A stretch of DNA of 64,000 bases. It comes from Thermoplasmataceae archaeon. GTDB taxonomy: Archaea; Thermoplasmatota; Thermoplasmata; Thermoplasmatales; Thermoplasmataceae. Positions 1 through 64,000 of this stretch are shown piece after piece (position 1 is the first letter of the stretch; each line of letters begins with the position of its first letter). The notes below the pieces were generated by a model. The model saw only the letters and a program-made list of their open reading frames with translations, did not search any database and was not told the origin of the DNA. The DNA lies in NCBI GenBank assembly GCA_038729425.1, contig JAVYSB010000002.1, positions 171,052-235,051 on the forward strand, written 5' to 3'. The translations under genes were made by a program, and so were the position numbers.

Positions 1-451
1 TATGCGCCAGAGGCGCCAGATCTCCGCTGGCTCCTACGGAACCGTACCTGGGAACCTCCGGGGTTATACCTTTGTTTAGGAATGTCAGGGCAGCGCTGAT
101 AAGATCTGAAGACACGCCTGAGAAACCCTTGCAGAAGCTGTTTAGTCTTATGGCTATCATCGATCTCACGTACTCGTCTGGGAGCGGGGTACCAACTCCT
201 GATGAATGGGATCTAATGAGATTTTTCTGCAATTCTGAAATATCTGAACTGTTGATCTTTACGTTTAGAAGGCTGCCAAAGCCAGTATTGACTCCATAAA
301 TTGTGGAACCATCTTTCACTTTTTTTTCAAGTATGTCCCTGGATTTTTTAATTCTTGACAGGGCTTCCTTAGAAATAGAGACTTCAGCTTCCAGAACTGC
401 TATCCTGTATAGGTCGTCCACCGAGAGGTTTTCTCCATCCAGTACTATCAT
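1..451 (-). CDS. hutH: Histidine ammonia-lyase (5' part, runs off the window)
   Basis: First step of histidine breakdown: non-oxidative removal of ammonia to give urocanate. The 150 visible residues start at the ATG at 451 and carry the family pattern, including YGVNTGFG near residue 54 and GSVGASGDLAPLAH at the window edge. Ala-Ser-Gly at residues 141-143 is the tripeptide that cyclises into the MIO electrophile of this family. Histidine, phenylalanine and tyrosine ammonia-lyases share this region; histidine specificity is the usual archaeal assignment but the substrate-selective part lies outside the window. It is divergent from a GntR regulator, which could control it. Confidence 0.9.
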   Translation of the reverse strand, partial: MIVLDGENLSVDDLYRIAVLEAEVSISKEALSRIKKSRDILEKKVKDGSTIYGVNTGFGSLLNVKINSSDISELQKNLIRSHSSGVGTPLPDEYVRSMIAIRLNSFCKGFSGVSSDLISAALTFLNKGITPEVPRYGSVGASGDLAPLAH

Positions 452-568
452 ACATTTTCAGTATGTGTACAGAATCTAAATAGTTACTTGAGATTAGACC
501 AGAATCGGCCTTATAAGATAGGTTACGGAAAGATTAATCGATTATAGATCATATAGAATTAAAGACAT

Positions 569-961
569 ATGATTACAATCAGTGTAGACCATAATTCCAG
601 GGACCCTGCCTACAAACAGATATATGACCAGATCGTTTCCCACGTTTTCACAGGCAAGCTTCAAACTGGCGATGCAATCCCCCCCTCTCGTGAGATGGCA
701 AGTACCCTCGATGTGAACTTTCACACAGTGAATAAGGCATACCGACTTCTGAGAGACAATGGAGTGATATCGCTTTCCAGGAACAGAAGATACATAATTT
801 CCTCCGGGAACAGGGATGAGAACGCGGAGTCAAGCCTGAGAACCAGGCAACGTGAACTGATCAATGATGCTATTGCCAGAGGTTTTGGAGAAGACGATAT
901 CGTGGAAATAGTCAGAGAGATTCTAATGGAACGGTCTTTAAAGGAGAAGAAGAAAGATTAG
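569..961 (+). CDS. GntR-family (YtrA-like) transcriptional regulator
   Basis: 130-residue DNA-binding regulator. Residues 10-75 form a GntR winged helix-turn-helix (DPAYKQIYDQIVSHVFTGKL, then a helix-turn-helix around residues 43-66 and the wing). The remaining ~50 residues form a short helical tail, too small for a FadR or aminotransferase effector domain, which fits the YtrA subfamily. YtrA regulators usually sit beside ABC transporters; none is present here and the divergent neighbour is hutH. An AT-rich TATA-like stretch at about 541-547 lies ~26 nt before the ATG, so the message is probably leaderless. Target unknown. Confidence 0.85.
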   Translation: MITISVDHNSRDPAYKQIYDQIVSHVFTGKLQTGDAIPPSREMASTLDVNFHTVNKAYRLLRDNGVISLSRNRRYIISSGNRDENAESSLRTRQRELINDAIARGFGEDDIVEIVREILMERSLKEKKKD

Positions 962-1234
962 CCCCGAACGCTCTAGTAATTACGAATCATGCCTCGCTGC
1001 AAGTTGTGAGAATAATATTAATAAAGATAGTAGAGTCGCAAAATAGCTGGAAGACGATAAAAAACTGGGGTTTCCATGCAACTCTTGGGAAGTTCGCCCT
1101 TAAATCAATTCTAAGTTCGTTTCCATATCTTTGCCGCTTACACGGTCAGAATAAAAATTCCTTGAGTTATGTGAATTGAAATAAAGGCTAGGTCTTGAAA
1201 AGTGATAAAAGGCCGGAATAATCGCTGAGGGAAT

Positions 1235-1308
1235 GCAGGTGCCGGGATTTGGACCCGGGTCGAAAGCTTGGAAGGCTCTCGTGCTAGACCAGTCTACACT
1301 ACACCTGC
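1235..1308 (-). tRNA. tRNA-Gly (anticodon TCC)
   Basis: 74-nt cloverleaf on the minus strand. The seven-pair acceptor is GCAGGTG with CACCTGC; the anticodon stem AGAGC/GCTTT holds the loop CTTCCAA, giving anticodon TCC; the T arm is CCGGG-TCCAAAT-CCCGG. CCA is not encoded (the sequence after the acceptor is ATTC). No intron is seen. Confidence 0.95.
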
Positions 1309-1370
1309 TAAAGCCCAACCTGATTATTTCTGTAATTAAATAAGTTTGCAGCATTTTGATAATTGGCACA

Positions 1371-2024
1371 TTATGATATGCGCGTCAGAATAAAATTTTC
1401 AGTGATGGATCTCCCGGAAGCATTAGCTGTCAGTGTGACAGTGACCGAGCTGCCGAACGGCGGTAATGTCACGTTGAAATACTCGTAATGGCTTGAGCTG
1501 CTGTAACTACTGTTAATTAATGCCGATGAACTTAAAGAAATGTTTGTAATTGGAGAAATGTAGTTAACATAGACTCTGAAAGAAAAATCGCTCTGAGCTG
1601 GACTCAACTGATACTGACCATTAGAAGAAGGAGGCGAGACCCATTGGCCATTATTCTGATACTGTAGTCCAGAAACCTGAATGTTTGAAACCGTTGTAAT
1701 AGGGGGATTTATAAATATAGTCCAGAATATGATAATGGTTAGCAGGAATTCCCCGCCGACTAGGATCCAGTGCCATGTTCTTTTCGGAAGGGTCAATTTC
1801 AGTGCATTAAGGATCTGCTTCAAGAAAACAAGGAAAACTATGATAAGCAGTATATCCAGATACCCGTATCCGAGAATGTAGATATATCCAGAAAACAGCC
1901 CTATTATGGCACCTATCATAAAGGTTATGACGAGAGTCTTGGCCCTTTCCTTTTCACCCTCCAGATATTCTCGCTCATCAAATTCTGGTTCTTCAAAAAT
2001 AGGTTCTGCTTTCTGTTTCGCCAT
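1371..2024 (-). CDS. Membrane-anchored protein with extracytoplasmic beta-rich domain, function unknown
   Basis: 217 residues. An acidic cytoplasmic N-terminus (residues 1-28, EPEFDEREYLEGEKE) is followed by three hydrophobic segments at about 29-50, 52-70 and 86-108. A C-terminal domain of ~110 residues, rich in Ser, Asn, Tyr and Thr with several Asn-X-Ser/Thr sequons (NIS, NSS, NVT, NAS), probably faces the acidic exterior and is glycosylated. The alternating beta-strand pattern resembles Ig-like surface modules, but no named family was recognised. It lies 10 nt downstream of tpiA on the same strand and may be co-transcribed. Confidence 0.6.
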   Translation of the reverse strand: MAKQKAEPIFEEPEFDEREYLEGEKERAKTLVITFMIGAIIGLFSGYIYILGYGYLDILLIIVFLVFLKQILNALKLTLPKRTWHWILVGGEFLLTIIIFWTIFINPPITTVSNIQVSGLQYQNNGQWVSPPSSNGQYQLSPAQSDFSFRVYVNYISPITNISLSSSALINSSYSSSSHYEYFNVTLPPFGSSVTVTLTANASGRSITENFILTRIS

Positions 2025-2034
2025 GAGTATTGCC

Positions 2035-2715
2035 CTATGGAACAGTCATTAATGAATTTAACGCGAAAGAGGGATTGTTTGCCTTGACAACACCTGACGC
2101 AACAAGTATACCACGGGCTCCGAGTGAATATGACTCTTCCACATCTCGAGCATTCTTGATGCCGGCGCCAACCACAAGGGGGACATCGTTTGCATTACAT
2201 ATTCTGGCCGCTTTCTCGATTACTTCCGGACGGGCGGATGATACTGAGATTTCACCACCTATAAGCTCAGGAGGCTCATATGCTATATATGCTGGATGTA
2301 GATCAACATACTCTTCAACCTCTCTGAGGGATTCAAGGCAGAGCACTATATCGAAATCTATTTTATTAGATCTTTTCACGGTTTCAACAATGTTTTCCCT
2401 GGATTGCCTGTTCTCAGAATGATTAAGGAGAGATGTACTTATTCCCATGACCATAAGGCTTTCCATGGATATTTTTCCTGTATATGCCCCATAACTTACA
2501 GGGTCAACGTGTTGGGCCATGAATGATACGGCGTTCTTTACTTCAGAACAAATGTGCAGATCCACTGTACTGAGTGCAATCCGCAGGTTCCTTTTCATCT
2601 TACTGTTCAAGTTTGAGAATTCTCTGGCCATTCTCTCTGCATTCTTACCCGTGGATTCTGAATAGTGTTTGAGGTTAATCATATATAAAAATTCTGACAT
2701 GGCACTGGATTTCAT
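2035..2715 (-). CDS. tpiA: Triosephosphate isomerase
   Basis: Interconverts dihydroxyacetone phosphate and glyceraldehyde 3-phosphate. Archaeal short form. Recognisable elements are the Asn-Leu-Lys substrate-binding triplet (MINLKHYSES), the HVDPVSYGAYTG segment, the catalytic histidine strand (SLLNHSENR), the catalytic Glu in IAYEPPELIGG, and the phosphate-gripping glycine loop (VVGAGIKNARDV). Three N-terminal Met codons are possible; the second (2700) sits ~26 nt after an AT-rich TATA-like stretch and may be the true leaderless start. The membrane-protein gene follows 10 nt downstream. Confidence 0.92.
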   Translation of the reverse strand: MKSSAMSEFLYMINLKHYSESTGKNAERMAREFSNLNSKMKRNLRIALSTVDLHICSEVKNAVSFMAQHVDPVSYGAYTGKISMESLMVMGISTSLLNHSENRQSRENIVETVKRSNKIDFDIVLCLESLREVEEYVDLHPAYIAYEPPELIGGEISVSSARPEVIEKAARICNANDVPLVVGAGIKNARDVEESYSLGARGILVASGVVKANNPSFALNSLMTVP

Positions 2716-2793
2716 GAGTTTATTATTATTTTCCTAATTTCATTATTCATTGATTCTATTATCTACGAATATGGGGAAACCGTTCAGAGATAC

Positions 2794-3498
2794 TCAGTAC
2801 CCGTGCCATGGGCCCTCGAGAGCCTGCTTTAAGCGCAAGATTTCATCCTCGTATTCCTTTGTTCCTTTGGCGTATCTCTTAACCGGCATCCGTTCGGTCT
2901 TCCCGGTTTTAAGAGACACCGGTTTTGACATAAGTTCCCTTATCAGGTTCGGGTTTCCACTCGGAATGTTTGGCAGGCGATTTTTCGGTTTCACTTCTCT
3001 AACAGTCTCGGGCTTGGTTGTTTCACTCACCGCCCCGCTGATCTTCGGGATTTCTAAAATAGGGTCTTCTGCCCTGATTTCCTCAGGTGCAGGTCGGGGA
3101 TCCTGCACATGATGCTTTACAACAGACCCCCTTTCCTTGGCAGAATCTGCATCATTTTCCTGCAGAATCGGTACATACTGGTCTTTGGGATGCCAGATAT
3201 GGTTCCGGCCGACGGCATCCTTCTTGTAGCTGGTCAAGGAGTCCTCTATACCAACTATCGAAACAACGTCTCTGCTCTCGCCAAGGATCTTGTTTATCTG
3301 TTCGGCAAGCTTTTCCACAAATTCTTTGAGCTTGGGAACCTCAAGGGCTTCACGCAGAACCCGCTGAATCGCTTCCTTATCAGTTTCACCGGGCCATTTG
3401 AGCAATTCAAGGACCAGGTAATCGTCTCCATCAAGAACCATGCTGTTATACGGTTCTTCTTCCTTTGTTTCCCTGACTGTCCTTTTCCTTGCCGGCAT
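2794..3498 (-). CDS. Putative RHH-like partner of the actin-like ATPase, unknown function
   Basis: 234 residues, not matched to a named family. Residues ~17-52 (YNSMVLDGDDYLVLELLKWP and the following amphipathic helix EAIQRVLREAL) have the strand-helix-helix spacing of ribbon-helix-helix DNA-binding proteins. Residues 52-72 continue as a charged, possibly coiled-coil helix. The middle (~75-200) is Pro/Glu/Lys-rich and looks disordered; a short helix (EYEDEILRLKQALEG) closes the protein. It lies 60 nt downstream of the actin-like ATPase on the same strand, preceded by a GAGGT ribosome binding site. RHH proteins are the usual adaptors (ParR) of actin-type plasmid segregation, so an adaptor role is inferred from fold pattern and position only. 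Confidence 0.5.
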   Translation of the reverse strand: MPARKRTVRETKEEEPYNSMVLDGDDYLVLELLKWPGETDKEAIQRVLREALEVPKLKEFVEKLAEQINKILGESRDVVSIVGIEDSLTSYKKDAVGRNHIWHPKDQYVPILQENDADSAKERGSVVKHHVQDPRPAPEEIRAEDPILEIPKISGAVSETTKPETVREVKPKNRLPNIPSGNPNLIRELMSKPVSLKTGKTERMPVKRYAKGTKEYEDEILRLKQALEGPWHGY

Positions 3499-3558
3499 AT
3501 TATAGATACCTCTTTAATAGGGCGCGAAATAATATCTAATAAAAAAGGAAAAATTGGT

Positions 3559-4536
3559 TTATTTCGTTCGCTCTGCAGCGTCCTTGTAACCAAGGCAGTT
3601 AGCAAACTGCAAGTCTTCTGGAGCTGCAGTCACCAGTGCACCCGGTGCCAGAACATCTAGGGTATGGCCTATTAGAGCTGCGCCACCCCCTACTGGTATT
3701 AGTGCAGTGACCCTGTCAAGTTCTCCCCTAAGATTTGCCCTGAGATTATCAAGTATCCTGTCTGAGAGCTCCTTGAGTATCGGCGCACCAACTTCTGCAC
3801 CTCCAACTTGCCTCTGTTTGAACATAACAGGCGAGGTGAGTGCCTGCCTAGCTACGTCCGTCGGGACTACGAAACCTGTTTGCCTGGCAATGAGCTTTGC
3901 AATACTTGAAACCGCATCGCCTATACCCGCTTCAATGGAGAAAGACATCTCCACAACGGGCTCCATGTTCATAAGGTTAATAGTGAGGACATCTGTAGTC
4001 CTTGATCCAATATCCACCACCAGTCCGTATCCAGGCTGGCTCTTGACCAAACCCTTTTCTACGAGGTATAATGCAGCCCCCACTCCCTGAGGTCTCATCA
4101 CAAGCTTCTCAATATGGACTTGTCTTGACTTTCCATCGTTTGCTTTTATGGTTATGGTCTTTCCTTCAAGAGACTCCCTGGCGGCTGCTACTTCCTGGTC
4201 AAATGTACCCAGCGGTGTTCCGCTTCCAAGCACCACGCTTGTCTGGGCGCCACCATCTCCTGCGCCACTGAGCCACAGGGCCGCCCCTAGCAAAGGCAAT
4301 GAATCTGCACTGGAAAGCCTCCCATCTCCGAGAGGTTCCCTCACGCCTGCCCCAGTAGCGTTCTCTCCAAATATAAAAGGCTCATCGTCATTCATTGCAA
4401 GCGAGAGTATGGAACCACCGAATCCCCACTGTTTGGCATCATATCTGGCCCATCTCGATGGGAATTTCTCTCTGCGACCATCCACACCAACTACCTTTGT
4501 ATCTCCGTATCCCAAATCTACTCCAACTGTGACCAT
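3559..4536 (-). CDS. Actin-like ATPase of the Thermoplasma Ta0583 family
   Basis: 325 residues, the same length class as Ta0583, a crystallised archaeal actin homologue related to ParM/MreB. All nucleotide elements are present: phosphate-1 loop DLGYGDTK (7-14), phosphate-2 loop VVDIGSRTTDV (173-183) and adenosine motif PVGGGAALIG (281-290). Other blocks shared with Ta0583 as I recall it include MRPQGVGAALYL, TTDVLTINLMNMEPVVE and PEDLQFANCLGYKDAAER. Expected to bind ATP and possibly polymerise; the in vivo role of this family is unsettled (DNA segregation or shape). The start is preceded by a GAGGAAGAAAGG ribosome binding site. The putative RHH partner follows downstream. Confidence 0.92.
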   Translation of the reverse strand: MVTVGVDLGYGDTKVVGVDGRREKFPSRWARYDAKQWGFGGSILSLAMNDDEPFIFGENATGAGVREPLGDGRLSSADSLPLLGAALWLSGAGDGGAQTSVVLGSGTPLGTFDQEVAAARESLEGKTITIKANDGKSRQVHIEKLVMRPQGVGAALYLVEKGLVKSQPGYGLVVDIGSRTTDVLTINLMNMEPVVEMSFSIEAGIGDAVSSIAKLIARQTGFVVPTDVARQALTSPVMFKQRQVGGAEVGAPILKELSDRILDNLRANLRGELDRVTALIPVGGGAALIGHTLDVLAPGALVTAAPEDLQFANCLGYKDAAERTK

Positions 4537-4995
4537 ACCTTTCTTCCTCTTATATGCGACCTCGATCAGTTTTCCCTGGCATGTTGCACGGTGGCGTAAG
4601 TGTAGGATGCAAGCACTTTTCGGTTTTTAAAGAATCAATGTTCACGGATATCACCCTCACTGCGCTCTCTGGTTATTAATGTACACTATCGCCTCAATAG
4701 ATATTCTACTGATTCGATGCCAGTCGCACATGTTGCATCTATTAGCTACATAAATATAAATCTTTTTCCTAAACGCATGAGTTCTGCATGGGTTAAATTA
4801 AATAGATATCCTTGAAAATAGCCATTCTGACGAAAATCGAAAAATTTCGCTTTGGACTGTGCAGCGAAATTTTTGTATGTGATAAAATGATGGACTTATT
4901 TACATACACAGGCACTCACTTCATTGACTATTAAGAAAACACCAGAAATAAAATGAGATTTCGCCAATTTGATCTGGTGAATGAAAAGGTCTTCA
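4537..4995. other. Intergenic region upstream of the actin-like gene
   Basis: 459 bases with no supported gene. It holds the actin gene leader, a TTTAAAAA promoter-like stretch on the minus strand near 4622-4630, three loosely similar TGTTGCA/TGCTTGCA words (4583-4589; 4607-4616 reversed; 4732-4739), and a perfect 12-bp inverted repeat listed separately. It is the natural place to look for a centromere-like site if the actin pair segregates DNA. Confidence 0.5.
4840..4874. repeat. Perfect 12-bp inverted repeat, possible hairpin or terminator
   Basis: Arms AAAAATTTCGCT (4840-4851) and AGCGAAATTTTT (4863-4874) are exact reverse complements separated by 11 nt. Read on the minus strand it follows the stop codon of the secreted-protein gene by ~120 nt and ends in a T-rich run, so it could be a terminator for that gene; being symmetric it could also be a protein-binding site ahead of the actin gene. 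Confidence 0.6.
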
Positions 4996-5544
4996 TTATG
5001 CTGGAATCCTCATCAGAGTAAAGCCTATTCCGCTGGCTCCGGAGGAACTTTCCACGAGAATCTCAACAACGTATGGATAAAATGTATCCGTAATGGGATC
5101 AGATGCGTTCATCTTGCTGAATTGCGTGTAGTTCACGTAAAGCGTCAGATTAAAAGTGGTGTTCTTATACGGGGTCAGCTGCTCTTTGAGATAATTGTAT
5201 GGATACAGGGTGCTATTAAAATGTGTTAGGTTTGGCAGTGAGTAAAGTTTCACTTGAGACTTGCTCTGTAATGATGTAATATTCACGGGGGAAAGATCGT
5301 ACACATAAATGGTGGATTCATTCGATGTAACGCTCAGGCTTACGCTGAACGATTTGCTTGTCGAATTTATAAATATCTGGGAATTGTTAGCCGGCGAATA
5401 CACTGTCAGTGACGAAGACGATCCCTTCAATGATGTGTTTGCCATGGAGGATCCTGCGCTGTTAATAGTTTCCACTGTTATTGCACTGAACACGACAAGC
5501 ATAACAACGGAAACTACTATTATTGTTTTTGAAGACAGTGGCAT
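4996..5544 (-). CDS. Secreted or membrane-anchored, sequon-rich surface protein, unknown function
   Basis: 182 residues. One hydrophobic N-terminal segment (residues ~7-24, IIVVSVVMLVVFSAITV) acts as signal peptide or anchor. The rest is Ser/Thr/Asn/Tyr-rich with about ten Asn-X-Ser/Thr sequons (NTS, NST, NES, NIT, NLT, NTT, NYT, NAS among them), typical of heavily glycosylated outer proteins of thermoacidophilic archaea without a cell wall. No enzymatic motif is visible. The composition resembles the C-terminal domain of the protein at 1371-2024. No family recognised. It faces away from the divergent exporter gene at 5640. Confidence 0.6.
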   Translation of the reverse strand: MPLSSKTIIVVSVVMLVVFSAITVETINSAGSSMANTSLKGSSSSLTVYSPANNSQIFINSTSKSFSVSLSVTSNESTIYVYDLSPVNITSLQSKSQVKLYSLPNLTHFNSTLYPYNYLKEQLTPYKNTTFNLTLYVNYTQFSKMNASDPITDTFYPYVVEILVESSSGASGIGFTLMRIPA

Positions 5545-5605
5545 ATGGTGCCGGCAATCCTTAGACCATATAAGAACTTTACTAGTTATTTGTTAAGTGA
5601 TTAAG

Positions 5606-5612
5606 TATTTAT
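5606..5612 (+). promoter_or_regulatory. TATA-like box of the MFS exporter gene
   Basis: TATTTAT lies 27-34 nt before the ATG at 5640, in the window expected for an archaeal TATA box serving a leaderless transcript. No obvious MarR palindrome was picked out around it. Confidence 0.4.
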
Positions 5613-5639
5613 TCATGATAACTATTCCTCCAAGATTAT

Positions 5640-7424
5640 ATGGTCCAATACAAGTGGGTTGCACTGTCGAATACAACGATAGGGGTACTGATGTCTTCCA
5701 TTAACGGGACAATTATGATGATATCCCTCCCAGCCATATTCAACGGTATTCAGATTGATCCTTTCCAGGCAAGCTCGTTTGTCTATCTTCTCTGGATACT
5801 CATGGGCTACATGATCGTAACAGCAGTCATGCTCGTGACGGTAGGCAGGCTCTCTGATATATTTGGGAGAGTGAGACTTTTCAACCTTGGGTTCCTTATA
5901 TTTACGGTTGGGTCAATACTTCTCTCTGTGACACCAAGCAAAGGAGCACTTGGCGCACAGGAGATAATCATGTTCCGGATTGTCCAGGCAATAGGCGCCT
6001 CATTCTTGTTTGCAAATTCGGCGGCTATAATTACTGACAGCTTTGGCCCGGAAGAAAGAGGAAAGGCAATGGGCATTAATCAGGTCGCTGGCCTGGCAGG
6101 TTCCCTGATTGGACTGATTCTTGGGGGAATACTGGCTGCCATAAACTGGAGATACGTATTCCTGGTAAGCGTACCTGTCGGGCTTCTTGGCACAATTTGG
6201 TCATATGCTAAACTCAAGGACCATTCTGTCAGGCACAAGGATCAGAAGGTAGATGTGTTAGGTAACCTGTCCTTTGCAGCTGGGCTAACCCTTATTCTTA
6301 TAGGCATAACCTACGGTTTAATGCCGTATGGATCCTCCAGCATGGGCTGGGGTAATCCATGGGTAATAATATCAATGATTGCTGGAATGATCATGCTGAT
6401 GGCTTTCGTGTTCATTGAAAGGTCCGTAGACCAGCCTATGTTCAACATGTCCCTGTTCAGGAATAAGGCATTTTCCACGGGTAGCTTCGCTGGAATGCTG
6501 CAGTCAATGGGAATGGGAGGGGCAATGTTCATGATCATAATTTTGCTCCAGGGTGTCTGGTTGCCACTACACGGGTACTCGTATACAAGTGTTCCATTCT
6601 GGGCAGGGGTTTACACAATTCCTATGATGTTGGGGTTTGTTGTCTTTGGGCCGATAAGCGGCGCAATTTCTGATAGAACCGGGGCAAGGGTCATTTCTAC
6701 TGTGGGCATGGTAGTAGCCGCGGTCTCCTTTGTACTGCTTTCCACACTCAACTTTAACTTTACCTATACAGGTTTTGCCCTCATGCTTTTCATGATGGGT
6801 TCTGGAATGGGCCTTTTTGCTGCTCCAAACGTAACAGCAATAATGAATTCTGTGCCTCCACAACTAAGAGGAGTTGCATCTGGAATGAGGGCAACTCTGC
6901 AGAACACAGGGCAGACAGCCAGTATGGGTATATTCTTCACAATCGTTCTCGTAACACTGACGACAAAACTTCCAGGAGCGTTCTCCGTGGCCCTTGGCCA
7001 AGCCGGAACACCCGAGCTTATACCGTTCTTCAATCAGATTCCTCCGACCTCTGCACTGTTCTCAGCATTTCTGGGATACAACCCTGTGCAGACCATTCTC
7101 AGCTTATTCCCCGCAGGCTTCACGTCTTCCCTATTCTCCAGCGGAACGCTGGCTATACTTGAGGGAACCACGTGGTTTCCGATGGCTCTTGAAGGTGCAT
7201 TTATGGGATCCCTGAGAATGTCATTCTATCTCGGGGCTATAATTTTTGCTGTTGCTGCATTCCTCTCCGCGATCAGGGGAAAACGGTACATATTTTCGGA
7301 ACCGTTAAAAATGACGGAAGTTTCTAAACCAACAGACGAAAGTGCAAAAACCCTTGGACCTCTGGTCGAGAGACAGATAGAAGCAAAGATTCCTGATTCG
7401 CAAGGAAGCAGGGGAGTAAAGTGA
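5640..7424 (+). CDS. MFS multidrug exporter, DHA2 (EmrB/QacA) family
   Basis: 594-residue membrane antiporter with about 14 hydrophobic segments, the DHA2 layout. The motif-A loop between TM2 and TM3 reads [13 protein letters not shown]; the arginine-bearing [15 protein letters not shown] segment and the motif-C-like GxxxGPxxGG region ([15 protein letters not shown]) follow. The C-terminal ~40 residues are a hydrophilic cytoplasmic tail. Substrates are probably hydrophobic drugs or toxic organic acids, expelled with proton gain. The MarR regulator immediately downstream (TGATG junction) very likely controls this operon. Leaderless start inferred. Confidence 0.92.
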
Positions 7425-7906
7425 TGGATCAAAAGGACGAATTCAGGGAGACTGTAGAAAGTGGTGACGCACCGCCAGTTCAGGACGACCTGTGGAAGGT
7501 CTTTTCAAGCGTGGCAAGAAATGGTAGGAGGATCTTCAGTCAGGAACTGGAGAAGATGGACATGAAGGTCATGGAGATGCGGGTGCTTCATTACCTTCAC
7601 AAAGAGGGTCCAAGCACCATGACCTCTCTGTCTGCTGATCTTGACGTAACCGGACCTTGGATTACGGGGCTAGTTGATGAACTTGAGAAAAGGAATTTCG
7701 TTACAAAGGAACGGAGCAGTAAAGATCGCAGGGTTGTTAACGTGGCGCTGACAGAAGAGGGTGAAGCCGCAGTTCATAAAGGGTACATGGTATACACGGA
7801 AATACAGAACATGTTATTCGATGAACTCAGTCCAGAAGAGTTCAGGCAGTTTGTCTCAATAATGAAGAAACTTGAGAATTACCTGAATAAGAGTTTAAGA
7901 AAATGA
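7424..7906 (+). CDS. MarR-family transcriptional regulator
   Basis: 160 residues; winged helix-turn-helix at about residues 45-120 (MRVLHYLHKEGPSTMTSLSA, recognition helix around PWITGLVDELEKR, wing KERSSKDRRVVNVALTEEG with the conserved D-R-R). Flanking helices would form the dimer interface. The ATG at 7424 shares its A with the exporter's TGA stop; an in-frame GTG one codon upstream is the alternative. MarR proteins commonly repress an adjacent efflux pump and release DNA on binding phenolic or other small ligands, so autoregulation of the exporter operon is the likely job. Confidence 0.93.
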   Translation: MDQKDEFRETVESGDAPPVQDDLWKVFSSVARNGRRIFSQELEKMDMKVMEMRVLHYLHKEGPSTMTSLSADLDVTGPWITGLVDELEKRNFVTKERSSKDRRVVNVALTEEGEAAVHKGYMVYTEIQNMLFDELSPEEFRQFVSIMKKLENYLNKSLRK

Positions 7907-7975
7907 GTTATTTCAGGGCTGAAAAGATGGCTCTTTCATAACCCTGCAATATTCTCGGCAAGAAGACTAAATTTT

Positions 7976-8000
7976 AAGGTTCATTGGGTTCATGAACCTT
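7976..8000. terminator. Inverted repeat between convergent genes, possible terminator
   Basis: Arms AAGGTTCAT (7976-7984) and ATGAACCTT (7992-8000) are exact complements around a 7-nt loop, followed by ATAACTTTTCTATT. It lies between the MarR gene and the minus-strand VapC-like remnant, a position consistent with a transcription stop in either direction. Confidence 0.4.
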
Positions 8001-8022
8001 ATAACTTTTCTATTATCCAGAC

Positions 8023-8412
8023 TTAATTCTTGACCCAATATTCGCTATTTTTTTCCTTTCTGCGAATTTGGGGGTAAAAAGTTACAAAGTCATCAGTCTC
8101 TTGTGTCAAGCTAGCGAAAATGTGCAATACCTCTAAAGTATTCATTCTTATCTTAACAGCGATTTCACTGGAATTGCTGATAACTTTATACTTGTCTACT
8201 TCCGGGACTTTAATATTAATTTCAGGTGAATAGTCTACAAAAGTTTCTATTTCATCCAGGCATAGACTTGTTGTCCCAGAAAGAACGGATTTTAACCCCA
8301 AAGCAGCCACTGCTGATGTGACCATTTTACCATCACGGTCTAGGTTTTTCAGTGCCTCATGCGTGATTAGTGTCTCTGCTGTTAAGAAATTGAATTATGA
8401 GGTTGGTATCAT
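8023..8412 (-). pseudogene. Decayed VapC-like PIN-domain toxin
   Basis: From an ATG at 8412 the frame reads five codons and meets TAA, then continues open for 124 codons to 8023. The open part resembles archaeal PIN toxins: an N-terminal NFLTAETLITHEALKNL, a VTSAVAALGLKSVLSGT helix, a CLDEIETFVDY segment, and a DVLH/DFVTF-type end (LEVLHIFASLTQETDDFVTF). The N-terminal metal-binding Asp expected after the first strand is missing where the stop codon falls. Translation could restart at the Met at 8325 but would lack the active-site strand. The antitoxin-like remnant lies just upstream in VapB-VapC order. The PIN assignment is by pattern only. Confidence 0.4.
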
Positions 8413-8417
8413 TGGAA

Positions 8418-8606
8418 TTAACTCCACTCCCAGTCCTTCATTGAAATTTCTGATAAGTCTTTAGGCAGTTCCGGAATTCCTTTTTCTTTCCATCTCTCGA
8501 TAATGGCTTTATTTTTTTCTTTCTGATCCACTGTTTTTTTTGGCTGCCTACATACCATTCTGCATTATCCATCTCAAGGTATCGCCTTGCTGCTGGCAAG
8601 CTTATA
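8418..8606 (-). pseudogene. Antitoxin-like remnant with a frameshift
   Basis: The minus strand encodes SLPAARRYLEMDNAEWYVGS in one frame, then a run of eight A (T at 8534-8541 on the plus strand), after which the sensible continuation (VDQKEKNKAIIERWKEKG, ending EISMKDWEWS-stop at 8418) is in another frame. The first part recalls the end of an AbrB/SpoVT-type DNA-binding module, the second a toxin-binding tail. No start codon with an intact N-terminus remains. It precedes the PIN remnant by 5 nt, the usual VapB-VapC arrangement. Confidence 0.35.
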
Positions 8607-8990
8607 TTTTATCAATTAATCATAAGGTAGGATACATTATCATCAATTCCAAAAGCGACAACATTTATCACCATACACTTTTCACATTTTTATACTCTAT
8701 AAATTTTCTCGACTATTTTGCCTAGCTTTTTCACGTTGGTCGTCTGTTCCGTTTTTCCTTAATTCGCAGGCTTTTCTTTTGCCTTGTGAATTAATACCCG
8801 GCCAGTATTCAAACCGTTATTTTCCTGGGCATAACCAATGAGTAAGAATTACTTTTTTAACACAAATATTCCATTCTCACTGGTCTAATCCTAAGTTCTC
8901 CCACATCCAAAATTGAACGAAGGACTTCATCCTCATATTCACATAAATACCAGCTATGAAAATGCTCATAGAAGCAAATAAAGATTAGGC
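8607..8990. other. AT-rich intergenic stretch without a supported gene
   Basis: 384 bases between the toxin-antitoxin remnant and tRNA-Lys(CTT). Both strands are broken by frequent stops and no RNA motif was recognised. Base composition is lower in GC than the flanking genes. Confidence 0.5.
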
Positions 8991-9063
8991 GGGTCCGGGG
9001 GGGTTTGGACCCCCGACCTATGGATTAAGAGTCCATCGCTCTACCTAGCTAAGCTACGGACCC
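8991..9063 (-). tRNA. tRNA-Lys (anticodon CTT)
   Basis: 73 nt on the minus strand. Acceptor GGGTCCG pairs with CGGACCC. Anticodon stem ATGGA/TCCAT holds the loop CTCTTAA, giving CTT. T arm GGGGG-TCCAAAC-CCCCC. CCA is not encoded and no intron is seen. Together with tRNA-Lys(TTT) at 56274 both lysine codons are covered within this window. Confidence 0.95.
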
Positions 9064-10135
9064 AGTCTTTGGAAATATTCCGGTATGATTTATATTTTCG
9101 GATTTAGAAAGCAAAATGAAACAAATTTTGAGATGTTCGATATCAATTATTATTGAAATACACTTAAGAACAATTTTCAACCTTTAACCCAACATAGAGA
9201 ATTCTTGAACTGTGTTCTATATTACCATGAACCGATTAGCTAACGATTGTAACGGACATAGGTAAATTCTCCTTTGTAATGGTATTAGGCTCAGCATCAT
9301 ATTTTCAAAGCTACAGGATATTTAACCGGATTAGGCTCCTTTTCTCGTATTTAGACTAGAATTCTTTCATAATTTCTTTTTAATCATCACACGATCATTC
9401 CCTTAACCGCAAACAGAGAGGGAAAGAAATTTATCTTCAATACGAGATTTGCACCACCGTCTTCATCAAAAAATTTGCTGAATTTATAGAACTGGAAACC
9501 ATTGGCAACTATCCTAACAAGCGCATGTCCAAACAGGAGATTCCCTTGCGGTTTACAAAGCTGCAAACTTTGAAAGTTTGGAGTACCGGCAGGAATGAAT
9601 TTCTTGCCGGCATTTTTTGACATGTATACTTTTCCCCAGAATTGAATGAGATCATCGGGATACTGTTACCCAATTATTCTGAAGATGTTATTTTTTTAGT
9701 TAATTATTAAGACTATGAAATATTGGGCCGGGAGGACCAGGGGAATTGGAAAATTCAATTTTAAACATGGTAAAATAATTTTAACTTTATTCAAAATTGA
9801 ACTGTCTTTAAGATAAATAAGAAATTCCTGTGTGAAGTGATATGGAACTCATTTCATTGGAGGTATCTTTTTGTTCTGTTCTATAGAATCGGATGTGATT
9901 GTACAGAGAACTTAATGAACCTGCAGTCTATGTTTAGAAGTTCTTCCCTGGAAATAGAAGACTCATTCGAGGACTGTAACTATTCTATTGAAGCCTCAAT
10001 TGCGGGCCATATATGTTTCTGAGCGCTCTAATGTACCCGGCCAAAAGCAAGATTTTAAAAATCATAAGGGGAATATGGAGGGATCACGGCTTCGGTTCGT
10101 TTAAGGTTTTCAAAATTTGAGCCCAGAGACGTGGT
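9064..10135. other. 1.07-kb gene-poor region
   Basis: No gene can be supported here. A 78-codon frame on the minus strand (9387-9623) and a 61-codon frame on the plus strand (9837-10022) have no recognisable protein character and lack a clear ribosome binding site. A short purine/GC-rich patch near 9724-9745 stands out from the AT-rich surroundings but could not be fitted to RNase P, SRP or tRNA folds by eye. The region may be decayed accessory DNA continuing from the toxin-antitoxin remnant. Confidence 0.5.
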
Positions 10136-10824
10136 TCAGGTAGTCAGTTTCCAAACGTAATATCTCCATTTCCGGCCATTTCGTATGATATACCTCTTTT
10201 TCATGAGTGTTTTCTGAAATCCCCCTTTTTCGATCAGGCTCTGGAAATAGTCCATATCTCCTGAGTCTCCGTATTCCATAAGTAACCTGCCTTTGGGTTT
10301 CATGTAATTCTTTACCTGATCAAAAAACAGTGTCATGGTTCTAAAATTTTCATCAGCTACAGCCATTTCCCTTATGTCTCTTGGGGGAAACCACCTGAAG
10401 GGGGGGGGTCGAAGATTATCAGGTCGAATTTCCCCGTCACATTGCTGAATAAATCGCTTTCCCGAAATTCTATTCTGGGCAAAACGCAATTCATGTCAGC
10501 GTTTCTGCTTCCGGTTTTTACACAGAATGGGTTGACGTCGACGGCTACCACGTTGTGGGACTTTGAAGCTGCAAGAATTGCATTTACACCACTTCCGGTC
10601 CCCATGTCAAGAACAGAGTCATTCTCTTCTACTTCCTCCAAGATTGTCTTTCCGAGTAGCTTAGACATCCATGCTGGGGGCGAGACTTCCTTTGGTACAA
10701 AAAGTCTCCGTCTCAGATATTGCATTCGGGAGGGTTTCCTATCCTCCATTTTTATGTAAATGGCATCGTGCCAACGCTTTCTCAGTTCTACCTCATCGCC
10801 TGACATGCGCGGTTTATACACCAT
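10136..10824 (-). pseudogene. SAM-dependent methyltransferase (HemK/RsmC-like), frameshifted at a C9 tract
   Basis: Two frames together make one class I methyltransferase. The N-terminal half (10824 to about 10400) carries the SAM motif VLDMGTGSGVNAILA, the acidic ribose loop VVAVDVNPF and LIIFDPP. The C-terminal half (about 10408 to 10136) continues as FRWFPPRDIREMA through to MKPKGRLLMEYG. The break lies in nine consecutive G on the plus strand (10400-10408). Seven C on the coding strand would give the canonical D-P-P-F-R-W catalytic motif; ten would give one extra Pro. The target (protein, rRNA or small molecule) cannot be told. It may be a sequencing error, a true mutation, or slippage-dependent expression. 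Confidence 0.75.
10400..10408 (+). repeat. G9 homopolymer at the methyltransferase frameshift
   Basis: Nine G in a row (C9 on the coding strand) exactly where the methyltransferase reading frame changes, inside the codons of its catalytic motif. Length change by -2 or +1 restores the frame. Confidence 0.9.
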
Positions 10825-10941
10825 GTCATTAAAAATTTCTACTTCTGTATAAACGCTTTGTGGACAAGGCTGATGTCTGTGACATTTAACATAACCCTAT
10901 TGAATCGGTTGGCTGAATTGGCATTACTGCATCCAATAAAG

Positions 10942-10949
10942 GTTTAAAT
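10942..10949 (+). promoter_or_regulatory. Likely TATA box of the ribosomal protein cluster
   Basis: GTTTAAAT at 10942-10949 precedes the first gene of the ribosomal cluster by ~130 nt. Initiation ~25 nt downstream would leave a leader of roughly 100 nt. A perfect 10-bp palindrome, GGTTATAACC (10952-10961), overlaps the position just downstream of the box and could be a regulator site. Confidence 0.5.
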
Positions 10950-11075
10950 ATGGTTATAACCTAACGGTTTAAGAAAAACCATACACTAATTGGGCAATGC
11001 CACAGGCAACCCTTATGGTCGGGTCTAATGTTCTTAGCCTGGTCGAGAAGTGCAACGGTTTTTTAGGTGAAATAA

Positions 11076-12065
11076 ATGGCAACGCCACATCACCCCAGAA
11101 GGGGGTCGAAAGGGTATTACCCTAGGGTACGCGCTCAGCATATGCAAAGCAGCATTCGTAGCTGGCCTGAAATAGACGGAAAGCCCAAGATCCAGGCATT
11201 CGCTGGATACAAGGTCGGCATGACACACGTGGAGATGGTGGATTACAGAAAAAACAGTGTAACATCAGGGCAGTCTATAATGTCTGCTGTGACAATAATT
11301 GAAGTTCCTCCACTGTCAGTAGTTGGGGTGAGATATTATGACCGAGATGAAAACGGCCTTTTTGTTGTTGCGGAGCAATGGGCTGAAAATCTGGATAAGG
11401 AAATCTACAGAAGATTGCCCGAGAGAAAAGAGAAGCCAGAAACTCCAACTGTAAATGAAGTTATTGATGTCAGGCTGATGGTAAGTACCAATCCATCCGA
11501 GGTAACTGGCGTTCCGTCCAAGACTCCGGAAATGTTTGAGATCAGAATTGGAGGTTCAGACCTGAAGGAAAAGATTAATTATGCCACTGAGAAGCTGGGC
11601 AAGAAAATATCGTTTGATGATTTCACCCTGCCTGGGAAATTTGTGGATGCAATTTCAATAACCAAGGGAAAAGGTTTCACTGGACATGTGGAGAGGTTCG
11701 GCGTTAAGCTGCTTCCATATAAAAACAGGAAACACAGGAGAATGATAGGCACGCTTGGTCCGTGGCATCCCGACTGGGTGAGGAATACAGTTCCCCAGGC
11801 AGGGCAAATGGGTACACACCAGCGAACGGCTTCAAACATAAGGATTCTGAAGTACTCAAAAAAGGGTTCAAACGACGATATAAACGTTAAGGGAGGATTT
11901 CCTGGATACGGTGTGGTAAGGAGTGATTACATTCTTGTTCATGGTTCGGTTCCGGGCCCTTCCAAGAGACTCATTAAACTTAGATCTCCTGCAAGGCAGA
12001 AATCACCTGATCTTGATAATATTACAATTTCATACATTTCAAAGGAATCCAAGCAGGGTGACTGA
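11076..12065 (+). CDS. rpl3: Ribosomal protein uL3
   Basis: 329 residues, archaeal length. Starts MATPHHPRRGSKGYYPRVRA as archaeal L3 does. The loop region reaching the peptidyl-transferase centre is present (GKGFTGHVERFGVK, RKHRRMIGTLGPWHPDWV, QAGQMGTHQRT). GGTGA (11063-11067) gives a Shine-Dalgarno at normal spacing. First gene of the cluster; rpl4 follows after 2 nt. Confidence 0.97.
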   Translation: MATPHHPRRGSKGYYPRVRAQHMQSSIRSWPEIDGKPKIQAFAGYKVGMTHVEMVDYRKNSVTSGQSIMSAVTIIEVPPLSVVGVRYYDRDENGLFVVAEQWAENLDKEIYRRLPERKEKPETPTVNEVIDVRLMVSTNPSEVTGVPSKTPEMFEIRIGGSDLKEKINYATEKLGKKISFDDFTLPGKFVDAISITKGKGFTGHVERFGVKLLPYKNRKHRRMIGTLGPWHPDWVRNTVPQAGQMGTHQRTASNIRILKYSKKGSNDDINVKGGFPGYGVVRSDYILVHGSVPGPSKRLIKLRSPARQKSPDLDNITISYISKESKQGD

Positions 12066-12067
12066 AA

Positions 12068-12826
12068 ATGGAAACAGATATTTACGATAATGAAGGAAAC
12101 AAGTCTGGTAAAATCAAATTGCCTGAGGTATTCAGCACAGTCCCAAGGGAAGATATACTTGGCAAGGCCTTCAGAGCCATCACTCTCACGCTGAGACAAC
12201 CATACGGATCATCTCCAGGCGCCGGTATGAGGCAGGTAGGACATAACAGCGGAGCTAACCATGGGATTGCCAGACTGCCCAGAGTGTCCGGTTCTTCACG
12301 CGGAGTCATACTTGCCAGCATGGTGGGTGGGAGAAGCGCACATTCTCCGAGATCAAACAAAGTTCTTTATAAGAAGATTAACGAAAGGGAAAGAAAAATC
12401 GCAAAGTTCAGTGCAATCGCCATGACAGCCGACAAGGAAGCTGTGAAGCGCAGGGGGCACAGGTTCGATCAGGAACTAAGCCTTCCAATTGTGATCAATG
12501 ACACCGTCAACAATGTCAAGAAAGTTAAGGAAGTAATAACTCTGTTTGAAAACATTGGAATCTACGATGATGTTGTAAGGGCAAAAGAGGGTAAAAAGAT
12601 CAGAGCAGGAAGGGGAAAAATGAGAGGTAGAAGATACAAGGAGCCAAAGAGTGTCCTTGTTGTAGGTACCTCAACTGACAAGCTAAGAATATTCAGATCC
12701 CTACCGGGCGTTGAAACCGCAACTCCAGACAGCCTTAGCATAAGAAAGCTGGCTCCTGGTGGCATTGGTGGAAGACTCGTTGTATTCACAGAGGCTGCCA
12801 TAAAGAAAATAGGAGAAGTGCAGTAA
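12068..12826 (+). CDS. rpl4: Ribosomal protein uL4
   Basis: 252 residues, archaeal L4. The exit-tunnel loop is visible as RQPYGSSPGAGMRQVG...RLPRVSGSSRG, followed by the PRSNKVLYKKIN helix region and the C-terminal GVETATPDSLSIRKLAPGG segment that docks on the large subunit. Large-subunit assembly protein contributing to the exit tunnel. Its stop is immediately followed by the rpl23 start. Confidence 0.97.
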   Translation: METDIYDNEGNKSGKIKLPEVFSTVPREDILGKAFRAITLTLRQPYGSSPGAGMRQVGHNSGANHGIARLPRVSGSSRGVILASMVGGRSAHSPRSNKVLYKKINERERKIAKFSAIAMTADKEAVKRRGHRFDQELSLPIVINDTVNNVKKVKEVITLFENIGIYDDVVRAKEGKKIRAGRGKMRGRRYKEPKSVLVVGTSTDKLRIFRSLPGVETATPDSLSIRKLAPGGIGGRLVVFTEAAIKKIGEVQ

Positions 12827-13078
12827 ATGGTCAATGTTATTATCAGTCCGATCGCCACAGAAAAATCCATGCTTGCAATGGAAAAAGAAAACAAGCTGAC
12901 ATTTTTAGTGCTAAAGAAAGCAAGCAAATCTCAGATAAAGGAAGAGGTCGAGAAGAGATTCGAACTCAAGGTGCTGAAAGTGAACACCGTTATTACAAAG
13001 AATGGAAAGAAGGCCATCGTGGAACTCGATGAAAGTTATTCTGCGGATGAAATCGCCGGCAGGATAGGAGTATTCTGA
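12827..13078 (+). CDS. rpl23: Ribosomal protein uL23
   Basis: 83 residues, archaeal size. Characteristic N-terminus (IISPIATEKSMLAMEKENKLTF) and VKVNTVITKNGKKAIVELDE-type beta hairpin. Sits at the tunnel exit and is a docking point for SRP and nascent-chain factors. Starts directly after the rpl4 stop. Confidence 0.96.
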   Translation: MVNVIISPIATEKSMLAMEKENKLTFLVLKKASKSQIKEEVEKRFELKVLKVNTVITKNGKKAIVELDESYSADEIAGRIGVF

Positions 13079-13087
13079 GGTGATAAA

Positions 13088-13780
13088 ATGGGTAAACATA
13101 TAGTTCCGCAAAGAAGGGGTCATGGCGGGTTAGTCTACAGGAGCCCGAGCCACAGACACGTCAAGGTATTCAAGCACCCTGATGACGGGGAATACAAGAT
13201 TACTGGCATTGTTCAGGCAACAGGCAGAAATGCACCGGTCATAGTCTCCGAATCCAAGTCTGGTAAAAAGATCAATTCCCTAGCATTCAATGGTGCTTAT
13301 GTTGGTCAGGTAGTCGCAGTTGGAAAAGAATCCCCCCTAGAGGCCGGTAACACTGTACAGCTTGGGAATATCTCAGATGGATCCATAGTATTCAATATCG
13401 AAAGCATGCCTGGTGATGGCGGGAAATTCTGCAGAACGGCAGGTTCCTCCGCTCTTGTGGTGAGCCATGGCACTGCTGTCACACTGAAGCTCCCATCCGG
13501 CAAGATGAAGCAGTTCAACCCGCGCTGCAGAGCAACGGTTGGCCTTGTTGCTGGATCAGGAGCAAGAGATATACCAATACTTAAGGCCGGAAGGCACATT
13601 CATTATCTGCAGAGCAAAGCCAAGAGACCATACACGGTAAGAGGAGTGGCAATGAATGCCGTTAACCATCCACACGGTGGAGGTAACCACCAGCATGTAG
13701 GCAGAGCCAGCACTGTTGGTAGGGGAACGCCTCCAGGGAGAAAGGTTGGAAGGCTGTCACCAAAGAGGAGGAAGTCCTAA
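13088..13780 (+). CDS. rpl2: Ribosomal protein uL2
   Basis: 230 residues. Start [14 protein letters not shown] preceded by GGTGA. OB-fold and SH3-like domains; the C-terminal [20 protein letters not shown] block holds the conserved histidine implicated in peptidyl-transferase function. Its TAA shares the A of the rps19 ATG (TAATG). Confidence 0.97.
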
Positions 13781-14235
13781 TGGTAGTTAAAAAACAGGCA
13801 TCAGTAAAATCCATTAAGAGAAGATCACGAAAGTCCCAGAAGGTCACCATGGGAAGGGCGAAGGAGTTCATGTACCGTGGTTTCACACTTGAGGAGCTTA
13901 AAAATATGAGTGATCAGGACCTTATTAAGATACTTCCATCAAGGGCCAGAAGAACACTTACCAGGGAGATGAACCACGAGCAGAAGCAGCTTTACCTTAA
14001 GATGAACAGCGAAGAGAAGGAAATCAAAACTCATGTCAGGGATTTCATAATTCTTCCAAAATACGTGGGAAAGGTCATGGAAGTGTACAACGGAAATTCG
14101 TATGTCAAGTTTGAAATAAAGCCAGAAATGCTTGGGCATTATCTTGGTGAATACGCACAGACGAGAAAGGAAGTCAAGCATTCGGGACCTGGGGTGGGTG
14201 CTACCAGATCGTCGAAATTCATGCCCCTGAAGTGA
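13780..14235 (+). CDS. rps19: Ribosomal protein uS19
   Basis: 151 residues, archaeal/eukaryotic size. The S19 core appears as FIILPKYVGKVMEVYNGNSY, EIKPEMLGHYLGEYAQTR and the terminal HSGPGVGATRSSKF. Head protein of the small subunit near the decoding site. The N-terminal ~60 residues form the basic extension usual in archaea. TAATG coupling with rpl2. Confidence 0.97.
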   Translation: MVVKKQASVKSIKRRSRKSQKVTMGRAKEFMYRGFTLEELKNMSDQDLIKILPSRARRTLTREMNHEQKQLYLKMNSEEKEIKTHVRDFIILPKYVGKVMEVYNGNSYVKFEIKPEMLGHYLGEYAQTRKEVKHSGPGVGATRSSKFMPLK

Positions 14236-14239
14236 TCTT

Positions 14240-14689
14240 ATGAAAGGTTATTCAACAACAGAATTTGGAGAAAAAAGTGCAATTGCGAGGGTCGTGGAGA
14301 CGGATATTTCATTGAAAGATGCGGTCAACATAGCCCATTACATACGCGGGATGACACTTGAAAGAGCAAAGGACGTAATCGAGAAGGGAATCAGGAAGGA
14401 ACTTCCCGTTCCTTACTTCAGGTATTTGGATTCAGTTTCACACAGAAAGGGGATGGGTCCGGGAAGATATCCGGTCAAAGCGCTTAAAGAGTTTAGGGCC
14501 GCACTGCAAAACGCGGAAGCAAATGCGGATTTTAAGAGTCTCAATACGGAGAACATGGTCGTCAAGCACGTTGCCGCGAGCAAGGGCAGGGTTCTCAAGA
14601 AATTCACCCCGAAGGCATACGGCAGGGCTGGAGCTAACTTCAAGGATCTGATCAATATAGAGGTAGTACTGCAGGAAGTGGAAGAGTGA
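14240..14689 (+). CDS. rpl22: Ribosomal protein uL22
   Basis: 149 residues. [22 protein letters not shown] near the start and [25 protein letters not shown] at the end are L22 hallmarks. The beta hairpin contributes to the exit tunnel. Ends four bases into the rps3 start. Confidence 0.97.
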
Positions 14690-15366
14690 AGGAGAGAAAA
14701 TTTGTAAGTGAAGCTGTCAAAAAGCTCCTTGTCTCAGAATTCATAAGAAGAGAAACCGATCACGCTGGATTTGGGGGGATGGAAATGAAGAGAACGCCCT
14801 TTGGAACCAATATAACCTTGATGGTTAACAAGCCTGGCCTGGTAATAGGCAGGAGAGGATCGAAGGTCCAGGAAATCACTGAGAATCTAGAACACAAATA
14901 TCATGTTGAATCTCCTCAAATAGAGGTAAAGGAGATAGAAAACGCTGACCTGAACCCCCAGGTGGTTTCTAAAAAGATAGCCTTGTCCCTGGAAAAAGGG
15001 TGGGCATACAGAAAGGCTGGAAACACCACACTAAGGAGGATCATTGAGAACAAATCGAAAGGCGTAATAATACGCATTGGTGGGAAGATTTCAGGTGAAA
15101 GGGCCAGAACGCAGAAGTTCATTTACGGCTCGGTGAAGTATTCTGGAGACCCATCAAGATCCGGGATGCAAACAGGATTCTCTGTCGCAAAATTGAAACA
15201 GGGCGTAATTGGCGTTACAGTAAGAATGCTAGATAACAACTACAAACTACCGGACGAAATCAAGATAGGGCCAATAAATACTGTACGGGCTTCTGCTACG
15301 GATACGACGGTGCAAGAGATTAAAAAAGAGGTGAAACCTGATGGAACTGAGGGCCAAGCAAATTAG
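14686..15366 (+). CDS. rps3: Ribosomal protein uS3
   Basis: 226 residues, starting with GTG at 14686 overlapping the rpl22 stop (GTGA). A KH-type RNA-binding domain occupies residues ~20-95 ([18 protein letters not shown] carries the GxxG-like loop) and the S3 C-terminal domain follows ([20 protein letters not shown]). Lies at the mRNA entry channel. Overlaps rpl29 by 26 nt. Confidence 0.97.
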
Positions 15367-15541
15367 GGAAATGAAGACGGAAGAAGTGCAGGAGAGACTT
15401 AAATCACTTGAAGAGTCCTTACTGAAGGAGAGAGCCTCAGTTGCAATGGGCGGAGCACCAAGAAATCCAGGTAAGATAAGATCAATTAGGAGAGAGATAG
15501 CGAGAATTAACACAGTTCTCAGCGGAGGACCAAAGGAATGA
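15341..15541 (+). CDS. rpl29: Ribosomal protein uL29
   Basis: 66 residues, a two-helix protein near the tunnel exit: [20 protein letters not shown] and the second helix [15 protein letters not shown]. The start lies inside the end of rps3, preceded by GAGGTGA. ATGA junction with the SUI1 gene. Confidence 0.95.
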
Positions 15542-15837
15542 AGGATAAGAGTTTCACCGGAATACCAAAGGAATTGCAGCCTTGGGAAGGATTCACAAGA
15601 GACTCTCAGTCAATAAAAATAAGCGTTGATAAGAGACGATACGGTAAAAATATGACCATAATCGAAGGCATTGATCCTAAATCAGAAGACATTTACGAGA
15701 TTGCGAAGGAACTTAAGAAAAAGGTAGCATCAGGTGGCACCGTCAAGGATGGCAAGACTGTTGAGCTTCAGGGAGACCACCGGGACGCCGCAAAAAAATT
15801 CCTCGACGAAATGGGATTTAAGACAGAGGTAGTATGA
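15538..15837 (+). CDS. Translation initiation factor SUI1/aIF1
   Basis: 99 residues. The SUI1 fold is recognisable from IKISVDKRRYGKNMTIIEGI, the ELKKKVASGGTVKDGK loop and ELQGDHRDAAKKFLDEMGF. aIF1 binds the small subunit P site and polices start-codon selection. Placement between rpl29 and the Rpp29 gene is the common archaeal order. It begins with ATGA overlapping the rpl29 stop. Confidence 0.96.
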   Translation: MKDKSFTGIPKELQPWEGFTRDSQSIKISVDKRRYGKNMTIIEGIDPKSEDIYEIAKELKKKVASGGTVKDGKTVELQGDHRDAAKKFLDEMGFKTEVV

Positions 15838-15838
15838 A

Positions 15839-16138
15839 ATGGCTTCCAATATTATGTCATATATAGGTGAATTCATCGGTGTCCGGGCGTCTGTAAAATT
15901 GTCAAGCAATCCGACTCTGGTAAACAGGTCCGGTATCATAGTTGACGAAACCAAGAAGACCCTGACCATAAATAATGGCAACAGGGATCTGGTCATTCCA
16001 AAGGAAATATGCTTATTTGAAATGCAATACGGTGAAAAGAAAATCACAATAGCGGGCAAGAACATTCTATTCAGGCCAGAGGACAGAATAAAAGAACACA
16101 GAAAAATTGAAAGATTGATCAGAAAGGGGGGGAATTAA
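15839..16138 (+). CDS. rnp1: Ribonuclease P protein component 1 (Rpp29/Pop4)
   Basis: 99 residues. Sm-like barrel of the Rpp29 family: EFIGVRASVKLSSNPTLVNRSG at the start, VDETKKTLTI, and RPEDRIKEHRK near the end. Binds the RNase P RNA specificity domain as partner of Rpp21 and aids tRNA 5' maturation. Located between aIF1 and rps17 as in most archaea; its stop TAA shares the A of the rps17 ATG. Confidence 0.94.
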   Translation: MASNIMSYIGEFIGVRASVKLSSNPTLVNRSGIIVDETKKTLTINNGNRDLVIPKEICLFEMQYGEKKITIAGKNILFRPEDRIKEHRKIERLIRKGGN

Positions 16139-16464
16139 TGAGCAGAAATATAGGGTTGGACGTTAAGTCGCCAGAAGGCGAATGCCATGATGCGAAATGT
16201 CCATTTCATGGGGATTTGAAGATCAGGGGACAGGTCATCATAGGTGAAGTGAAATCAGCTTCAATGATACGAAGCGCTGTGATAACCAGGGACTACAAGA
16301 GACCAGTGAGCAAGTACGAGAGAAAAATTTCAAGATCGTCAAAATATCATGCCCATGTGCCAGAATGCTTGAGCGTAAAACCGGGTGACATGGTAAAGAT
16401 TGCTGAGTGCCGGAAACTGTCAAAGACAATATCCTTTGTGGTAGTGGAGAAGGTGATCCAATGA
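16138..16464 (+). CDS. rps17: Ribosomal protein uS17
   Basis: 108 residues, archaeal S17. An N-terminal extension (GLDVKSPEGECHDAKCPFHG) precedes the OB fold; the conserved block is YERKISRSSKYHAHVPECL followed by GDMVKIAECRKLSKT. Primary binder of 16S rRNA. ATGA overlap with rpl14. Confidence 0.96.
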   Translation: MSRNIGLDVKSPEGECHDAKCPFHGDLKIRGQVIIGEVKSASMIRSAVITRDYKRPVSKYERKISRSSKYHAHVPECLSVKPGDMVKIAECRKLSKTISFVVVEKVIQ

Positions 16465-16859
16465 AGGGTATTGCGGGCAGGCAGCAAAGGGGTTTGCCAT
16501 TGGGTGCTACCATGCCATGTGCGGACAACAGTGGTGCGAAGATCATTAGCCTGATAGATGTAAAGGCTTACCACGGAGTAGCGAGAAGAATACCTGCGGC
16601 TGGCGTTGGGGACATGTTTGTTGCAAGTGTCAAGAAAGGCACACCAGAGATGAGAAGCAAGATCGTTTACGCAGTGGTTATTAGGCAGAAACGCCCATAC
16701 CGGAGGCCTGATGGAACCATGATGAGGTTTGAGGATAATGCGGCAGTACTGGTTACTCCTGAAGGTGAAGTGAGGGGTTCTGAGATCAAAGGATCTGTGT
16801 CGAGGGAAGCGGCCGAAAGATGGCCAAGGATAGCGTCGGTTGCATCATCCATAGTATGA
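16461..16859 (+). CDS. rpl14: Ribosomal protein uL14
   Basis: 132 residues from the ATG at 16461; an in-frame upstream ATG at 16407 is inside rps17 and not needed. Typical L14: RGLPLGATMPCADNSGAKII, then VKKGTPEMRSKIVYAVVIRQ and RFEDNAAVLVTPEGE. Forms part of an intersubunit bridge and the binding surface for anti-association factors. Confidence 0.97.
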   Translation: MKGIAGRQQRGLPLGATMPCADNSGAKIISLIDVKAYHGVARRIPAAGVGDMFVASVKKGTPEMRSKIVYAVVIRQKRPYRRPDGTMMRFEDNAAVLVTPEGEVRGSEIKGSVSREAAERWPRIASVASSIV

Positions 16860-16869
16860 GTGATATAGA

Positions 16870-17370
16870 ATGTCAATAAAAAATACATTTAAGGTATTTC
16901 TTAGCAAGGATCTGAGAAAGAGATACGGAATAAGATCATTTCCAATAGCAAAGGGAGATATAGTTACCATAGAAGCTGGATCTAGAAAGGGAGAAGGCGG
17001 AAAGGTGATCGAAGTAGACCATGTAAGCGAAAGAATATCCATTGAAGGCATAACGGTGAGTAAAGCAGATAACAAACAGAAAGCCTTTTTCGTGGACCCT
17101 AGCAACTTAAAGATAACCAGGCTCGACCTTTCAAGGCAGGAAAGACTCCAGAAGATCAGAAACCTGGCAGCCAAAAAGAATATAACAGTAGAAGAGGAAC
17201 CAGAGCCCGTTGAAAGCGAAGCAAAAACCGCGGAAGAGACGCCTGAGACTGAAGATTCCAGCAATCAAAAACCGATGTCAGAAGATGCAGACCTGGGCGA
17301 CGAGGCTGTTTCTGACGTTGAAGAAGTGGATGAAGATTCATCGGAAGGAGGAGACAAGAATGATAAATAA
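16870..17370 (+). CDS. rpl24: Ribosomal protein uL24 with long acidic C-terminal tail
   Basis: 166 residues against about 120 for most archaeal L24. Residues 1-115 are canonical, with the KOW motif (KGDIVTIEAGSRKGEGGKVIEVDH). From ~116 on the protein is an Asp/Glu/Ser-rich tail with no Cys or Trp, probably disordered. L24 initiates large-subunit assembly. The tail's last codons overlap the rps4e start by 11 nt, so the acidic extension may partly be a consequence of coupling. Confidence 0.94.
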   Translation: MSIKNTFKVFLSKDLRKRYGIRSFPIAKGDIVTIEAGSRKGEGGKVIEVDHVSERISIEGITVSKADNKQKAFFVDPSNLKITRLDLSRQERLQKIRNLAAKKNITVEEEPEPVESEAKTAEETPETEDSSNQKPMSEDADLGDEAVSDVEEVDEDSSEGGDKNDK

Positions 17371-18073
17371 AACCAAGAGACAGATGGTTCCACCAGCAGT
17401 ACTGATACCTAGAAAAACCTATTTCTGGTCGGTAACCCCACAGACCGGAAAACATAACAAGGAGTCATCGATCGCGCTGCTTACAGTTCTTAGGGACTAT
17501 GCAAAACTTGGGGACAAAGAACGCGAGATCACCAGGATACTTTCCGCTGGTGAAGTCAAGGTAGACGGCAAAGTAGTCAAGGAGAGAAGGACTGCGGTCG
17601 GCTTCATGGACATAGTATCCATCCCATCCATTAAGAAGAGTTACAGGGTTATTTATGATACCAAAGGCAGGCTTGTAATCAGGGAAGAAAGCGATAAAAA
17701 CAGAGAACTTAAGCCGATGAAGGTCATGAAAAAGGTTGTGACAAAGGGAGGGAAGATCCAGCTTTCTTTTCACGACGGTCAGAACATACTTACACAAGAC
17801 GCCAGCATAAAGCCGGGTGACGTTCTCATTGTGAAGGTTCCCGAAAAGGAGATAAAGGAAGTGGTAAAGATGCAGACCGGCAATAAAGTCTTCTTAACCG
17901 GAGGGAGTCACGTTGGCACAATTGCAACGGTAAAGAAAATAGAAATCAAGGAATCTTCCCATGCAAATCTGATTCACTTCCAGGAAGATTTTTCCACTAT
18001 TACTGATTACGCTTTCCCTGTGAGTGGACCTCGGTACACCTTTGATGTACCGTCAACGGGAGTTGGTAACTGA
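17360..18073 (+). CDS. rps4e: Ribosomal protein eS4
   Basis: 237 residues from the ATG at 17360 (MINKTKRQMVPPAVLIPRKT); the frame stays open upstream inside rpl24 but that part has no S4e character. S4-type RNA-binding segment (ITRILSAGEVKVDGKVVKERR), central S4e domain and a C-terminal KOW-like GNKVFLTGGSHVGTIATVKK. Archaeal/eukaryotic-specific small-subunit protein. GGAGGAG ribosome binding site just upstream. TGATG junction with rpl5. Confidence 0.95.
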   Translation: MINKTKRQMVPPAVLIPRKTYFWSVTPQTGKHNKESSIALLTVLRDYAKLGDKEREITRILSAGEVKVDGKVVKERRTAVGFMDIVSIPSIKKSYRVIYDTKGRLVIREESDKNRELKPMKVMKKVVTKGGKIQLSFHDGQNILTQDASIKPGDVLIVKVPEKEIKEVVKMQTGNKVFLTGGSHVGTIATVKKIEIKESSHANLIHFQEDFSTITDYAFPVSGPRYTFDVPSTGVGN

Positions 18074-18750
18074 TGAATATGGAAAGTCCCAAGCAGGCAG
18101 TAAAGCAGAAAAAAGCGCCGAAGACACCTCCGCCGGCATCAGAAAAGAAACCTGCAGTGGCAAAGGGGAAGAAGCAGGCAGCAAAACCAAAGGAAGAGGC
18201 ACCCAAGACCAAGAAGAGGACACCGAGACAAACTAAGGTTGAAGGAATGAACGAAGTTGTTATTGAGAAAGTCGTGGTGAACATCGGTGTAGGGGAAGCT
18301 GGCGAAAGATTGAACAAGGCAGCTAAGGTGCTAGAAATGCTTACGGATCATAAAGCGGTGCTCACGTCTGCGAGGGGTTCCGTGAGAGACTTCAACATAA
18401 GAAAAGGGTTACAGATTGGAACAAAGGTGACGCTGAGGGGCCCAGACTCTGTGGACTTTCTCCAGAAGGGTTTCTATGCTAAGGACAACAAGATTGCTGC
18501 CTATTCCTTTGACAGGGACGGCAATGCTTACTTCGGAATACCGGATTATACTGATTTCAAGGGCATGAAGTACGATCCCGAAATTGGAATTTTTGGTATG
18601 GATGTTGCGATTGTCCTTAAAAGGCGAGGAGGATTCAGGCTTTCAAGAAGAATGATACGCACGAAGAAATTGCCAAGGAAAATCAGGGTTACAAGAGAAG
18701 AAGCAATGAAGTTCATTTCTGAAACCTTTAATGTTACGGTGGTAAGGTGA
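18073..18750 (+). CDS. rpl5: Ribosomal protein uL5 with Lys/Ala/Pro-rich N-terminal extension
   Basis: 225 residues. The L5 core begins at residue ~59 (MNEVVIEKVVVNIGVGEAGE) and runs through SARGSVRDFNIRKGLQIGTK, FGIPDYTDFKGMKYDPEIGIFG and the terminal RRMIRTKKLPRK region. The first 58 residues are a low-complexity basic segment (Lys, Pro, Ala, Thr) resembling histone-like tails. Start at 18073 overlaps the rps4e stop (TGATG). The ATG at 18247 would give a conventional-length L5, but then an unexplained 173-nt open gap would remain. L5 binds 5S rRNA in the central protuberance. Confidence 0.93.
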   Translation: MNMESPKQAVKQKKAPKTPPPASEKKPAVAKGKKQAAKPKEEAPKTKKRTPRQTKVEGMNEVVIEKVVVNIGVGEAGERLNKAAKVLEMLTDHKAVLTSARGSVRDFNIRKGLQIGTKVTLRGPDSVDFLQKGFYAKDNKIAAYSFDRDGNAYFGIPDYTDFKGMKYDPEIGIFGMDVAIVLKRRGGFRLSRRMIRTKKLPRKIRVTREEAMKFISETFNVTVVR

Positions 18751-18754
18751 ATAA

Positions 18755-18916
18755 ATGTCACAGGTAAAACTGGAGCCTAAGAAAAAATTTGGGCACAAGG
18801 ATGGTTGCGTCAGATGCGGGCGGAAGAGGGGAATTGTCAGAAGGTATGGTCTCATGATGTGCAGACAATGTTTCAGGGAAACCGCTCCGGCAATTGGATT
18901 CAGGAAATATAGTTAG
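18755..18916 (+). CDS. rps14: Ribosomal protein uS14 (zinc form)
   Basis: 53 residues: [20 protein letters not shown] at the start, [14 protein letters not shown] at the end. Four cysteines in C-x2-C and C-x2-C pairs (CVRC at 18-21, CRQC at 36-39) form the zinc site of the C+ type. GGTGA ribosome binding site at the rpl5 end, 4 nt gap to the ATG. Small-subunit head protein; position between L5 and S8 is canonical. Confidence 0.96.
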
Positions 18917-18928
18917 AGGTGCAGACAT

Positions 18929-19318
18929 ATGAGACATGATCCGTTAAACGACATAATAAATACGATAAAGAACGCTTCAAGAATAGGTAAAAGAGAAGTA
19001 ACAGCAGAACCAGCTGCGAGGCTGATAGGCAGAATTCTCAAAGTGATGCAGGACTACAATTACCTGAAGAGCTTCGAGATAGTGGATGAATCAAAGGGGG
19101 GCAGATTCAGGATCGTCCTCAGTGATACGATTAACAATTGTGGAATAATAAAGCCCAGACTGCCAGTGAAACTGGTTAACCTCGAGAAATATGAATCCAG
19201 GTACCTTCCTGCACAGGATTTCGGCATCCTCATAATTTCCACCACAAAGGGTGTAATGAGCCATGTGGAAGCCAGAAAACAGGGCCTGGGAGGAAGACTT
19301 CTGGCTTACGTTTATTAG
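18929..19318 (+). CDS. rps8: Ribosomal protein uS8
   Basis: 129 residues. N-terminal DPLNDIINTIKNASRIGKRE and the C-terminal signature block ILIISTTKGVMSHVEARKQG with the final GGRLLAYVY. Binds the central domain of 16S rRNA. AGAGGTG ribosome binding site upstream. Confidence 0.97.
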   Translation: MRHDPLNDIINTIKNASRIGKREVTAEPAARLIGRILKVMQDYNYLKSFEIVDESKGGRFRIVLSDTINNCGIIKPRLPVKLVNLEKYESRYLPAQDFGILIISTTKGVMSHVEARKQGLGGRLLAYVY

Positions 19319-19327
19319 GTGAACAAA

Positions 19328-19864
19328 ATGATCAAATGGAAAGAAAAGGAGCAAGTTGACATAATTCCGGGCACGTCTGTCACCATGGACGACACTGTTG
19401 TTAAGGTGAAGGGGAAGCTTGGCGAATCTGAAATGGATTTCAGGGACAACTATGTCAAAGTAGCTCTGAATGAGGAAAAATTGTTGATTAGCACCAGCAA
19501 GGAAAATAAGAGGACGAATGCCATAGTTGGTACGTGGGCTTCCGAGATCAGAAACATGATGAAGGGTGTAATCGATGGCTATGAATACCATATGAAGATC
19601 GACTACACGCACTTCCCTACGAGGGTCTCTGTGAGAGGAGACAATGTCCTTATAGAAAACTTTCTTGGGGAACGGTCACCGAGACTTGCTAAAATCATCG
19701 GCAATACGAAGGTCAGCATCAAGGGAGACAGAGTCATAATCAATGGAATACATAAGAGGCACGTCGGTGAAACCGCTGCGAATATAGAGCGGGCTACAAA
19801 GATCAAGGGCTTTGACCCTAGGGTATTCCAGGACGGGGTATACCTCCTCAAGGGAGAGAACTGA
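19328..19864 (+). CDS. rpl6: Ribosomal protein uL6
   Basis: 178 residues from the ATG at 19328, well spaced from GGTGA at 19318-19322; an in-frame GTG at 19319 overlaps that ribosome binding site and is less likely. Two tandem L6 domains; [38 protein letters not shown] and [20 protein letters not shown] are family blocks. Lies near the sarcin-ricin loop and factor-binding site. Confidence 0.96.
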
Positions 19865-19865
19865 A

Positions 19866-20279
19866 ATGGCAGAGCCAAAGTCGCAACTGGGTAAGAAACA
19901 GAAGAAACTGCTGAAGTATAAGATAGAGAGAGCAAGAAGAAGGACTCCATTCAGAAGGCAGGAGTGGTTCAGGTATGCCAGGTTCAGCGATTCGTGGAGG
20001 AAACCAAGAGGCAAGCATTCCAAACTAAGAGAACATCTAGACTGGAGGCCTCCCGTGGTTGACGCTGGCTTCAGGTCACCTAGAATCGTAAGGGGGCTCC
20101 ATCCTTCCGGTTTCAGGGAGGTCCTTGTAAATAACGAGAAAGATCTAGTTTCCATAGATCCGAAGGTCCAGGCAGCCAGAATAGCATCCTCTGTGGGAAC
20201 CAGGAAAAAACTTGCGTTGCAGGAAAAGGCAGATGAACTCAATATTAGAGTTCTGAACAGATTGGTCGAAGGTGAGTAA
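19866..20279 (+). CDS. rpl32e: Ribosomal protein eL32
   Basis: 137 residues from the ATG at 19866 ([20 protein letters not shown]). L32e core: [40 protein letters not shown] and [18 protein letters not shown]. Archaeal/eukaryotic-specific large-subunit protein. Starts 1 nt after rpl6 stops and is directly followed by rpl19e. Confidence 0.96.
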
Positions 20280-20738
20280 ATGAGAGTTGATACGGCAAAA
20301 CGGGTAGCAGCAGACAGGTTTAAGTCAGGCACTTCTAGGGTCTGGATCGACGCAAATAGCCTCGACCAAGTATTTGAATCAGCAACAAGATCAGATATAA
20401 AGGAACTCATAAACAGGCACGTTATTCAGGTAGAGCCGAAGAAAGGCAACTCCACCTTCAGGCACAAGAAGAGAATTACACAGCTCTCCAAGGAAAGGAG
20501 GAGGGGACAGGGTTCGGTAAGAGGCACAAAATTCGCAAGGTTCCCCAGAAAAGATCGCTGGGTGAAAACGGTCCGAGCACTCAGGGATGAGCTCGTGAAA
20601 CTCAGGAAGCAGAAATCCATAGATCAAAAGACTTACAGGAAGTTTTACAGGCTTATAAAGGGCGGATCCATAAAATCCAGGGCACAGTTGAATTCCCAGA
20701 TAAGAACAATGGGCTTAATGACAGAGGCAGGAAAATGA
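20280..20738 (+). CDS. rpl19e: Ribosomal protein eL19
   Basis: 152 residues. MRVDTAKRVAADRFKSGTSR, RVWIDANSLDQVFESATRSD and the basic helix with RERRRGQGSVRGTK-like sequence mark L19e. Helical extension makes an intersubunit bridge in archaeal/eukaryotic ribosomes. ATGA overlap with rpl18. Confidence 0.96.
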   Translation: MRVDTAKRVAADRFKSGTSRVWIDANSLDQVFESATRSDIKELINRHVIQVEPKKGNSTFRHKKRITQLSKERRRGQGSVRGTKFARFPRKDRWVKTVRALRDELVKLRKQKSIDQKTYRKFYRLIKGGSIKSRAQLNSQIRTMGLMTEAGK

Positions 20739-21229
20739 AAACACCGGCAGAATTCAAGAGAAAAAGATTAGGATTGACGGATTATAGAAAGAGGCTCAAG
20801 ATTCTAAGATCTGGCAAGTCGCGGTTCGTAGTCAGGAGATCAGGAAAGGGGGTCATGGTACAGGTCATTAAATACAAACCGGAAGGTGACAACGTCCTGG
20901 TTACAGTCACAGACAGGTCACTGAAAAAGATGGGTCTCGACGTATTCGGTAACAGCACCCCTGTTTCATACTTGGTGGGCTACACAGCTGGGCTGAAGGC
21001 CAAGAAACTTGGGGAAACAGAAGCTATTCTGGATACGGGAAGGTACAGATTTACAAAGGGTGGTAGACTTGCTGCCGCACTTAAGGGTTTTGTGGATTCA
21101 GGGATTGAAATACCGCATGATCCCGAGATATTCCCATCAGAGGAGAGGATCAGGGGAAGCCATCTTTCATCGACGAAACTGAAGATTGGCAACTTTGATG
21201 AACTCATGTCAAAGATTGAGGTGAAATAA
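20735..21229 (+). CDS. rpl18: Ribosomal protein uL18
   Basis: 164 residues. Archaeal L18 (L5e-like): RKRLGLTDYRKRLKILRSGK, RFVVRRSGKGVMVQVIKY and YLVGYTAGLKAKKLG. Binds 5S rRNA with L5 in the central protuberance. ATGA overlap with rpl19e and TAATG with rps5. Confidence 0.96.
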   Translation: MKTPAEFKRKRLGLTDYRKRLKILRSGKSRFVVRRSGKGVMVQVIKYKPEGDNVLVTVTDRSLKKMGLDVFGNSTPVSYLVGYTAGLKAKKLGETEAILDTGRYRFTKGGRLAAALKGFVDSGIEIPHDPEIFPSEERIRGSHLSSTKLKIGNFDELMSKIEVK

Positions 21230-21897
21230 TGGCTGAAGAAGAATGGACGCCAAGGACTCAACTAGGAAAGCTTGTTGCGTCAGGTCAAATTAAGACAATT
21301 TCTGAAGCCCTGAGAACAAAACTTCCCCTAAAGGAGTATCAGATTGTTGATTATCTCTTACCTAACCTTAAAGATGAAGTGCTGAACATTGAAAGGGCGC
21401 AGAGAATGACGGACTCTGGCAGAAGGATGAATTACTCCATTACGGCTGTCGTGGGGAACGAGGACGGTTTTGTTGGAGTGGGCATGGGCAAGGCGAAGGA
21501 AGCTGCACCTGCCATAAGGAAAGCAGTCAACAACGCAAAGCTTAAACTCATTGAAATAAGAAGGGGTTGTGGATCTTGGGAATGCGGTTGCGGAAGGGCC
21601 CATACTCTACCGTTTGAAGTCACAGGGAAATCAGGATCAGTAATCGTGACGCTCAAACCCGCGCCGCAGGGTGTCGGAAGAGCTGTTGGCGATGTAGCGA
21701 AAATCATTCTAAAACATGCGGGGATAGACGATGCGTGGGGATTCGCAAAGGGACACACAAAGACTACAGTGAATTATTCCCTTGCAGTCTATAATGCCCT
21801 CGTAGAGACCTCCAGAACCAAGATTAACCAGTCCATAAAGCTGAGTACACCAATTTATCTGGGTAGTGTTGCAAATGTTAGCAGTAATAAGAATTAG
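21229..21897 (+). CDS. rps5: Ribosomal protein uS5
   Basis: 222 residues. Double-stranded-RNA-like N-terminal domain (TDSGRRMNYSITAVVGNEDG, FVGVGMGKAKE) and C-terminal domain (TLKPAPQGVGRAVGDVAKII, GIDDAWGFAKGHTKTT). A Cys-rich stretch (RRGCGSWECGCGR) typical of archaeal S5 is present. mRNA entry and decoding fidelity. Its end overlaps rpl30 by 23 nt. Confidence 0.97.
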   Translation: MAEEEWTPRTQLGKLVASGQIKTISEALRTKLPLKEYQIVDYLLPNLKDEVLNIERAQRMTDSGRRMNYSITAVVGNEDGFVGVGMGKAKEAAPAIRKAVNNAKLKLIEIRRGCGSWECGCGRAHTLPFEVTGKSGSVIVTLKPAPQGVGRAVGDVAKIILKHAGIDDAWGFAKGHTKTTVNYSLAVYNALVETSRTKINQSIKLSTPIYLGSVANVSSNKN

Positions 21898-22381
21898 AGG
21901 AGAAACAGGAATCAGGCCTGATGCGCAGAAGACAACGGAGCTTCTGAGACTACACAAGATAAATCACCTTGTGGTAATAGAGGACAACGATGTCAACCGT
22001 GGCATGATAAGTCGGGTAGAGAATTACGTTACCTGGGGAGAAATCGACAGCGAAACTCTTATAGAGGTTCTCAGAGAGAAAGCCCTTTTTAAGGGTAGAA
22101 AGAAGATTCCCGAAGATGGTCTCAAGGATGTAACGGGATATGCATCATACAAGAAATTGGCAGATGATCTTCTCAAGGGGAAGATCAGATACAGTGACGT
22201 AAAGGATATTGTACCGGTGATCAGACTGAACCCACCATATAGGGGATACGAAGCAATCAGGAAGCATTACAGGAAGGGAGGGTCTGCAGGATACAGAGGA
22301 AAGGAAATCAACGAGCTTATCAGGAGAATGATAAAACCGGGGGTGGATCTTAATGGTAAGAGCAAAGACAAAGAAGCTTAG
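21875..22381 (+). CDS. rpl30: Ribosomal protein uL30
   Basis: 168 residues from the ATG at 21875 (MLAVIRIRGETGIRPDAQKT); an in-frame GTG at 21866 is less likely. Archaeal long L30 with ETLRLHKIN-like strand, then GKIRYSDVKDIVPVIRLNPP and a C-terminal YRKGGSAGYRGKEINELI. The start lies inside rps5 and the end inside rpl15, so translation of the three genes is probably coupled. Confidence 0.95.
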   Translation: MLAVIRIRGETGIRPDAQKTTELLRLHKINHLVVIEDNDVNRGMISRVENYVTWGEIDSETLIEVLREKALFKGRKKIPEDGLKDVTGYASYKKLADDLLKGKIRYSDVKDIVPVIRLNPPYRGYEAIRKHYRKGGSAGYRGKEINELIRRMIKPGVDLNGKSKDKEA

Positions 22382-22796
22382 AGGAGGGCATTACGGTCGA
22401 GGAATGAAGGCTGGCAGAGGAAAGGGCAAACGTGGAGGTTCCGGAATGGCCGGTCTTCACAAACACAGATGGGTATGGACCCTTATAAACGATCCGCTCC
22501 ATTTTGGCGGAAAAGGCTTCACCAGTCACCACCCCTCTAACCCTGACATTCCAATTACACTGAGCGAGCTGAATGAGGAATTTCCCAGACTGCTCTCTAA
22601 TGGATATGTGAAAGGGGAAGAGGGAAAATACGAGATAGACCTGACATCTGCCGGGTATACCAAACTTCTTGGATCCGGTCTATTCAACAAGAAAGGTATT
22701 ATAAGAGTCGAGAAAGCCACGGAAAAGGCTATAAGCAAGCTTTCCACTTTCGGAACTACGGTAGAGGTAAATGGCGGCGGAGATACAGAGAAATAA
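22353..22796 (+). CDS. rpl15: Ribosomal protein uL15
   Basis: 147 residues. N-terminal glycine/arginine/lysine-rich arm (KKLRGGHYGRGMKAGRGKGK) and the GSGMAGLHKHRW segment identify archaeal L15; the globular C-terminal half ends in KLSTFGTTVEVNGGGD. Overlaps rpl30 by 29 nt and secY by 26 nt. Confidence 0.95.
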   Translation: MVRAKTKKLRGGHYGRGMKAGRGKGKRGGSGMAGLHKHRWVWTLINDPLHFGGKGFTSHHPSNPDIPITLSELNEEFPRLLSNGYVKGEEGKYEIDLTSAGYTKLLGSGLFNKKGIIRVEKATEKAISKLSTFGTTVEVNGGGDTEK

Positions 22797-24549
22797 GGGA
22801 ATAGCAATTCCCATAATCATCCTTTTTGGGATCGTTCTTGCGGGATTCTATTACTTCAGCGGCTATACGGGCTTTAAACTTCTGATCGCTGCTCTGCTGA
22901 TTGCGCCTTTATTCTATATCGCGTATCTCATCGCAAGCTATAAGGGCCCCAAAAAGAGCAAGCTGTACGGAATTGAAGGTCTAACAGCCAAGTTACCGGC
23001 TGTGAAGAAAGCGAAGGGTCACGTAGAATTCAAGTACAAGTTGATGTGGACTGCCATCATCGTAATTCTCTATTTTGCACTGACTAATGTCTATGTCTAT
23101 GGGTTAAACACATCGCAGACAGTGGATGTCTTTGCCTCGTTCAGGGCAATATTTGCTGGAGCTTCCGGTTCACTGATGGATCTGGGTATCGGCCCAATAG
23201 TTACGGCAAGCATAGTCATGCAACTTTTCGCTGGCGCAAAGATCTTCAATCTTGATCTGCAAAATTCCGAGGACAAGGCTATTTACCAGGGGATGCAGAA
23301 GCTACTTGTGATAATTATGATATTTGTGGAGGCAATCCCACAGGCTTTTGGATATCTTGTTCCAGATGCTTCGCTGGTCTCTTCGATCAATGCAGTTGTT
23401 CCTGGCTACGGGGGGTTCCTTTCACAGGCAATAATAGTAATGCAGTTGTTCTTGGGGTCATATCTGGTTTTCTTGATGGACGAAGTAGTCTCAAAGTATG
23501 GGATTGGATCAGGTATCTCACTGTTCATTGCCGCAGGCGTTTCGCAGCAACTGTTCACCGGTACTTTCAACTGGCTACCTCAGGTTGTAGGAACACCCCT
23601 CAGTCTCGCCACGGGAAATACGCCGGCTGGAGCTATTCCTAAGATGATTTTCATCATTACCCATGCTTCATCAGGATATATGTACAGCAATGGAGCAGTG
23701 CAGATACTCTTTCAACAGCCTAATCCCATGATTGCGCTTGTGGGAACGTTGCTGATATTCTTCATAGTAGCATACTTCCAGAGCAGTAAGATAGAACTTC
23801 CAATAGCCCATGAGAGGGTAAGGGGAGCAAGGGGCCGTTATCCTATACAGCTGTTTTATGCCTCAAATATCCCGGTCATACTTGCTACTGCACTTCTTGC
23901 CAATGTTTCAATGTGGACTTTGCTTTTCTGGAACAGTCCGGTTTTGAGTAAGATTCCGATAATTGGGCATAACGGCCTGCTCGGGTCTTACCCGTCAGCG
24001 GCAATGATAGCCTCATACGGGTCTAACGTGTTGCAGAATACTACCCCTACAGGAGGTCTCGCATACTACCTGTTCACACCCAACGGGTTGTCAGACTGGT
24101 TGTTCCCAATATTGCAGCCTTCATCCTATTCAAGCATATTGTTAGGGCATGCACCGTGGCAGGAGGGAATGCATATACTGGTTTTTGTTGCATTCATGGT
24201 AATAGCATCTGTTATTTTTGCTAAGTTCTGGATCGAGACAACAAATATGGGTGCAAGCTCTGTGGCTAAACAGATTCAATCTAGCGGGATGCAGATTCCC
24301 GGATTCAGAAGGGATCCAAAGGTCATGGAAAGGGTACTTTCTAAGTACATTCCTGCAATTACTGTATTCAGTGGGGCTACCGTTGGCTTGCTGGCAGCAG
24401 GGGCTAACCTTATTGGTACTGTAGGAGATACCAGTGGTACGGGTCTATTACTTGCTGTGGGCATTGTGATTCAGACGTATGAAGCGATGGGAAGAGAGCA
24501 ACTAATGGAAATGCACCCTGTAATAAGACAGTTCTTTGCGGGAGGATGA
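22771..24549 (+). CDS. secY: Preprotein translocase subunit SecY with two extra N-terminal helices
   Basis: Protein-conducting channel of the plasma membrane. 592 residues, longer than a usual archaeal SecY (~430-490). The canonical part starts at about residue 70 (GLTAKLPAVKKAKGHVEFKY then TM1) and includes the plug region after TM1 (GASGSLMDLGIGPIVTASIV) and the cytosolic loop IELPIAHERVRGARGRYPIQ used by SRP receptor/ribosome. Before it, residues ~10-30 and ~33-53 are two further hydrophobic helices joined by a short turn. A later start is unlikely: the next Met lies inside canonical TM1. Starts within rpl15. Confidence 0.95.
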   Translation: MAAEIQRNKGIAIPIIILFGIVLAGFYYFSGYTGFKLLIAALLIAPLFYIAYLIASYKGPKKSKLYGIEGLTAKLPAVKKAKGHVEFKYKLMWTAIIVILYFALTNVYVYGLNTSQTVDVFASFRAIFAGASGSLMDLGIGPIVTASIVMQLFAGAKIFNLDLQNSEDKAIYQGMQKLLVIIMIFVEAIPQAFGYLVPDASLVSSINAVVPGYGGFLSQAIIVMQLFLGSYLVFLMDEVVSKYGIGSGISLFIAAGVSQQLFTGTFNWLPQVVGTPLSLATGNTPAGAIPKMIFIITHASSGYMYSNGAVQILFQQPNPMIALVGTLLIFFIVAYFQSSKIELPIAHERVRGARGRYPIQLFYASNIPVILATALLANVSMWTLLFWNSPVLSKIPIIGHNGLLGSYPSAAMIASYGSNVLQNTTPTGGLAYYLFTPNGLSDWLFPILQPSSYSSILLGHAPWQEGMHILVFVAFMVIASVIFAKFWIETTNMGASSVAKQIQSSGMQIPGFRRDPKVMERVLSKYIPAITVFSGATVGLLAAGANLIGTVGDTSGTGLLLAVGIVIQTYEAMGREQLMEMHPVIRQFFAGG

Positions 24550-24554
24550 TTGAC

Positions 24555-25109
24555 ATGAGAGTTGTAATTTGTGGGGTAGCCGGTGTTGGAAAATCCACAG
24601 TTCTTGAAATAGTGTCCAAAAAGACCCACTATGACATCATCAACTATGGAACGCTTATGTTTGAGATGGCAAAGGAGATACACCTTGTTGAAGACAGGGA
24701 CCAACTACGCAAGCTGAATGTGGACACGCAGGTCAACCTCCAGAAGAAAGCCTCAAATGCAATTGGCCGAATGGACAACGTTATCATCGACACCCATATG
24801 GCCATAAAGAGCCCAAGAGGATATCTTCCGGGGTTGCCTGAATGGGTTTTACGTGAATTGAAGATCTCTTCGTATTTCCTACTTGAGGCTGATGAAAAAA
24901 TAATAGAGAGCCGCAGAAACAAGGATGGAACAAGGAGGAGGGATGAAGATACAGTGGAATCCATCAGGGAACACCAGCAGGTAAACAGAATGTTTGCACT
25001 TTCTTATGCAGTGTTCTCAGGAGCGACGGTGAATTTCATAGAAAATCCTGAGGGTAAACCAGAAATAGCAGCAGATAATATAGTCAAGAGGTTGGTAGCT
25101 GGTGAGTGA
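24555..25109 (+). CDS. adkA: Adenylate kinase, archaeal type
   Basis: 184 residues from the ATG at 24555, 9 nt after GGAGG (24541-24545). P-loop GVAGVGKST at the N-terminus, then NYGTLMFEMAKE and IDTHMAIKSPRGYLPGLP, matching the trimeric archaeal adenylate kinase family rather than the bacterial one. Interconverts ATP+AMP and 2 ADP. Archaeal secY-adk linkage is common. Overlaps the next gene by 8 nt. Confidence 0.94.
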   Translation: MRVVICGVAGVGKSTVLEIVSKKTHYDIINYGTLMFEMAKEIHLVEDRDQLRKLNVDTQVNLQKKASNAIGRMDNVIIDTHMAIKSPRGYLPGLPEWVLRELKISSYFLLEADEKIIESRRNKDGTRRRDEDTVESIREHQQVNRMFALSYAVFSGATVNFIENPEGKPEIAADNIVKRLVAGE

Positions 25110-25800
25110 TACAAACGTACAGAAACCGATGTCATCGCAGGATGCGATGAAGAAGACTATGGGCTTTCAGTTCATATACATGTTCATGATGCTTATCATG
25201 CTGGTTCTTCTTTCGCAACAGTCCATAAGAAATACCATCGGCTCTGCAATGAACGTTGTCCTCTTCCCGGTTTTCGGCTTCGGCTACGCAATGCCTCTAA
25301 TGACAATCTTTCTCATAGGTATACTCATAGGCCTCATAACTTCCATCCCGAGATATCTTTTCACTGACTGGATCAGCATGGGTAGAAGCCAGAACAGAAT
25401 GAAAGCATTCAACAAAGTATACAGGGAAGCATTCCGGCAGAATCAGAAAGACAAGGTCGCCAAACTAAATAAGATGAGAATGGACATCACAATGGAACAG
25501 CAGCAGCAATCCATGAATACGATGAAACCGCTCATGATATTGACGTTTTTCATTTTCCTGATCTATTACTGGCTTTTCGTTTTTGTTCCGGCTCTTCCGT
25601 ACCAGATCATTGCTACGCCCTGGGACCCGAATATAAACCTCGCCACGGCATATGTGTGGATTGCGCCATACTGGATGGGAATCTATTTTGTGGCAAGCCT
25701 GGTGATAGGCTATTTCGCAACGATGATCATAAAATACGTAGATTTCTCATTCAAGCTCAAGAAATATGAGAAGAGAGAGATAGATGCTATTAACAATTAG
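25102..25800 (+). CDS. EMC3/TMCO1-like (DUF106) membrane insertase
   Basis: 232 residues starting with GTG at 25102. Three hydrophobic regions: ~24-40, ~56-82, then after a long charged amphipathic coiled segment (~95-140, with QQQQSMNTMKPLMILTFFIF) TM segments at ~146-163 and ~190-215. This is the archaeal YidC-like/DUF106 family (Oxa1 superfamily), relatives of eukaryotic EMC3, TMCO1 and GET1, which insert tail-anchored and short membrane proteins. Its place directly after secY and adk is conserved in many euryarchaea and supports a role next to the translocon. Confidence 0.9.
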   Translation: MSDTNVQKPMSSQDAMKKTMGFQFIYMFMMLIMLVLLSQQSIRNTIGSAMNVVLFPVFGFGYAMPLMTIFLIGILIGLITSIPRYLFTDWISMGRSQNRMKAFNKVYREAFRQNQKDKVAKLNKMRMDITMEQQQQSMNTMKPLMILTFFIFLIYYWLFVFVPALPYQIIATPWDPNINLATAYVWIAPYWMGIYFVASLVIGYFATMIIKYVDFSFKLKKYEKREIDAINN

Positions 25801-26323
25801 TGGCGACATAGGTAGTGGTAAATCTACTGTCGCACATCTTCTTTCCGCTAGGCTTGGCTATGCTTATGTCTCCGGAGGGGACATTTTTCGTCAGGAAGCT
25901 AAAAAGCGTGGCATGACACTGGTCGAGTTCGGAACACTTGCCGAACGAGATGACAGCATAGACCGTGAATTAGACAGGATCCTGCTGCAGGAGCTCGGGA
26001 CCAAGAAGAACGTGATAGTGGATTCCAGGCTTTCAGGATGGTTATGCTTTATGAATGGAATATATGCCATCAAGGTCTTCGTAACAGCGCCCTTTGAGAT
26101 AAGGGTAAGAAGAGTAATGTACAGGGAAAACCAGCCTGAGGAACAAGTAAGGGAAGAGATAATTAACAGGGAAGAATCTGAGAAGAAGAGATATATGTCA
26201 TATTATGACATAGACTATGCCAGAAAGGACATTTACGATCTGATCGTGGATTCAGGAAGCAAGAGTGCCGAAGAAATAGCGGATGAACTTTATGATAGGG
26301 TCTTGGCAGTCTCCGGAAAGTGA
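25784..26323 (+). CDS. cmk: Cytidylate kinase, archaeal type
   Basis: 179 residues. P-loop GDIGSGKSTVAHLLS at residues 7-21; NMP-binding region SGGDIFRQEAKKRGM and DRELDRILLQE; lid region RVRRVMYRENQPEEQVREEI. Phosphorylates CMP/dCMP. Overlaps the end of the DUF106 gene by 17 nt and the start of cbf5. Archaeal order (adk-DUF106-cmk-cbf5) is conserved. Confidence 0.94.
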   Translation: MLLTISGDIGSGKSTVAHLLSARLGYAYVSGGDIFRQEAKKRGMTLVEFGTLAERDDSIDRELDRILLQELGTKKNVIVDSRLSGWLCFMNGIYAIKVFVTAPFEIRVRRVMYRENQPEEQVREEIINREESEKKRYMSYYDIDYARKDIYDLIVDSGSKSAEEIADELYDRVLAVSGK

Positions 26324-27401
26324 ACCTGAAGGGTTTATTGTAATAGACAAGCCAAAGGGCCCGACCAGCCACCAGGTGGACTTCTGGGTGAGGAAAATAA
26401 CGGGGTGCGATAGGGTAGGACATATCGGAACTCTTGATCCGAATGTTTCCGGCGTCCTGGTGATGGCAATGGGGCGTGCCACGAAGCTCATAGAGATAGC
26501 ACATGAAGAGCCAAAGGAATATATCTGTGTAATGAGGACGTATGCCGATGTTCCGGAGGATCGAATCAGAGAGGTTCTCAAGGAGTTCACTGGTGATATC
26601 TACCAGCTTCCACCGGTGAGATCAGCCGTTGCCAGAAACCTGCGTATCAGGAAGATTTATTCCATAGATCTCATGGAATACGCTGGCAGACTATCTCTTC
26701 TCAAGATCAAATGTGAATCTGGAACATATATCAGGACACTCTGTACAGACATGGGGTATGCGCTTGGATGCGGTGCGCAGATGGCAGAACTGAGAAGAAC
26801 AGCTACCGGGCCGTTCAACGAGGAACATATGGTTACTCTCCAGGAATTAAAGGACGCCGTTTACCTCAAGGACACGTCTTCAGGGAAACGTTATTCGGAA
26901 ATTCTTCTCCCAGTAGAATTCATGTTCAGGGGATACCCAAAGATAGTAGTTAAGAATAGTTCACTTGAGAATATAGCACATGGATCTGATCTCTTCCCTG
27001 GAGGAATAAAGGCTATAATAGGCACACCCTCCAGGGGAGAAAGGGTATGTGTTGTATCAGAAGATAACTACGTTGTTGGCACCGGCAAGATGATGGTTTC
27101 GTACAATGACATTCTAGACCTGAAAGTGGTGGACTTTGATAGAATCCTTATATCCCCAAGAACTAAGGTAGCTGTCAAAAATGAGCAAATCCAGAAAAGA
27201 GATATTGTGGTACGGCAAGAGAAGCGGCAGGGACGTCCACCTGTTCAAAGATTTGGAACAAGACCCAGAAGGGATACTCGACGACTTGAGGAAAGGAAAA
27301 ATCCCAGAAACACAGGGGGAGAAAAACCAGGGTGGAATACCGGATTTAAGGGAAATCCTTATCAATTACGGAAAAAGAAGAATAAGGGAAGAATTCGCTG
27401 A
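26283..27401 (+). CDS. cbf5: tRNA/rRNA pseudouridine synthase Cbf5 (box H/ACA RNP catalytic subunit)
   Basis: Up to 372 residues; the start may be the ATG at 26283 or 26292, both inside cmk. TruB-type fold with the catalytic Asp in GHIGTLDPNVSGVLVMAMGRATKL (residue ~49), substrate-binding YQLPPVRSAVARNLRIRKIY and TYIRTLCTDMG, then a PUA domain (KNSSLENIAHGSDLFPGGIK onward). After the PUA domain (residue ~300) comes a ~70-residue Arg/Gly/Pro/Lys-rich tail that overlaps the nop5 coding region by 221 nt in another frame. Makes guide-RNA-directed pseudouridines with Nop10, Gar1 and L7Ae; nop10 is at 40001 in this window. Confidence 0.94.
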   Translation: MNFMIGSWQSPESEPEGFIVIDKPKGPTSHQVDFWVRKITGCDRVGHIGTLDPNVSGVLVMAMGRATKLIEIAHEEPKEYICVMRTYADVPEDRIREVLKEFTGDIYQLPPVRSAVARNLRIRKIYSIDLMEYAGRLSLLKIKCESGTYIRTLCTDMGYALGCGAQMAELRRTATGPFNEEHMVTLQELKDAVYLKDTSSGKRYSEILLPVEFMFRGYPKIVVKNSSLENIAHGSDLFPGGIKAIIGTPSRGERVCVVSEDNYVVGTGKMMVSYNDILDLKVVDFDRILISPRTKVAVKNEQIQKRDIVVRQEKRQGRPPVQRFGTRPRRDTRRLEERKNPRNTGGEKPGWNTGFKGNPYQLRKKKNKGRIR

Positions 27402-28026
27402 GGACCAGGTTCTGATTAAACTTCAAGGAGTAAAGGCAGAACTGGACAGGATGATAAACAGCTATTTTGAGAGCGCCATATCCTTTGCCTCATTGTCTGG
27501 AGTTACTTATCAGGAAGATGATCCCTGTTTATTTTTCATTAGGAATCTTGAGAGGGTTCCAGATAACGAAGAGGGATCTGAAGTTATGAGGGAGATGTGG
27601 CAGACAGGAATCGACCTCTGTGATTTCAGGAGAACACTTTCCGAGTATCTCAAGAAAGAAGTCAGAAAAATCATGTATAACACTTCCGGGTTGGTGGGAG
27701 AGGATCTCAGCCTGGATATTTTATCAACAGGCGGTGGACTGAAAAGGCTCGTGAAATATCCGTCCAGTACAATTCAGGTTCTTGGAGCCGAAAAGTCGTT
27801 TTTCAAACATATGACAACGGGAAGTCCACCTCCAAAACATGGAGTAATATTCCGACACCCTGAAGTCTCCCCATTAAAGTCATCAATGAGGGGAAAAGTA
27901 TCACGCATGATAGCCAACAAGATAGCTATCACTACGAGAGCAGATTACCTTGGAACTAAGCTCGATATAGAGTTAATGAAACAGCAGATGGATAAAAGAA
28001 TCAAGCAGATAAAATCAGGTCAGTAG
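27181..28026 (+). CDS. nop5: Nop5 (Nop56/58-like) core protein of box C/D RNPs
   Basis: 281 residues, short for the family. The C-terminal Nop domain is clear: SGLVGEDLSLDILSTGGGLK, YPSSTIQVLGAEKSFFKHMT, PPPKHGVIFRHPEVS, RGKVSRMIANKIAITTRADY. Upstream are the coiled-coil region and a PDLREILINYGKRRIREEF segment. It bridges fibrillarin and L7Ae on box C/D guide RNAs for 2'-O-methylation; no fibrillarin gene is adjacent here. The ATG at 27181 lies 221 nt inside cbf5; no in-frame ATG follows until residue ~86, so overlap with cbf5 is unavoidable unless a rare start is used. Ends 7 nt into purF (convergent). Confidence 0.9.
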   Translation: MSKSRKEILWYGKRSGRDVHLFKDLEQDPEGILDDLRKGKIPETQGEKNQGGIPDLREILINYGKRRIREEFAEDQVLIKLQGVKAELDRMINSYFESAISFASLSGVTYQEDDPCLFFIRNLERVPDNEEGSEVMREMWQTGIDLCDFRRTLSEYLKKEVRKIMYNTSGLVGEDLSLDILSTGGGLKRLVKYPSSTIQVLGAEKSFFKHMTTGSPPPKHGVIFRHPEVSPLKSSMRGKVSRMIANKIAITTRADYLGTKLDIELMKQQMDKRIKQIKSGQ

Positions 28027-29453
28027 TTGGTGAGATCTCTCTGGTAGAGATATTTCTCTCCTGGTATGCTTACTGGATACTCAGCGGTCAGGCAGCCAAG
28101 GCAGAGGCTCTTTCTTTCCATCCCTATGGATCTCACAAGCCCCTCTATTGAGATATACGCGAGGGAATCTGCACCAATTTCCCTGTTTATTTCTTCAACT
28201 GTTTTTCCCCTGGCAATAAACTGATCCTTTGTCTTCATGTCAACGCCGAAGTAACACGGAGCAACAATCTGAGGGGAACCGATTCTCACATGGACTTCTG
28301 TTGCACCCGCCTTTCTCAACAGGGAAACGATATGTTTCATGGTATTCCCTCGGACTATGCTGTCATCGACCAGCACGACACGTTTACCATCCACGACCGA
28401 CCGGATCGCATTAAGCTTCATCTTTATAGAAGCGGTTCTCTGTGCCTGTGAGGGCATGATGAAAGTCCTTCCGGAGTACCTGTTTTTGATCAACCCCTCA
28501 CTGTAAACTATCCCTGATTGCTGTGAAAAGCCCAGTGCCTGCGCCCTGCCAGAATCTGGAACAGGAATCACAACATCTGCCTCCACGGTGCTCTCTCCAG
28601 CGAGAAACCTGCCCAGTTTAATCCTCGTTTCAAAGACCTCTATATTATCTATTATACTGTCCGGTCTCGCGAAGTAAACATATTCGAACATACAGTGTGC
28701 TTCATCGTGAGAAGGCGCCAGGAAAAGGCGTTTAGGGCCAAGCAGGGTCAATTCTACAACCTCACCAGGCAGAACATCGCGGATGATCTCTCCTCCGAGA
28801 ACATCCATGGCGCAGCTTTCTGAAGCCACTATGTAGGTATTTTCTGCTTTTCCAAGTATAAGCGGCCTTATGCCCAAAGGATCTCTGATTGCAAAAAGCC
28901 TGTCGTCAATCATAAATGCGGCTGAATATGCCCCTCGAAGTTTTGACATTGCGATTTTCATGCCATTGACAAGGCCATTATCAGCAATTTCCTTGGAAAA
29001 TTCCATTAACATTACTTCAGTATCAGTAGAGGTTGAAAATGTAGCGCCCCTTCTTTTCAGCTCTTCGCTGAGCAGATCGGCATTAGTAATTTCTCCGTTA
29101 TGTGATATGGCGAGATATCCAGATGCGCTTGAAATTACAAATGGGCCAGCATTTTCAATGGTCTTCGTTCCCATTGTGGAATATCTTGTATGGCCAATTC
29201 CCACATTTCCAGAAATTGGATTATCTTTATCGGAAAAAACATCGTTTACCAGCCCCATCCCTTTTTTTACTTTCATCATGGAGCCATCAAATGCAGCTAT
29301 CCCTGCGCTTTCCTGACCTCTGTGCTGGAGAGACTTTAACGAGCTTAATATAAAGCCATATGCTTGGTCTGGGGATATCACCCCTACTACCGCACAATGA
29401 TCATTTGGTTTTTGCCCAGTTATAAGATCTTCTTCTTGCTGCGGGAAATCCAC
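28020..29453 (-). CDS. purF: Amidophosphoribosyltransferase
   Basis: First committed step of purine synthesis: PRPP + glutamine to phosphoribosylamine. N-terminal Ntn glutaminase begins at the nucleophile Cys of HCAVVGVISPDQ, with SLQHRGQESAGIA and GHTRYSTMG; the C-terminal PRTase carries RVVLVDDSIVRGNT. No ATG is available: in-frame starts are GTG at 29498 (34 residues before the Cys) or GTG at 29453 (19 residues). The latter is chosen because PurF propeptides are short. Either way the start lies inside the rpl37e gene on the same strand. Confidence 0.9.
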   Translation of the reverse strand: MDFPQQEEDLITGQKPNDHCAVVGVISPDQAYGFILSSLKSLQHRGQESAGIAAFDGSMMKVKKGMGLVNDVFSDKDNPISGNVGIGHTRYSTMGTKTIENAGPFVISSASGYLAISHNGEITNADLLSEELKRRGATFSTSTDTEVMLMEFSKEIADNGLVNGMKIAMSKLRGAYSAAFMIDDRLFAIRDPLGIRPLILGKAENTYIVASESCAMDVLGGEIIRDVLPGEVVELTLLGPKRLFLAPSHDEAHCMFEYVYFARPDSIIDNIEVFETRIKLGRFLAGESTVEADVVIPVPDSGRAQALGFSQQSGIVYSEGLIKNRYSGRTFIMPSQAQRTASIKMKLNAIRSVVDGKRVVLVDDSIVRGNTMKHIVSLLRKAGATEVHVRIGSPQIVAPCYFGVDMKTKDQFIARGKTVEEINREIGADSLAYISIEGLVRSIGMERKSLCLGCLTAEYPVSIPGEKYLYQRDLTNY

Positions 29454-29565
29454 AGTGAGAGCACCTCTTTTGCCTGATGTGGTAAGTGTGATGCCCACAT
29501 CTCCTGCAAGTAATATGAACCTTCTTATTGTTCATCTTCCCCATTGAGCTAGTTCCAGTACTCAT
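29401..29565 (-). CDS. rpl37e: Ribosomal protein eL37
   Basis: 54 residues, easily missed because purF covers part of it. MSTGTSSMGKMNNKKVHITC opens the protein; zinc ribbon pairs CRRC (20-23) and CSHC (35-38); the tail ends RRRSYNWAKTK. This matches archaeal L37e (TPSMGKRN-type start, RCRRCG, KRCSxCG). It begins 2 nt after the LSm stop; LSm-rpl37e is a widespread archaeal pair. Overlaps the purF N-terminal codons by 53-98 nt depending on the purF start. Confidence 0.93.
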   Translation of the reverse strand: MSTGTSSMGKMNNKKVHITCRRCGHHTYHIRQKRCSHCGFPAARRRSYNWAKTK

Positions 29566-29567
29566 AT

Positions 29568-29816
29568 TCAATCACTCCTTGATGGCGAAACGAAAATTAC
29601 ATTGTCTCCTCTTACAAGGATCCTCTCGTGAACTCCCTTAGATTCACCGCCGATTATTTCGCCAGCATCCCTGATCACAAGATTCATGTAAACATCGTAT
29701 CCTTCCAGTATGCCAGAGTATCCTCTGTTCCCTTTCACATCTACAAGCACATTTTTCTCTATGGAGTTTTTTAGCACGTCAAGCGGTTTAATAGCATTAA
29801 TGATGGGTTTTGGCAT
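29568..29816 (-). CDS. LSm (Sm-like archaeal) RNA-binding protein
   Basis: 82 residues. Sm1 motif NVLVDVKGNRGYSGILEGYDVYMNLV and Sm2-like ILVRGDNVIFVSP. Forms heptameric rings that bind U-rich RNA; roles in tRNA and small RNA metabolism are known for archaeal members. Co-transcribed with rpl37e and purF on the minus strand. Confidence 0.94.
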   Translation of the reverse strand: MPKPIINAIKPLDVLKNSIEKNVLVDVKGNRGYSGILEGYDVYMNLVIRDAGEIIGGESKGVHERILVRGDNVIFVSPSRSD

Positions 29817-30013
29817 AGTAGTTCTGCTGACAAATTGTTATAGCCTATTTAACCATGCCGACATGATTCAGTAATTATGGGCTCTTGTGCAGAGATAGTG
29901 CATGTCACACACGCTATGTTCAAGATCTTACAGAACTTGTAAGATGATACAGATTAATTATCCCGTCGAGAGATCAGACAATAATATAATATCATTAAGA
30001 ATGTAGGGTTCAG
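29817..30013. other. Divergent intergenic region between LSm and the TPR protein
   Basis: About 200 bases holding promoters for both sides. A small hairpin (arms ATCTTACA 29925-29932 and TGTAAGAT 29938-29945) lies in the middle, and ATAATATA (29983-29990) is placed ~25-30 nt before the ATG at 30014, fitting a leaderless start. Confidence 0.5.
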
Positions 30014-33000
30014 ATGCCAGATCCCGATTCAGAGCTTAGTGACCCGGATCATATCAGGGCTTTGATCCGAGATATTTATTTGGCGAAGAGCCGCCAAGAG
30101 AAAGAGGAAAAGCTGGCGGATACCATCACATACCTTAAGGGTTTTGACAATGATCCGGGCAAATTCAAGGGGCTGGACCTGAATCACGAAATATCTAAAT
30201 TAATAACTAGTGTAAAGAAGATCAGTCACTCAAGGATTAAGCCTCTCCTGACGGAACTTCTGATATTTTTCCCTGACAACTTGGATATTAAGCATTTTTA
30301 TTCTGTTATTATATATAAAAAAGAACAGCCTGACGAATTTGTTGAATATGTGTATTCGGACAGCGATTTTTGCGGTGACGAAGATACTGAATCAAGATTC
30401 ATGGAATCTTATGATAATATATCCGACCCTGCAAAGGCTGCGATCTTTTTCTCCATGTGTGGCAAATACGATCAGAAGATGTTCTCCAGATACTTTCAGG
30501 AGTCTCTTGATGACGATACTAGTGCTACAATCATCAAGAATTTCCAGAAGAGCGAGAAATATGGTGACCTATCCAGGTTCCTGGAAGTTGTAACGGAGAA
30601 GGAGCACTCTATAGCTTACGATACGGAACTGATAAACTCATATCAGAAGGCCGGAGAACTTGGAAAGATGTCGAAAGCAATCAGCAAGCTCAACTATGAT
30701 GAAATAGGAGATGTTGACAGCTTCATGATCTTAATCAAGAAGAGCATCGCGTCCGAGAACTATCCTCTGGCTTCAGAAATAGCTAGGCATGCGCTTTCGG
30801 AGTATCCGGAAGATCACCAGCTTCTCTCGGCACTCGGGGATTCATTATATCTTTCGAAGAATTATGATGCTGCTCGTGAAACATTCACAGGTATCCACAA
30901 TCTTTTCAAGGACGATTATGACGCCGTTAGGAAACTAATAAGCATCAGCGAAGAAACAAGGGACTTCAAGGACATGATAGAATGGATTGATATCCTGTGT
31001 TCGGAGCTGGTCTGCTCTAAGGACGAAGTGTTGAAGAAGATTAGAGCAGAAATTGAGCTTTCAATGTTCGACGATGCGCTTAGGGACATCAATGAACAAA
31101 ATTCTCCGGTTAAGGATCTGGATTTCTGCAGGTTGCTCTTTGACCTCGACATTAAGCTAGGTAAGGTAACGGATTCTCTGAACATGGCAGAGGAAATACT
31201 CAAATTATCTCCCGGCGATGAACCCGCTACAACCTATATACTGGATGATCTGTTCAAAAAGTCCAACTATGAGGGATTTCTCGACAGAATTTCCAGGATA
31301 GAGAATGAAAACACCAGATCAATGTATGAAAGCAAGGTGGTAGCCGCTCTCCTTTACCTCGGAAATTTTGAGGAAGCTGTAAAAAAAATAACCGTGAACC
31401 CATCGGTTATCCAGAGCGAATACCTGATAGATGCTATCTATTCTGTTGTTGACAAGGATGAAGAAATTCTCGAGATTCAGCATGCTGTACTGCTGACCGG
31501 TGTAAAGAGCCCTTACATTGAAATGGTGCTGGACAATGTTAGGGGGAAGAAGGTCATCGTTAGGGACTCCCTGCCTGAGATTGTTACCGACTCATCTCCT
31601 GTCTCAGTTGTCTCCATAGTCACCTTCGACAATGTTCATGACACTCCTGAAGTGATTCCAGATGCCCTGAGAAAACTAATATCTAAGCCAAAATACAAGA
31701 ACATCCAGATAATTATAGACACAATATCTGAAATCAATTCGTCAAGAGTGTCAAAAGACATAATGATATTCCAGCAGGAGCGTTTCCCGGCGATCACGGC
31801 ACTGATAAGAAAAGGCTATCTGGACAAGGCGAGGGAGCAGCTTAATTCCCTAGTCGACAAGAGGGACAAGGATCCGTTTTATGACTATGTCGAAGCATTG
31901 CTCCTTTTCAAAGAAGGTGACATAACCCAGTCGGAGAAATCCATAGCTAGGGCAATATCCATGCTTTCGAATGTTGACTTCTTTAATCTGGAAATCAGCA
32001 TTAACCTGCTAAAAAATCGGGAAAAAGCGGCACTCAACGATATTGACACTATCCTTGCCATAGGATGCGGAGATTTCATTGATTTTTCTGAACTGTACGC
32101 TTACGTTGGCCGGACCGGGTCATTTGAATTCAGGAACAGATTGCTTGAAGCACTTTCTGATGTCAGAATAGAAAACCCATGGTTCTACAGGTTACTGAGA
32201 GACCGAGAGATAGCTGCATCTAATTTCGTGCCGGCCGAGAAGTATTCGAGGAACATCATTTCTGGGGAGGATGTCAAGGACGAAGATATTAAAGCTCATG
32301 TTCATATCCTGGAAAATCTCGAACTGGGAGATACGGTAATAGAATTCTTGCTTGAGCAGGAGGAACGCGGAGGATCAATTTTTATCGAAAACATGATCGG
32401 AGACTGGTATTTCGAAAAAGGGGATTTCAATGATGCGCTGGCATTTTATACAAAAGCGATCTCAAGAGGTGCCAAACCGGAATCTATTTCTAATTATATC
32501 GAAACACTGATCGAGACGAAGAATTTTGATGAAGCAAGAAAATTGATAGGGGCAAATAGTCCAAGTGGAATGGATCAACTCAAGCTATATTACAAAGCTG
32601 GGGAGATACAGAAAATAATCGATCTCCTCAAGAATATCCGCGTGGAGACAAGGGAGGACGAGGAGAGAATTTCATACATCTCCAGAGTTTTATGGATCAA
32701 CCGGGAGGTCAGGGACATCCTGATTGGGATATATGAACAGGAAGGTTTCCTGTTCCTTGGTCATATAATATCCGACAGGCTCATGGATTCCAATGAGTAT
32801 GAGAGAGCTATAGACGTTATGAGAAACATCCGAAAGAATTATCCGGAAGATGTGGGCAACCTCCTTAAGCTCTCAGGTGCGTACGAAAAAATCGGGAAAT
32901 ACAGGGAAGCCGTTGAAGTTTTGCAGCATGCGATTAAGATCGCCGTGGAAACTGAAAATAAGGCAAAGATCGTAGACAGCCTGCTGAGAATATATTACGG

Positions 33001-33733
33001 CCAGAGAATGTACATAGAGATCAGGAAATTCTACGAGTCAAACCGTGATATGATAGATTCTACAAACATTCATTTCATCGTGCGGAGCTACCTTGAGCTT
33101 GGGGACTATGACTCTGCAGAATCTCTTGTGGGAAAATACCACGGGTCTATCGTAAGTAACGAGACTTTTCAGGAATTTACGGAAGAGATCGGCAAAGCCA
33201 GGGAATTACGGGACATAATGAACTATGCAGACAGGCTGCTGAGACTTGAATACAAGGCTGGAAAGAAATTCTCTATTGAAGACGCGGTTTCAAGAGCTGC
33301 GATACCTCTTGAAAAGGTGGAAGATGTCTTCTTATTCCTTACCGGCGACCAGGGATACACCGATATGAACGACGAAAAATATGAAATGCTATCCCGAGAC
33401 ATCATACAAAGAGTATGCAAGAAGACAAAGGTAAGTAACATAGGCGATCTAAACATAAGCGTTATTTACAACAATATGGACAGACGCGACGTGACAATAG
33501 CGAAAAACATTTACGCATATATCAAGAGAGAAACTTCGAGAGTAAGAAAACCAAGGATTGAAGATCAGGATTTGCAAAAACTTTTGCGGATTGCACTCAA
33601 GCAGGACACCGGACCAGAACCATACAGAGTAGCCTGTAGGCTCAATATTGGTGTCTCGGAGGCCATGGAAGTTATTTCGCTGATGAGCTATGTGTCATCG
33701 GTTAATACTGGAGGGAGAGCTGGAAGTGTTTAA
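30014..33733 (+). CDS. Very large TPR-like helical-repeat protein, function unknown
   Basis: 1239 residues, the largest gene in the window. No signal peptide or membrane helix. Almost all of it is made of amphipathic helix pairs with TPR-like spacing, clearest at ~residues 255-300 (ALSEYPEDHQLLSALGDSLY), ~800-830 (GDWYFEKGDFNDALAFYTKA), ~925-1000 (AYEKIGKYREAVEVLQHAIK) and ~1010-1045. The last ~90 residues look like a distinct globular or winged-helix-like end (RVACRLNIGVSEAMEVISLM). Acidic and cytoplasmic, presumably a scaffold. Translationally coupled to the M50 protease gene that starts inside its last codons. No catalytic motif found. Confidence 0.75.
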   Translation: MPDPDSELSDPDHIRALIRDIYLAKSRQEKEEKLADTITYLKGFDNDPGKFKGLDLNHEISKLITSVKKISHSRIKPLLTELLIFFPDNLDIKHFYSVIIYKKEQPDEFVEYVYSDSDFCGDEDTESRFMESYDNISDPAKAAIFFSMCGKYDQKMFSRYFQESLDDDTSATIIKNFQKSEKYGDLSRFLEVVTEKEHSIAYDTELINSYQKAGELGKMSKAISKLNYDEIGDVDSFMILIKKSIASENYPLASEIARHALSEYPEDHQLLSALGDSLYLSKNYDAARETFTGIHNLFKDDYDAVRKLISISEETRDFKDMIEWIDILCSELVCSKDEVLKKIRAEIELSMFDDALRDINEQNSPVKDLDFCRLLFDLDIKLGKVTDSLNMAEEILKLSPGDEPATTYILDDLFKKSNYEGFLDRISRIENENTRSMYESKVVAALLYLGNFEEAVKKITVNPSVIQSEYLIDAIYSVVDKDEEILEIQHAVLLTGVKSPYIEMVLDNVRGKKVIVRDSLPEIVTDSSPVSVVSIVTFDNVHDTPEVIPDALRKLISKPKYKNIQIIIDTISEINSSRVSKDIMIFQQERFPAITALIRKGYLDKAREQLNSLVDKRDKDPFYDYVEALLLFKEGDITQSEKSIARAISMLSNVDFFNLEISINLLKNREKAALNDIDTILAIGCGDFIDFSELYAYVGRTGSFEFRNRLLEALSDVRIENPWFYRLLRDREIAASNFVPAEKYSRNIISGEDVKDEDIKAHVHILENLELGDTVIEFLLEQEERGGSIFIENMIGDWYFEKGDFNDALAFYTKAISRGAKPESISNYIETLIETKNFDEARKLIGANSPSGMDQLKLYYKAGEIQKIIDLLKNIRVETREDEERISYISRVLWINREVRDILIGIYEQEGFLFLGHIISDRLMDSNEYERAIDVMRNIRKNYPEDVGNLLKLSGAYEKIGKYREAVEVLQHAIKIAVETENKAKIVDSLLRIYYGQRMYIEIRKFYESNRDMIDSTNIHFIVRSYLELGDYDSAESLVGKYHGSIVSNETFQEFTEEIGKARELRDIMNYADRLLRLEYKAGKKFSIEDAVSRAAIPLEKVEDVFLFLTGDQGYTDMNDEKYEMLSRDIIQRVCKKTKVSNIGDLNISVIYNNMDRRDVTIAKNIYAYIKRETSRVRKPRIEDQDLQKLLRIALKQDTGPEPYRVACRLNIGVSEAMEVISLMSYVSSVNTGGRAGSV

Positions 33734-34334
33734 CGATTATTTCAGGCCGTCCAGCAGAGAAGAGACTCGCGATATCCTGATTTCAGTTGGTGCTCTTACC
33801 CTGGCCTTCTTCATTCTCAATGCTATACACAGCCCGACGCGGCTCAGTGCTTATGATGCAGCCGAATATATGCTTGAGGCGGTTGTTGGGATGGCATCAG
33901 CTTTTCTTCTCCATGAATTATCACATAGGTATCTCGCCAGAAAATATGGAGGTACCGCGTACTTCAGAATGTGGCCATTCGGCATAGTACTTGCACTGAT
34001 AACTTCGGTGATCGGGATCATATTTGCGGCTCCTGGAGCCGTGAACATTTCTGGGTTATATGGAAAAGACCAGGTCGGGAAGATAGCACTGGCGGGACCA
34101 ATGACTAACCTGATACTGGGTATTATCTTCCTCGGAATTGCAGCAGCTACATTGCCTGGTTCTCTTATGTCAAATGTTTTCTATTTCGCCGCAACCATCA
34201 ATGTGTGGTTTTCGTTCTTCAACATGATACCGTTCCCTCCTCTGGACGGGTCAAAGGTAATAAGGTGGAACATGAGCTATTATCTTATTTTCACGGCATC
34301 TTCGCTTGCGATGGCCGTGTATCTGTTCTTTTAA
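33726..34334 (+). CDS. M50-family (site-2-protease-like) membrane zinc metalloprotease
   Basis: About 202 residues from the GTG at 33726, preceded by GGAGGGAGAG. Zinc-binding HELSH at residues 63-67 within a membrane helix (GMASAFLLHELSHRYLARKY), a conserved GPMTNLILGIIF helix, and the third ligand motif FPPLDGSKV near the C-terminus. Five or six hydrophobic segments; no PDZ or CBS domain, so a minimal S2P. S2P enzymes cut membrane-bound substrates within the bilayer, often to release a regulator. Its start overlaps the TPR gene by 8 nt, suggesting the two proteins work together. Confidence 0.9.
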   Translation: MFNDYFRPSSREETRDILISVGALTLAFFILNAIHSPTRLSAYDAAEYMLEAVVGMASAFLLHELSHRYLARKYGGTAYFRMWPFGIVLALITSVIGIIFAAPGAVNISGLYGKDQVGKIALAGPMTNLILGIIFLGIAAATLPGSLMSNVFYFAATINVWFSFFNMIPFPPLDGSKVIRWNMSYYLIFTASSLAMAVYLFF

Positions 34335-34340
34335 TACTGA

Positions 34341-34610
34341 TCACACTATCTCCCTGAAGGACTGATCCTCGCTGGTTAGGAAGAAAATTGAACTCTCGCC
34401 TACGTCAATTCTGTACTTTATGACGCTAGTTACTGATCGTTGCTTAAGGTTTATGACCAGGTCATCATGATTCTTCATATATTCCCAAATGCCTCTTCCC
34501 GGCTTGAGAATTACGCCAAGGTATGGAGGTTCAACCGATGCAGTGAATGTGTGGATTAACTTTTCCGAATTGGCCTTTCCATCGAGATAAAATGTAACGC
34601 TGATTTCCAT
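34341..34610 (-). CDS. Small conserved-looking protein, unknown function
   Basis: 89 residues, mixed strands and one helix: ISVTFYLDGKANSEKLIHTF, then GVILKPGRGIWEYMKNHDDL and a C-terminal strand pair. No motif recognised. A Pcc1-like fold was considered because of size, but the characteristic pattern is not convincing. It is convergent with the M50 protease gene (6-nt gap). Confidence 0.45.
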   Translation of the reverse strand: MEISVTFYLDGKANSEKLIHTFTASVEPPYLGVILKPGRGIWEYMKNHDDLVINLKQRSVTSVIKYRIDVGESSIFFLTSEDQSFREIV

Positions 34611-34802
34611 GCTGAAAGGATCTTCTTGCTATAGATAATACCTGCCATGATTATGAATAGTATAACGTGACCTGCTTAGAGAAAGTCAGTCTTGGACAAG
34701 GATTAAATATCTTTCTAATATCCGATAAAACGGAGCATCTGCCAAAGGCTATTCATAAAATACGTATTCAGGATTGCGGGAGAGCTTCAGGAATGATGAT
34801 AG

Positions 34803-34970
34803 ATGAAGTATAAGGATACATGCACATCTTGCGGGATTGGGCTTGTTGAGGTAGGGTATTCGATATTCGACTGCCCCAACTGCGGAGAAGAAGTTATTGG
34901 CAGATGCAAGGACTGCAGGGAACACTCTACGCATTACGTCTGCGGCTCTTGCGGATTCGAAGGACCTTAG
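34803..34970 (+). CDS. Double zinc-ribbon protein (COG2888-type, translation-linked)
   Basis: 55 residues with four Cys pairs: CTSC (7-10), CPNC (24-27), CKDC (35-38), CGSC (47-50), ending GFEGP. Matches the small archaeal zinc-ribbon family annotated as RNA-binding and linked to translation. Start MKYKDTC at 34803; 9-nt gap to the EF-1beta gene downstream, which is the usual archaeal neighbour. Confidence 0.9.
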
Positions 34971-34979
34971 GGGATTCAG

Positions 34980-35246
34980 ATGGGCGACGTTTGCGTGGTG
35001 TTCAAGGTGCTTCCGGAGGATTCGGAGCTGAAGATTGAGTTGCTGGAAAGCAGGATTGTTGAGAGGATAAAAGGAATTTGCGAAGTCAACAAGGTAGGGG
35101 TGGAAGACATAGGCTTTGGTATAAAGGCTCTGAAAGTCCAGGTTGTTGTTCCCGATGAAGAAGGAAAGATAGACAGGGTAGAGCAGGCCATTTCTGCCGT
35201 TCCTGGCGTGGGCCAAGTGGACAGTGAAGACGTAACACTGGTCTAA
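34980..35246 (+). CDS. ef1b: Elongation factor 1-beta
   Basis: 88 residues. GDVCVVFKVLPEDSELKIEL at the start, IGFGIKALKVQVVVPDEEGK in the middle and the end GVGQVDSEDVTLV match archaeal aEF-1beta, the guanine nucleotide exchange factor of EF-1alpha. Forms a likely two-gene operon with the zinc-ribbon protein. Confidence 0.94.
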   Translation: MGDVCVVFKVLPEDSELKIELLESRIVERIKGICEVNKVGVEDIGFGIKALKVQVVVPDEEGKIDRVEQAISAVPGVGQVDSEDVTLV

Positions 35247-35393
35247 TCCGTGCACAAGAATACTTTTCGTAATGATTTGTGCATAAAAAATATATTTTTT
35301 GAAAATGTAAATCTAGATTCTTTTACTGAGAGTTTACAGGGAAGAGTTAAGAGGCTGTTTCCATAAAAAAATTTCAGCTGACAAATGGTAAAA

Positions 35394-36113
35394 TTATCCG
35401 AGAATTGCATTAATTGCCGGACCAAGCGGAACATATGATGAGATTTCCCTGACATGATCCACCTCTACCGGCATTTTTACGGAAAACCGGTTGAGCCAAA
35501 CCGCACGTATGCCTGCATTAATAGCTCCAACGATATCCTGTTCCCAGGTATCGCCAACCATTACGGTTTCACTCGGTATAGTGTCTGCCTTGGTCATCGC
35601 AAATTCAAAAATTCTTGAATCCGGCTTTGAAACTCCAACCTCTCCAGAGGTAACGAGAATATCTACAAGATCACTCAGGCCACACAATTCAAGTTTCCTA
35701 GCCTGGCCTACAGTGGGGTTGTTGGTTATGACACATATCAACGTGTGTTTCTTCTTGAGCTCGTAAAGTAGTTTTTTTGCCCCGGGCACGGGACTCAAAC
35801 TTGAGTCATAACTATCAGTGAAAATTCTTACTGCATCAGTAATCTCCTGCTTGTGTGGTTTCATCCCGAAGTGCTCAAATACCATGCCCAGCCGCCTGCT
35901 CCTGAACAGCATCATCTCACTGTCTGTTTTGATCGGGGTACTCGGGAGAAATCTGTACCATGATTCTGTCCACACACGGTCCATTTCAAAGAGCGGTGCA
36001 TTTATTAACTCTGAAAAATGATTCTTCAATTCCACAAACGCGTATATCCTGGCATACGCATAATCTGTTAGCGTGTCATCAAGGTCGAAGAAAACCGTTT
36101 TTGCTTCTGGCAT
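35394..36113 (-). CDS. HAD-superfamily hydrolase (phosphatase-like)
   Basis: 239 residues. Motif I FFDLDDTLTD with nucleophile Asp10 and acid/base Asp12; a C1 helical cap between ~residues 18 and 90; motif II VITNN; motif III Lys in SKPDSRIFEFA; motif IV GDTWEQDIVGAINAG. This is the subfamily I layout shared by phosphoglycolate phosphatase and 2-haloacid dehalogenase-like enzymes; the DxD with two Asp favours a phosphatase. Substrate unknown. Single gene. Confidence 0.9.
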   Translation of the reverse strand: MPEAKTVFFDLDDTLTDYAYARIYAFVELKNHFSELINAPLFEMDRVWTESWYRFLPSTPIKTDSEMMLFRSRRLGMVFEHFGMKPHKQEITDAVRIFTDSYDSSLSPVPGAKKLLYELKKKHTLICVITNNPTVGQARKLELCGLSDLVDILVTSGEVGVSKPDSRIFEFAMTKADTIPSETVMVGDTWEQDIVGAINAGIRAVWLNRFSVKMPVEVDHVREISSYVPLGPAINAILG

Positions 36114-36219
36114 ATCTTTGCTGTTATTATCTCAGGAGTATTAACGATTTTTAATATGGCTTCTTTCTGTCACATGAAGTTGAAAAATAGCGATATACTG
36201 GGATACTTCACATTAGGAT

Positions 36220-36286
36220 CTTTCAATTCACCCAGGTTTTCCTGCTGACGTGGGAATGGGAATCCTGCGGTTCGTGAAATTGAAAG
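36220..36286. repeat. Imperfect long inverted repeat, possible structured RNA or terminator
   Basis: Arm CTTTCAATTCAC (36220-36231) pairs with GTGAAATTGAAAG (36274-36286, one bulged A). Inside, CAGGTTTTCC and GGAATCCTG can extend the stem. It lies between the M48-like gene (3' end) and the HAD gene (5' end), both on the minus strand. Confidence 0.4.
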
Positions 36287-36335
36287 AAGGAGACTATTGT
36301 TTCCTGACTAATTTTCGAGTCTCTCTGTAAACAGT

Positions 36336-37304
36336 TTACTGTTTTTTCGAGAGATTGGATAATCTCCGGTTCCTGCTCCTGTGAATAAACCACGACAAAA
36401 GTTTTCCGGATCTTCCCGATATCGAAGTAATTTGAATGTCTGACCCTTCAAGTTTATGTAATAGGGAAGCCACTGCAGCCGGATCGCCTGTTACTTTTGC
36501 AGCGTATCTGTCTGCACTCCCTTTTTGGTTAACAGCGATAATACCGACAATTACAGGAGAGAATATGATCTCAACAAACATTAGAATGCCTACTACAGGA
36601 AGGATGATAACACCGAAGTTTGGAAAACCACCCATCATTACATAAGCAAAGATGTCGGCTTCAAAGGCAAAGAAAGTTGCGATCAAGTAAATCATTTTGA
36701 CATCTTCATTATGAAAGTACTTGTATATTGAATAGGCAAGTAAAGCTTTCATTTCTTCTGGGGAAAGCATCTTTGCAAATGAATCAAGCAGAAATATCTT
36801 CTTTTCCCTGCGTACTGTATAAATTTTCCTGTCTGGGCGTACCATAAGTTCCGAAAGGAAGACAGAAGGAATATTGCCGTCATCACGTCCAAGCGTTCTG
36901 TGGACCATTTCTGTCAGATTTGCACTGTACACCCCGCCCGGAACCGTATTATCTGCTTTTCTTTTCGTAAAGCGGATAATGGAGTATGAAGCCGAATATA
37001 AGAGGGCGGTTAAGATTATAATTCCCAAGATTTGTTTTTCCAGCAGGGAGGGTAAATATGCGATCGTTGACACTAGGGTAGCTATGCTTCCCTCAACAAG
37101 ATATAACACCAGAAATACAACAGCTCTGGACTTTATACTGTATCTCAGTAGCCATACAACAAGATAAGAGGAAACCAGAAGAGATGACCAGATAATGGGG
37201 AGTAGGTAAATGATTTGAAGTAACTTGCTTGACCCAATTTCTACAAGGATAAGCAGCGGAATACTCATTAATGTGCTAGGGAAGAATTCAAAGGCTCTCC
37301 TCAC
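36336..37304 (-). CDS. M48 (HtpX-like) membrane protein lacking catalytic residues
   Basis: 322 residues. Four hydrophobic segments in the first 112 residues and two more at ~205-225 and ~231-257. The arrangement follows HtpX/M48 proteases: LSPEEMKALLA then the zinc-motif position, and the downstream ADRYAAKVTGDPAAVASLLHKLEG block. However, the HExxH position reads YSIYK (191-195) and the glutamate before A-D is serine (263), so all zinc ligands and the catalytic Glu are gone. Probably a pseudoprotease with a binding or regulatory role. Not obviously decayed: the frame is intact and composition normal. Confidence 0.75.
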   Translation of the reverse strand: MRRAFEFFPSTLMSIPLLILVEIGSSKLLQIIYLLPIIWSSLLVSSYLVVWLLRYSIKSRAVVFLVLYLVEGSIATLVSTIAYLPSLLEKQILGIIILTALLYSASYSIIRFTKRKADNTVPGGVYSANLTEMVHRTLGRDDGNIPSVFLSELMVRPDRKIYTVRREKKIFLLDSFAKMLSPEEMKALLAYSIYKYFHNEDVKMIYLIATFFAFEADIFAYVMMGGFPNFGVIILPVVGILMFVEIIFSPVIVGIIAVNQKGSADRYAAKVTGDPAAVASLLHKLEGSDIQITSISGRSGKLLSWFIHRSRNRRLSNLSKKQ

Positions 37305-37592
37305 AATCTCATAAGTGCTTAAATTATTTAAACCCTATTTCCCCAACAGAACAAACGTGCAAATTAACTGTTCTCCTCATGACTCGATTAAAATTAGCAA
37401 CTCTGCCAAACTAGCCCTGAGTGAAGGTGCTGCTCTTTTTCGATGTCGGGATTTTCCTACCGGAAGGTCTTCTTCAATGCAGAGTCTAGGGCACAAGAAG
37501 CTCACATGTCAAGTAAACGACTTTTATATCAGGGATAAATGATTTAAAGAGTTAACGTATCACTAGAATTGCGTATCAGAAGGTAGAAATCT
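37305..37592. other. Intergenic region between the M48-like gene and the 84-residue protein
   Basis: 288 bases. A CTTTTATAT box near 37529-37537 on the plus strand lies upstream of the small gene at 37593. No other gene or RNA recognised. Confidence 0.4.
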
Positions 37593-37847
37593 ATGTATGA
37601 CTGCTCAAAGATTCATAAGATTACAATACAATTTGCGGCTGAAGGACCCGGCAAGTATGCAGCCGATTCTTGGAAAGTTTTAAGCGAGGAGGAATCGAGG
37701 GCAATATGCCAGATAGCCAATGATACCGGAAAATCCATCGAATATATTATAAAGTCTCATAATGAAAAGAAGGTCAGGTCGATAGTTATAAACACAGAAG
37801 TGCACATGCCCGATCCAACGAAAAAGAAAGCCGCTGCGGAAGCTTAG
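37593..37847 (+). CDS. Small protein, unknown function
   Basis: 84 residues: beta-rich beginning (HKITIQFAAEGPGKYAADSW), a central helix (LSEEESRAICQIANDTGKSI) and a strand RSIVINTEVHMPDP followed by a Lys/Ala tail. Preceded by AGAAGGTAG (ribosome binding site) and a TATA-like box. Coding character looks genuine but no family was recognised. Convergent with the SDR gene. Confidence 0.5.
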   Translation: MYDCSKIHKITIQFAAEGPGKYAADSWKVLSEEESRAICQIANDTGKSIEYIIKSHNEKKVRSIVINTEVHMPDPTKKKAAAEA

Positions 37848-37856
37848 TAATACTAA

Positions 37857-38555
37857 TCAGTGCCTGAGACGGGTACCACCATCCACTGGAAGGACCACTC
37901 CATCGACCAGTAGTGATTCACTGTCTGCTAGCCATGTTACAGCGTTAGAAATGAGTTCTGGGGGGTCTCTTGGTCCTCCAAGTACGTAATCATCCGCTGA
38001 ACCGCCGATTGAATAAGGTGCCACTGCATTGACGCGAATGCCCTTCTTCAGCAGATAAGCTGCCATTGACATTGTGATGCTGTTAAGGGCACTTTTTGCC
38101 AGCGAATAGGATAATTTCTTCGGATCAGGGTATCGGAAGGTTTCCACGCTGCTGAATAGAATTATGGAAGAACCTGGCTTCATGAATCTTAATGCCGTGG
38201 AGGAAACGTTCACCGGTATGTTTACATGCGACGTTAACATTGGTGAGAGCTGATTCGGTTCATCAATATTATCCTCGCCATATCCACCGACCTGAATCAC
38301 CAGGCAATCAATGGACCCAAGAGAATCCATAACTTTGTTAATAATTCTGCTTGTATCCTCCTTGCTGGCCAGGTCACCAGCCAAAAAGTAGACGTTTCCC
38401 ATGTGCTTTAAGGAACTTGCAATGCTCTCAAGCTTGTTACCATTTCTGGAGGAAATGAAAACATCCCAGCCCTTTCTTATGAAATTCGAGATTAGGGGAA
38501 TCCCAAGAGTTTCGCTGACACCCATTATGGCAACATTACGATTTCTGTTTACCAT
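37857..38555 (-). CDS. Short-chain dehydrogenase/reductase (SDR)
   Basis: 232 residues from the Met at 38555 (MVNRNRNVAIMG); an upstream ATG at 38594 is in frame but adds only 13 unlikely residues. Rossmann fold: the nucleotide loop is GVSETLGIP (relaxed TGxxxGxG), followed by SRNGNKLES, AGDL, catalytic Ser in ILFSSVE and the YSLAK Tyr-Lys pair, then RVNAVAPYSIGG. The C-terminus VVLPVDGGTRLRH is typical. The Ser/Tyr/Lys triad is present so it is likely active; substrate unknown (3-oxoacyl or sugar type). Confidence 0.88.
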   Translation of the reverse strand: MVNRNRNVAIMGVSETLGIPLISNFIRKGWDVFISSRNGNKLESIASSLKHMGNVYFLAGDLASKEDTSRIINKVMDSLGSIDCLVIQVGGYGEDNIDEPNQLSPMLTSHVNIPVNVSSTALRFMKPGSSIILFSSVETFRYPDPKKLSYSLAKSALNSITMSMAAYLLKKGIRVNAVAPYSIGGSADDYVLGGPRDPPELISNAVTWLADSESLLVDGVVLPVDGGTRLRH

Positions 38556-38761
38556 AACGTAACATACCGTCATTGTGCAAATAGTTACAGCCATGCATGA
38601 CGATTTATCCTAAAAGACTTATATCCATGCTTGAAATAAGGAGCGACAGCATAAGATTCAATGGTACTGTCCCGGCATGGTAACCTCTCCAGCAGTGGCG
38701 GACCAGAGATTTGCCTAGCAGGTATAATGCTTAAAATCGTATGATGGTGATATAGTTGAAA

Positions 38762-39037
38762 ATGCCAAAGACAATGATGATGTATTGCAGATTCTGCAAC
38801 AAGCATACCCCGCATGAGGTCGAAAGAGTAAGGAAGAAGAAGGCCAGTGAATTCAAGGCGGGACAGAGAAGATTCAGGCGCGTTACCTCTGGTTTTGGAG
38901 GTTTTCCAAGGCCTAAGTTTGAAGGAAGAGAGAAGCCAACTAAAAGAGTAAGCATAAGGTTCAGGTGTCAAACGTGCAAGAGGGCATCGACACATCCTAC
39001 ACAGAGGGCAAAGAAATTTGAGCTTATGGAGGCGTGA
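38762..39037 (+). CDS. rpl44e: Ribosomal protein eL42 (L44e)
   Basis: 91 residues from the ATG at 38762; a TTG two codons upstream would add Met-Lys. Zinc ribbon CRFC (9-12) and CQTC pairs, with NKHTPHEVERVRKKKASEF and GGFPRPKFEGREKPTKRV typical of L44e. E-site protein of the large subunit. First gene of the L44e-S27e-aIF2alpha-Nop10-PAC2 operon. Confidence 0.95.
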   Translation: MPKTMMMYCRFCNKHTPHEVERVRKKKASEFKAGQRRFRRVTSGFGGFPRPKFEGREKPTKRVSIRFRCQTCKRASTHPTQRAKKFELMEA

Positions 39038-39040
39038 AAA

Positions 39041-39238
39041 ATGAGTGAGCAGAAATTTGTCAAATTGAAAAGCATTGGAAACAAATTCATAAAGATAAAA
39101 TGTAAGGACTGTGGAAGTGAACAGATTACTTATTCCAAAGGTTCATCAACTGTTATATGTAACATTTGCGGTGCTACAATAGCTAAGCCCACGGGCGGAA
39201 CCATATCGGTTTCCGGGGAATTCAGCGGAGAAGCATAA
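39041..39238 (+). CDS. rps27e: Ribosomal protein eS27
   Basis: 65 residues. Zinc ribbon CKDC and CNIC with GSEQITYSKGSSTVICNICG; ends GTISVSGEFSGEA. Small-subunit protein. Stop codon TAATG shares with the aIF2alpha start. Confidence 0.95.
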   Translation: MSEQKFVKLKSIGNKFIKIKCKDCGSEQITYSKGSSTVICNICGATIAKPTGGTISVSGEFSGEA

Positions 39239-39996
39239 TGCGAAAAGAGCTTCCAGATGTTGGTGACCTTGTAGTCGTAACCATCAAGGAAGTCAGAAAC
39301 TTCGGAGCCAGTGTCAAGCTTGATGAATATCCTGAGAAGGAGGGCTTCGTACACATAGCAGAAGTTGCAACAGGCTGGGTCAAGCACATCCGTGATTTTC
39401 TGAGGGAGGGACAGAGAACCGTCTGTAAAGTTCTTGGCGTTAATCAGAGTAGAGGATACGTGGACCTTTCTCTAAAGCGTGTAAACGATCATCAGAGGAG
39501 AGAGAAAATATCTGAATGGAAGAACGAACAGAAGTCAGAAAAACTCCTGGAGATCGTCGCAAAATCACTTAAGAAGACCGTTGAAGAATGTGACACTGAA
39601 TTTGCAGACGATCTTCGACGAACATATGGAAACCTGTACAATGCATTTGATGATGCTGCATCAAATGAAGACTGGTTGCCAGATATCAAAGCTAAATGGA
39701 AGAGTGCAATGATAAAAGTCGCGAAGGAGAATATCAATACTCCATTCGTGAAGATAAATGGCATGATTGAGGCTTATTCCACAGCCGGAAATGGGGTTGA
39801 CATGGTAAAAGACACAATCTCGCAGGGCATGCTACCTGGCGTCAATGTACAGTATGCAGGGGCTCCAAGGTACCGGCTTGTAGTAACTGAAAAGGATTAT
39901 AAATCAGCCGAAGATTTACTGAAGAAATCAATTCAGGCGATAACCGAAGCTGCGAAAAGGGATTCCGTGAACTTTGAGTTCACTAGAAAACAGTAA
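39238..39996 (+). CDS. Translation initiation factor aIF2 subunit alpha
   Basis: 252 residues. S1 domain at residues 8-80 (GDLVVVTIKEVRNFGASVKL, EGFVHIAEVATGWVKHIRDF), helical domain ~90-170, and alpha-beta C-terminal domain that contacts the gamma subunit (QYAGAPRYRLVVTEKDYKSA). Helps aIF2 deliver initiator tRNA. The residue corresponding to eukaryotic Ser51 lies around HIRDF; no Ser is at that spot, as usual in archaea. Confidence 0.96.
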   Translation: MRKELPDVGDLVVVTIKEVRNFGASVKLDEYPEKEGFVHIAEVATGWVKHIRDFLREGQRTVCKVLGVNQSRGYVDLSLKRVNDHQRREKISEWKNEQKSEKLLEIVAKSLKKTVEECDTEFADDLRRTYGNLYNAFDDAASNEDWLPDIKAKWKSAMIKVAKENINTPFVKINGMIEAYSTAGNGVDMVKDTISQGMLPGVNVQYAGAPRYRLVVTEKDYKSAEDLLKKSIQAITEAAKRDSVNFEFTRKQ

Positions 39997-40000
39997 CGTT

Positions 40001-40189
40001 ATGCACTCATTAATTAGGAAATGCACAGAAAACGGGCACTACACCATGAAGGAGACGTGTCCAATATGCGGTTCGCATACAGAATTCGCTATACCGCCAA
40101 AGTACTCTCCATCTGATAGGTTTCAGAAATACAGGTTGAAACTAAGGGAGGCCGAGAGAAATGGAAAAAATAATAATAAATCAATTTAA
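40001..40189 (+). CDS. nop10: Nop10, box H/ACA RNP protein
   Basis: 62 residues from the ATG at 40001. IRKCTENGHYTMKETCPICG and AIPPKYSPSDRFQKYRLKLR match archaeal Nop10, but the usual first pair C-x2-C is reduced to a single Cys (C-T-E-N), leaving Cys8, Cys20, Cys23 and possibly His13 as ligands. A basic tail follows. Partner of Cbf5. Overlaps the PAC2 gene by 29 nt. Confidence 0.92.
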   Translation: MHSLIRKCTENGHYTMKETCPICGSHTEFAIPPKYSPSDRFQKYRLKLREAERNGKNNNKSI

Positions 40190-40919
40190 GAAGCCAAAAT
40201 TGAATGCGCCAATTTTAATAGGGGGCCTTCCAGGCATAGGTAACATTGGGAAGATCGCAGCGGAATATTTGATCGAAAAGCTAAAGCTACAGAAAATGCT
40301 CGACATTTTCTCGGAGTATCTTCCGCCACAGGTATTCATTGGTGATGATAATACTATATTCCTGGTAAGGAACTCAATCTATTACAAGAAGTTCAAGGGG
40401 AGGAAAGATCTTATGGTTCTTGTTGGGGATTTCCAGGGCACAACCCAGGAAGGGCAGTACGAAATGTCACACACTGTACTTGAGATAGCTAGGAAGAACA
40501 ACGTAAGTATGCTTTACACCCTAGGTGGATACAGCATTGGAAAAATCATAGAATCTCCTAGAATACTAGGAGCAGTTACCAATATAGAGTTGAAGAAACC
40601 ACTTCAGGACAGTGGGGTCGTGTTTCCAAAGGGTGAACCGGGTGGTGGAATAGTTGGCTCCGCCGGCGTAATGCTGGGGCTCGCAAAGGAAATATTCTCA
40701 ATAAACGGAGCCTGCCTGATGGGGGAGACTTCAGGCTATTTTGCAGATCCAAAAGGAGCAAGGGAAATGCTGAAGGTCCTTTCCACTATCCTTGACGTGG
40801 AAATTGATCTTTCCGATATAGAGGAAAGAAGCAAACAGATCGAGCAGATTACTGAGAAGATGCAGGAAGAGGTTCAGGGCAAGAACCAGCCGAAGGAAGA
40901 CCTGGGATACTTCCGGTGA
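40161..40919 (+). CDS. PAC2-family protein (proteasome assembly chaperone-like)
   Basis: 252 residues. GGLPGIGNIGKIAAEYLIEK at the N-terminus, VLVGDFQGTTQEGQYEMSHT, LYTLGGYSIGK and GGGIVGSAGVMLGLAKEIFS are PAC2 blocks (COG2047 type); the last ~45 residues are a charged coiled-coil. Archaeal members (PbaA-like) bind proteasome alpha subunits or related folds in vitro; physiological role not firmly known. Placement after Nop10 is widespread in archaea. Confidence 0.9.
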   Translation: MEKIIINQFKKPKLNAPILIGGLPGIGNIGKIAAEYLIEKLKLQKMLDIFSEYLPPQVFIGDDNTIFLVRNSIYYKKFKGRKDLMVLVGDFQGTTQEGQYEMSHTVLEIARKNNVSMLYTLGGYSIGKIIESPRILGAVTNIELKKPLQDSGVVFPKGEPGGGIVGSAGVMLGLAKEIFSINGACLMGETSGYFADPKGAREMLKVLSTILDVEIDLSDIEERSKQIEQITEKMQEEVQGKNQPKEDLGYFR

Positions 40920-41290
40920 CATCCTCCCCACCTATGGGATGGGGCTTCCTGCCTCTGAGACCGGAGTAGCCATTGTGCGGGTAGAGCCACGATCTTCGCA
41001 GGCATAAATTCGGGGGTGCCTCCCTCTTTTTCATACCCCTTTTGTAAACGCTGTTGGCTGCGTTGAGATCCCTTGTTGATCTCTAGACTGCCTCATTGCA
41101 ATGAAAGATGCGATCCGAAAGCTTCAGATCATCTTTCACCAACCTCACTTGCTGCATTTCCTTTACGTCATCGTCTAGATCATGTTGATGAACTGCGTAA
41201 TGTTTAGACTTTGTGTGGTCCTGAAAAGCTTGTGGAAGTGATCCTAATGACATTCTATTCCCTTGATCTCTGCATCTTATGTATCAGAGC
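40919..41290 (-). pseudogene. IS200/IS605-type TnpB relic (3' part)
   Basis: The minus strand reads a degraded TnpB C-terminus: KDDLKLSDRIFHCNEAV, then an in-frame TAG where the second zinc-finger Cys pair and catalytic Asp region should be, then RDLNAANSVYKRGMKKREAP. The N-terminal two-thirds of TnpB is missing and no TnpA is nearby. The minus-strand 3' end finishes with a small CCCC/GGGG hairpin (plus 40926-40944) and GGATGTCA, resembling an IS605-family right end. It abuts the PAC2 stop codon, so insertion happened at the end of that operon. Inactive. Confidence 0.7.
40926..40944 (-). repeat. Hairpin of a probable IS605-type right end
   Basis: CCCC-A-CC (40926-40932) and GG-AT-GGGG (40937-40944) fold into a short hairpin around TATG, positioned just beyond the TnpB relic's conserved C-terminus, where IS200/IS605 elements carry the subterminal structure recognised by TnpA. 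Confidence 0.45.
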
Positions 41291-41554
41291 TACTTCTGAC
41301 CTTTATTTTGAGGAGATCGACGGTTGTGTGATTCGTAAGTAAATTATTTCGATATTTCAGATCCGGGATAAAGTCATATTGTAACGAATATTCAGAATGT
41401 GCGCCTTTATCCGGGCCGTAAGACATAGTTATTGCATGTTAATTTATAGTAAAAATCTCTATCTCGCTTTAATCCCCATGACTCGACGAGGAGAGTTCCC
41501 GCCTGCAAGTGATAAGCCCTTTGTGAGTGGTCAGAAAAAAAGTAATTCCCGGCG

Positions 41555-41564
41555 AAAAAATATA
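41555..41564 (+). promoter_or_regulatory. top6B: TATA box of the topoisomerase VI operon
   Basis: AAAAAATATA at 41555-41564, preceded by a purine-rich BRE-like GGCG-A stretch, is centred ~28 nt before the ATG at 41588. The spacing supports a leaderless start there rather than at the ATG at 41564, which lies inside the box. Confidence 0.55.
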
Positions 41565-41587
41565 TGCAGGGGACTCATAGGAATACT

Positions 41588-43447
41588 ATGGTTTCCAAGC
41601 CACCATCTTCACATTATAAAGAGATATCCATAGCAGAATTTTTCGAGAAGAACAGGCATATACTCGGCTTTGACTCTCCACAGAAATCTGTTTTCATGAT
41701 CGTGAAAGAAGCTCTGGATAACTCTCTGGATGCCTGTGAAGAAGGGAGATATCTGCCAGAAATATACGTTGAAATTTCACGCAAAGCAGAGGATGTATTC
41801 GCAATAACGGTAAGGGATAACGGGCCGGGCATTGAGAGACTCGAAATTCCAAAAGTATTTGGCCAGCTGCTCTACGGATCACGCTTTCATTCTGTAAGAC
41901 AGTCAAGAGGACAGCAGGGTATAGGAATAACAGCAGCAATCCTTTATGGCCAGATTACAACCGGGGAATCCTCGCGCATAGTAACAAGAACGCCGGATTC
42001 TGACGTCGGCTTCGAGATATTTCTGCAGATAAATGTCAGGGAAAACAGGGGAAATGTAATTTCAGAAAAGCCAGTAATCGTTAACTATGATCATGGAACC
42101 GAGATAACCATAACCGCCAAAGGTAAATACCAGGTGGGAAAGCAATCCGTAATTGAATACTTAAAGGAAACTGCGGTCGTCAACCCCGACATGAATCTCA
42201 CATTTGTTGATCCTGATGGAAGGAAAACCATATTCAAGCGGAGTACTGAAGTCTTACCCGAACCCTCGGTGTCCATAAAACCACACCCTCTGGGGCTTGA
42301 GCCAGGGGAAATCATTGGACTTGCATCCACATCAACGGAAAAAAGCATGAAATTATTTCTTTCTGGTGAATTCAACAGGGTCAGTGAACGTGTCGCGCAA
42401 GAGATACTAACAATTTCCGGAGTGGGCCCGGAAGCAGACCCAAAGTCGTTGAAGGCTGAGAGTGCGATAAAACTGCAACAGGCATTCAGGAAAGTTAAGC
42501 TTATGCCACCGCCTGTAGACTGCCTTTCACCGCTGGGGGAAGAGTATATCAGGAGAGGGTTGAGAACAGTTTACGAAGAAATGCATCCGGCTTTTTATTC
42601 CAAGCCCGTGATGAGACCGGTCTCAGTTTACAGCGGCAATCCCTTTTCAGTAGAAGTTGGCATAGTTTACGGCGGAGAAATCAAGGCCGATGACCAGGTC
42701 AAGATCATTAGGTACGCTAACAAAGTCCCACTTCTCTATCAGGCCGGAGCCTGTGCCATCACGAAGGCAATATCAGAGGTAGACTGGCGTCCCTATGGCA
42801 TGGACCAGAAACAGGGCATAGGAATTCCCTTTGGACCAATGATAATTCTGGTCCATGTGTTCAGTACGAGGGTTCCGTACACTTCAGAATCAAAGGAGGC
42901 AATAGCCGCAGTACCGGAAATCTCGGAAGAAATCAAATTTGCCCTTAAATCCGTCGCGCGTGGGCTCAAATCCTTCATGAACAAGAATGAGAGGCGGGAA
43001 AAGGCCAGTGAAAAATTTGACCTTGTCATGAACATAATTCCCTCCATAGGCAGGAAGTGTGCCAGTATACTCGGAAAGGAGGAGCCAAAGATAGACATGG
43101 TGATTTCCAGGATCGCAAATACGGTATTCATAAACGAGACACATTCGAAGAATGAGAACTGCTTTGACGTTCTGGCAAAGATTTTCAATTATACCACAGA
43201 GGAAAGATCGTTTGATCTCTACGCTGAACCCTTTGACGGAGAAGTGGAGGGAGAGGCCAAATGGACTATTGAATCCATACCTCCGGCATCGGTGCGGGAA
43301 ATAAAATTCAGAGTGAGAACAGAAGCGGAAAGGTACTCCGGGACTGAATACTTCACATCCGGGATAGACCCGGTGCTTGTGCACGGCGCCGAGCCACTTC
43401 CTGGCGACTGGTCAATAAGGGAGGAGGTAGAGGAAGATGAACAATGA
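41588..43447 (+). CDS. top6B: DNA topoisomerase VI subunit B
   Basis: 619 residues from the ATG at 41588 (MVSKPPSSHYKEISIAEFFE). ATPase half of a type IIB topoisomerase: Bergerat-fold motifs EALDNSLDACEEG, VRDNGPGIE and RGQQGIGITAAILYG; helix-two-turn-helix region ~270-330; transducer domain with the switch lysine area MDQKQGIGIPFGP; and a C-terminal ~80-residue Ig-like domain seen in some archaeal forms. Forms a heterotetramer with Top6A to pass one duplex through another. Overlaps top6A by 11 nt. Confidence 0.96.
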   Translation: MVSKPPSSHYKEISIAEFFEKNRHILGFDSPQKSVFMIVKEALDNSLDACEEGRYLPEIYVEISRKAEDVFAITVRDNGPGIERLEIPKVFGQLLYGSRFHSVRQSRGQQGIGITAAILYGQITTGESSRIVTRTPDSDVGFEIFLQINVRENRGNVISEKPVIVNYDHGTEITITAKGKYQVGKQSVIEYLKETAVVNPDMNLTFVDPDGRKTIFKRSTEVLPEPSVSIKPHPLGLEPGEIIGLASTSTEKSMKLFLSGEFNRVSERVAQEILTISGVGPEADPKSLKAESAIKLQQAFRKVKLMPPPVDCLSPLGEEYIRRGLRTVYEEMHPAFYSKPVMRPVSVYSGNPFSVEVGIVYGGEIKADDQVKIIRYANKVPLLYQAGACAITKAISEVDWRPYGMDQKQGIGIPFGPMIILVHVFSTRVPYTSESKEAIAAVPEISEEIKFALKSVARGLKSFMNKNERREKASEKFDLVMNIIPSIGRKCASILGKEEPKIDMVISRIANTVFINETHSKNENCFDVLAKIFNYTTEERSFDLYAEPFDGEVEGEAKWTIESIPPASVREIKFRVRTEAERYSGTEYFTSGIDPVLVHGAEPLPGDWSIREEVEEDEQ

Positions 43448-44522
43448 CGTCAAGAAAGTGCTGGAATCAATGGTAAACAGGATATACAATTCTCTTTCTG
43501 AAGGAGAGGTGCCGGAGATCAGGATGTCCTCAAGAAACAGGGACAACATAGTGTTTGACCAGATTTCATCAGTATGGAAGTATGGGCCATCTACTGTTTC
43601 CAGAACCCTCAAGACTGCTGATGGCGCGAATTATATGCTGAAGAATATCTATATGATCGATTTTATACTGGAAATGCTGAGAGATGGGAAAACCTCCACG
43701 TTGAGGGAGATGTACTATATCTCCGAGGGGTGGGGGCTGGGTAAATTCGGTACGCAGGATGAATCCGACATGATGGCCGAGGACCTCGAGGTCATCACGT
43801 CATTGCTGAGGGAAGATTTCAGGCTCAGGCCTGAGGAGAACGGCGCTAGTATCATCGGAGACCTTACCATTGAGGAGAAGAGCAGGAAGGGGGACTTCAA
43901 AAAGATAAACTGCCGGGATGATGTGGGTGAAGCCGGATACACAATACCAAATAACGTGGAAAGCGAGAAACTCAAGATAAAATCCACAAATGCAAAATTC
44001 GTTCTCGCGCTGGAAACTGGTGGAATGTTTGATCGACTCGTGGAGAACGGTTTTGATGATAGGTTCAACTGTGTACTTGTCCACCTTAAGGGGCAACCCG
44101 CAAGAAGTACAAGGAGGGTACTGAAAAGGCTCAATAATGAGATGGGCCTCCCAATATTTGTGTTTACCGACGGTGATCCCTGGTCGTTCAGGATTTTTAG
44201 CTCCATAGCCTACGGGGCTATTAAGACTGCACACATATCTGAGTATCTTGCAGTTCCGACAGCGGAATTCATTGGTGTCACAGCCTCTGATATTCTTAAC
44301 TATGACCTTCCCACTGATAAGCTGACAGATAAGGATATAGCGGCATTGAATTCAGAACTCAAGGACCCAAGGTTCCAGACGGATTTCTGGAAATCTGAAA
44401 TCGAGACGATGCTGCAGATTAACAAGAAAGCAGAGCAGCAGGCACTTGCTAAGTACGGACTCAATTATGTTACCGATACTTACTTGCCAGAAAAACTTGC
44501 AGAGGTAGGTGGGCTAAGGTGA
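43437..44522 (+). CDS. top6A: DNA topoisomerase VI subunit A (Spo11-like)
   Basis: 361 residues. Winged-helix (CAP-like) domain with the catalytic tyrosine in TLREMYYISEG (Tyr93/Tyr94), and a Toprim domain with the metal ligands in FVLALETGGMFDRL and FVFTDGDPWSFRI. Cleaves DNA through a 5'-phosphotyrosyl link. Full length and with all catalytic residues, so the operon should be functional. The nitrilase gene starts in its stop codon. Confidence 0.96.
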   Translation: MNNDVKKVLESMVNRIYNSLSEGEVPEIRMSSRNRDNIVFDQISSVWKYGPSTVSRTLKTADGANYMLKNIYMIDFILEMLRDGKTSTLREMYYISEGWGLGKFGTQDESDMMAEDLEVITSLLREDFRLRPEENGASIIGDLTIEEKSRKGDFKKINCRDDVGEAGYTIPNNVESEKLKIKSTNAKFVLALETGGMFDRLVENGFDDRFNCVLVHLKGQPARSTRRVLKRLNNEMGLPIFVFTDGDPWSFRIFSSIAYGAIKTAHISEYLAVPTAEFIGVTASDILNYDLPTDKLTDKDIAALNSELKDPRFQTDFWKSEIETMLQINKKAEQQALAKYGLNYVTDTYLPEKLAEVGGLR

Positions 44523-45337
44523 AAGAGAAGAAGGTCAGTATTGCAGTCGTTCAAATGTCATCCTCTGAAAACAAGGTAGAAAATGGAACTAAAAGTATTC
44601 GATTGATGGATTCGATAGTACTGAGAAAACCAGATATTATTGTCTTTCCAGAGTATAACATGATCTCTACTGACTATTCGAAATGGCAGTATATACGTGA
44701 GAACGCCGAATCATGCGATGGTAAGTTCGTTGAATCTTTTATCAAGTACGCCTCAAAAAACAGGGTAAACATACTGTGCAATATCGCGGAATCAGAGTTT
44801 GGAGTACCCAGGCCCTATAATACCTCCGTACTGATTAATAGTGATGGCTATATTTCAGGTAAATACAGAAAGCTCCATCTTTTCGATGCGCTTGGAAAGA
44901 GTGAGAGTTCAGCTTATACAATGGGTTTTGCGCCTCCCGTACCTTTCAGCCTCGGAGATTTCTCTATTGGTGCACAGATATGCTATGACCTCAGATTTCC
45001 GGAAGCAGCCAGACTTCTGGCTGTGCAAGGTGCAAAAATTATCATATATCAGGCAGGCTGGTTCAGGGGAGAAAGAAAGCTTGATCAGTGGCGTACGCTT
45101 CTAAGATCAAGGGCAATTGAGAACGGAATATACATCGTAGCTTCGGCGCAGTGTGGAGAGAAATTCACAGGTCACTCGATGATAATATCTCCATATGGAG
45201 ATGTAGTCGCTGAAGCGGGAGAAGAGGAAACTGTGCTTGTCAATGAAATAGATCTCTCAACAATCGAAAAGTATCTCAGTGAAGTACCTGTATTGAAAGC
45301 CAGGCGCCTGGATATATACGACGTCAAGGGACGATAG
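44519..45337 (+). CDS. Carbon-nitrogen hydrolase (nitrilase superfamily)
   Basis: 272 residues starting with GTG at 44519 (GTGA with the top6A stop). Catalytic triad visible: Glu45 (IVFPEYN), Lys118 (GKYRKLHLFD), Cys155 (GAQICYDLRFPEAARL). The sequence around the Cys is like the Nit1/omega-amidase branch that hydrolyses alpha-keto-glutaramate, deaminated glutathione or similar amides. Substrate not determinable from sequence alone. Probably co-transcribed with top6BA without obvious functional link. Confidence 0.9.
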   Translation: MKEKKVSIAVVQMSSSENKVENGTKSIRLMDSIVLRKPDIIVFPEYNMISTDYSKWQYIRENAESCDGKFVESFIKYASKNRVNILCNIAESEFGVPRPYNTSVLINSDGYISGKYRKLHLFDALGKSESSAYTMGFAPPVPFSLGDFSIGAQICYDLRFPEAARLLAVQGAKIIIYQAGWFRGERKLDQWRTLLRSRAIENGIYIVASAQCGEKFTGHSMIISPYGDVVAEAGEEETVLVNEIDLSTIEKYLSEVPVLKARRLDIYDVKGR

Positions 45338-45338
45338 A

Positions 45339-46073
45339 TCAAGAATACGCTATGAGGCTGAGTGCAGTTCTCATCTCCTTAACGTCATGGAGAGTGAAGT
45401 CTGCAATTGTATTACCCTCCCTAACCTTCACCTTTAGAGCGTCAATATTGAGCTCAAATGCCTCCTCATCTGTGCCCTCATCACCAGCTATCATTGCGTT
45501 CCTATTTCCAACCCTAAGCTTTCTTATTGCGGTTCCCTTGGACACTCTGGGGATTCTTAACTCGAAAATGTTATACCCTGAATAAAGAATCATTCCAGCT
45601 TCTGAAGCCATATTTGAAAGCTTCAGATGCAAGTCCTTCTCAAGTTTCTTGTCCATCAGGCCAGTATGGAAAAGCAAGCCTCCTCCCTTGTCAAAAATGC
45701 GGAGGCCAGGATAAATTTTAGGGAGCCCCTCATATTTTTCCATCAACTGGCGGCACAGTGCCACGTACCGGTTGAAACCCGGCACAAATGTGGGGGATTT
45801 TCCTTTAACCTTCGTAACTGAACCATGAAGCGCAATCAAGTTTATTTCAATGGGAACCAGAGTTTCTATGTCACTGAGCGAACGACCAGTCACCAGGAAT
45901 GTTTCGTACCTATTCGAAAGATCGCTGAGCAGCTCAAGAAGATCTCGATCCGCAACAGCTTCCCACGGGTTTAAGACTATATCTACGAGAGTCCCATCAT
46001 AATCAAGGAAAATCATGGGATTAAGTGACGATATACTCCTGAAAGCGTCATAAACATCATAAGCAGATGCCAT
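45339..46073 (-). CDS. otsB: Trehalose-6-phosphate phosphatase
   Basis: 244 residues from the ATG at 46073, 5 nt after the otsA stop; an in-frame ATG at 46124 lies inside otsA. HAD motif I PMIFLDYDGTLVD, motif II FLVTGRSL, LHGSVTKVKG, and motif IV MIAGDEGTDEEAFE mark OtsB. Releases trehalose from trehalose 6-phosphate. Paired with otsA. Confidence 0.93.
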   Translation of the reverse strand: MASAYDVYDAFRSISSLNPMIFLDYDGTLVDIVLNPWEAVADRDLLELLSDLSNRYETFLVTGRSLSDIETLVPIEINLIALHGSVTKVKGKSPTFVPGFNRYVALCRQLMEKYEGLPKIYPGLRIFDKGGGLLFHTGLMDKKLEKDLHLKLSNMASEAGMILYSGYNIFELRIPRVSKGTAIRKLRVGNRNAMIAGDEGTDEEAFELNIDALKVKVREGNTIADFTLHDVKEMRTALSLIAYS

Positions 46074-46078
46074 AATGA

Positions 46079-47407
46079 TCACATAGATACTCTGCTGGAA
46101 AGCCCCTTGATTTTTCTGACCCACCAGTTTATATCACGCGTTTCAACGTTTCTCTTCAGCTTCTTTAGCATTTCAGTTTTCTCCTGGTCACTCATTCGCA
46201 AAGCGTAGACTATTGCCTCTGCTGTACCTCCAAGATCGTTAGGATTCACAACTATTGCATCTTTCAGATCTGCTGAGGAACCTGCGAATTTTGAAATAAT
46301 AAGGACGCCATTCCTATTTGCATTCACAAATTCCTTACTCACAAGATTGAGCCCGTCGATCAAGGGGGTTATAAGAGCAACATCAGCAGAAACGTAGTAA
46401 GATAACAGTGTCTTCTGCGTTATTCTCCGATAAATGTATATTATAGGGTACCAGTTCAATGACCCATATTCACCGTTGATTCGGCCAATTGTCATTTCAA
46501 GCTCTCTTTTCATTGCGGCATACTCCGGAACGGTTGCCCGGCTAGGCGTGACGATCATCAGGAAGACAAATTTCCCGTTGTATTCCGGATGGGTTCTCAA
46601 AAGACTCTCTATTGTCAACACCTTTTTCGTAAGCCCTTTAGTATAATCAAGTCTGTCTATTGAGAAAATGACCTTTCTGCCGTTGAAAGAATGCCCACCT
46701 AACGGTTTAATGTCTGATGCAGAGTAATACGACGTATCTATTCCAAGAGGAATGGAGTGCACTTTGTGTCGAATGTCGCCTGAACTGCCCTCCATTGACA
46801 TGTAGCTGGAGATAAAATTATCTGCATAGGTTTCACTATGAAAGGTTATAACGTCAGCCTTTCCTATGCTTCTTACAATTTCTTCCGATTTTGGGAGGGT
46901 CGCAAAGAATTCAGCTGCAACCCACGGTATATGCCAGGTGAATATTATTGTGTTTTTTACTCCCATCTGCCTGAGAATGCCTGGGACAAGGCTGAGTTGA
47001 TAATCATGTATCCAGATTGTCATGCCGTCCTTGAGGTTATTCACCACGGCATTTGCAAATTTTTTATTTACTTCAAAGAAGAAATTGTATCCGGATGCTG
47101 AGAAATTTATCCTTTCTCTGAAGTAATGGAATAGGGGCCAGAGGGTGCCGTTTGAAAAGTCGTCATAAAATCCACTTTTCTCTGCCTTGGAGAGCATAAT
47201 CCTTTCAATGGTGTAGTTCCCGACCACTTCGTGCCTGTACTGTTCGTCTAGTTTACCATCACCCCAGCAGACCCAAATTCCGCCCTCGTTCTGCATAACC
47301 CGTCTCATGGCAGTAACTACTCCGCCAATGTTGTCTCTTGTTAAATTTCTTCCACTAATACGATCGTGGCTCAAGGGCGAGCGGCTTGTGACAATGAGAT
47401 AAGCCAT
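46079..47407 (-). CDS. otsA: Trehalose-6-phosphate synthase (GT20 family)
   Basis: 442 residues from the Met at 47407; another ATG two codons upstream is possible. GT20/GT-B fold: NIGGVVTAMRRVM near the N-terminus, WIHDYQLSLVPGIL, FTWHIPWVAAEFF, the nucleotide-sugar site FSIDRLDYTKGL and the C-terminal LITPLIDGLNLVSKEFVNAN. Transfers glucose from an NDP-glucose to glucose 6-phosphate. An AT-rich TTAAATAATATA box ~25-30 nt upstream suggests a leaderless operon otsA-otsB. A related acceptor (for example glycerol phosphate) cannot be excluded, but the adjacent otsB favours trehalose. Confidence 0.92.
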   Translation of the reverse strand: MAYLIVTSRSPLSHDRISGRNLTRDNIGGVVTAMRRVMQNEGGIWVCWGDGKLDEQYRHEVVGNYTIERIMLSKAEKSGFYDDFSNGTLWPLFHYFRERINFSASGYNFFFEVNKKFANAVVNNLKDGMTIWIHDYQLSLVPGILRQMGVKNTIIFTWHIPWVAAEFFATLPKSEEIVRSIGKADVITFHSETYADNFISSYMSMEGSSGDIRHKVHSIPLGIDTSYYSASDIKPLGGHSFNGRKVIFSIDRLDYTKGLTKKVLTIESLLRTHPEYNGKFVFLMIVTPSRATVPEYAAMKRELEMTIGRINGEYGSLNWYPIIYIYRRITQKTLLSYYVSADVALITPLIDGLNLVSKEFVNANRNGVLIISKFAGSSADLKDAIVVNPNDLGGTAEAIVYALRMSDQEKTEMLKKLKRNVETRDINWWVRKIKGLSSRVSM

Positions 47408-47497
47408 GTACATATATCAGGATATATTATTTAAGTGGTGCAGTTTTAATAAAATAAGTTTTGCTTGGCTTATCAAACTATCTCTCACATAACGAAT

Positions 47498-48634
47498 TCA
47501 TTGAGATTGGGTATTTTTGTACCTTTCCTGAGTTAAATAAACGTTGGGCGGATGCTGTGAAATGATCACAGAAAGAGACAACAATAACATGGGTAGCGCG
47601 GTGTTAGGGTCTGTGCCAAAGCCCCCTAATACCCCAAAATCCTGGAATACGCACCAGATAAAAATGGATGCAAGGATCGTGAGGTATGGAGCGAATCGGA
47701 GGTTAAAAAGCCAGAATATTGCAATTGCCACAAATAATGCCACAAAAACTGAATTCCAGATTGTGAAGCTACCAGAAAACACTGATGAAAACCAGTAAAG
47801 CAAGTTCTGCAACTGAAATGGCTGAACATTGGAGGCCATTCCACCCGGTATAGGAGGGATTCCGCCATATGCCCAGAAACCGTTTGAGGGCAGGGCTTGT
47901 TCCAGCGCTGACAACGAGAAAACAATGACCATGAACAGGGAAATAACCCTAGTTTTCGAATGTTCTTCTAGTCTCAGAAGAAGCACGAAGGATACCATGA
48001 CGTATACCAAAGCTGATCCGGGAAAACCCGTAAGAAATGAAGCACCAGGAGAGATTACTCCTCCAAACCCCTCTCCAAATACCCAGACTATAATTCCCCA
48101 GATTATGGATAAAAGAAGTATCGCATTAAGCCTGTGGCCTCCTCGGAAGATCAGCATTCCAGATCCTATTGCAATCTGGATAATTGCCGAAAATGAATCG
48201 TACAATACTGGATGAGCCATCCACGTTACTGTTATAAAGTTAAAATATGGTCGCAGAAAAGCGGGAAACCCGTTTATGACTGGTAAAACGACATTGGAGA
48301 TGAACCCGTTCGACATTTCAGGCTGAAGTTGAAGAATGCCATCTAGTACCCAAAGTGATCCAAAGCTTAATCTGAGGAAGTTCCCGACTTTTTCATTTCT
48401 AGATTCTGATAATCCTCTACCTACCCGCCAGAAGTGAAAAAGGACTGCAAAGGAAATTGTCACACCTACGAGTGCAAATGAATAGAGCTTTACCTCATCA
48501 TCTTCAGGAGTATTGAACGTTACAAAATCATTGAACATGATCAGTGAAACTGCAATTATTATTACCAGTGCTGAAACGATGATTATCGATTTATTTCTTG
48601 AAGGAATCTGAAGAATACCAGATCCAATATGCAT
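47498..48634 (-). CDS. Polytopic membrane protein, unknown function
   Basis: 378 residues with about ten hydrophobic segments. Recognisable conserved-looking blocks are FGSLWVLDGILQLQP, GEGFGGVISPGASFLTGFPG and GFWAYGGIPPIPGG. Proteins with W-x-x-DG-x-LQ-x-QP and GEG-x-GG motifs occur in acidophilic and actinobacterial genomes as uncharacterised membrane proteins; I cannot name the function. No metal-binding His cluster is seen. Single gene. Confidence 0.7.
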   Translation of the reverse strand: MHIGSGILQIPSRNKSIIIVSALVIIIAVSLIMFNDFVTFNTPEDDEVKLYSFALVGVTISFAVLFHFWRVGRGLSESRNEKVGNFLRLSFGSLWVLDGILQLQPEMSNGFISNVVLPVINGFPAFLRPYFNFITVTWMAHPVLYDSFSAIIQIAIGSGMLIFRGGHRLNAILLLSIIWGIIVWVFGEGFGGVISPGASFLTGFPGSALVYVMVSFVLLLRLEEHSKTRVISLFMVIVFSLSALEQALPSNGFWAYGGIPPIPGGMASNVQPFQLQNLLYWFSSVFSGSFTIWNSVFVALFVAIAIFWLFNLRFAPYLTILASIFIWCVFQDFGVLGGFGTDPNTALPMLLLSLSVIISQHPPNVYLTQERYKNTQSQ

Positions 48635-48760
48635 AATCTTGCATTTGAATATAATTGATAAATCCGTTGCCTAATATTTGAGGGTAGGAAATACCATCTA
48701 GTAAGTACAAATGATTATTATTCAACCTAGAAAGGGGCAAGATCAAGGACAATGAAATAA

Positions 48761-48768
48761 TTATATAT
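48761..48768 (+). promoter_or_regulatory. TATA box of the 5S rRNA gene
   Basis: TTATATAT at 48761-48768 is centred ~24 nt before the mature 5S 5' end at 48789, the spacing expected for an archaeal promoter, so 5S appears to be transcribed alone. Confidence 0.65.
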
Positions 48769-48788
48769 GACATAGAAATAACTGGAAC

Positions 48789-48907
48789 GTGACGGCCATA
48801 ACAGTGGGGTCACACCAGGTCTCATCCCGAACCCGACGGTAAAGCCCGCTGTGTTTCGTACATGTACTATGTTCCGCGAGGGCATGGGAAATACGATTCG
48901 CTGTCAC
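48789..48907 (+). rRNA. rrf: 5S ribosomal RNA
   Basis: About 119 nt. Terminal stem GTGAC/GTCAC, loop A region GGCCATAACAGTGGGGTCACAC-like, loop B/C with CATCCCGAACCCGACGG-type sequence, and GGTAAAGCCCGCTG; the 3' half has the helix IV region CCGCGAGGGCATGGGAAATA. No 16S, 23S or tRNA adjoins it. Dispersed rRNA genes are known in Thermoplasma. Confidence 0.9.
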
Positions 48908-49036
48908 ATTTTATGTTCATTTTTGAAGGTGCCGGTGTAAAGACTCAAAAACTTCTGCTGGGCTACGTTTCTGTGTTAATGATATTCCGCACTTTATCCA
49001 TTAGGCTATTATTAAAGCGGCTTGTAAATATTATTT

Positions 49037-49636
49037 TTAAGCGATATTCCTCTGCCCCTTGATTTCTTCTATTCCCAGGTCAAGAGCCCTTGCGTTGACT
49101 TCATAAAGCCCCCCGCTAAATCTCCTTTTCAACGCAGACATTGCATTCTCCCTGCTGAAAGGAAGTACGCCGAGCGCCAGGGCCGCCCCTAAAATGACAG
49201 TGTTGACAGATCTATAATTTCCTGCCTCTTTTGCCAGTGATACTGCATCTATCTGATGGATTACCATCCCATCTGGCGCTATTTTCAAGAGCTGTTCCAT
49301 TGGAGGATATTCCTTGTCATGCATGCTTAAAGAAATCGGGGTCTTTTTTTCTGTATTCATTATAACAAGAGTTTCCCTACCTGCCCTTGAAAGGGCCCTC
49401 ACGGTCTCTATAGGCTCAAATCCAATAATGATATCCGCGCCTCCTTTCGGGACTATGGAGCCATAAACATCTCCCATTCTAACATCCACGGAAACCGATC
49501 CACCTCTCTGGGCAAGTCCATGTATCTCAGACATTACGACATTTATTCCATTCTCGGTAGCTGCCTCGGACATTAACAGGCCAGCCGTAACGACACCCTG
49601 TCCGCCAACCCCTGCTATTATCACGTTTTTTATCAT
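49037..49636 (-). CDS. iorB: Indolepyruvate:ferredoxin oxidoreductase, subunit beta
   Basis: 199 residues, the gamma-type domain of pyruvate-ferredoxin-like oxidoreductases: VIIAGVGGQGVVTAGLLMSE, SEIHGLAQRGGSVSVDVRMG and GADIIIGFEPIE. Works with IorA to convert aryl-pyruvates to aryl-acetyl-CoA with reduction of ferredoxin. Starts 1 nt after the iorA stop. Confidence 0.94.
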   Translation of the reverse strand: MIKNVIIAGVGGQGVVTAGLLMSEAATENGINVVMSEIHGLAQRGGSVSVDVRMGDVYGSIVPKGGADIIIGFEPIETVRALSRAGRETLVIMNTEKKTPISLSMHDKEYPPMEQLLKIAPDGMVIHQIDAVSLAKEAGNYRSVNTVILGAALALGVLPFSRENAMSALKRRFSGGLYEVNARALDLGIEEIKGQRNIA

Positions 49637-49637
49637 T

Positions 49638-51509
49638 TCACTGGACCTCCTCTATCGCCCTGAATGGGCATACGTATGTCTCGGCACAGACTCCGCAGCC
49701 GTCACATATGTCCTGATCAATATTTATCACGCCGCCTTTGATTGAAATCGCTGGGCATGAAAAATTCTCGACACAGTTCATACAGAGCCCGCATTTCTCA
49801 GTGTTTACCTGATAGGTCTTCCAGGTTTTCTTTGCCCGCATTTCATTATCTCTAAGGATAGCACACTCCCTTCTAGCAATAACCACTGAAACTCCCTCAT
49901 TTTTTAGGGCTCCAGATACGGCAAGTAGGGTACTTTTAAGATCGTATGGATCGACAGTTTTGATATACTTTACACCCATGCTTTGTGCAATAGCCTCTAT
50001 TGACAGAGCCGGAGCAGGTTCCCCCATGCCATTGAGTTCAATCCCGGGGTGTGGTTGTTGTCCAGTCATTGCAGTTGTCCTGTTGTCAAGGACCATCAAG
50101 AGAAGATTGGATTCGTTATGAACCGCGTTCGCCAACCCAGTAAGCCCGGAATGGAAAAAGGTTGAATCTCCTATGAAGGCAATGACTTTCTGATTAGTAA
50201 CCTTTGAAATTCCTCCCCCTACGCCAATGGATGAACCCATTTCAATCATAATATCCGCTTCATCATATGGATCATATACACCGAGAGAGTAACACCCTAT
50301 GTCAGACGAATAAATGGGGTCTTTTATGTTCGACATCTTCACAGCACGCTTGACGGCATAGTAGGTTGCCCTGTGCGGGCATCCCGGGCACAGTACAGGT
50401 GGGCGGGGAGGGAGTTCTGAAATGTCAATTTCTACTGGCAGCTTCTCCGTTTCAAATTTGATGATCTTGGATAGAGATGCCGCCACAGTAACGGGATTAT
50501 ATTCATGGCTCATGGAGAAGAAACCATCTATCTTTCCATAAATCCGTGTATTCAAGGAATGCATTTGGGCCATCATCCTTACCTTTGTTTCAAGGAACGG
50601 ATCCAGTTCTTCCACGATTATTACATCCCCATGATCGTTGAGAAATTTGGTAATCATTGATTCTGGTAGAGGATTTGTGAAACCGAGCTTCAAGACTGAA
50701 ACGTCAAGTCTATACTTTCTCACGGCATCCATAAGAACATTGTAAGCTTCACCTGAAGTAATGATGCCATATTTACCAGATCCATAGGTTTCTATCCGGT
50801 TAAGGGGAGAAGTCTCTGAGACGGACTTGAGCCTCTCCATTTTTTTTACAAGTTTTTCCTTGAAACCCATGGAATTGACTGGCAATGCCACATATCTTCC
50901 AGGTTCATTCGGGAAATATCCTTTCGTCTTGTTTTGCGGGATTTCACCCAGTTCGACCATACCCCTCTGATGACTTACTCTTGTCGTGGTGCGGTACAAA
51001 ACAGGAACCAGTTCTTTCTCTGATATTTCAAAGGCGTACTTCAGGAAGTCTTTCGCTTCCTGCGATGTTGACGGTTCTACCAATGGGATATGAGCCATTT
51101 CTGCATAGTTTCGGTTGTCCTGCTCGTTCTGGGACGAGAACATGGAAGGGTCATCGGCTGACATTATGACCATGCCAGCTCTTATCCCGGTATAGGCAAT
51201 GCTCATTAGTGGATCAGCAGCCACATTCATCCCGACGTGCTTCATGAATACGAATGACCTTAATCCGGAAATGGCTGATGAAAATGCCACCTCGGTCGCA
51301 ATCTTTTCATTGATTGAGTATTGAAAATAAATTCCCGCCTCCTTTGCAATTTCATAGAGTACGTTCCCCACTTCACTAGAAGGGGTTCCGGGATAGGTAG
51401 TTGCAGTTTTGACTCCGGCTTCAATTATTCCCCGAGCTATTGCTTCGTTACCAAGAAGGAAAAGTTTTTCACTCGGCTTACCGGAGAGGAGTTGTTTAAA
51501 CTTGTTCAT
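49638..51509 (-). CDS. iorA: Indolepyruvate:ferredoxin oxidoreductase, subunit alpha
   Basis: 623 residues from the Met at 51509 (MNKFKQLLSGKPSEKLFLLG). Pyrimidine-binding domain (TTYPGTPSSEVGNVLYEIAK), central domain, TPP/Mg domain (FIGDSTFFHSGLTGLANAVH followed by VLDNRTTAMTGQQPHPG) and a C-terminal ferredoxin module with two Cys clusters (CGLCMNCVENFSCP and CDGCGVCAETYVCP). Oxidises transaminated aromatic amino acids. Together with iorB and the acd genes it forms a minus-strand operon. Confidence 0.95.
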   Translation of the reverse strand: MNKFKQLLSGKPSEKLFLLGNEAIARGIIEAGVKTATTYPGTPSSEVGNVLYEIAKEAGIYFQYSINEKIATEVAFSSAISGLRSFVFMKHVGMNVAADPLMSIAYTGIRAGMVIMSADDPSMFSSQNEQDNRNYAEMAHIPLVEPSTSQEAKDFLKYAFEISEKELVPVLYRTTTRVSHQRGMVELGEIPQNKTKGYFPNEPGRYVALPVNSMGFKEKLVKKMERLKSVSETSPLNRIETYGSGKYGIITSGEAYNVLMDAVRKYRLDVSVLKLGFTNPLPESMITKFLNDHGDVIIVEELDPFLETKVRMMAQMHSLNTRIYGKIDGFFSMSHEYNPVTVAASLSKIIKFETEKLPVEIDISELPPRPPVLCPGCPHRATYYAVKRAVKMSNIKDPIYSSDIGCYSLGVYDPYDEADIMIEMGSSIGVGGGISKVTNQKVIAFIGDSTFFHSGLTGLANAVHNESNLLLMVLDNRTTAMTGQQPHPGIELNGMGEPAPALSIEAIAQSMGVKYIKTVDPYDLKSTLLAVSGALKNEGVSVVIARRECAILRDNEMRAKKTWKTYQVNTEKCGLCMNCVENFSCPAISIKGGVINIDQDICDGCGVCAETYVCPFRAIEEVQ

Positions 51510-51638
51510 GATAATCAATTTAAAATAACTTTTAACTATTTCAAATGAGAGCCTGAATTATAGGTCGTGCTATTTCGTCTCATGCCGCATATTACTATGC
51601 CATTGGACGATCTGAATGGAATTCAACAGGGAAGAACT

Positions 51639-52304
51639 TTATGAAGTAGTTCTTCGCGTCAAGATCAGCTTAGCGTCAACTGCCGTTGCCATATCTGCAT
51701 TCACAATTACAGGATTCAGGTCTAGCATTTCCAGACTCTCTCCTATGTCTACAGACAACCTGGAGACGCTCATGAGAACATCGATAACAGAGTTCCTGTT
51801 CACCGTTATCCCTCTGAAACTCTTTTCAAATATACGAATGCTTGTTGAATCAATCATGTCTCCGGCATCCTTCCTGTCTATTGGGGTGAGCCTGAACACA
51901 ACGTCATGGTAAAGTTCCGTGTAGATTCCGCCCATTCCGAGCATTATCACGTTGCCGAAATTTATGTCCTTGACTAGTCCTATGATTATTTCCAATCCAG
52001 GAGAGGCCATTTCCTCCGCTAATATCCTTGAATTGGGAAATTTCTTCTGCATTTTACGTATTTCATCTATAAGGCGATCAATATTCTGTATGCCAGTCAC
52101 GACCCCACCAACATCAGATTTGTGGAGTATTCTGGGATCTGAGACCTTTATCACAACGGGAAATTTGAGTTTCGAGTAATCTGTTGATTCAACTGCGAGG
52201 ACGGAACGGGGGGCGGGTATTCCATATTCCCGGATAAGTTTCTTTACTGTATATTCATCCGGATCAGGACCCTTTAAAATACTGTCTAGTAGGACTGAAC
52301 TCAA
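51639..52304 (-). CDS. acdB: ADP-forming acyl-CoA synthetase, beta (ATP-grasp) subunit
   Basis: 221 residues. ATP-grasp fold: YGIPAPRSVLAVESTDYSKL, FPVVIKVSDPRILHKSDVGG, LAEEMASPGLEIIIGLVKDI and LDLNPVIV near the end. Binds ADP and takes phosphate from the His of the alpha subunit, giving ATP. Overlaps the alpha gene by 4 nt. Confidence 0.94.
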   Translation of the reverse strand: MSSVLLDSILKGPDPDEYTVKKLIREYGIPAPRSVLAVESTDYSKLKFPVVIKVSDPRILHKSDVGGVVTGIQNIDRLIDEIRKMQKKFPNSRILAEEMASPGLEIIIGLVKDINFGNVIMLGMGGIYTELYHDVVFRLTPIDRKDAGDMIDSTSIRIFEKSFRGITVNRNSVIDVLMSVSRLSVDIGESLEMLDLNPVIVNADMATAVDAKLILTRRTTS

Positions 52305-53686
52305 AGTCTGTCACCCCTGAAACGGCTGTATGCGTATAGGGCTCTCAAAGCTTTCACGCTTCTCGATACGGTAGGATACGCAGGTATCTGCCTGCGTTCG
52401 AATTCCCTGAGCAAATCTTTCGCCATTTTGAAGCCAAGAACACCGACAATTATTGGTTTTCCGGACTTCATATGCCTCTCCACAACATCCACGACCGCCG
52501 GCCCCATTTTTGGCGTCTGGGGTAATGCATAGACAAGAACGGCGTCTACTCCGGGATCTCTGGTTACAATGCTCAGTACCCTGTCGTAATCGTCCACGCT
52601 TCCGTCAGCTGTCAAATCAATAGGATTCTCAGCAGATCCGAATGCCACAATTGTCCCCCTGACATCTGACCTTGTGTCTTCAGCAAGTTTTGCCATCTGC
52701 AATGAGGGTCTCAGGGACAGGTCCGATATTTGATCTGTAGAGATTACACCCACACCGCCAGCCGTCGTCAGGATGGCAATCCGGTTTCCACCCATTAACT
52801 TGGAATATGCAAGCACTTTAGCATAATCCATAAGTTCTGTTTCATCAAACGCCCTCACGCATCCAGCCTGTGCGAGCATGCCATCAAAGACTGAATCATT
52901 TGAGGCCATTGCGCCCGTGTGAAGTGAAGCTGCCTTTGCTGACTGTTCGGTTCTTCCTGCTTTTAGAACAACTATGGGTTTCAATGTGTTGATTCGCTTC
53001 ACCATTTCATAAAATGATCTGCCGGAAGACACGCTTTCCATGTATATGGCTATGCTTCTGGTATTACTGTCAGAGAGGAAGTGTTCAAGAAAGTCACTTT
53101 CCGTGAGGTCAATACGGTTTCCGAGATTTATGAATGCCGATATCCCAAGGCCATATTCGGAGATCGTATCCATGGTCAGAAGTCCAAGAGCCCCACTCTG
53201 CGATATAAATCCTACATTTCCCGGGCCAGGAAATGCAACGCGGTCCGAAGACGTCAGAGTTGTATTGACTCTTGAATAGGGCAGGTAGATGCCGACGGTA
53301 TTTGGCCCTATAACTCTGGTCTCGGAAGCTTTCAACATACCGGAAATTCTTTCTGATAGTTCTTTACCTTCTTCTCCAGTTTCGGCGAAGCCTCCACTGA
53401 TAATTATTACGAAACTCACTCGTGATCTTATGCATTCTTCAACCGTGCCAGGCACAAGGCGAGCAGGAAGGATGATTACTGCAACCGTTACCGGCTTTTT
53501 AATTTCAGTAAGAGACTTATAACATTGCAGTCCAAGTATTTCTGATGAGGAAGGATTCACCGGGTATATTTTACCTGAAAATCCTGTAGTTACGAGGTTT
53601 TTGAGAATAACATGGCCTATCTTGGTTTCGTCCTTAGAAGCACCTATAACGGCGATAGACTCTGGGGTGAATAAGTCTTCAAGCAT
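52301..53686 (-). CDS. acdA: ADP-forming acyl-CoA synthetase, alpha subunit
   Basis: 461 residues. CoA-binding Rossmann domain at the start (LFTPESIAVIGASKDETKIG), FISQSGALGLLTMD and the phosphorylated His in KAASLHTGAMASNDSVFDGM (residue ~257), then a second ligase domain. Converts acyl-CoA + ADP + Pi to acid + CoA + ATP. Next to ior genes it would act on aryl-acetyl-CoA, although acetyl-CoA is also a possible substrate. First gene of the acdA-acdB-iorA-iorB operon. Confidence 0.94.
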   Translation of the reverse strand: MLEDLFTPESIAVIGASKDETKIGHVILKNLVTTGFSGKIYPVNPSSSEILGLQCYKSLTEIKKPVTVAVIILPARLVPGTVEECIRSRVSFVIIISGGFAETGEEGKELSERISGMLKASETRVIGPNTVGIYLPYSRVNTTLTSSDRVAFPGPGNVGFISQSGALGLLTMDTISEYGLGISAFINLGNRIDLTESDFLEHFLSDSNTRSIAIYMESVSSGRSFYEMVKRINTLKPIVVLKAGRTEQSAKAASLHTGAMASNDSVFDGMLAQAGCVRAFDETELMDYAKVLAYSKLMGGNRIAILTTAGGVGVISTDQISDLSLRPSLQMAKLAEDTRSDVRGTIVAFGSAENPIDLTADGSVDDYDRVLSIVTRDPGVDAVLVYALPQTPKMGPAVVDVVERHMKSGKPIIVGVLGFKMAKDLLREFERRQIPAYPTVSRSVKALRALYAYSRFRGDRL

Positions 53687-53761
53687 TAACGGGGATTGGT
53701 AATTTTCTTATAATTTTTTACTGGGATGAGTGGAAAAATGTGGAGGGTGATTGGCGTGGCT

Positions 53762-54778
53762 TCATCTCATGAACAGGTCATTTGCCATCATGCTTCTCAT
53801 TCTTGAAAGCTCCGACGGGCGGAAAATGCCATATTCGGTTATGAATCCGGAAACGTACTCATTTGGGGTAACGTCAAAAGCCGGATTTCTTGCCATGCTC
53901 CCGGAGGGTCCGATGCGGGTATCACCAACAAGAAGCACTTCTTCCTGGCCTCTCTCTTCTATGGGAATGTCATCCCCCGTCTCGATTGAGAAATCAAAGG
54001 TGCTGCCGGGAGCAGCCACGTAGAACGGGATTCCGTTAGCCTTGGCAACCACTGCTTTTTCGTACGTTCCAATCTTGTTGGCAAAGTCTCCGTTTCTGGC
54101 TATCCTATCAGCCCCAACTATCACAATGTCAACTTCGCCTTTCTTCATGAAATATCCGGCAGCGTTGTCCGCAATGATCGCGTGGTCTATGCCTTCCTGC
54201 TGAAGCTCCCACGCCGTGAGCTTGGCGCCCTGAAGCCTTGGCCGGGTTTCGTCCACAAATACGAACGGCTTTTTTCCCTGCCTGGCTGCAATCCTGATGG
54301 GGGCAAGTGCAGTGCCCCAATCAACAACCGCGAGTGCTCCAGCATTGCAGTGAGTGAGGATTCTACCATCCTGCCTTATAAGATTGTTTCCAAATTCACC
54401 TATCCTCTTGCTTCTACCGGAGATTTCGTTTGAATATCTCCTGGCTGAGCTCAGATCGAAATTATTTTCTTTCATGTATTTTATTGCCTTAAAAAGGTCA
54501 AACGCCGTGGGTCTTGTCTTTGAGATCTTGTCCACTGCGGAGTCCATGTTTTCTTCATTGTGTTTTGCCATAGCCAAACCAAACGCGGCAGTTACACCTA
54601 TCGCGGGAGCACCGCGAACAAGCATATCTTTTATGGCATGGACGATGTCGTCAGTGTTCTTGGCGTCGAAAATTTCAATCTTTTCCGGGAGTTTTCTCTG
54701 ATCTACAAGCCTTACTGTATCATTTTCATACCATACAGCAAACAGGTTCTTTTCCTCTCCGTCGACAATAACCTTCAT
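53762..54778 (-). CDS. mtnA: S-methyl-5-thioribose-1-phosphate isomerase
   Basis: 338 residues from the Met at 54778 (MKVIVDGEEKNLFAVWYEND); an upstream in-frame ATG at 54835 adds 19 residues without family character. eIF2B-like fold with VRGAPAIGVTAAFGLAMA, LTHCNAGALAVVDWGTALAP (catalytic Cys), DETRPRLQGAKLTAWELQQE, GADRIARNGDFANKIGTYE (catalytic Asp) and RNPAFDVTP. Methionine salvage step turning methylthioribose-1-P into methylthioribulose-1-P. The related ribose-1,5-bisphosphate isomerase was considered; the motifs fit MtnA better. Confidence 0.9.
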   Translation of the reverse strand: MKVIVDGEEKNLFAVWYENDTVRLVDQRKLPEKIEIFDAKNTDDIVHAIKDMLVRGAPAIGVTAAFGLAMAKHNEENMDSAVDKISKTRPTAFDLFKAIKYMKENNFDLSSARRYSNEISGRSKRIGEFGNNLIRQDGRILTHCNAGALAVVDWGTALAPIRIAARQGKKPFVFVDETRPRLQGAKLTAWELQQEGIDHAIIADNAAGYFMKKGEVDIVIVGADRIARNGDFANKIGTYEKAVVAKANGIPFYVAAPGSTFDFSIETGDDIPIEERGQEEVLLVGDTRIGPSGSMARNPAFDVTPNEYVSGFITEYGIFRPSELSRMRSMMANDLFMR

Positions 54779-54938
54779 TATACTACCTATTGCCAGATTT
54801 CTCAATGTCGAATTAATCTTATGCTTATCCCTCAATGCTTGCTTGTTTTCAATCTCAAAGATTCATAGGACAGGTTGTATGAGCACATTCAGATCGGAAT
54901 GCAATTTAATATAACGTCTGCTATCATGTTTGGAGCAG

Positions 54939-56102
54939 ATGGCAGAAGATCAGGATGATCTTAGATCAATAGAACAAATAACTGACGAGGAAGATAAATT
55001 AAAAAAACTCCGGGAATTAGATTCTGACAATGAAAAACTTGTCTCGCAATTTGGTGCTAGCTCAATTTCCGAAATAAAGGAACTTCCAGACTTCTACACA
55101 TTTAGAAACGGGCTGATATATTCCCACCGGAATTTCGACATATTCCTAAGGAGATTGAAATCCGGGGAGAAAAGCGCTGTTGTTTCTGGCTTCAATGCCA
55201 GCATGACCCCTCATATAGGTCACATATCTGTCTTTGACACCAATCTCTATTTCCAGAGGGAACATAATGTGCAGGTTTTCATGCCAATTTCGGACGACGA
55301 AAGCTATGTTTCCGGAAAGATCAACGACCAGGAGGAGGGCCTGAAAAATTCTATTCTCATTGCCAGGGCCATGATTGCTTTTGGGTATGATCTGAAGAAG
55401 ACGCACATTATAATAGACCAGATTTTTACCCAAATTTACAATCTTGCTATCAAGCTGTCCCGGGGGATAAATATGTCTGAGATCAAGGCAGTATACGGTT
55501 ACTCTAATGACAAGAATACTGGCTTGCATTTTTACCCCGCTATCCAGTCAGCCCACATCATCTTCCCGAATACCTTGGGATACCGGAATGTTATCGTTCC
55601 CATTGGACCGGACGAAGATGCCCACCTCAGGGTATGTCGTGATGTAGCTGAAAAGTTCGGGTTTGAAAAGCCTGCGGTATTACATTCCAGATTCCTGATG
55701 GGAACAGACGGGACCAAGATGTCGAAATCAAAGAACAATGCCATATTTCTTATGGATAGCCTAAAGAGCATCCGGAAGAAGGTCATGAACTCATACAGCG
55801 GCGGCCGGGTGTCCATTGAGGAACACAGGAAGCTCGGCGGTATCCCGGAAATAGATGTTTCATTCCAGTACCTGAAGAGTTACTTTCTATCTCCGAAGGA
55901 CTCTGAGAATCTCTATGCCCGGTATAAGAGCGGAGAGATCCTCACCGGCGAACTCAAAACGATGCTATTTGAGAGAATTAGTAAAAGAATTGAGGATTTT
56001 CAATCAAAGTATGAAAAGATTGGGAGAAAGGAAATCATGCAGGTATTGATGGTTAACACTCAGGTTGACTTGGACTATATTTTCGACCGGCTCGGTTTGT
56101 GA
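54939..56102 (+). CDS. trpS: Tryptophanyl-tRNA synthetase
   Basis: 387 residues from the ATG at 54939. Class I signature as PHIGH (HIGH; NASMTPHIGHISVFDTNLYF) and KMSKS (DGTKMSKSKNNAIFLM). Other blocks: GPDEDAHLRVCRDVAEKFGF and YSGGRVSIEEHRKLGG. The archaeal/eukaryotic TrpRS type. The N-terminal 45 residues are an acidic extension. TTTAATATA (54905-54913) sits ~26-34 nt before the ATG, so the message is probably leaderless; a TTG three codons upstream is the alternative. Divergent from mtnA. Confidence 0.94.
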   Translation: MAEDQDDLRSIEQITDEEDKLKKLRELDSDNEKLVSQFGASSISEIKELPDFYTFRNGLIYSHRNFDIFLRRLKSGEKSAVVSGFNASMTPHIGHISVFDTNLYFQREHNVQVFMPISDDESYVSGKINDQEEGLKNSILIARAMIAFGYDLKKTHIIIDQIFTQIYNLAIKLSRGINMSEIKAVYGYSNDKNTGLHFYPAIQSAHIIFPNTLGYRNVIVPIGPDEDAHLRVCRDVAEKFGFEKPAVLHSRFLMGTDGTKMSKSKNNAIFLMDSLKSIRKKVMNSYSGGRVSIEEHRKLGGIPEIDVSFQYLKSYFLSPKDSENLYARYKSGEILTGELKTMLFERISKRIEDFQSKYEKIGRKEIMQVLMVNTQVDLDYIFDRLGL

Positions 56103-56273
56103 ATGCAACAGAACACGTTGAGAACCTATCCTCCAGCTACTTTCTCGCATTAATAAAATCTTCAAGACTTCATCCTGTAATGAAGGCTGGCAGAATTAGA
56201 GGACATTGTGCTTTCCGCAAAAACGAGAATGTTTATATCCTGAGAATCGATAAAGTTTGCTATTAAACAGGCG

Positions 56274-56346
56274 GGGCCCGTAGCTCAGCTAGGTAGAGCA
56301 TCTGGCTTTTAACCAGGTGGTCGGGGGTTCGAACCCCCCCGGGCCC
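56274..56346 (+). tRNA. tRNA-Lys (anticodon TTT)
   Basis: 73 nt. Acceptor GGGCCCG pairs with CGGGCCC; anticodon loop CTTTTAA in stem TCTGG/CCAGG gives TTT; T arm GGGGG-TTCGAAC-CCCCC. D arm GCTCAGCTAGGTAGAGC. CCA not encoded. It lies only 20 nt before rpoH on the same strand and may be cut from the polymerase transcript. Confidence 0.96.
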
Positions 56347-56365
56347 GCGGCAGGTGACGGTTAAG

Positions 56366-56629
56366 ATGGGGAAGTTCAACGTATTGCAGCATGATTTGGT
56401 GCCTGAGCATCATCTCGTTGATGCTAAAGAGGAACAGAAGATTCTGAAAGAGTTAAATGTCGCAAAGGATTTACTCCCTAAGATCAGCAGGAATGATCCG
56501 GCTGTAAAGGCTCTTGAGGAGATACACGGGCCTCTGGAGAACGGGAGAATGATTAAGATTATCAGAAGGAGCCCGACGGTGGGGCTATCTACATATTATA
56601 GAGTTGTGACTGGTGAGGTTTTTAAATGA
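56366..56629 (+). CDS. rpoH: RNA polymerase subunit H (Rpb5-like)
   Basis: 87 residues from the ATG at 56366 with GGTGA at 56352-56356. [34 protein letters not shown] and [19 protein letters not shown] are archaeal RpoH features, equal to the C-terminal domain of eukaryotic Rpb5. Precedes rpoB, the standard archaeal order. ATGA overlap with rpoB. Confidence 0.96.
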
Positions 56630-59600
56630 GAGAACTTGTTGATGTATTTTTCAAGAAAGAAAGTGTTGTGAACCATCAAATTGAATCAATGAATTATTTT
56701 GTTGCGTCGAAGGACAACCCAGACAACATAATGCAGCAGATCGTGGACGATACAAAGATCTCTGATGACAGTGAACCAGGCATAATGACGCTTGATCCTG
56801 CGAAGACACAGAACCGTAAAATTGAGATCAGATACGGAAGAGTCAGGGAAAAAAACAGGCCTATTGGGCCTTCTACCATATGGGTAGACAGGCCAGAGAT
56901 AAAGGAAGCTTCAGGCGCTTCAAATCAAATTACGCCCAATGAGGCGAGACTGAGAGATTTGAATTACATGGCTCCAATAAACCTTGAACTGAGGGTTATT
57001 GAGGATGGAATAGAGAAAGAGCCCGAAACAATTAAGATCGGGGATATTCCAGTAATGGTCAGATCGAGAGTGTGTACGCTGGCTGAAGGTAACCTTGATC
57101 TTTATGTGGAAAAGAACAATGGTCCAGTTAATGCTACAAGGAAGGAAAAGCTGCAATACGTGGGAGAGGACCCGGAGGATGCAGGCGGATACTTCATTAT
57201 CGGGGGATCAGAGAGAGTCATAGTTTCGCTCGAGGATCTTGCCCCAAACAAGATTCTCGTTGAATTCGAGGAGAAGTACGAATCCAGGGTAGAAGTGGCA
57301 AAAGTGTTCTCTCAGAGAGGAGGATTCAGGGCCCTCACTTCCATTGAAAAAGGGAACGACGGCATAATAAGTGTTTCAATTCCAAGCGTTGCAGGTACAA
57401 TACCTATAGTTATCCTGATGAAGGCGCTCGGGCTCGAGAAGGATGTGGATGTTCACAATTCTATAGCAACTGTCCAGAAGATGGACCCCATCATTTACGC
57501 TAATATCGAAGAAGCAAAGAACCCTAAAATTTTCCCACCAAATGGCATATCCAATACCGAAGACGCCATTTCTTACATAGAAAAGAGATTCGCTGCTGGC
57601 CAGGCTAAGGAATTCAGGGAAAAGAAAGTTTCACAGATGCTGGACAAGTCACTTCTTCCACATCTTGGTGACACTGAAGCTGACAGGCTAAAAAAGGCAA
57701 TATATCTTGGCAGGATGGCCAGGTCACTCCTTGAGCTGAACCTTGGGATCAGGAAGGAGGATGATAAAGATCATCTTGCGAATAAGAGAATTAAACTCGC
57801 TGGAGATCTGCTTGATGAGCTCTTCAGAAACGCATTTCAGTCTGTGCTCAAGGATCTTAAGTACCAGCTTGAGCGAACTTATAACAGGAAAAAGGGGATC
57901 AGGCTCAGACCTGCTGTTAGACAGGATCTGCTCACACAGAAGATTCTTCACGCCATGGCAACGGGTAACTGGATCGGAGGCAGAACCGGTGTTTCGCAAC
58001 TCCTGGATAGGGTTTCAAACGTGAGTACCCTGAGCCATCTCAGGAGGATAATATCACCGCTGACCAGATCTCAACCACACTTCGAAGCCAGGGATTTGCA
58101 TCCTACACAGTGGGGTAGAATCTGCCCTAATGAGACTCCGGAAGGTCAGAATTGCGGTCTCGTGAAAAATGCTGCGCTCATAATTAATGTAACTGAGGGC
58201 ATTGATCCGGAAATTGTTCTGGAATTCCTGAAAGGAATGGACGTCAAGGAGATCCTCGAAGAGAACCCTAATACTGGAAGAGTGTACCTCAATGGAGACT
58301 TCATAGGTTATCATGACGATCCGGCAAAACTTACAAATCAGATCAGAAGTGAGAGGAGGAAAGGAAAACTCCCAGACGATGTCAATGTGAGATTTGATTT
58401 TGAGACAAGAGAAGTGATCATTAACTGCGACAGGGGAAGGATAAGAAGACCGCTCCTGACATTGAACAACGGGACTACTGTCCTCACAAGAGAGATGCTG
58501 AAAAAGTTAGAAGGCGGAGAATATCAACTCAGAGATCTCGTAAAAAAAGGTGCCATGGAGTGGATAGACGCCGAGGAGGAAGAAAACCTCTACATTGCCG
58601 TTTATGGCTACGATTTCCCCGAAAAGTGTCCAAACTGCGGATCATACCTTTACAGGAGCAAACTTGATTGGATCAATCATGGTGAGTCTGGCAGCGATAA
58701 GGTAATTCTCCAGTGTCAGGAATGCAAGGCGACTTTCGACGGAAAGAACCTTCTGACAGAGGAATACACGCATATGGAGATCGATCCGTCGCTTATTCTA
58801 GGCGTTGTAGCTTCCATAACCCCATACCCTGAACATAACTCATCTCCTAGAATCACAATGGCAGCAGCCATGACAAAACAGTCAATAGGACTTTCAAGCA
58901 CAAATTTCAGGATAAGGACAGATACGAGGGGGCATGTACTTCACTACCCACAGATTCCCCTTGTAAAGACCAAAATAATGGATTTCATAAAGTATGACAA
59001 GAAACCTGCCGGACAAAATTTTGTGGTGGCTATACTTTCCTATCAGGGATACAATATCCAGGATGCTCTTATAATGAACAAGGCTGCTGTTGAGCGCGGT
59101 CTAGGGAGGAGCACATTTTTCAGAACATATACTGCTGAGGAAAGAAGATACCCTGGCGGGCAGGAGGACAAGTTTGAGATACCCACTCACGACGTACTAG
59201 GGGCAAGAGCGGAGGAGAGCTACAAAAACTTGGACGAAAACGGTGTAATTTTTCCGGAATCTTACGTCGAAGGTGCCGATGTTCTAGTGGGAAAGACTTC
59301 GCCGCCGAGATTTCTGGAAGAGGGCGGAGACAAACTTGGCCCACAGAGGAGGAGAGAATCATCAATTACCATGAGGCCCAACGAGAACGGTTTCGTGGAC
59401 AATGTTATACTCACCGTCTCCGAGAGCAACAGCAGGGTTGTTAAGATCAAGGTCAGGAGTGAGAGAATACCTGAATTGGGCGACAAGTTTGCGTCCAGAC
59501 ACGGCCAGAAGGGAGTCATAGGTTCAGTGGTCCCGCAGGAGGACATGCCCTTCACAGAGGACGGAATAATCCCAGATCTCGTAATCAATCCACATGCCAT

Positions 59601-60218
59601 ACCATCAAGGATGACCGTGGGTCATATACTAGAGATGATAGGTGGCCAAGTAGCTTCCATGAAGGGGGAGATTATTGACGGTACCATATTCAGTGGAGAA
59701 CCCGAGACAAGCCTGAGAGAAGGGCTTAGAAAGTTTGGATTCAGGAAGTCATCCGAGGAAAGTATGTACGACGGCATAACGGGCAGGAAATATGAGGCTG
59801 ATATCTTTACGGGTATTATTTATTACCAGAAGCTCCACCATATGGTGGCTGGCAAGTTCCATGCAAGGTCCAGAGGACCGGTGCAGATACTCACGAGGCA
59901 GCCTACAGAGGGAAGGTCGAGGCAGGGTGGCCTGAGATTCGGTGAAATGGAGCGCGACACCCTCATTGCCCATGGTGCTGCAATGGTTATAAAGGACAGG
60001 CTGCTGGACCAGAGCGATGGTACCATACTTTATGTGTGTGGAAACCCCAAATGCGGCCATATCGCGATCCTCGACAGGAGGAGAGGAACACTTCGCTGTC
60101 CAGTGTGTGGCAACACTGGAAATATTCATCCGGTAGAGACAAGTTACGCCTTCAAGCTTATGAGGGATGAACTGAACTCTCTTGGAGTTATTATGAGACT
60201 TAATTTAGGTGATATGAA

Positions 60219-60222
<4 letters not shown>
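56626..60222 (+). CDS. rpoB: DNA-directed RNA polymerase subunit B (undivided)
   Basis: 1198 residues in one piece, as in Thermoplasma and crenarchaea and unlike the split B'/B'' of many methanogens and halophiles. Marks: [27 protein letters not shown], the zinc ribbon CPNC...[64 protein letters not shown] and the C-terminal zinc site CGNPKCGH...[12 protein letters not shown] overlap with rpoA1. Confidence 0.98.

Positions 60223-64000
<3,778 letters not shown>

Follow-up and report, generated by a model that had tools for sequence, protein, structure and literature searches.

A conserved chromosomal pair of a Ta0583-type actin and a predicted ribbon-helix-helix adaptor in Thermoplasmataceae archaea, possibly a ParMR-like module

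Ta0583, the actin-like ATPase of Thermoplasma acidophilum, has a solved structure and some biochemistry, and its role in the cell is not agreed. A gene of this type lies in the 64,000-nucleotide stretch of a Thermoplasmataceae archaeon analysed here (the window), followed by a gene for a 234-residue protein, which raises the question of what this second protein is and what the two genes do together. A sequence-only reading of 2794-4536 had placed both genes there on the minus strand, where we also find them, and had proposed that the second encodes a ribbon-helix-helix (RHH) partner of the actin in a chromosomal partition-like or cytoskeletal module. It had also held that no partner of Ta0583-type actins is described, in agreement with our own search of the literature outside subscription papers, which returned no description of one. 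The features discussed below are collected in Table 1.

Table 1. Features of the actin/partner locus, in window coordinates.
Feature	Position	Strand	Basis
Ta0583-type actin-like ATPase, 325 aa	3559..4536	(-)	Pfam, PDB and PHROG matches
Partner, putative adaptor protein, 234 aa, ParR-like architecture	2794..3498	(-)	Adjacency, selection
RHH-like segment, residues 18-53	3340..3447	(-)	hhalign against RHH_1; AF2
Remainder of helix 2 beyond the RHH-like segment, residues 54-95 (coiled or extended)	3214..3339	(-)	AF2 pLDDT ~58-86
Disordered, fast-evolving linker, residues 96-205	2884..3213	(-)	AF2 pLDDT ~45-61; dN/dS
C-terminal motif L223-KQALEGP-W231, proposed actin-binding tail	2806..2832	(-)	Conservation; AF2 helix
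Shine-Dalgarno-like AGAGGT before partner ATG	3508..3513	(-)	Sequence
Conserved 34-bp element GTAGCTAATAGATGnnnnATGTGCGACTGGCATC, candidate operator/binding site	4716..4749	(-)	4 genomes of the genus
Putative archaeal BRE/TATA-like promoter (AAAAAGATTTATATTTAT)	4750..4768	(-)	Conserved sequence adjoining the 34-bp element on its upstream side

The identity of the actin is clear. It matches Pfam ALP_N (1.2e-29) and MreB-like_C (1e-42), both over their full length, and its best solved relative is Ta0583 itself (PDB 2fsj, E=3.8e-131 over residues 1-324), after which plasmid ParMs are the nearest solved structures in the PDB search. PHROG 691, annotated as 'partition protein', matches it end to end (E=1.6e-37), and the phosphate and adenosine motifs of actin are invariant (alignment A2). 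With full-length homology and the nucleotide-binding motifs kept, the protein is a Ta0583-type actin, as had been claimed. Its setting is that of a chromosomal gene: the contig measures 280 kb, the genome 1.45 Mb, and ordinary chromosomal genes surround the pair, with triosephosphate isomerase (TIM) downstream and an MFS-type transporter, GntR and MarR regulators and tRNAs among the neighbours in the window. At 5640-7906, the MFS-type transporter gene overlaps the MarR-family regulator gene, likely a drug or solute export pair with its regulator. Among 400 sampled genomes of the class, above-cutoff matches to the actin family occur only within the family of the window species.

The second gene follows the actin wherever its position can be read. 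Actin is present in 37 of 117 Thermoplasmatales genomes, and a profile search of the same set (E<1e-15) recovered 30 partner genes in 29 genomes; all 29 testable ones lie directly 3' of an actin gene on the same strand (60 nt downstream in the window), the thirtieth being left out of the count because it runs off the end of a 3,156-bp contig. Nowhere in the 117 genomes was a partner gene found away from actin. The complete pair is kept in 28 of the 37 actin genomes, spread over nine genera that include Thermoplasma (where the partner beside the actin is short, 102-106 aa), E-plasma, UBA447, Thermogymnomonas and ASS_A1, and it stays joined while the flanks vary by genus (TIM, peroxiredoxin, zinc ribbon/EF-1beta and others). 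The ASS_A1 genome carries two complete pairs with strongly divergent actins, 57% and 66% identical to that of the window (L039/L080, L053/L078). In a Thermogymnomonas draft the actin is frame-broken and the partner intact, possibly through sequencing error (L044/L096).

The downstream gene is missing in Acidiplasma-type (g2) and Ferroplasma-type (g4) genomes, nine in all, that have an actin. Intact actins persist in the Acidiplasma-type and in some Ferroplasma-type genomes; other Ferroplasma-type actin genes are broken (L045, G062:C22:25282-25443). In the actin tree, partnerless g2 MAGs group with g12 (support 95/92), and Acidiplasma and g4 actins group with g8/g16/g17 (support 93/93). Partnerless actins are therefore nested inside partner-bearing ones, meaning that the partner was lost rather than never gained. 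The C-terminal DAAxR of the actin is common to partner-bearing archaea and missing in partnerless ones; we rejected it as a partner signature because Bacillota with a small downstream gene lack it too.

What kind of protein the partner is cannot be read from family databases: Pfam, NCBIfam and PHROG gave only noise (RHH_1 for two members, best E=0.26), PDB searches by phmmer with the window partner and by hmmsearch with the family profile gave nothing credible and no ParR, and the viral contigs and phages searched held no relatives. Profile comparison is more telling. A head profile built from residues 14-65 of 24 partner proteins was aligned by hhalign to a profile of 30 RHH_1 matches from the same order; the match spans residues 18-53 and 36 of ~39 columns (prob 92, P=6.8e-7, score 30.0), against top scores of 17.5 in 200 column shuffles and 16.9 in 48 windows of the actin alignment, which is non-RHH. 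The strand-helix-helix pattern thus runs over the whole domain in the partner family and is weak in the window genus alone. Taken by group, the P value is 1e-6 for g8/g12/g16/g17 alone, 5e-5 for Thermogymnomonas alone and 7e-4 for Thermoplasma; for the window genus the match is partial and below significance (P=0.0024), and for E-plasma, where the ribbon strand is poor, it is not significant (P=0.018). The RHH call for the window protein is thus made through the whole partner family, since its genus falls short by itself; this genus and E-plasma are joined to the other partners by operon position, by resemblance at the N-terminus (E 1e-4 to 9e-4 between the window protein and partners of g12/g17) and by the tail described below.

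The AlphaFold2 monomer of the window partner has an extended stretch at 17-23 and helices at 24-33 and 40-95 (pLDDT ~90 at 21-50), and this predicted head is shaped like one subunit of an RHH dimer. The strand-helix-helix layout proposed for residues ~17-52 thus survives both the profile comparison and the shape of the model, and so does the proposed order of a coiled segment followed by disorder, with helix up to residue 95 and disorder from about 96 to 205. Foldseek searches with two AF2 monomer models returned no RHH or ParR match; the query offers only one unpaired strand and two helices, and because the ribbon needs a dimer this outcome carries no weight either way. As for DNA binding, the RHH core of the window partner is acidic and its strand is without the basic residues common in DNA-binding RHHs, the basic residues sitting in the N-terminal arm; in most genera helix 2 still opens with S/T and the strand keeps polar residues.

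The sequence-only reading overlooked the opposite end of the protein, where AF2 places a confident helix (214-228, block pLDDT 85-91) with the motif LKxxLExxW. This C-terminus is the best-conserved part of the partner family: across 24-26 partners E228 and W231 are invariant and L227 is kept in over 90%. For two sister species, the closest pair compared in the window genus, dN/dS is 0.044 over residues 1-85 and 0.046 over the last 31 residues, against 0.174 in the linker; other species pairs give the same order of conservation across head, linker and tail, and linker identity falls to 29-43% in more distant pairs of the window genus. Strong purifying selection acts on the two ends, and the linker between them evolves fast. 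Two constrained ends joined by a free linker match the design of ParR, in which an N-terminal RHH binds DNA and a C-terminal tail enters a hydrophobic ParM pocket at the growing filament end (PMC5016525); this tail comprises 17 residues in the ParR of R1, and the C-terminus is required in that of pSK41 (PMC4911067).

Upstream of the actin, the 34-bp element occurs in all four genomes of the window genus, one copy per genome and always at this place, and genus g17 has a 25-bp dyad upstream of its actin, also once per genome. At the available loci examined, no direct-repeat array was found upstream of actin, repeated 7-/8-mers not rising above shuffles; an AATAGAT triple in the window was rejected as a repeat (P=0.26). 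A single conserved element fits an operator or a single-site centromere, not dispersed parS-like sites. A link to the replication origin was dropped because cdc6 genes lie far from actin in other closed genomes (38-140 kb in Thermoplasma and E-plasma). The window also holds a perfect 12-bp inverted repeat with an 11-nt loop (AAAAATTTCGCT/AGCGAAATTTTT, 4840-4851 and 4863-4874); it separates the actin promoter from an upstream gene for an exported protein and may be the terminator of that gene.

The intergenic region may also be regulatory. In many genera an oligo-T run lies between the actin stop and the partner gene. In three sister genomes of the window genus and in g17, g8 and g16, the 3' arm of a hairpin lies over the partner's Shine-Dalgarno sequence or its start codon; the arms differ in sequence between genera (CTTCTATG/CATAGAGG in the window genus, CATCCTT/AAGGATG in g8 and g17; loci L003-L010, L013-L018), only the window genus reaches strong fold z-scores (-3.1 to -4.8), and the window species itself has no such hairpin. 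Together, hairpin and oligo-T suggest, as a lead only, that less partner than actin is produced.

How closely, then, does the pair resemble known systems? As in ParMRC (R1, pB171, pSK41, C. perfringens pCW3), an actin ATPase gene is followed by the gene of a small RHH-type protein, the adaptor carries its RHH at the N-terminus and a conserved tail (here LKxxLExxW) at the C-terminus, and a promoter and putative binding site lie upstream of the actin gene. The differences are as marked: the window pair is chromosomal and archaeal, its tail motif is its own, the linker is very long in the window genus, no similarity to any characterised ParR is detectable, and in place of parC direct repeats upstream of the actin there is only the single-copy conserved element. 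Direct repeats are bound by all characterised ParRs (PMC9426499), and since a repeat centromere was sought and not found we call the pair ParMR-like in design and do not class it as ParMRC. Within the archaea, the window actin is orthologous to Ta0583 of T. acidophilum (PDB 2fsj/2fsk/2fsn), and Thermoplasma genomes likewise have a version of the partner alongside, much shorter than that of the window with its long linker. Salactin of Haloarchaea, another archaeal actin, affects DNA distribution and is implicated in that of the chromosome (PMC10746226). SegAB of Sulfolobus and ParA segregation systems likewise combine a chromosomal ATPase with a small DNA-binding protein (here predicted), but their ATPase is of the ParA Walker type, not an actin.

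The plasmid connection is older than this analysis: the 2006 structure paper reportedly proposed that Ta0583 derived from a plasmid ParM. Acidophilic Bacillota MAGs encode Ta0583-like actins (36-51% identity, several copies per genome; L087-L099) followed by a small gene of 85-128 aa whose product begins with an RHH-like strand and, in most MAGs, ends in an aromatic motif (LEGRW, IQGPW, LDRAF, LEDRY), the tail pattern having been chosen after the sequences were seen. Unlike the archaeal pair, several of these Bacillota pairs adjoin VirD4/TraG-like conjugation genes, as judged from sequence. The conjugative Sulfobacillus plasmid pY0017 carries a more distant actin (28%), annotated ParM/StbA, with a small downstream gene whose product, unlike the archaeal partner, has no aromatic tail motif. 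The small Bacillota proteins have no significant homology to RHH proteins or to the archaeal partner, and we rejected the idea that they are its homologues; only operon position and tail motif stand, so that a plasmid origin of the archaeal pair is plausible, not proven.

A different segregation gene appears in lineages that lack the partner. Of the 10 Ferroplasma-type genomes, 9 carry a chromosomal ParA gene (~285 aa) followed by a conserved gene of 107-120 aa, as do both genomes of g13, putatively Picrophilus; no genome with the actin/partner pair does. Loci with these two genes in genomes of the two types are L132:3028-4237, L133:3485-4646 and L134:3793-4993. The two genes are possibly a separate segregation system; one member of the second family is weakly like Rho_N. 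Such a distribution would be expected if one DNA-segregation system had taken the place of another, but it involves two genera only: the exclusion clusters in the phylogeny (11 genomes), and many other genera lack both the pair and the ParA operon, which means that the pair is not essential for segregation across the family.

From these sequences, an actin and RHH-adaptor pair on an archaeal chromosome is well supported by the conserved operon, the RHH homology and the ParR-type conserved tail. We consider it somewhat better than an even chance that the pair is a ParMR-like module of the archaeal chromosome which moves or anchors DNA. This reading draws on the adjacency (29/29), the RHH match, the invariant tail, the selection pattern and the ParR-like design; on the PHROG 'partition protein' and plasmid ParM matches of the actin; on the Bacillota pairs beside conjugation genes and the unique upstream element in two genera; on the nested loss of the partner and its absence where a chromosomal ParA operon is present; and on the Salactin precedent, as well as on pSK41 ParM, which is stated to be structurally closest to Ta0583 (PMC4911067). 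Against it weigh the missing direct-repeat centromere, the acidic RHH core of the window protein, the weak E-plasma ribbon, the lack of a direct sequence match to ParR, the many relatives without either system and the clustering of the ParA exclusion in two genera. The earlier idea of a partition-like or cytoskeletal module thus gains an operon, an RHH head and a ParR-type tail, and finds no iteron centromere.

In a ParMR-like mechanism, the Ta0583-type actin would be the filament motor, and the N-terminal RHH dimer of the partner would bind DNA, with the site ahead of the operon as its target or starting point; from there the partner could also repress its own promoter. The long flexible linker would carry the amphipathic C-terminal helix (LKxxLExxW) to dock on actin, much as the ParR tail does in the end pocket of ParM, and filament growth would move or anchor the chromosome. 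Such a module would probably have been taken over from a plasmid partition system. In its fullest form, this proposal has the chromosome segregated by actin through the RHH adaptor at the single upstream site, by a module domesticated from a plasmid ParMR partition system and later replaced by ParA in Ferroplasma and Picrophilus; so much taken together is possible, and we hold it to be doubtful.

Of the other explanations, the main rival is that the actin gives the wall-less cell its shape or organisation and that the RHH protein is a DNA-binding repressor or assembly regulator, no DNA being moved. This would suit the unsettled cellular role of Ta0583, the single operator-like element in place of a centromere array, and the intact actins of Acidiplasma-type and some Ferroplasma-type genomes, kept without a partner. 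However, a conserved tail on a long linker exceeds what a repressor needs, the window actin is nearest to partition actins, and actin decays among Ferroplasma-type genomes, a group with the ParA operon that has lost the partner; we therefore judge a purely shape-related role unlikely. Ranked next is a dimeric actin assembly or capping factor, in which the RHH would serve only to bring two tails to one filament end, in the manner of the arcadins; crenactin has its own small regulator, arcadin-2 (PMC5173319). That the tail is better conserved than the head, with the acidic core and the poor E-plasma ribbon, would be expected of such a factor, but most genera keep S/T at helix 2 and polar strand residues, and the conserved upstream element fits a partner that binds DNA, so that a factor without DNA binding seems to us quite improbable.

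A last possibility, a chance operon neighbour of unrelated function, is already disfavoured. The partner does diverge much faster than the actin, as an unrelated neighbour might; strict adjacency in nine genera despite changing flanks, the absence of any partner away from actin and the two complete pairs of ASS_A1 nevertheless make coincidence very improbable.

Chromosome segregation in these wall-less cells is little known. Given a conserved partner whose head is of a DNA-binding type and whose tail likely faces the actin, the question of what Ta0583 does narrows to a single binding site, a single tail peptide and a single interface, each of them predicted. Should the pair indeed segregate the chromosome, it would represent actin-based DNA movement for the chromosome of a wall-less archaeon, by way of a defined adaptor; and, if true, its history would record how a plasmid partition system was domesticated and then gave way to another.
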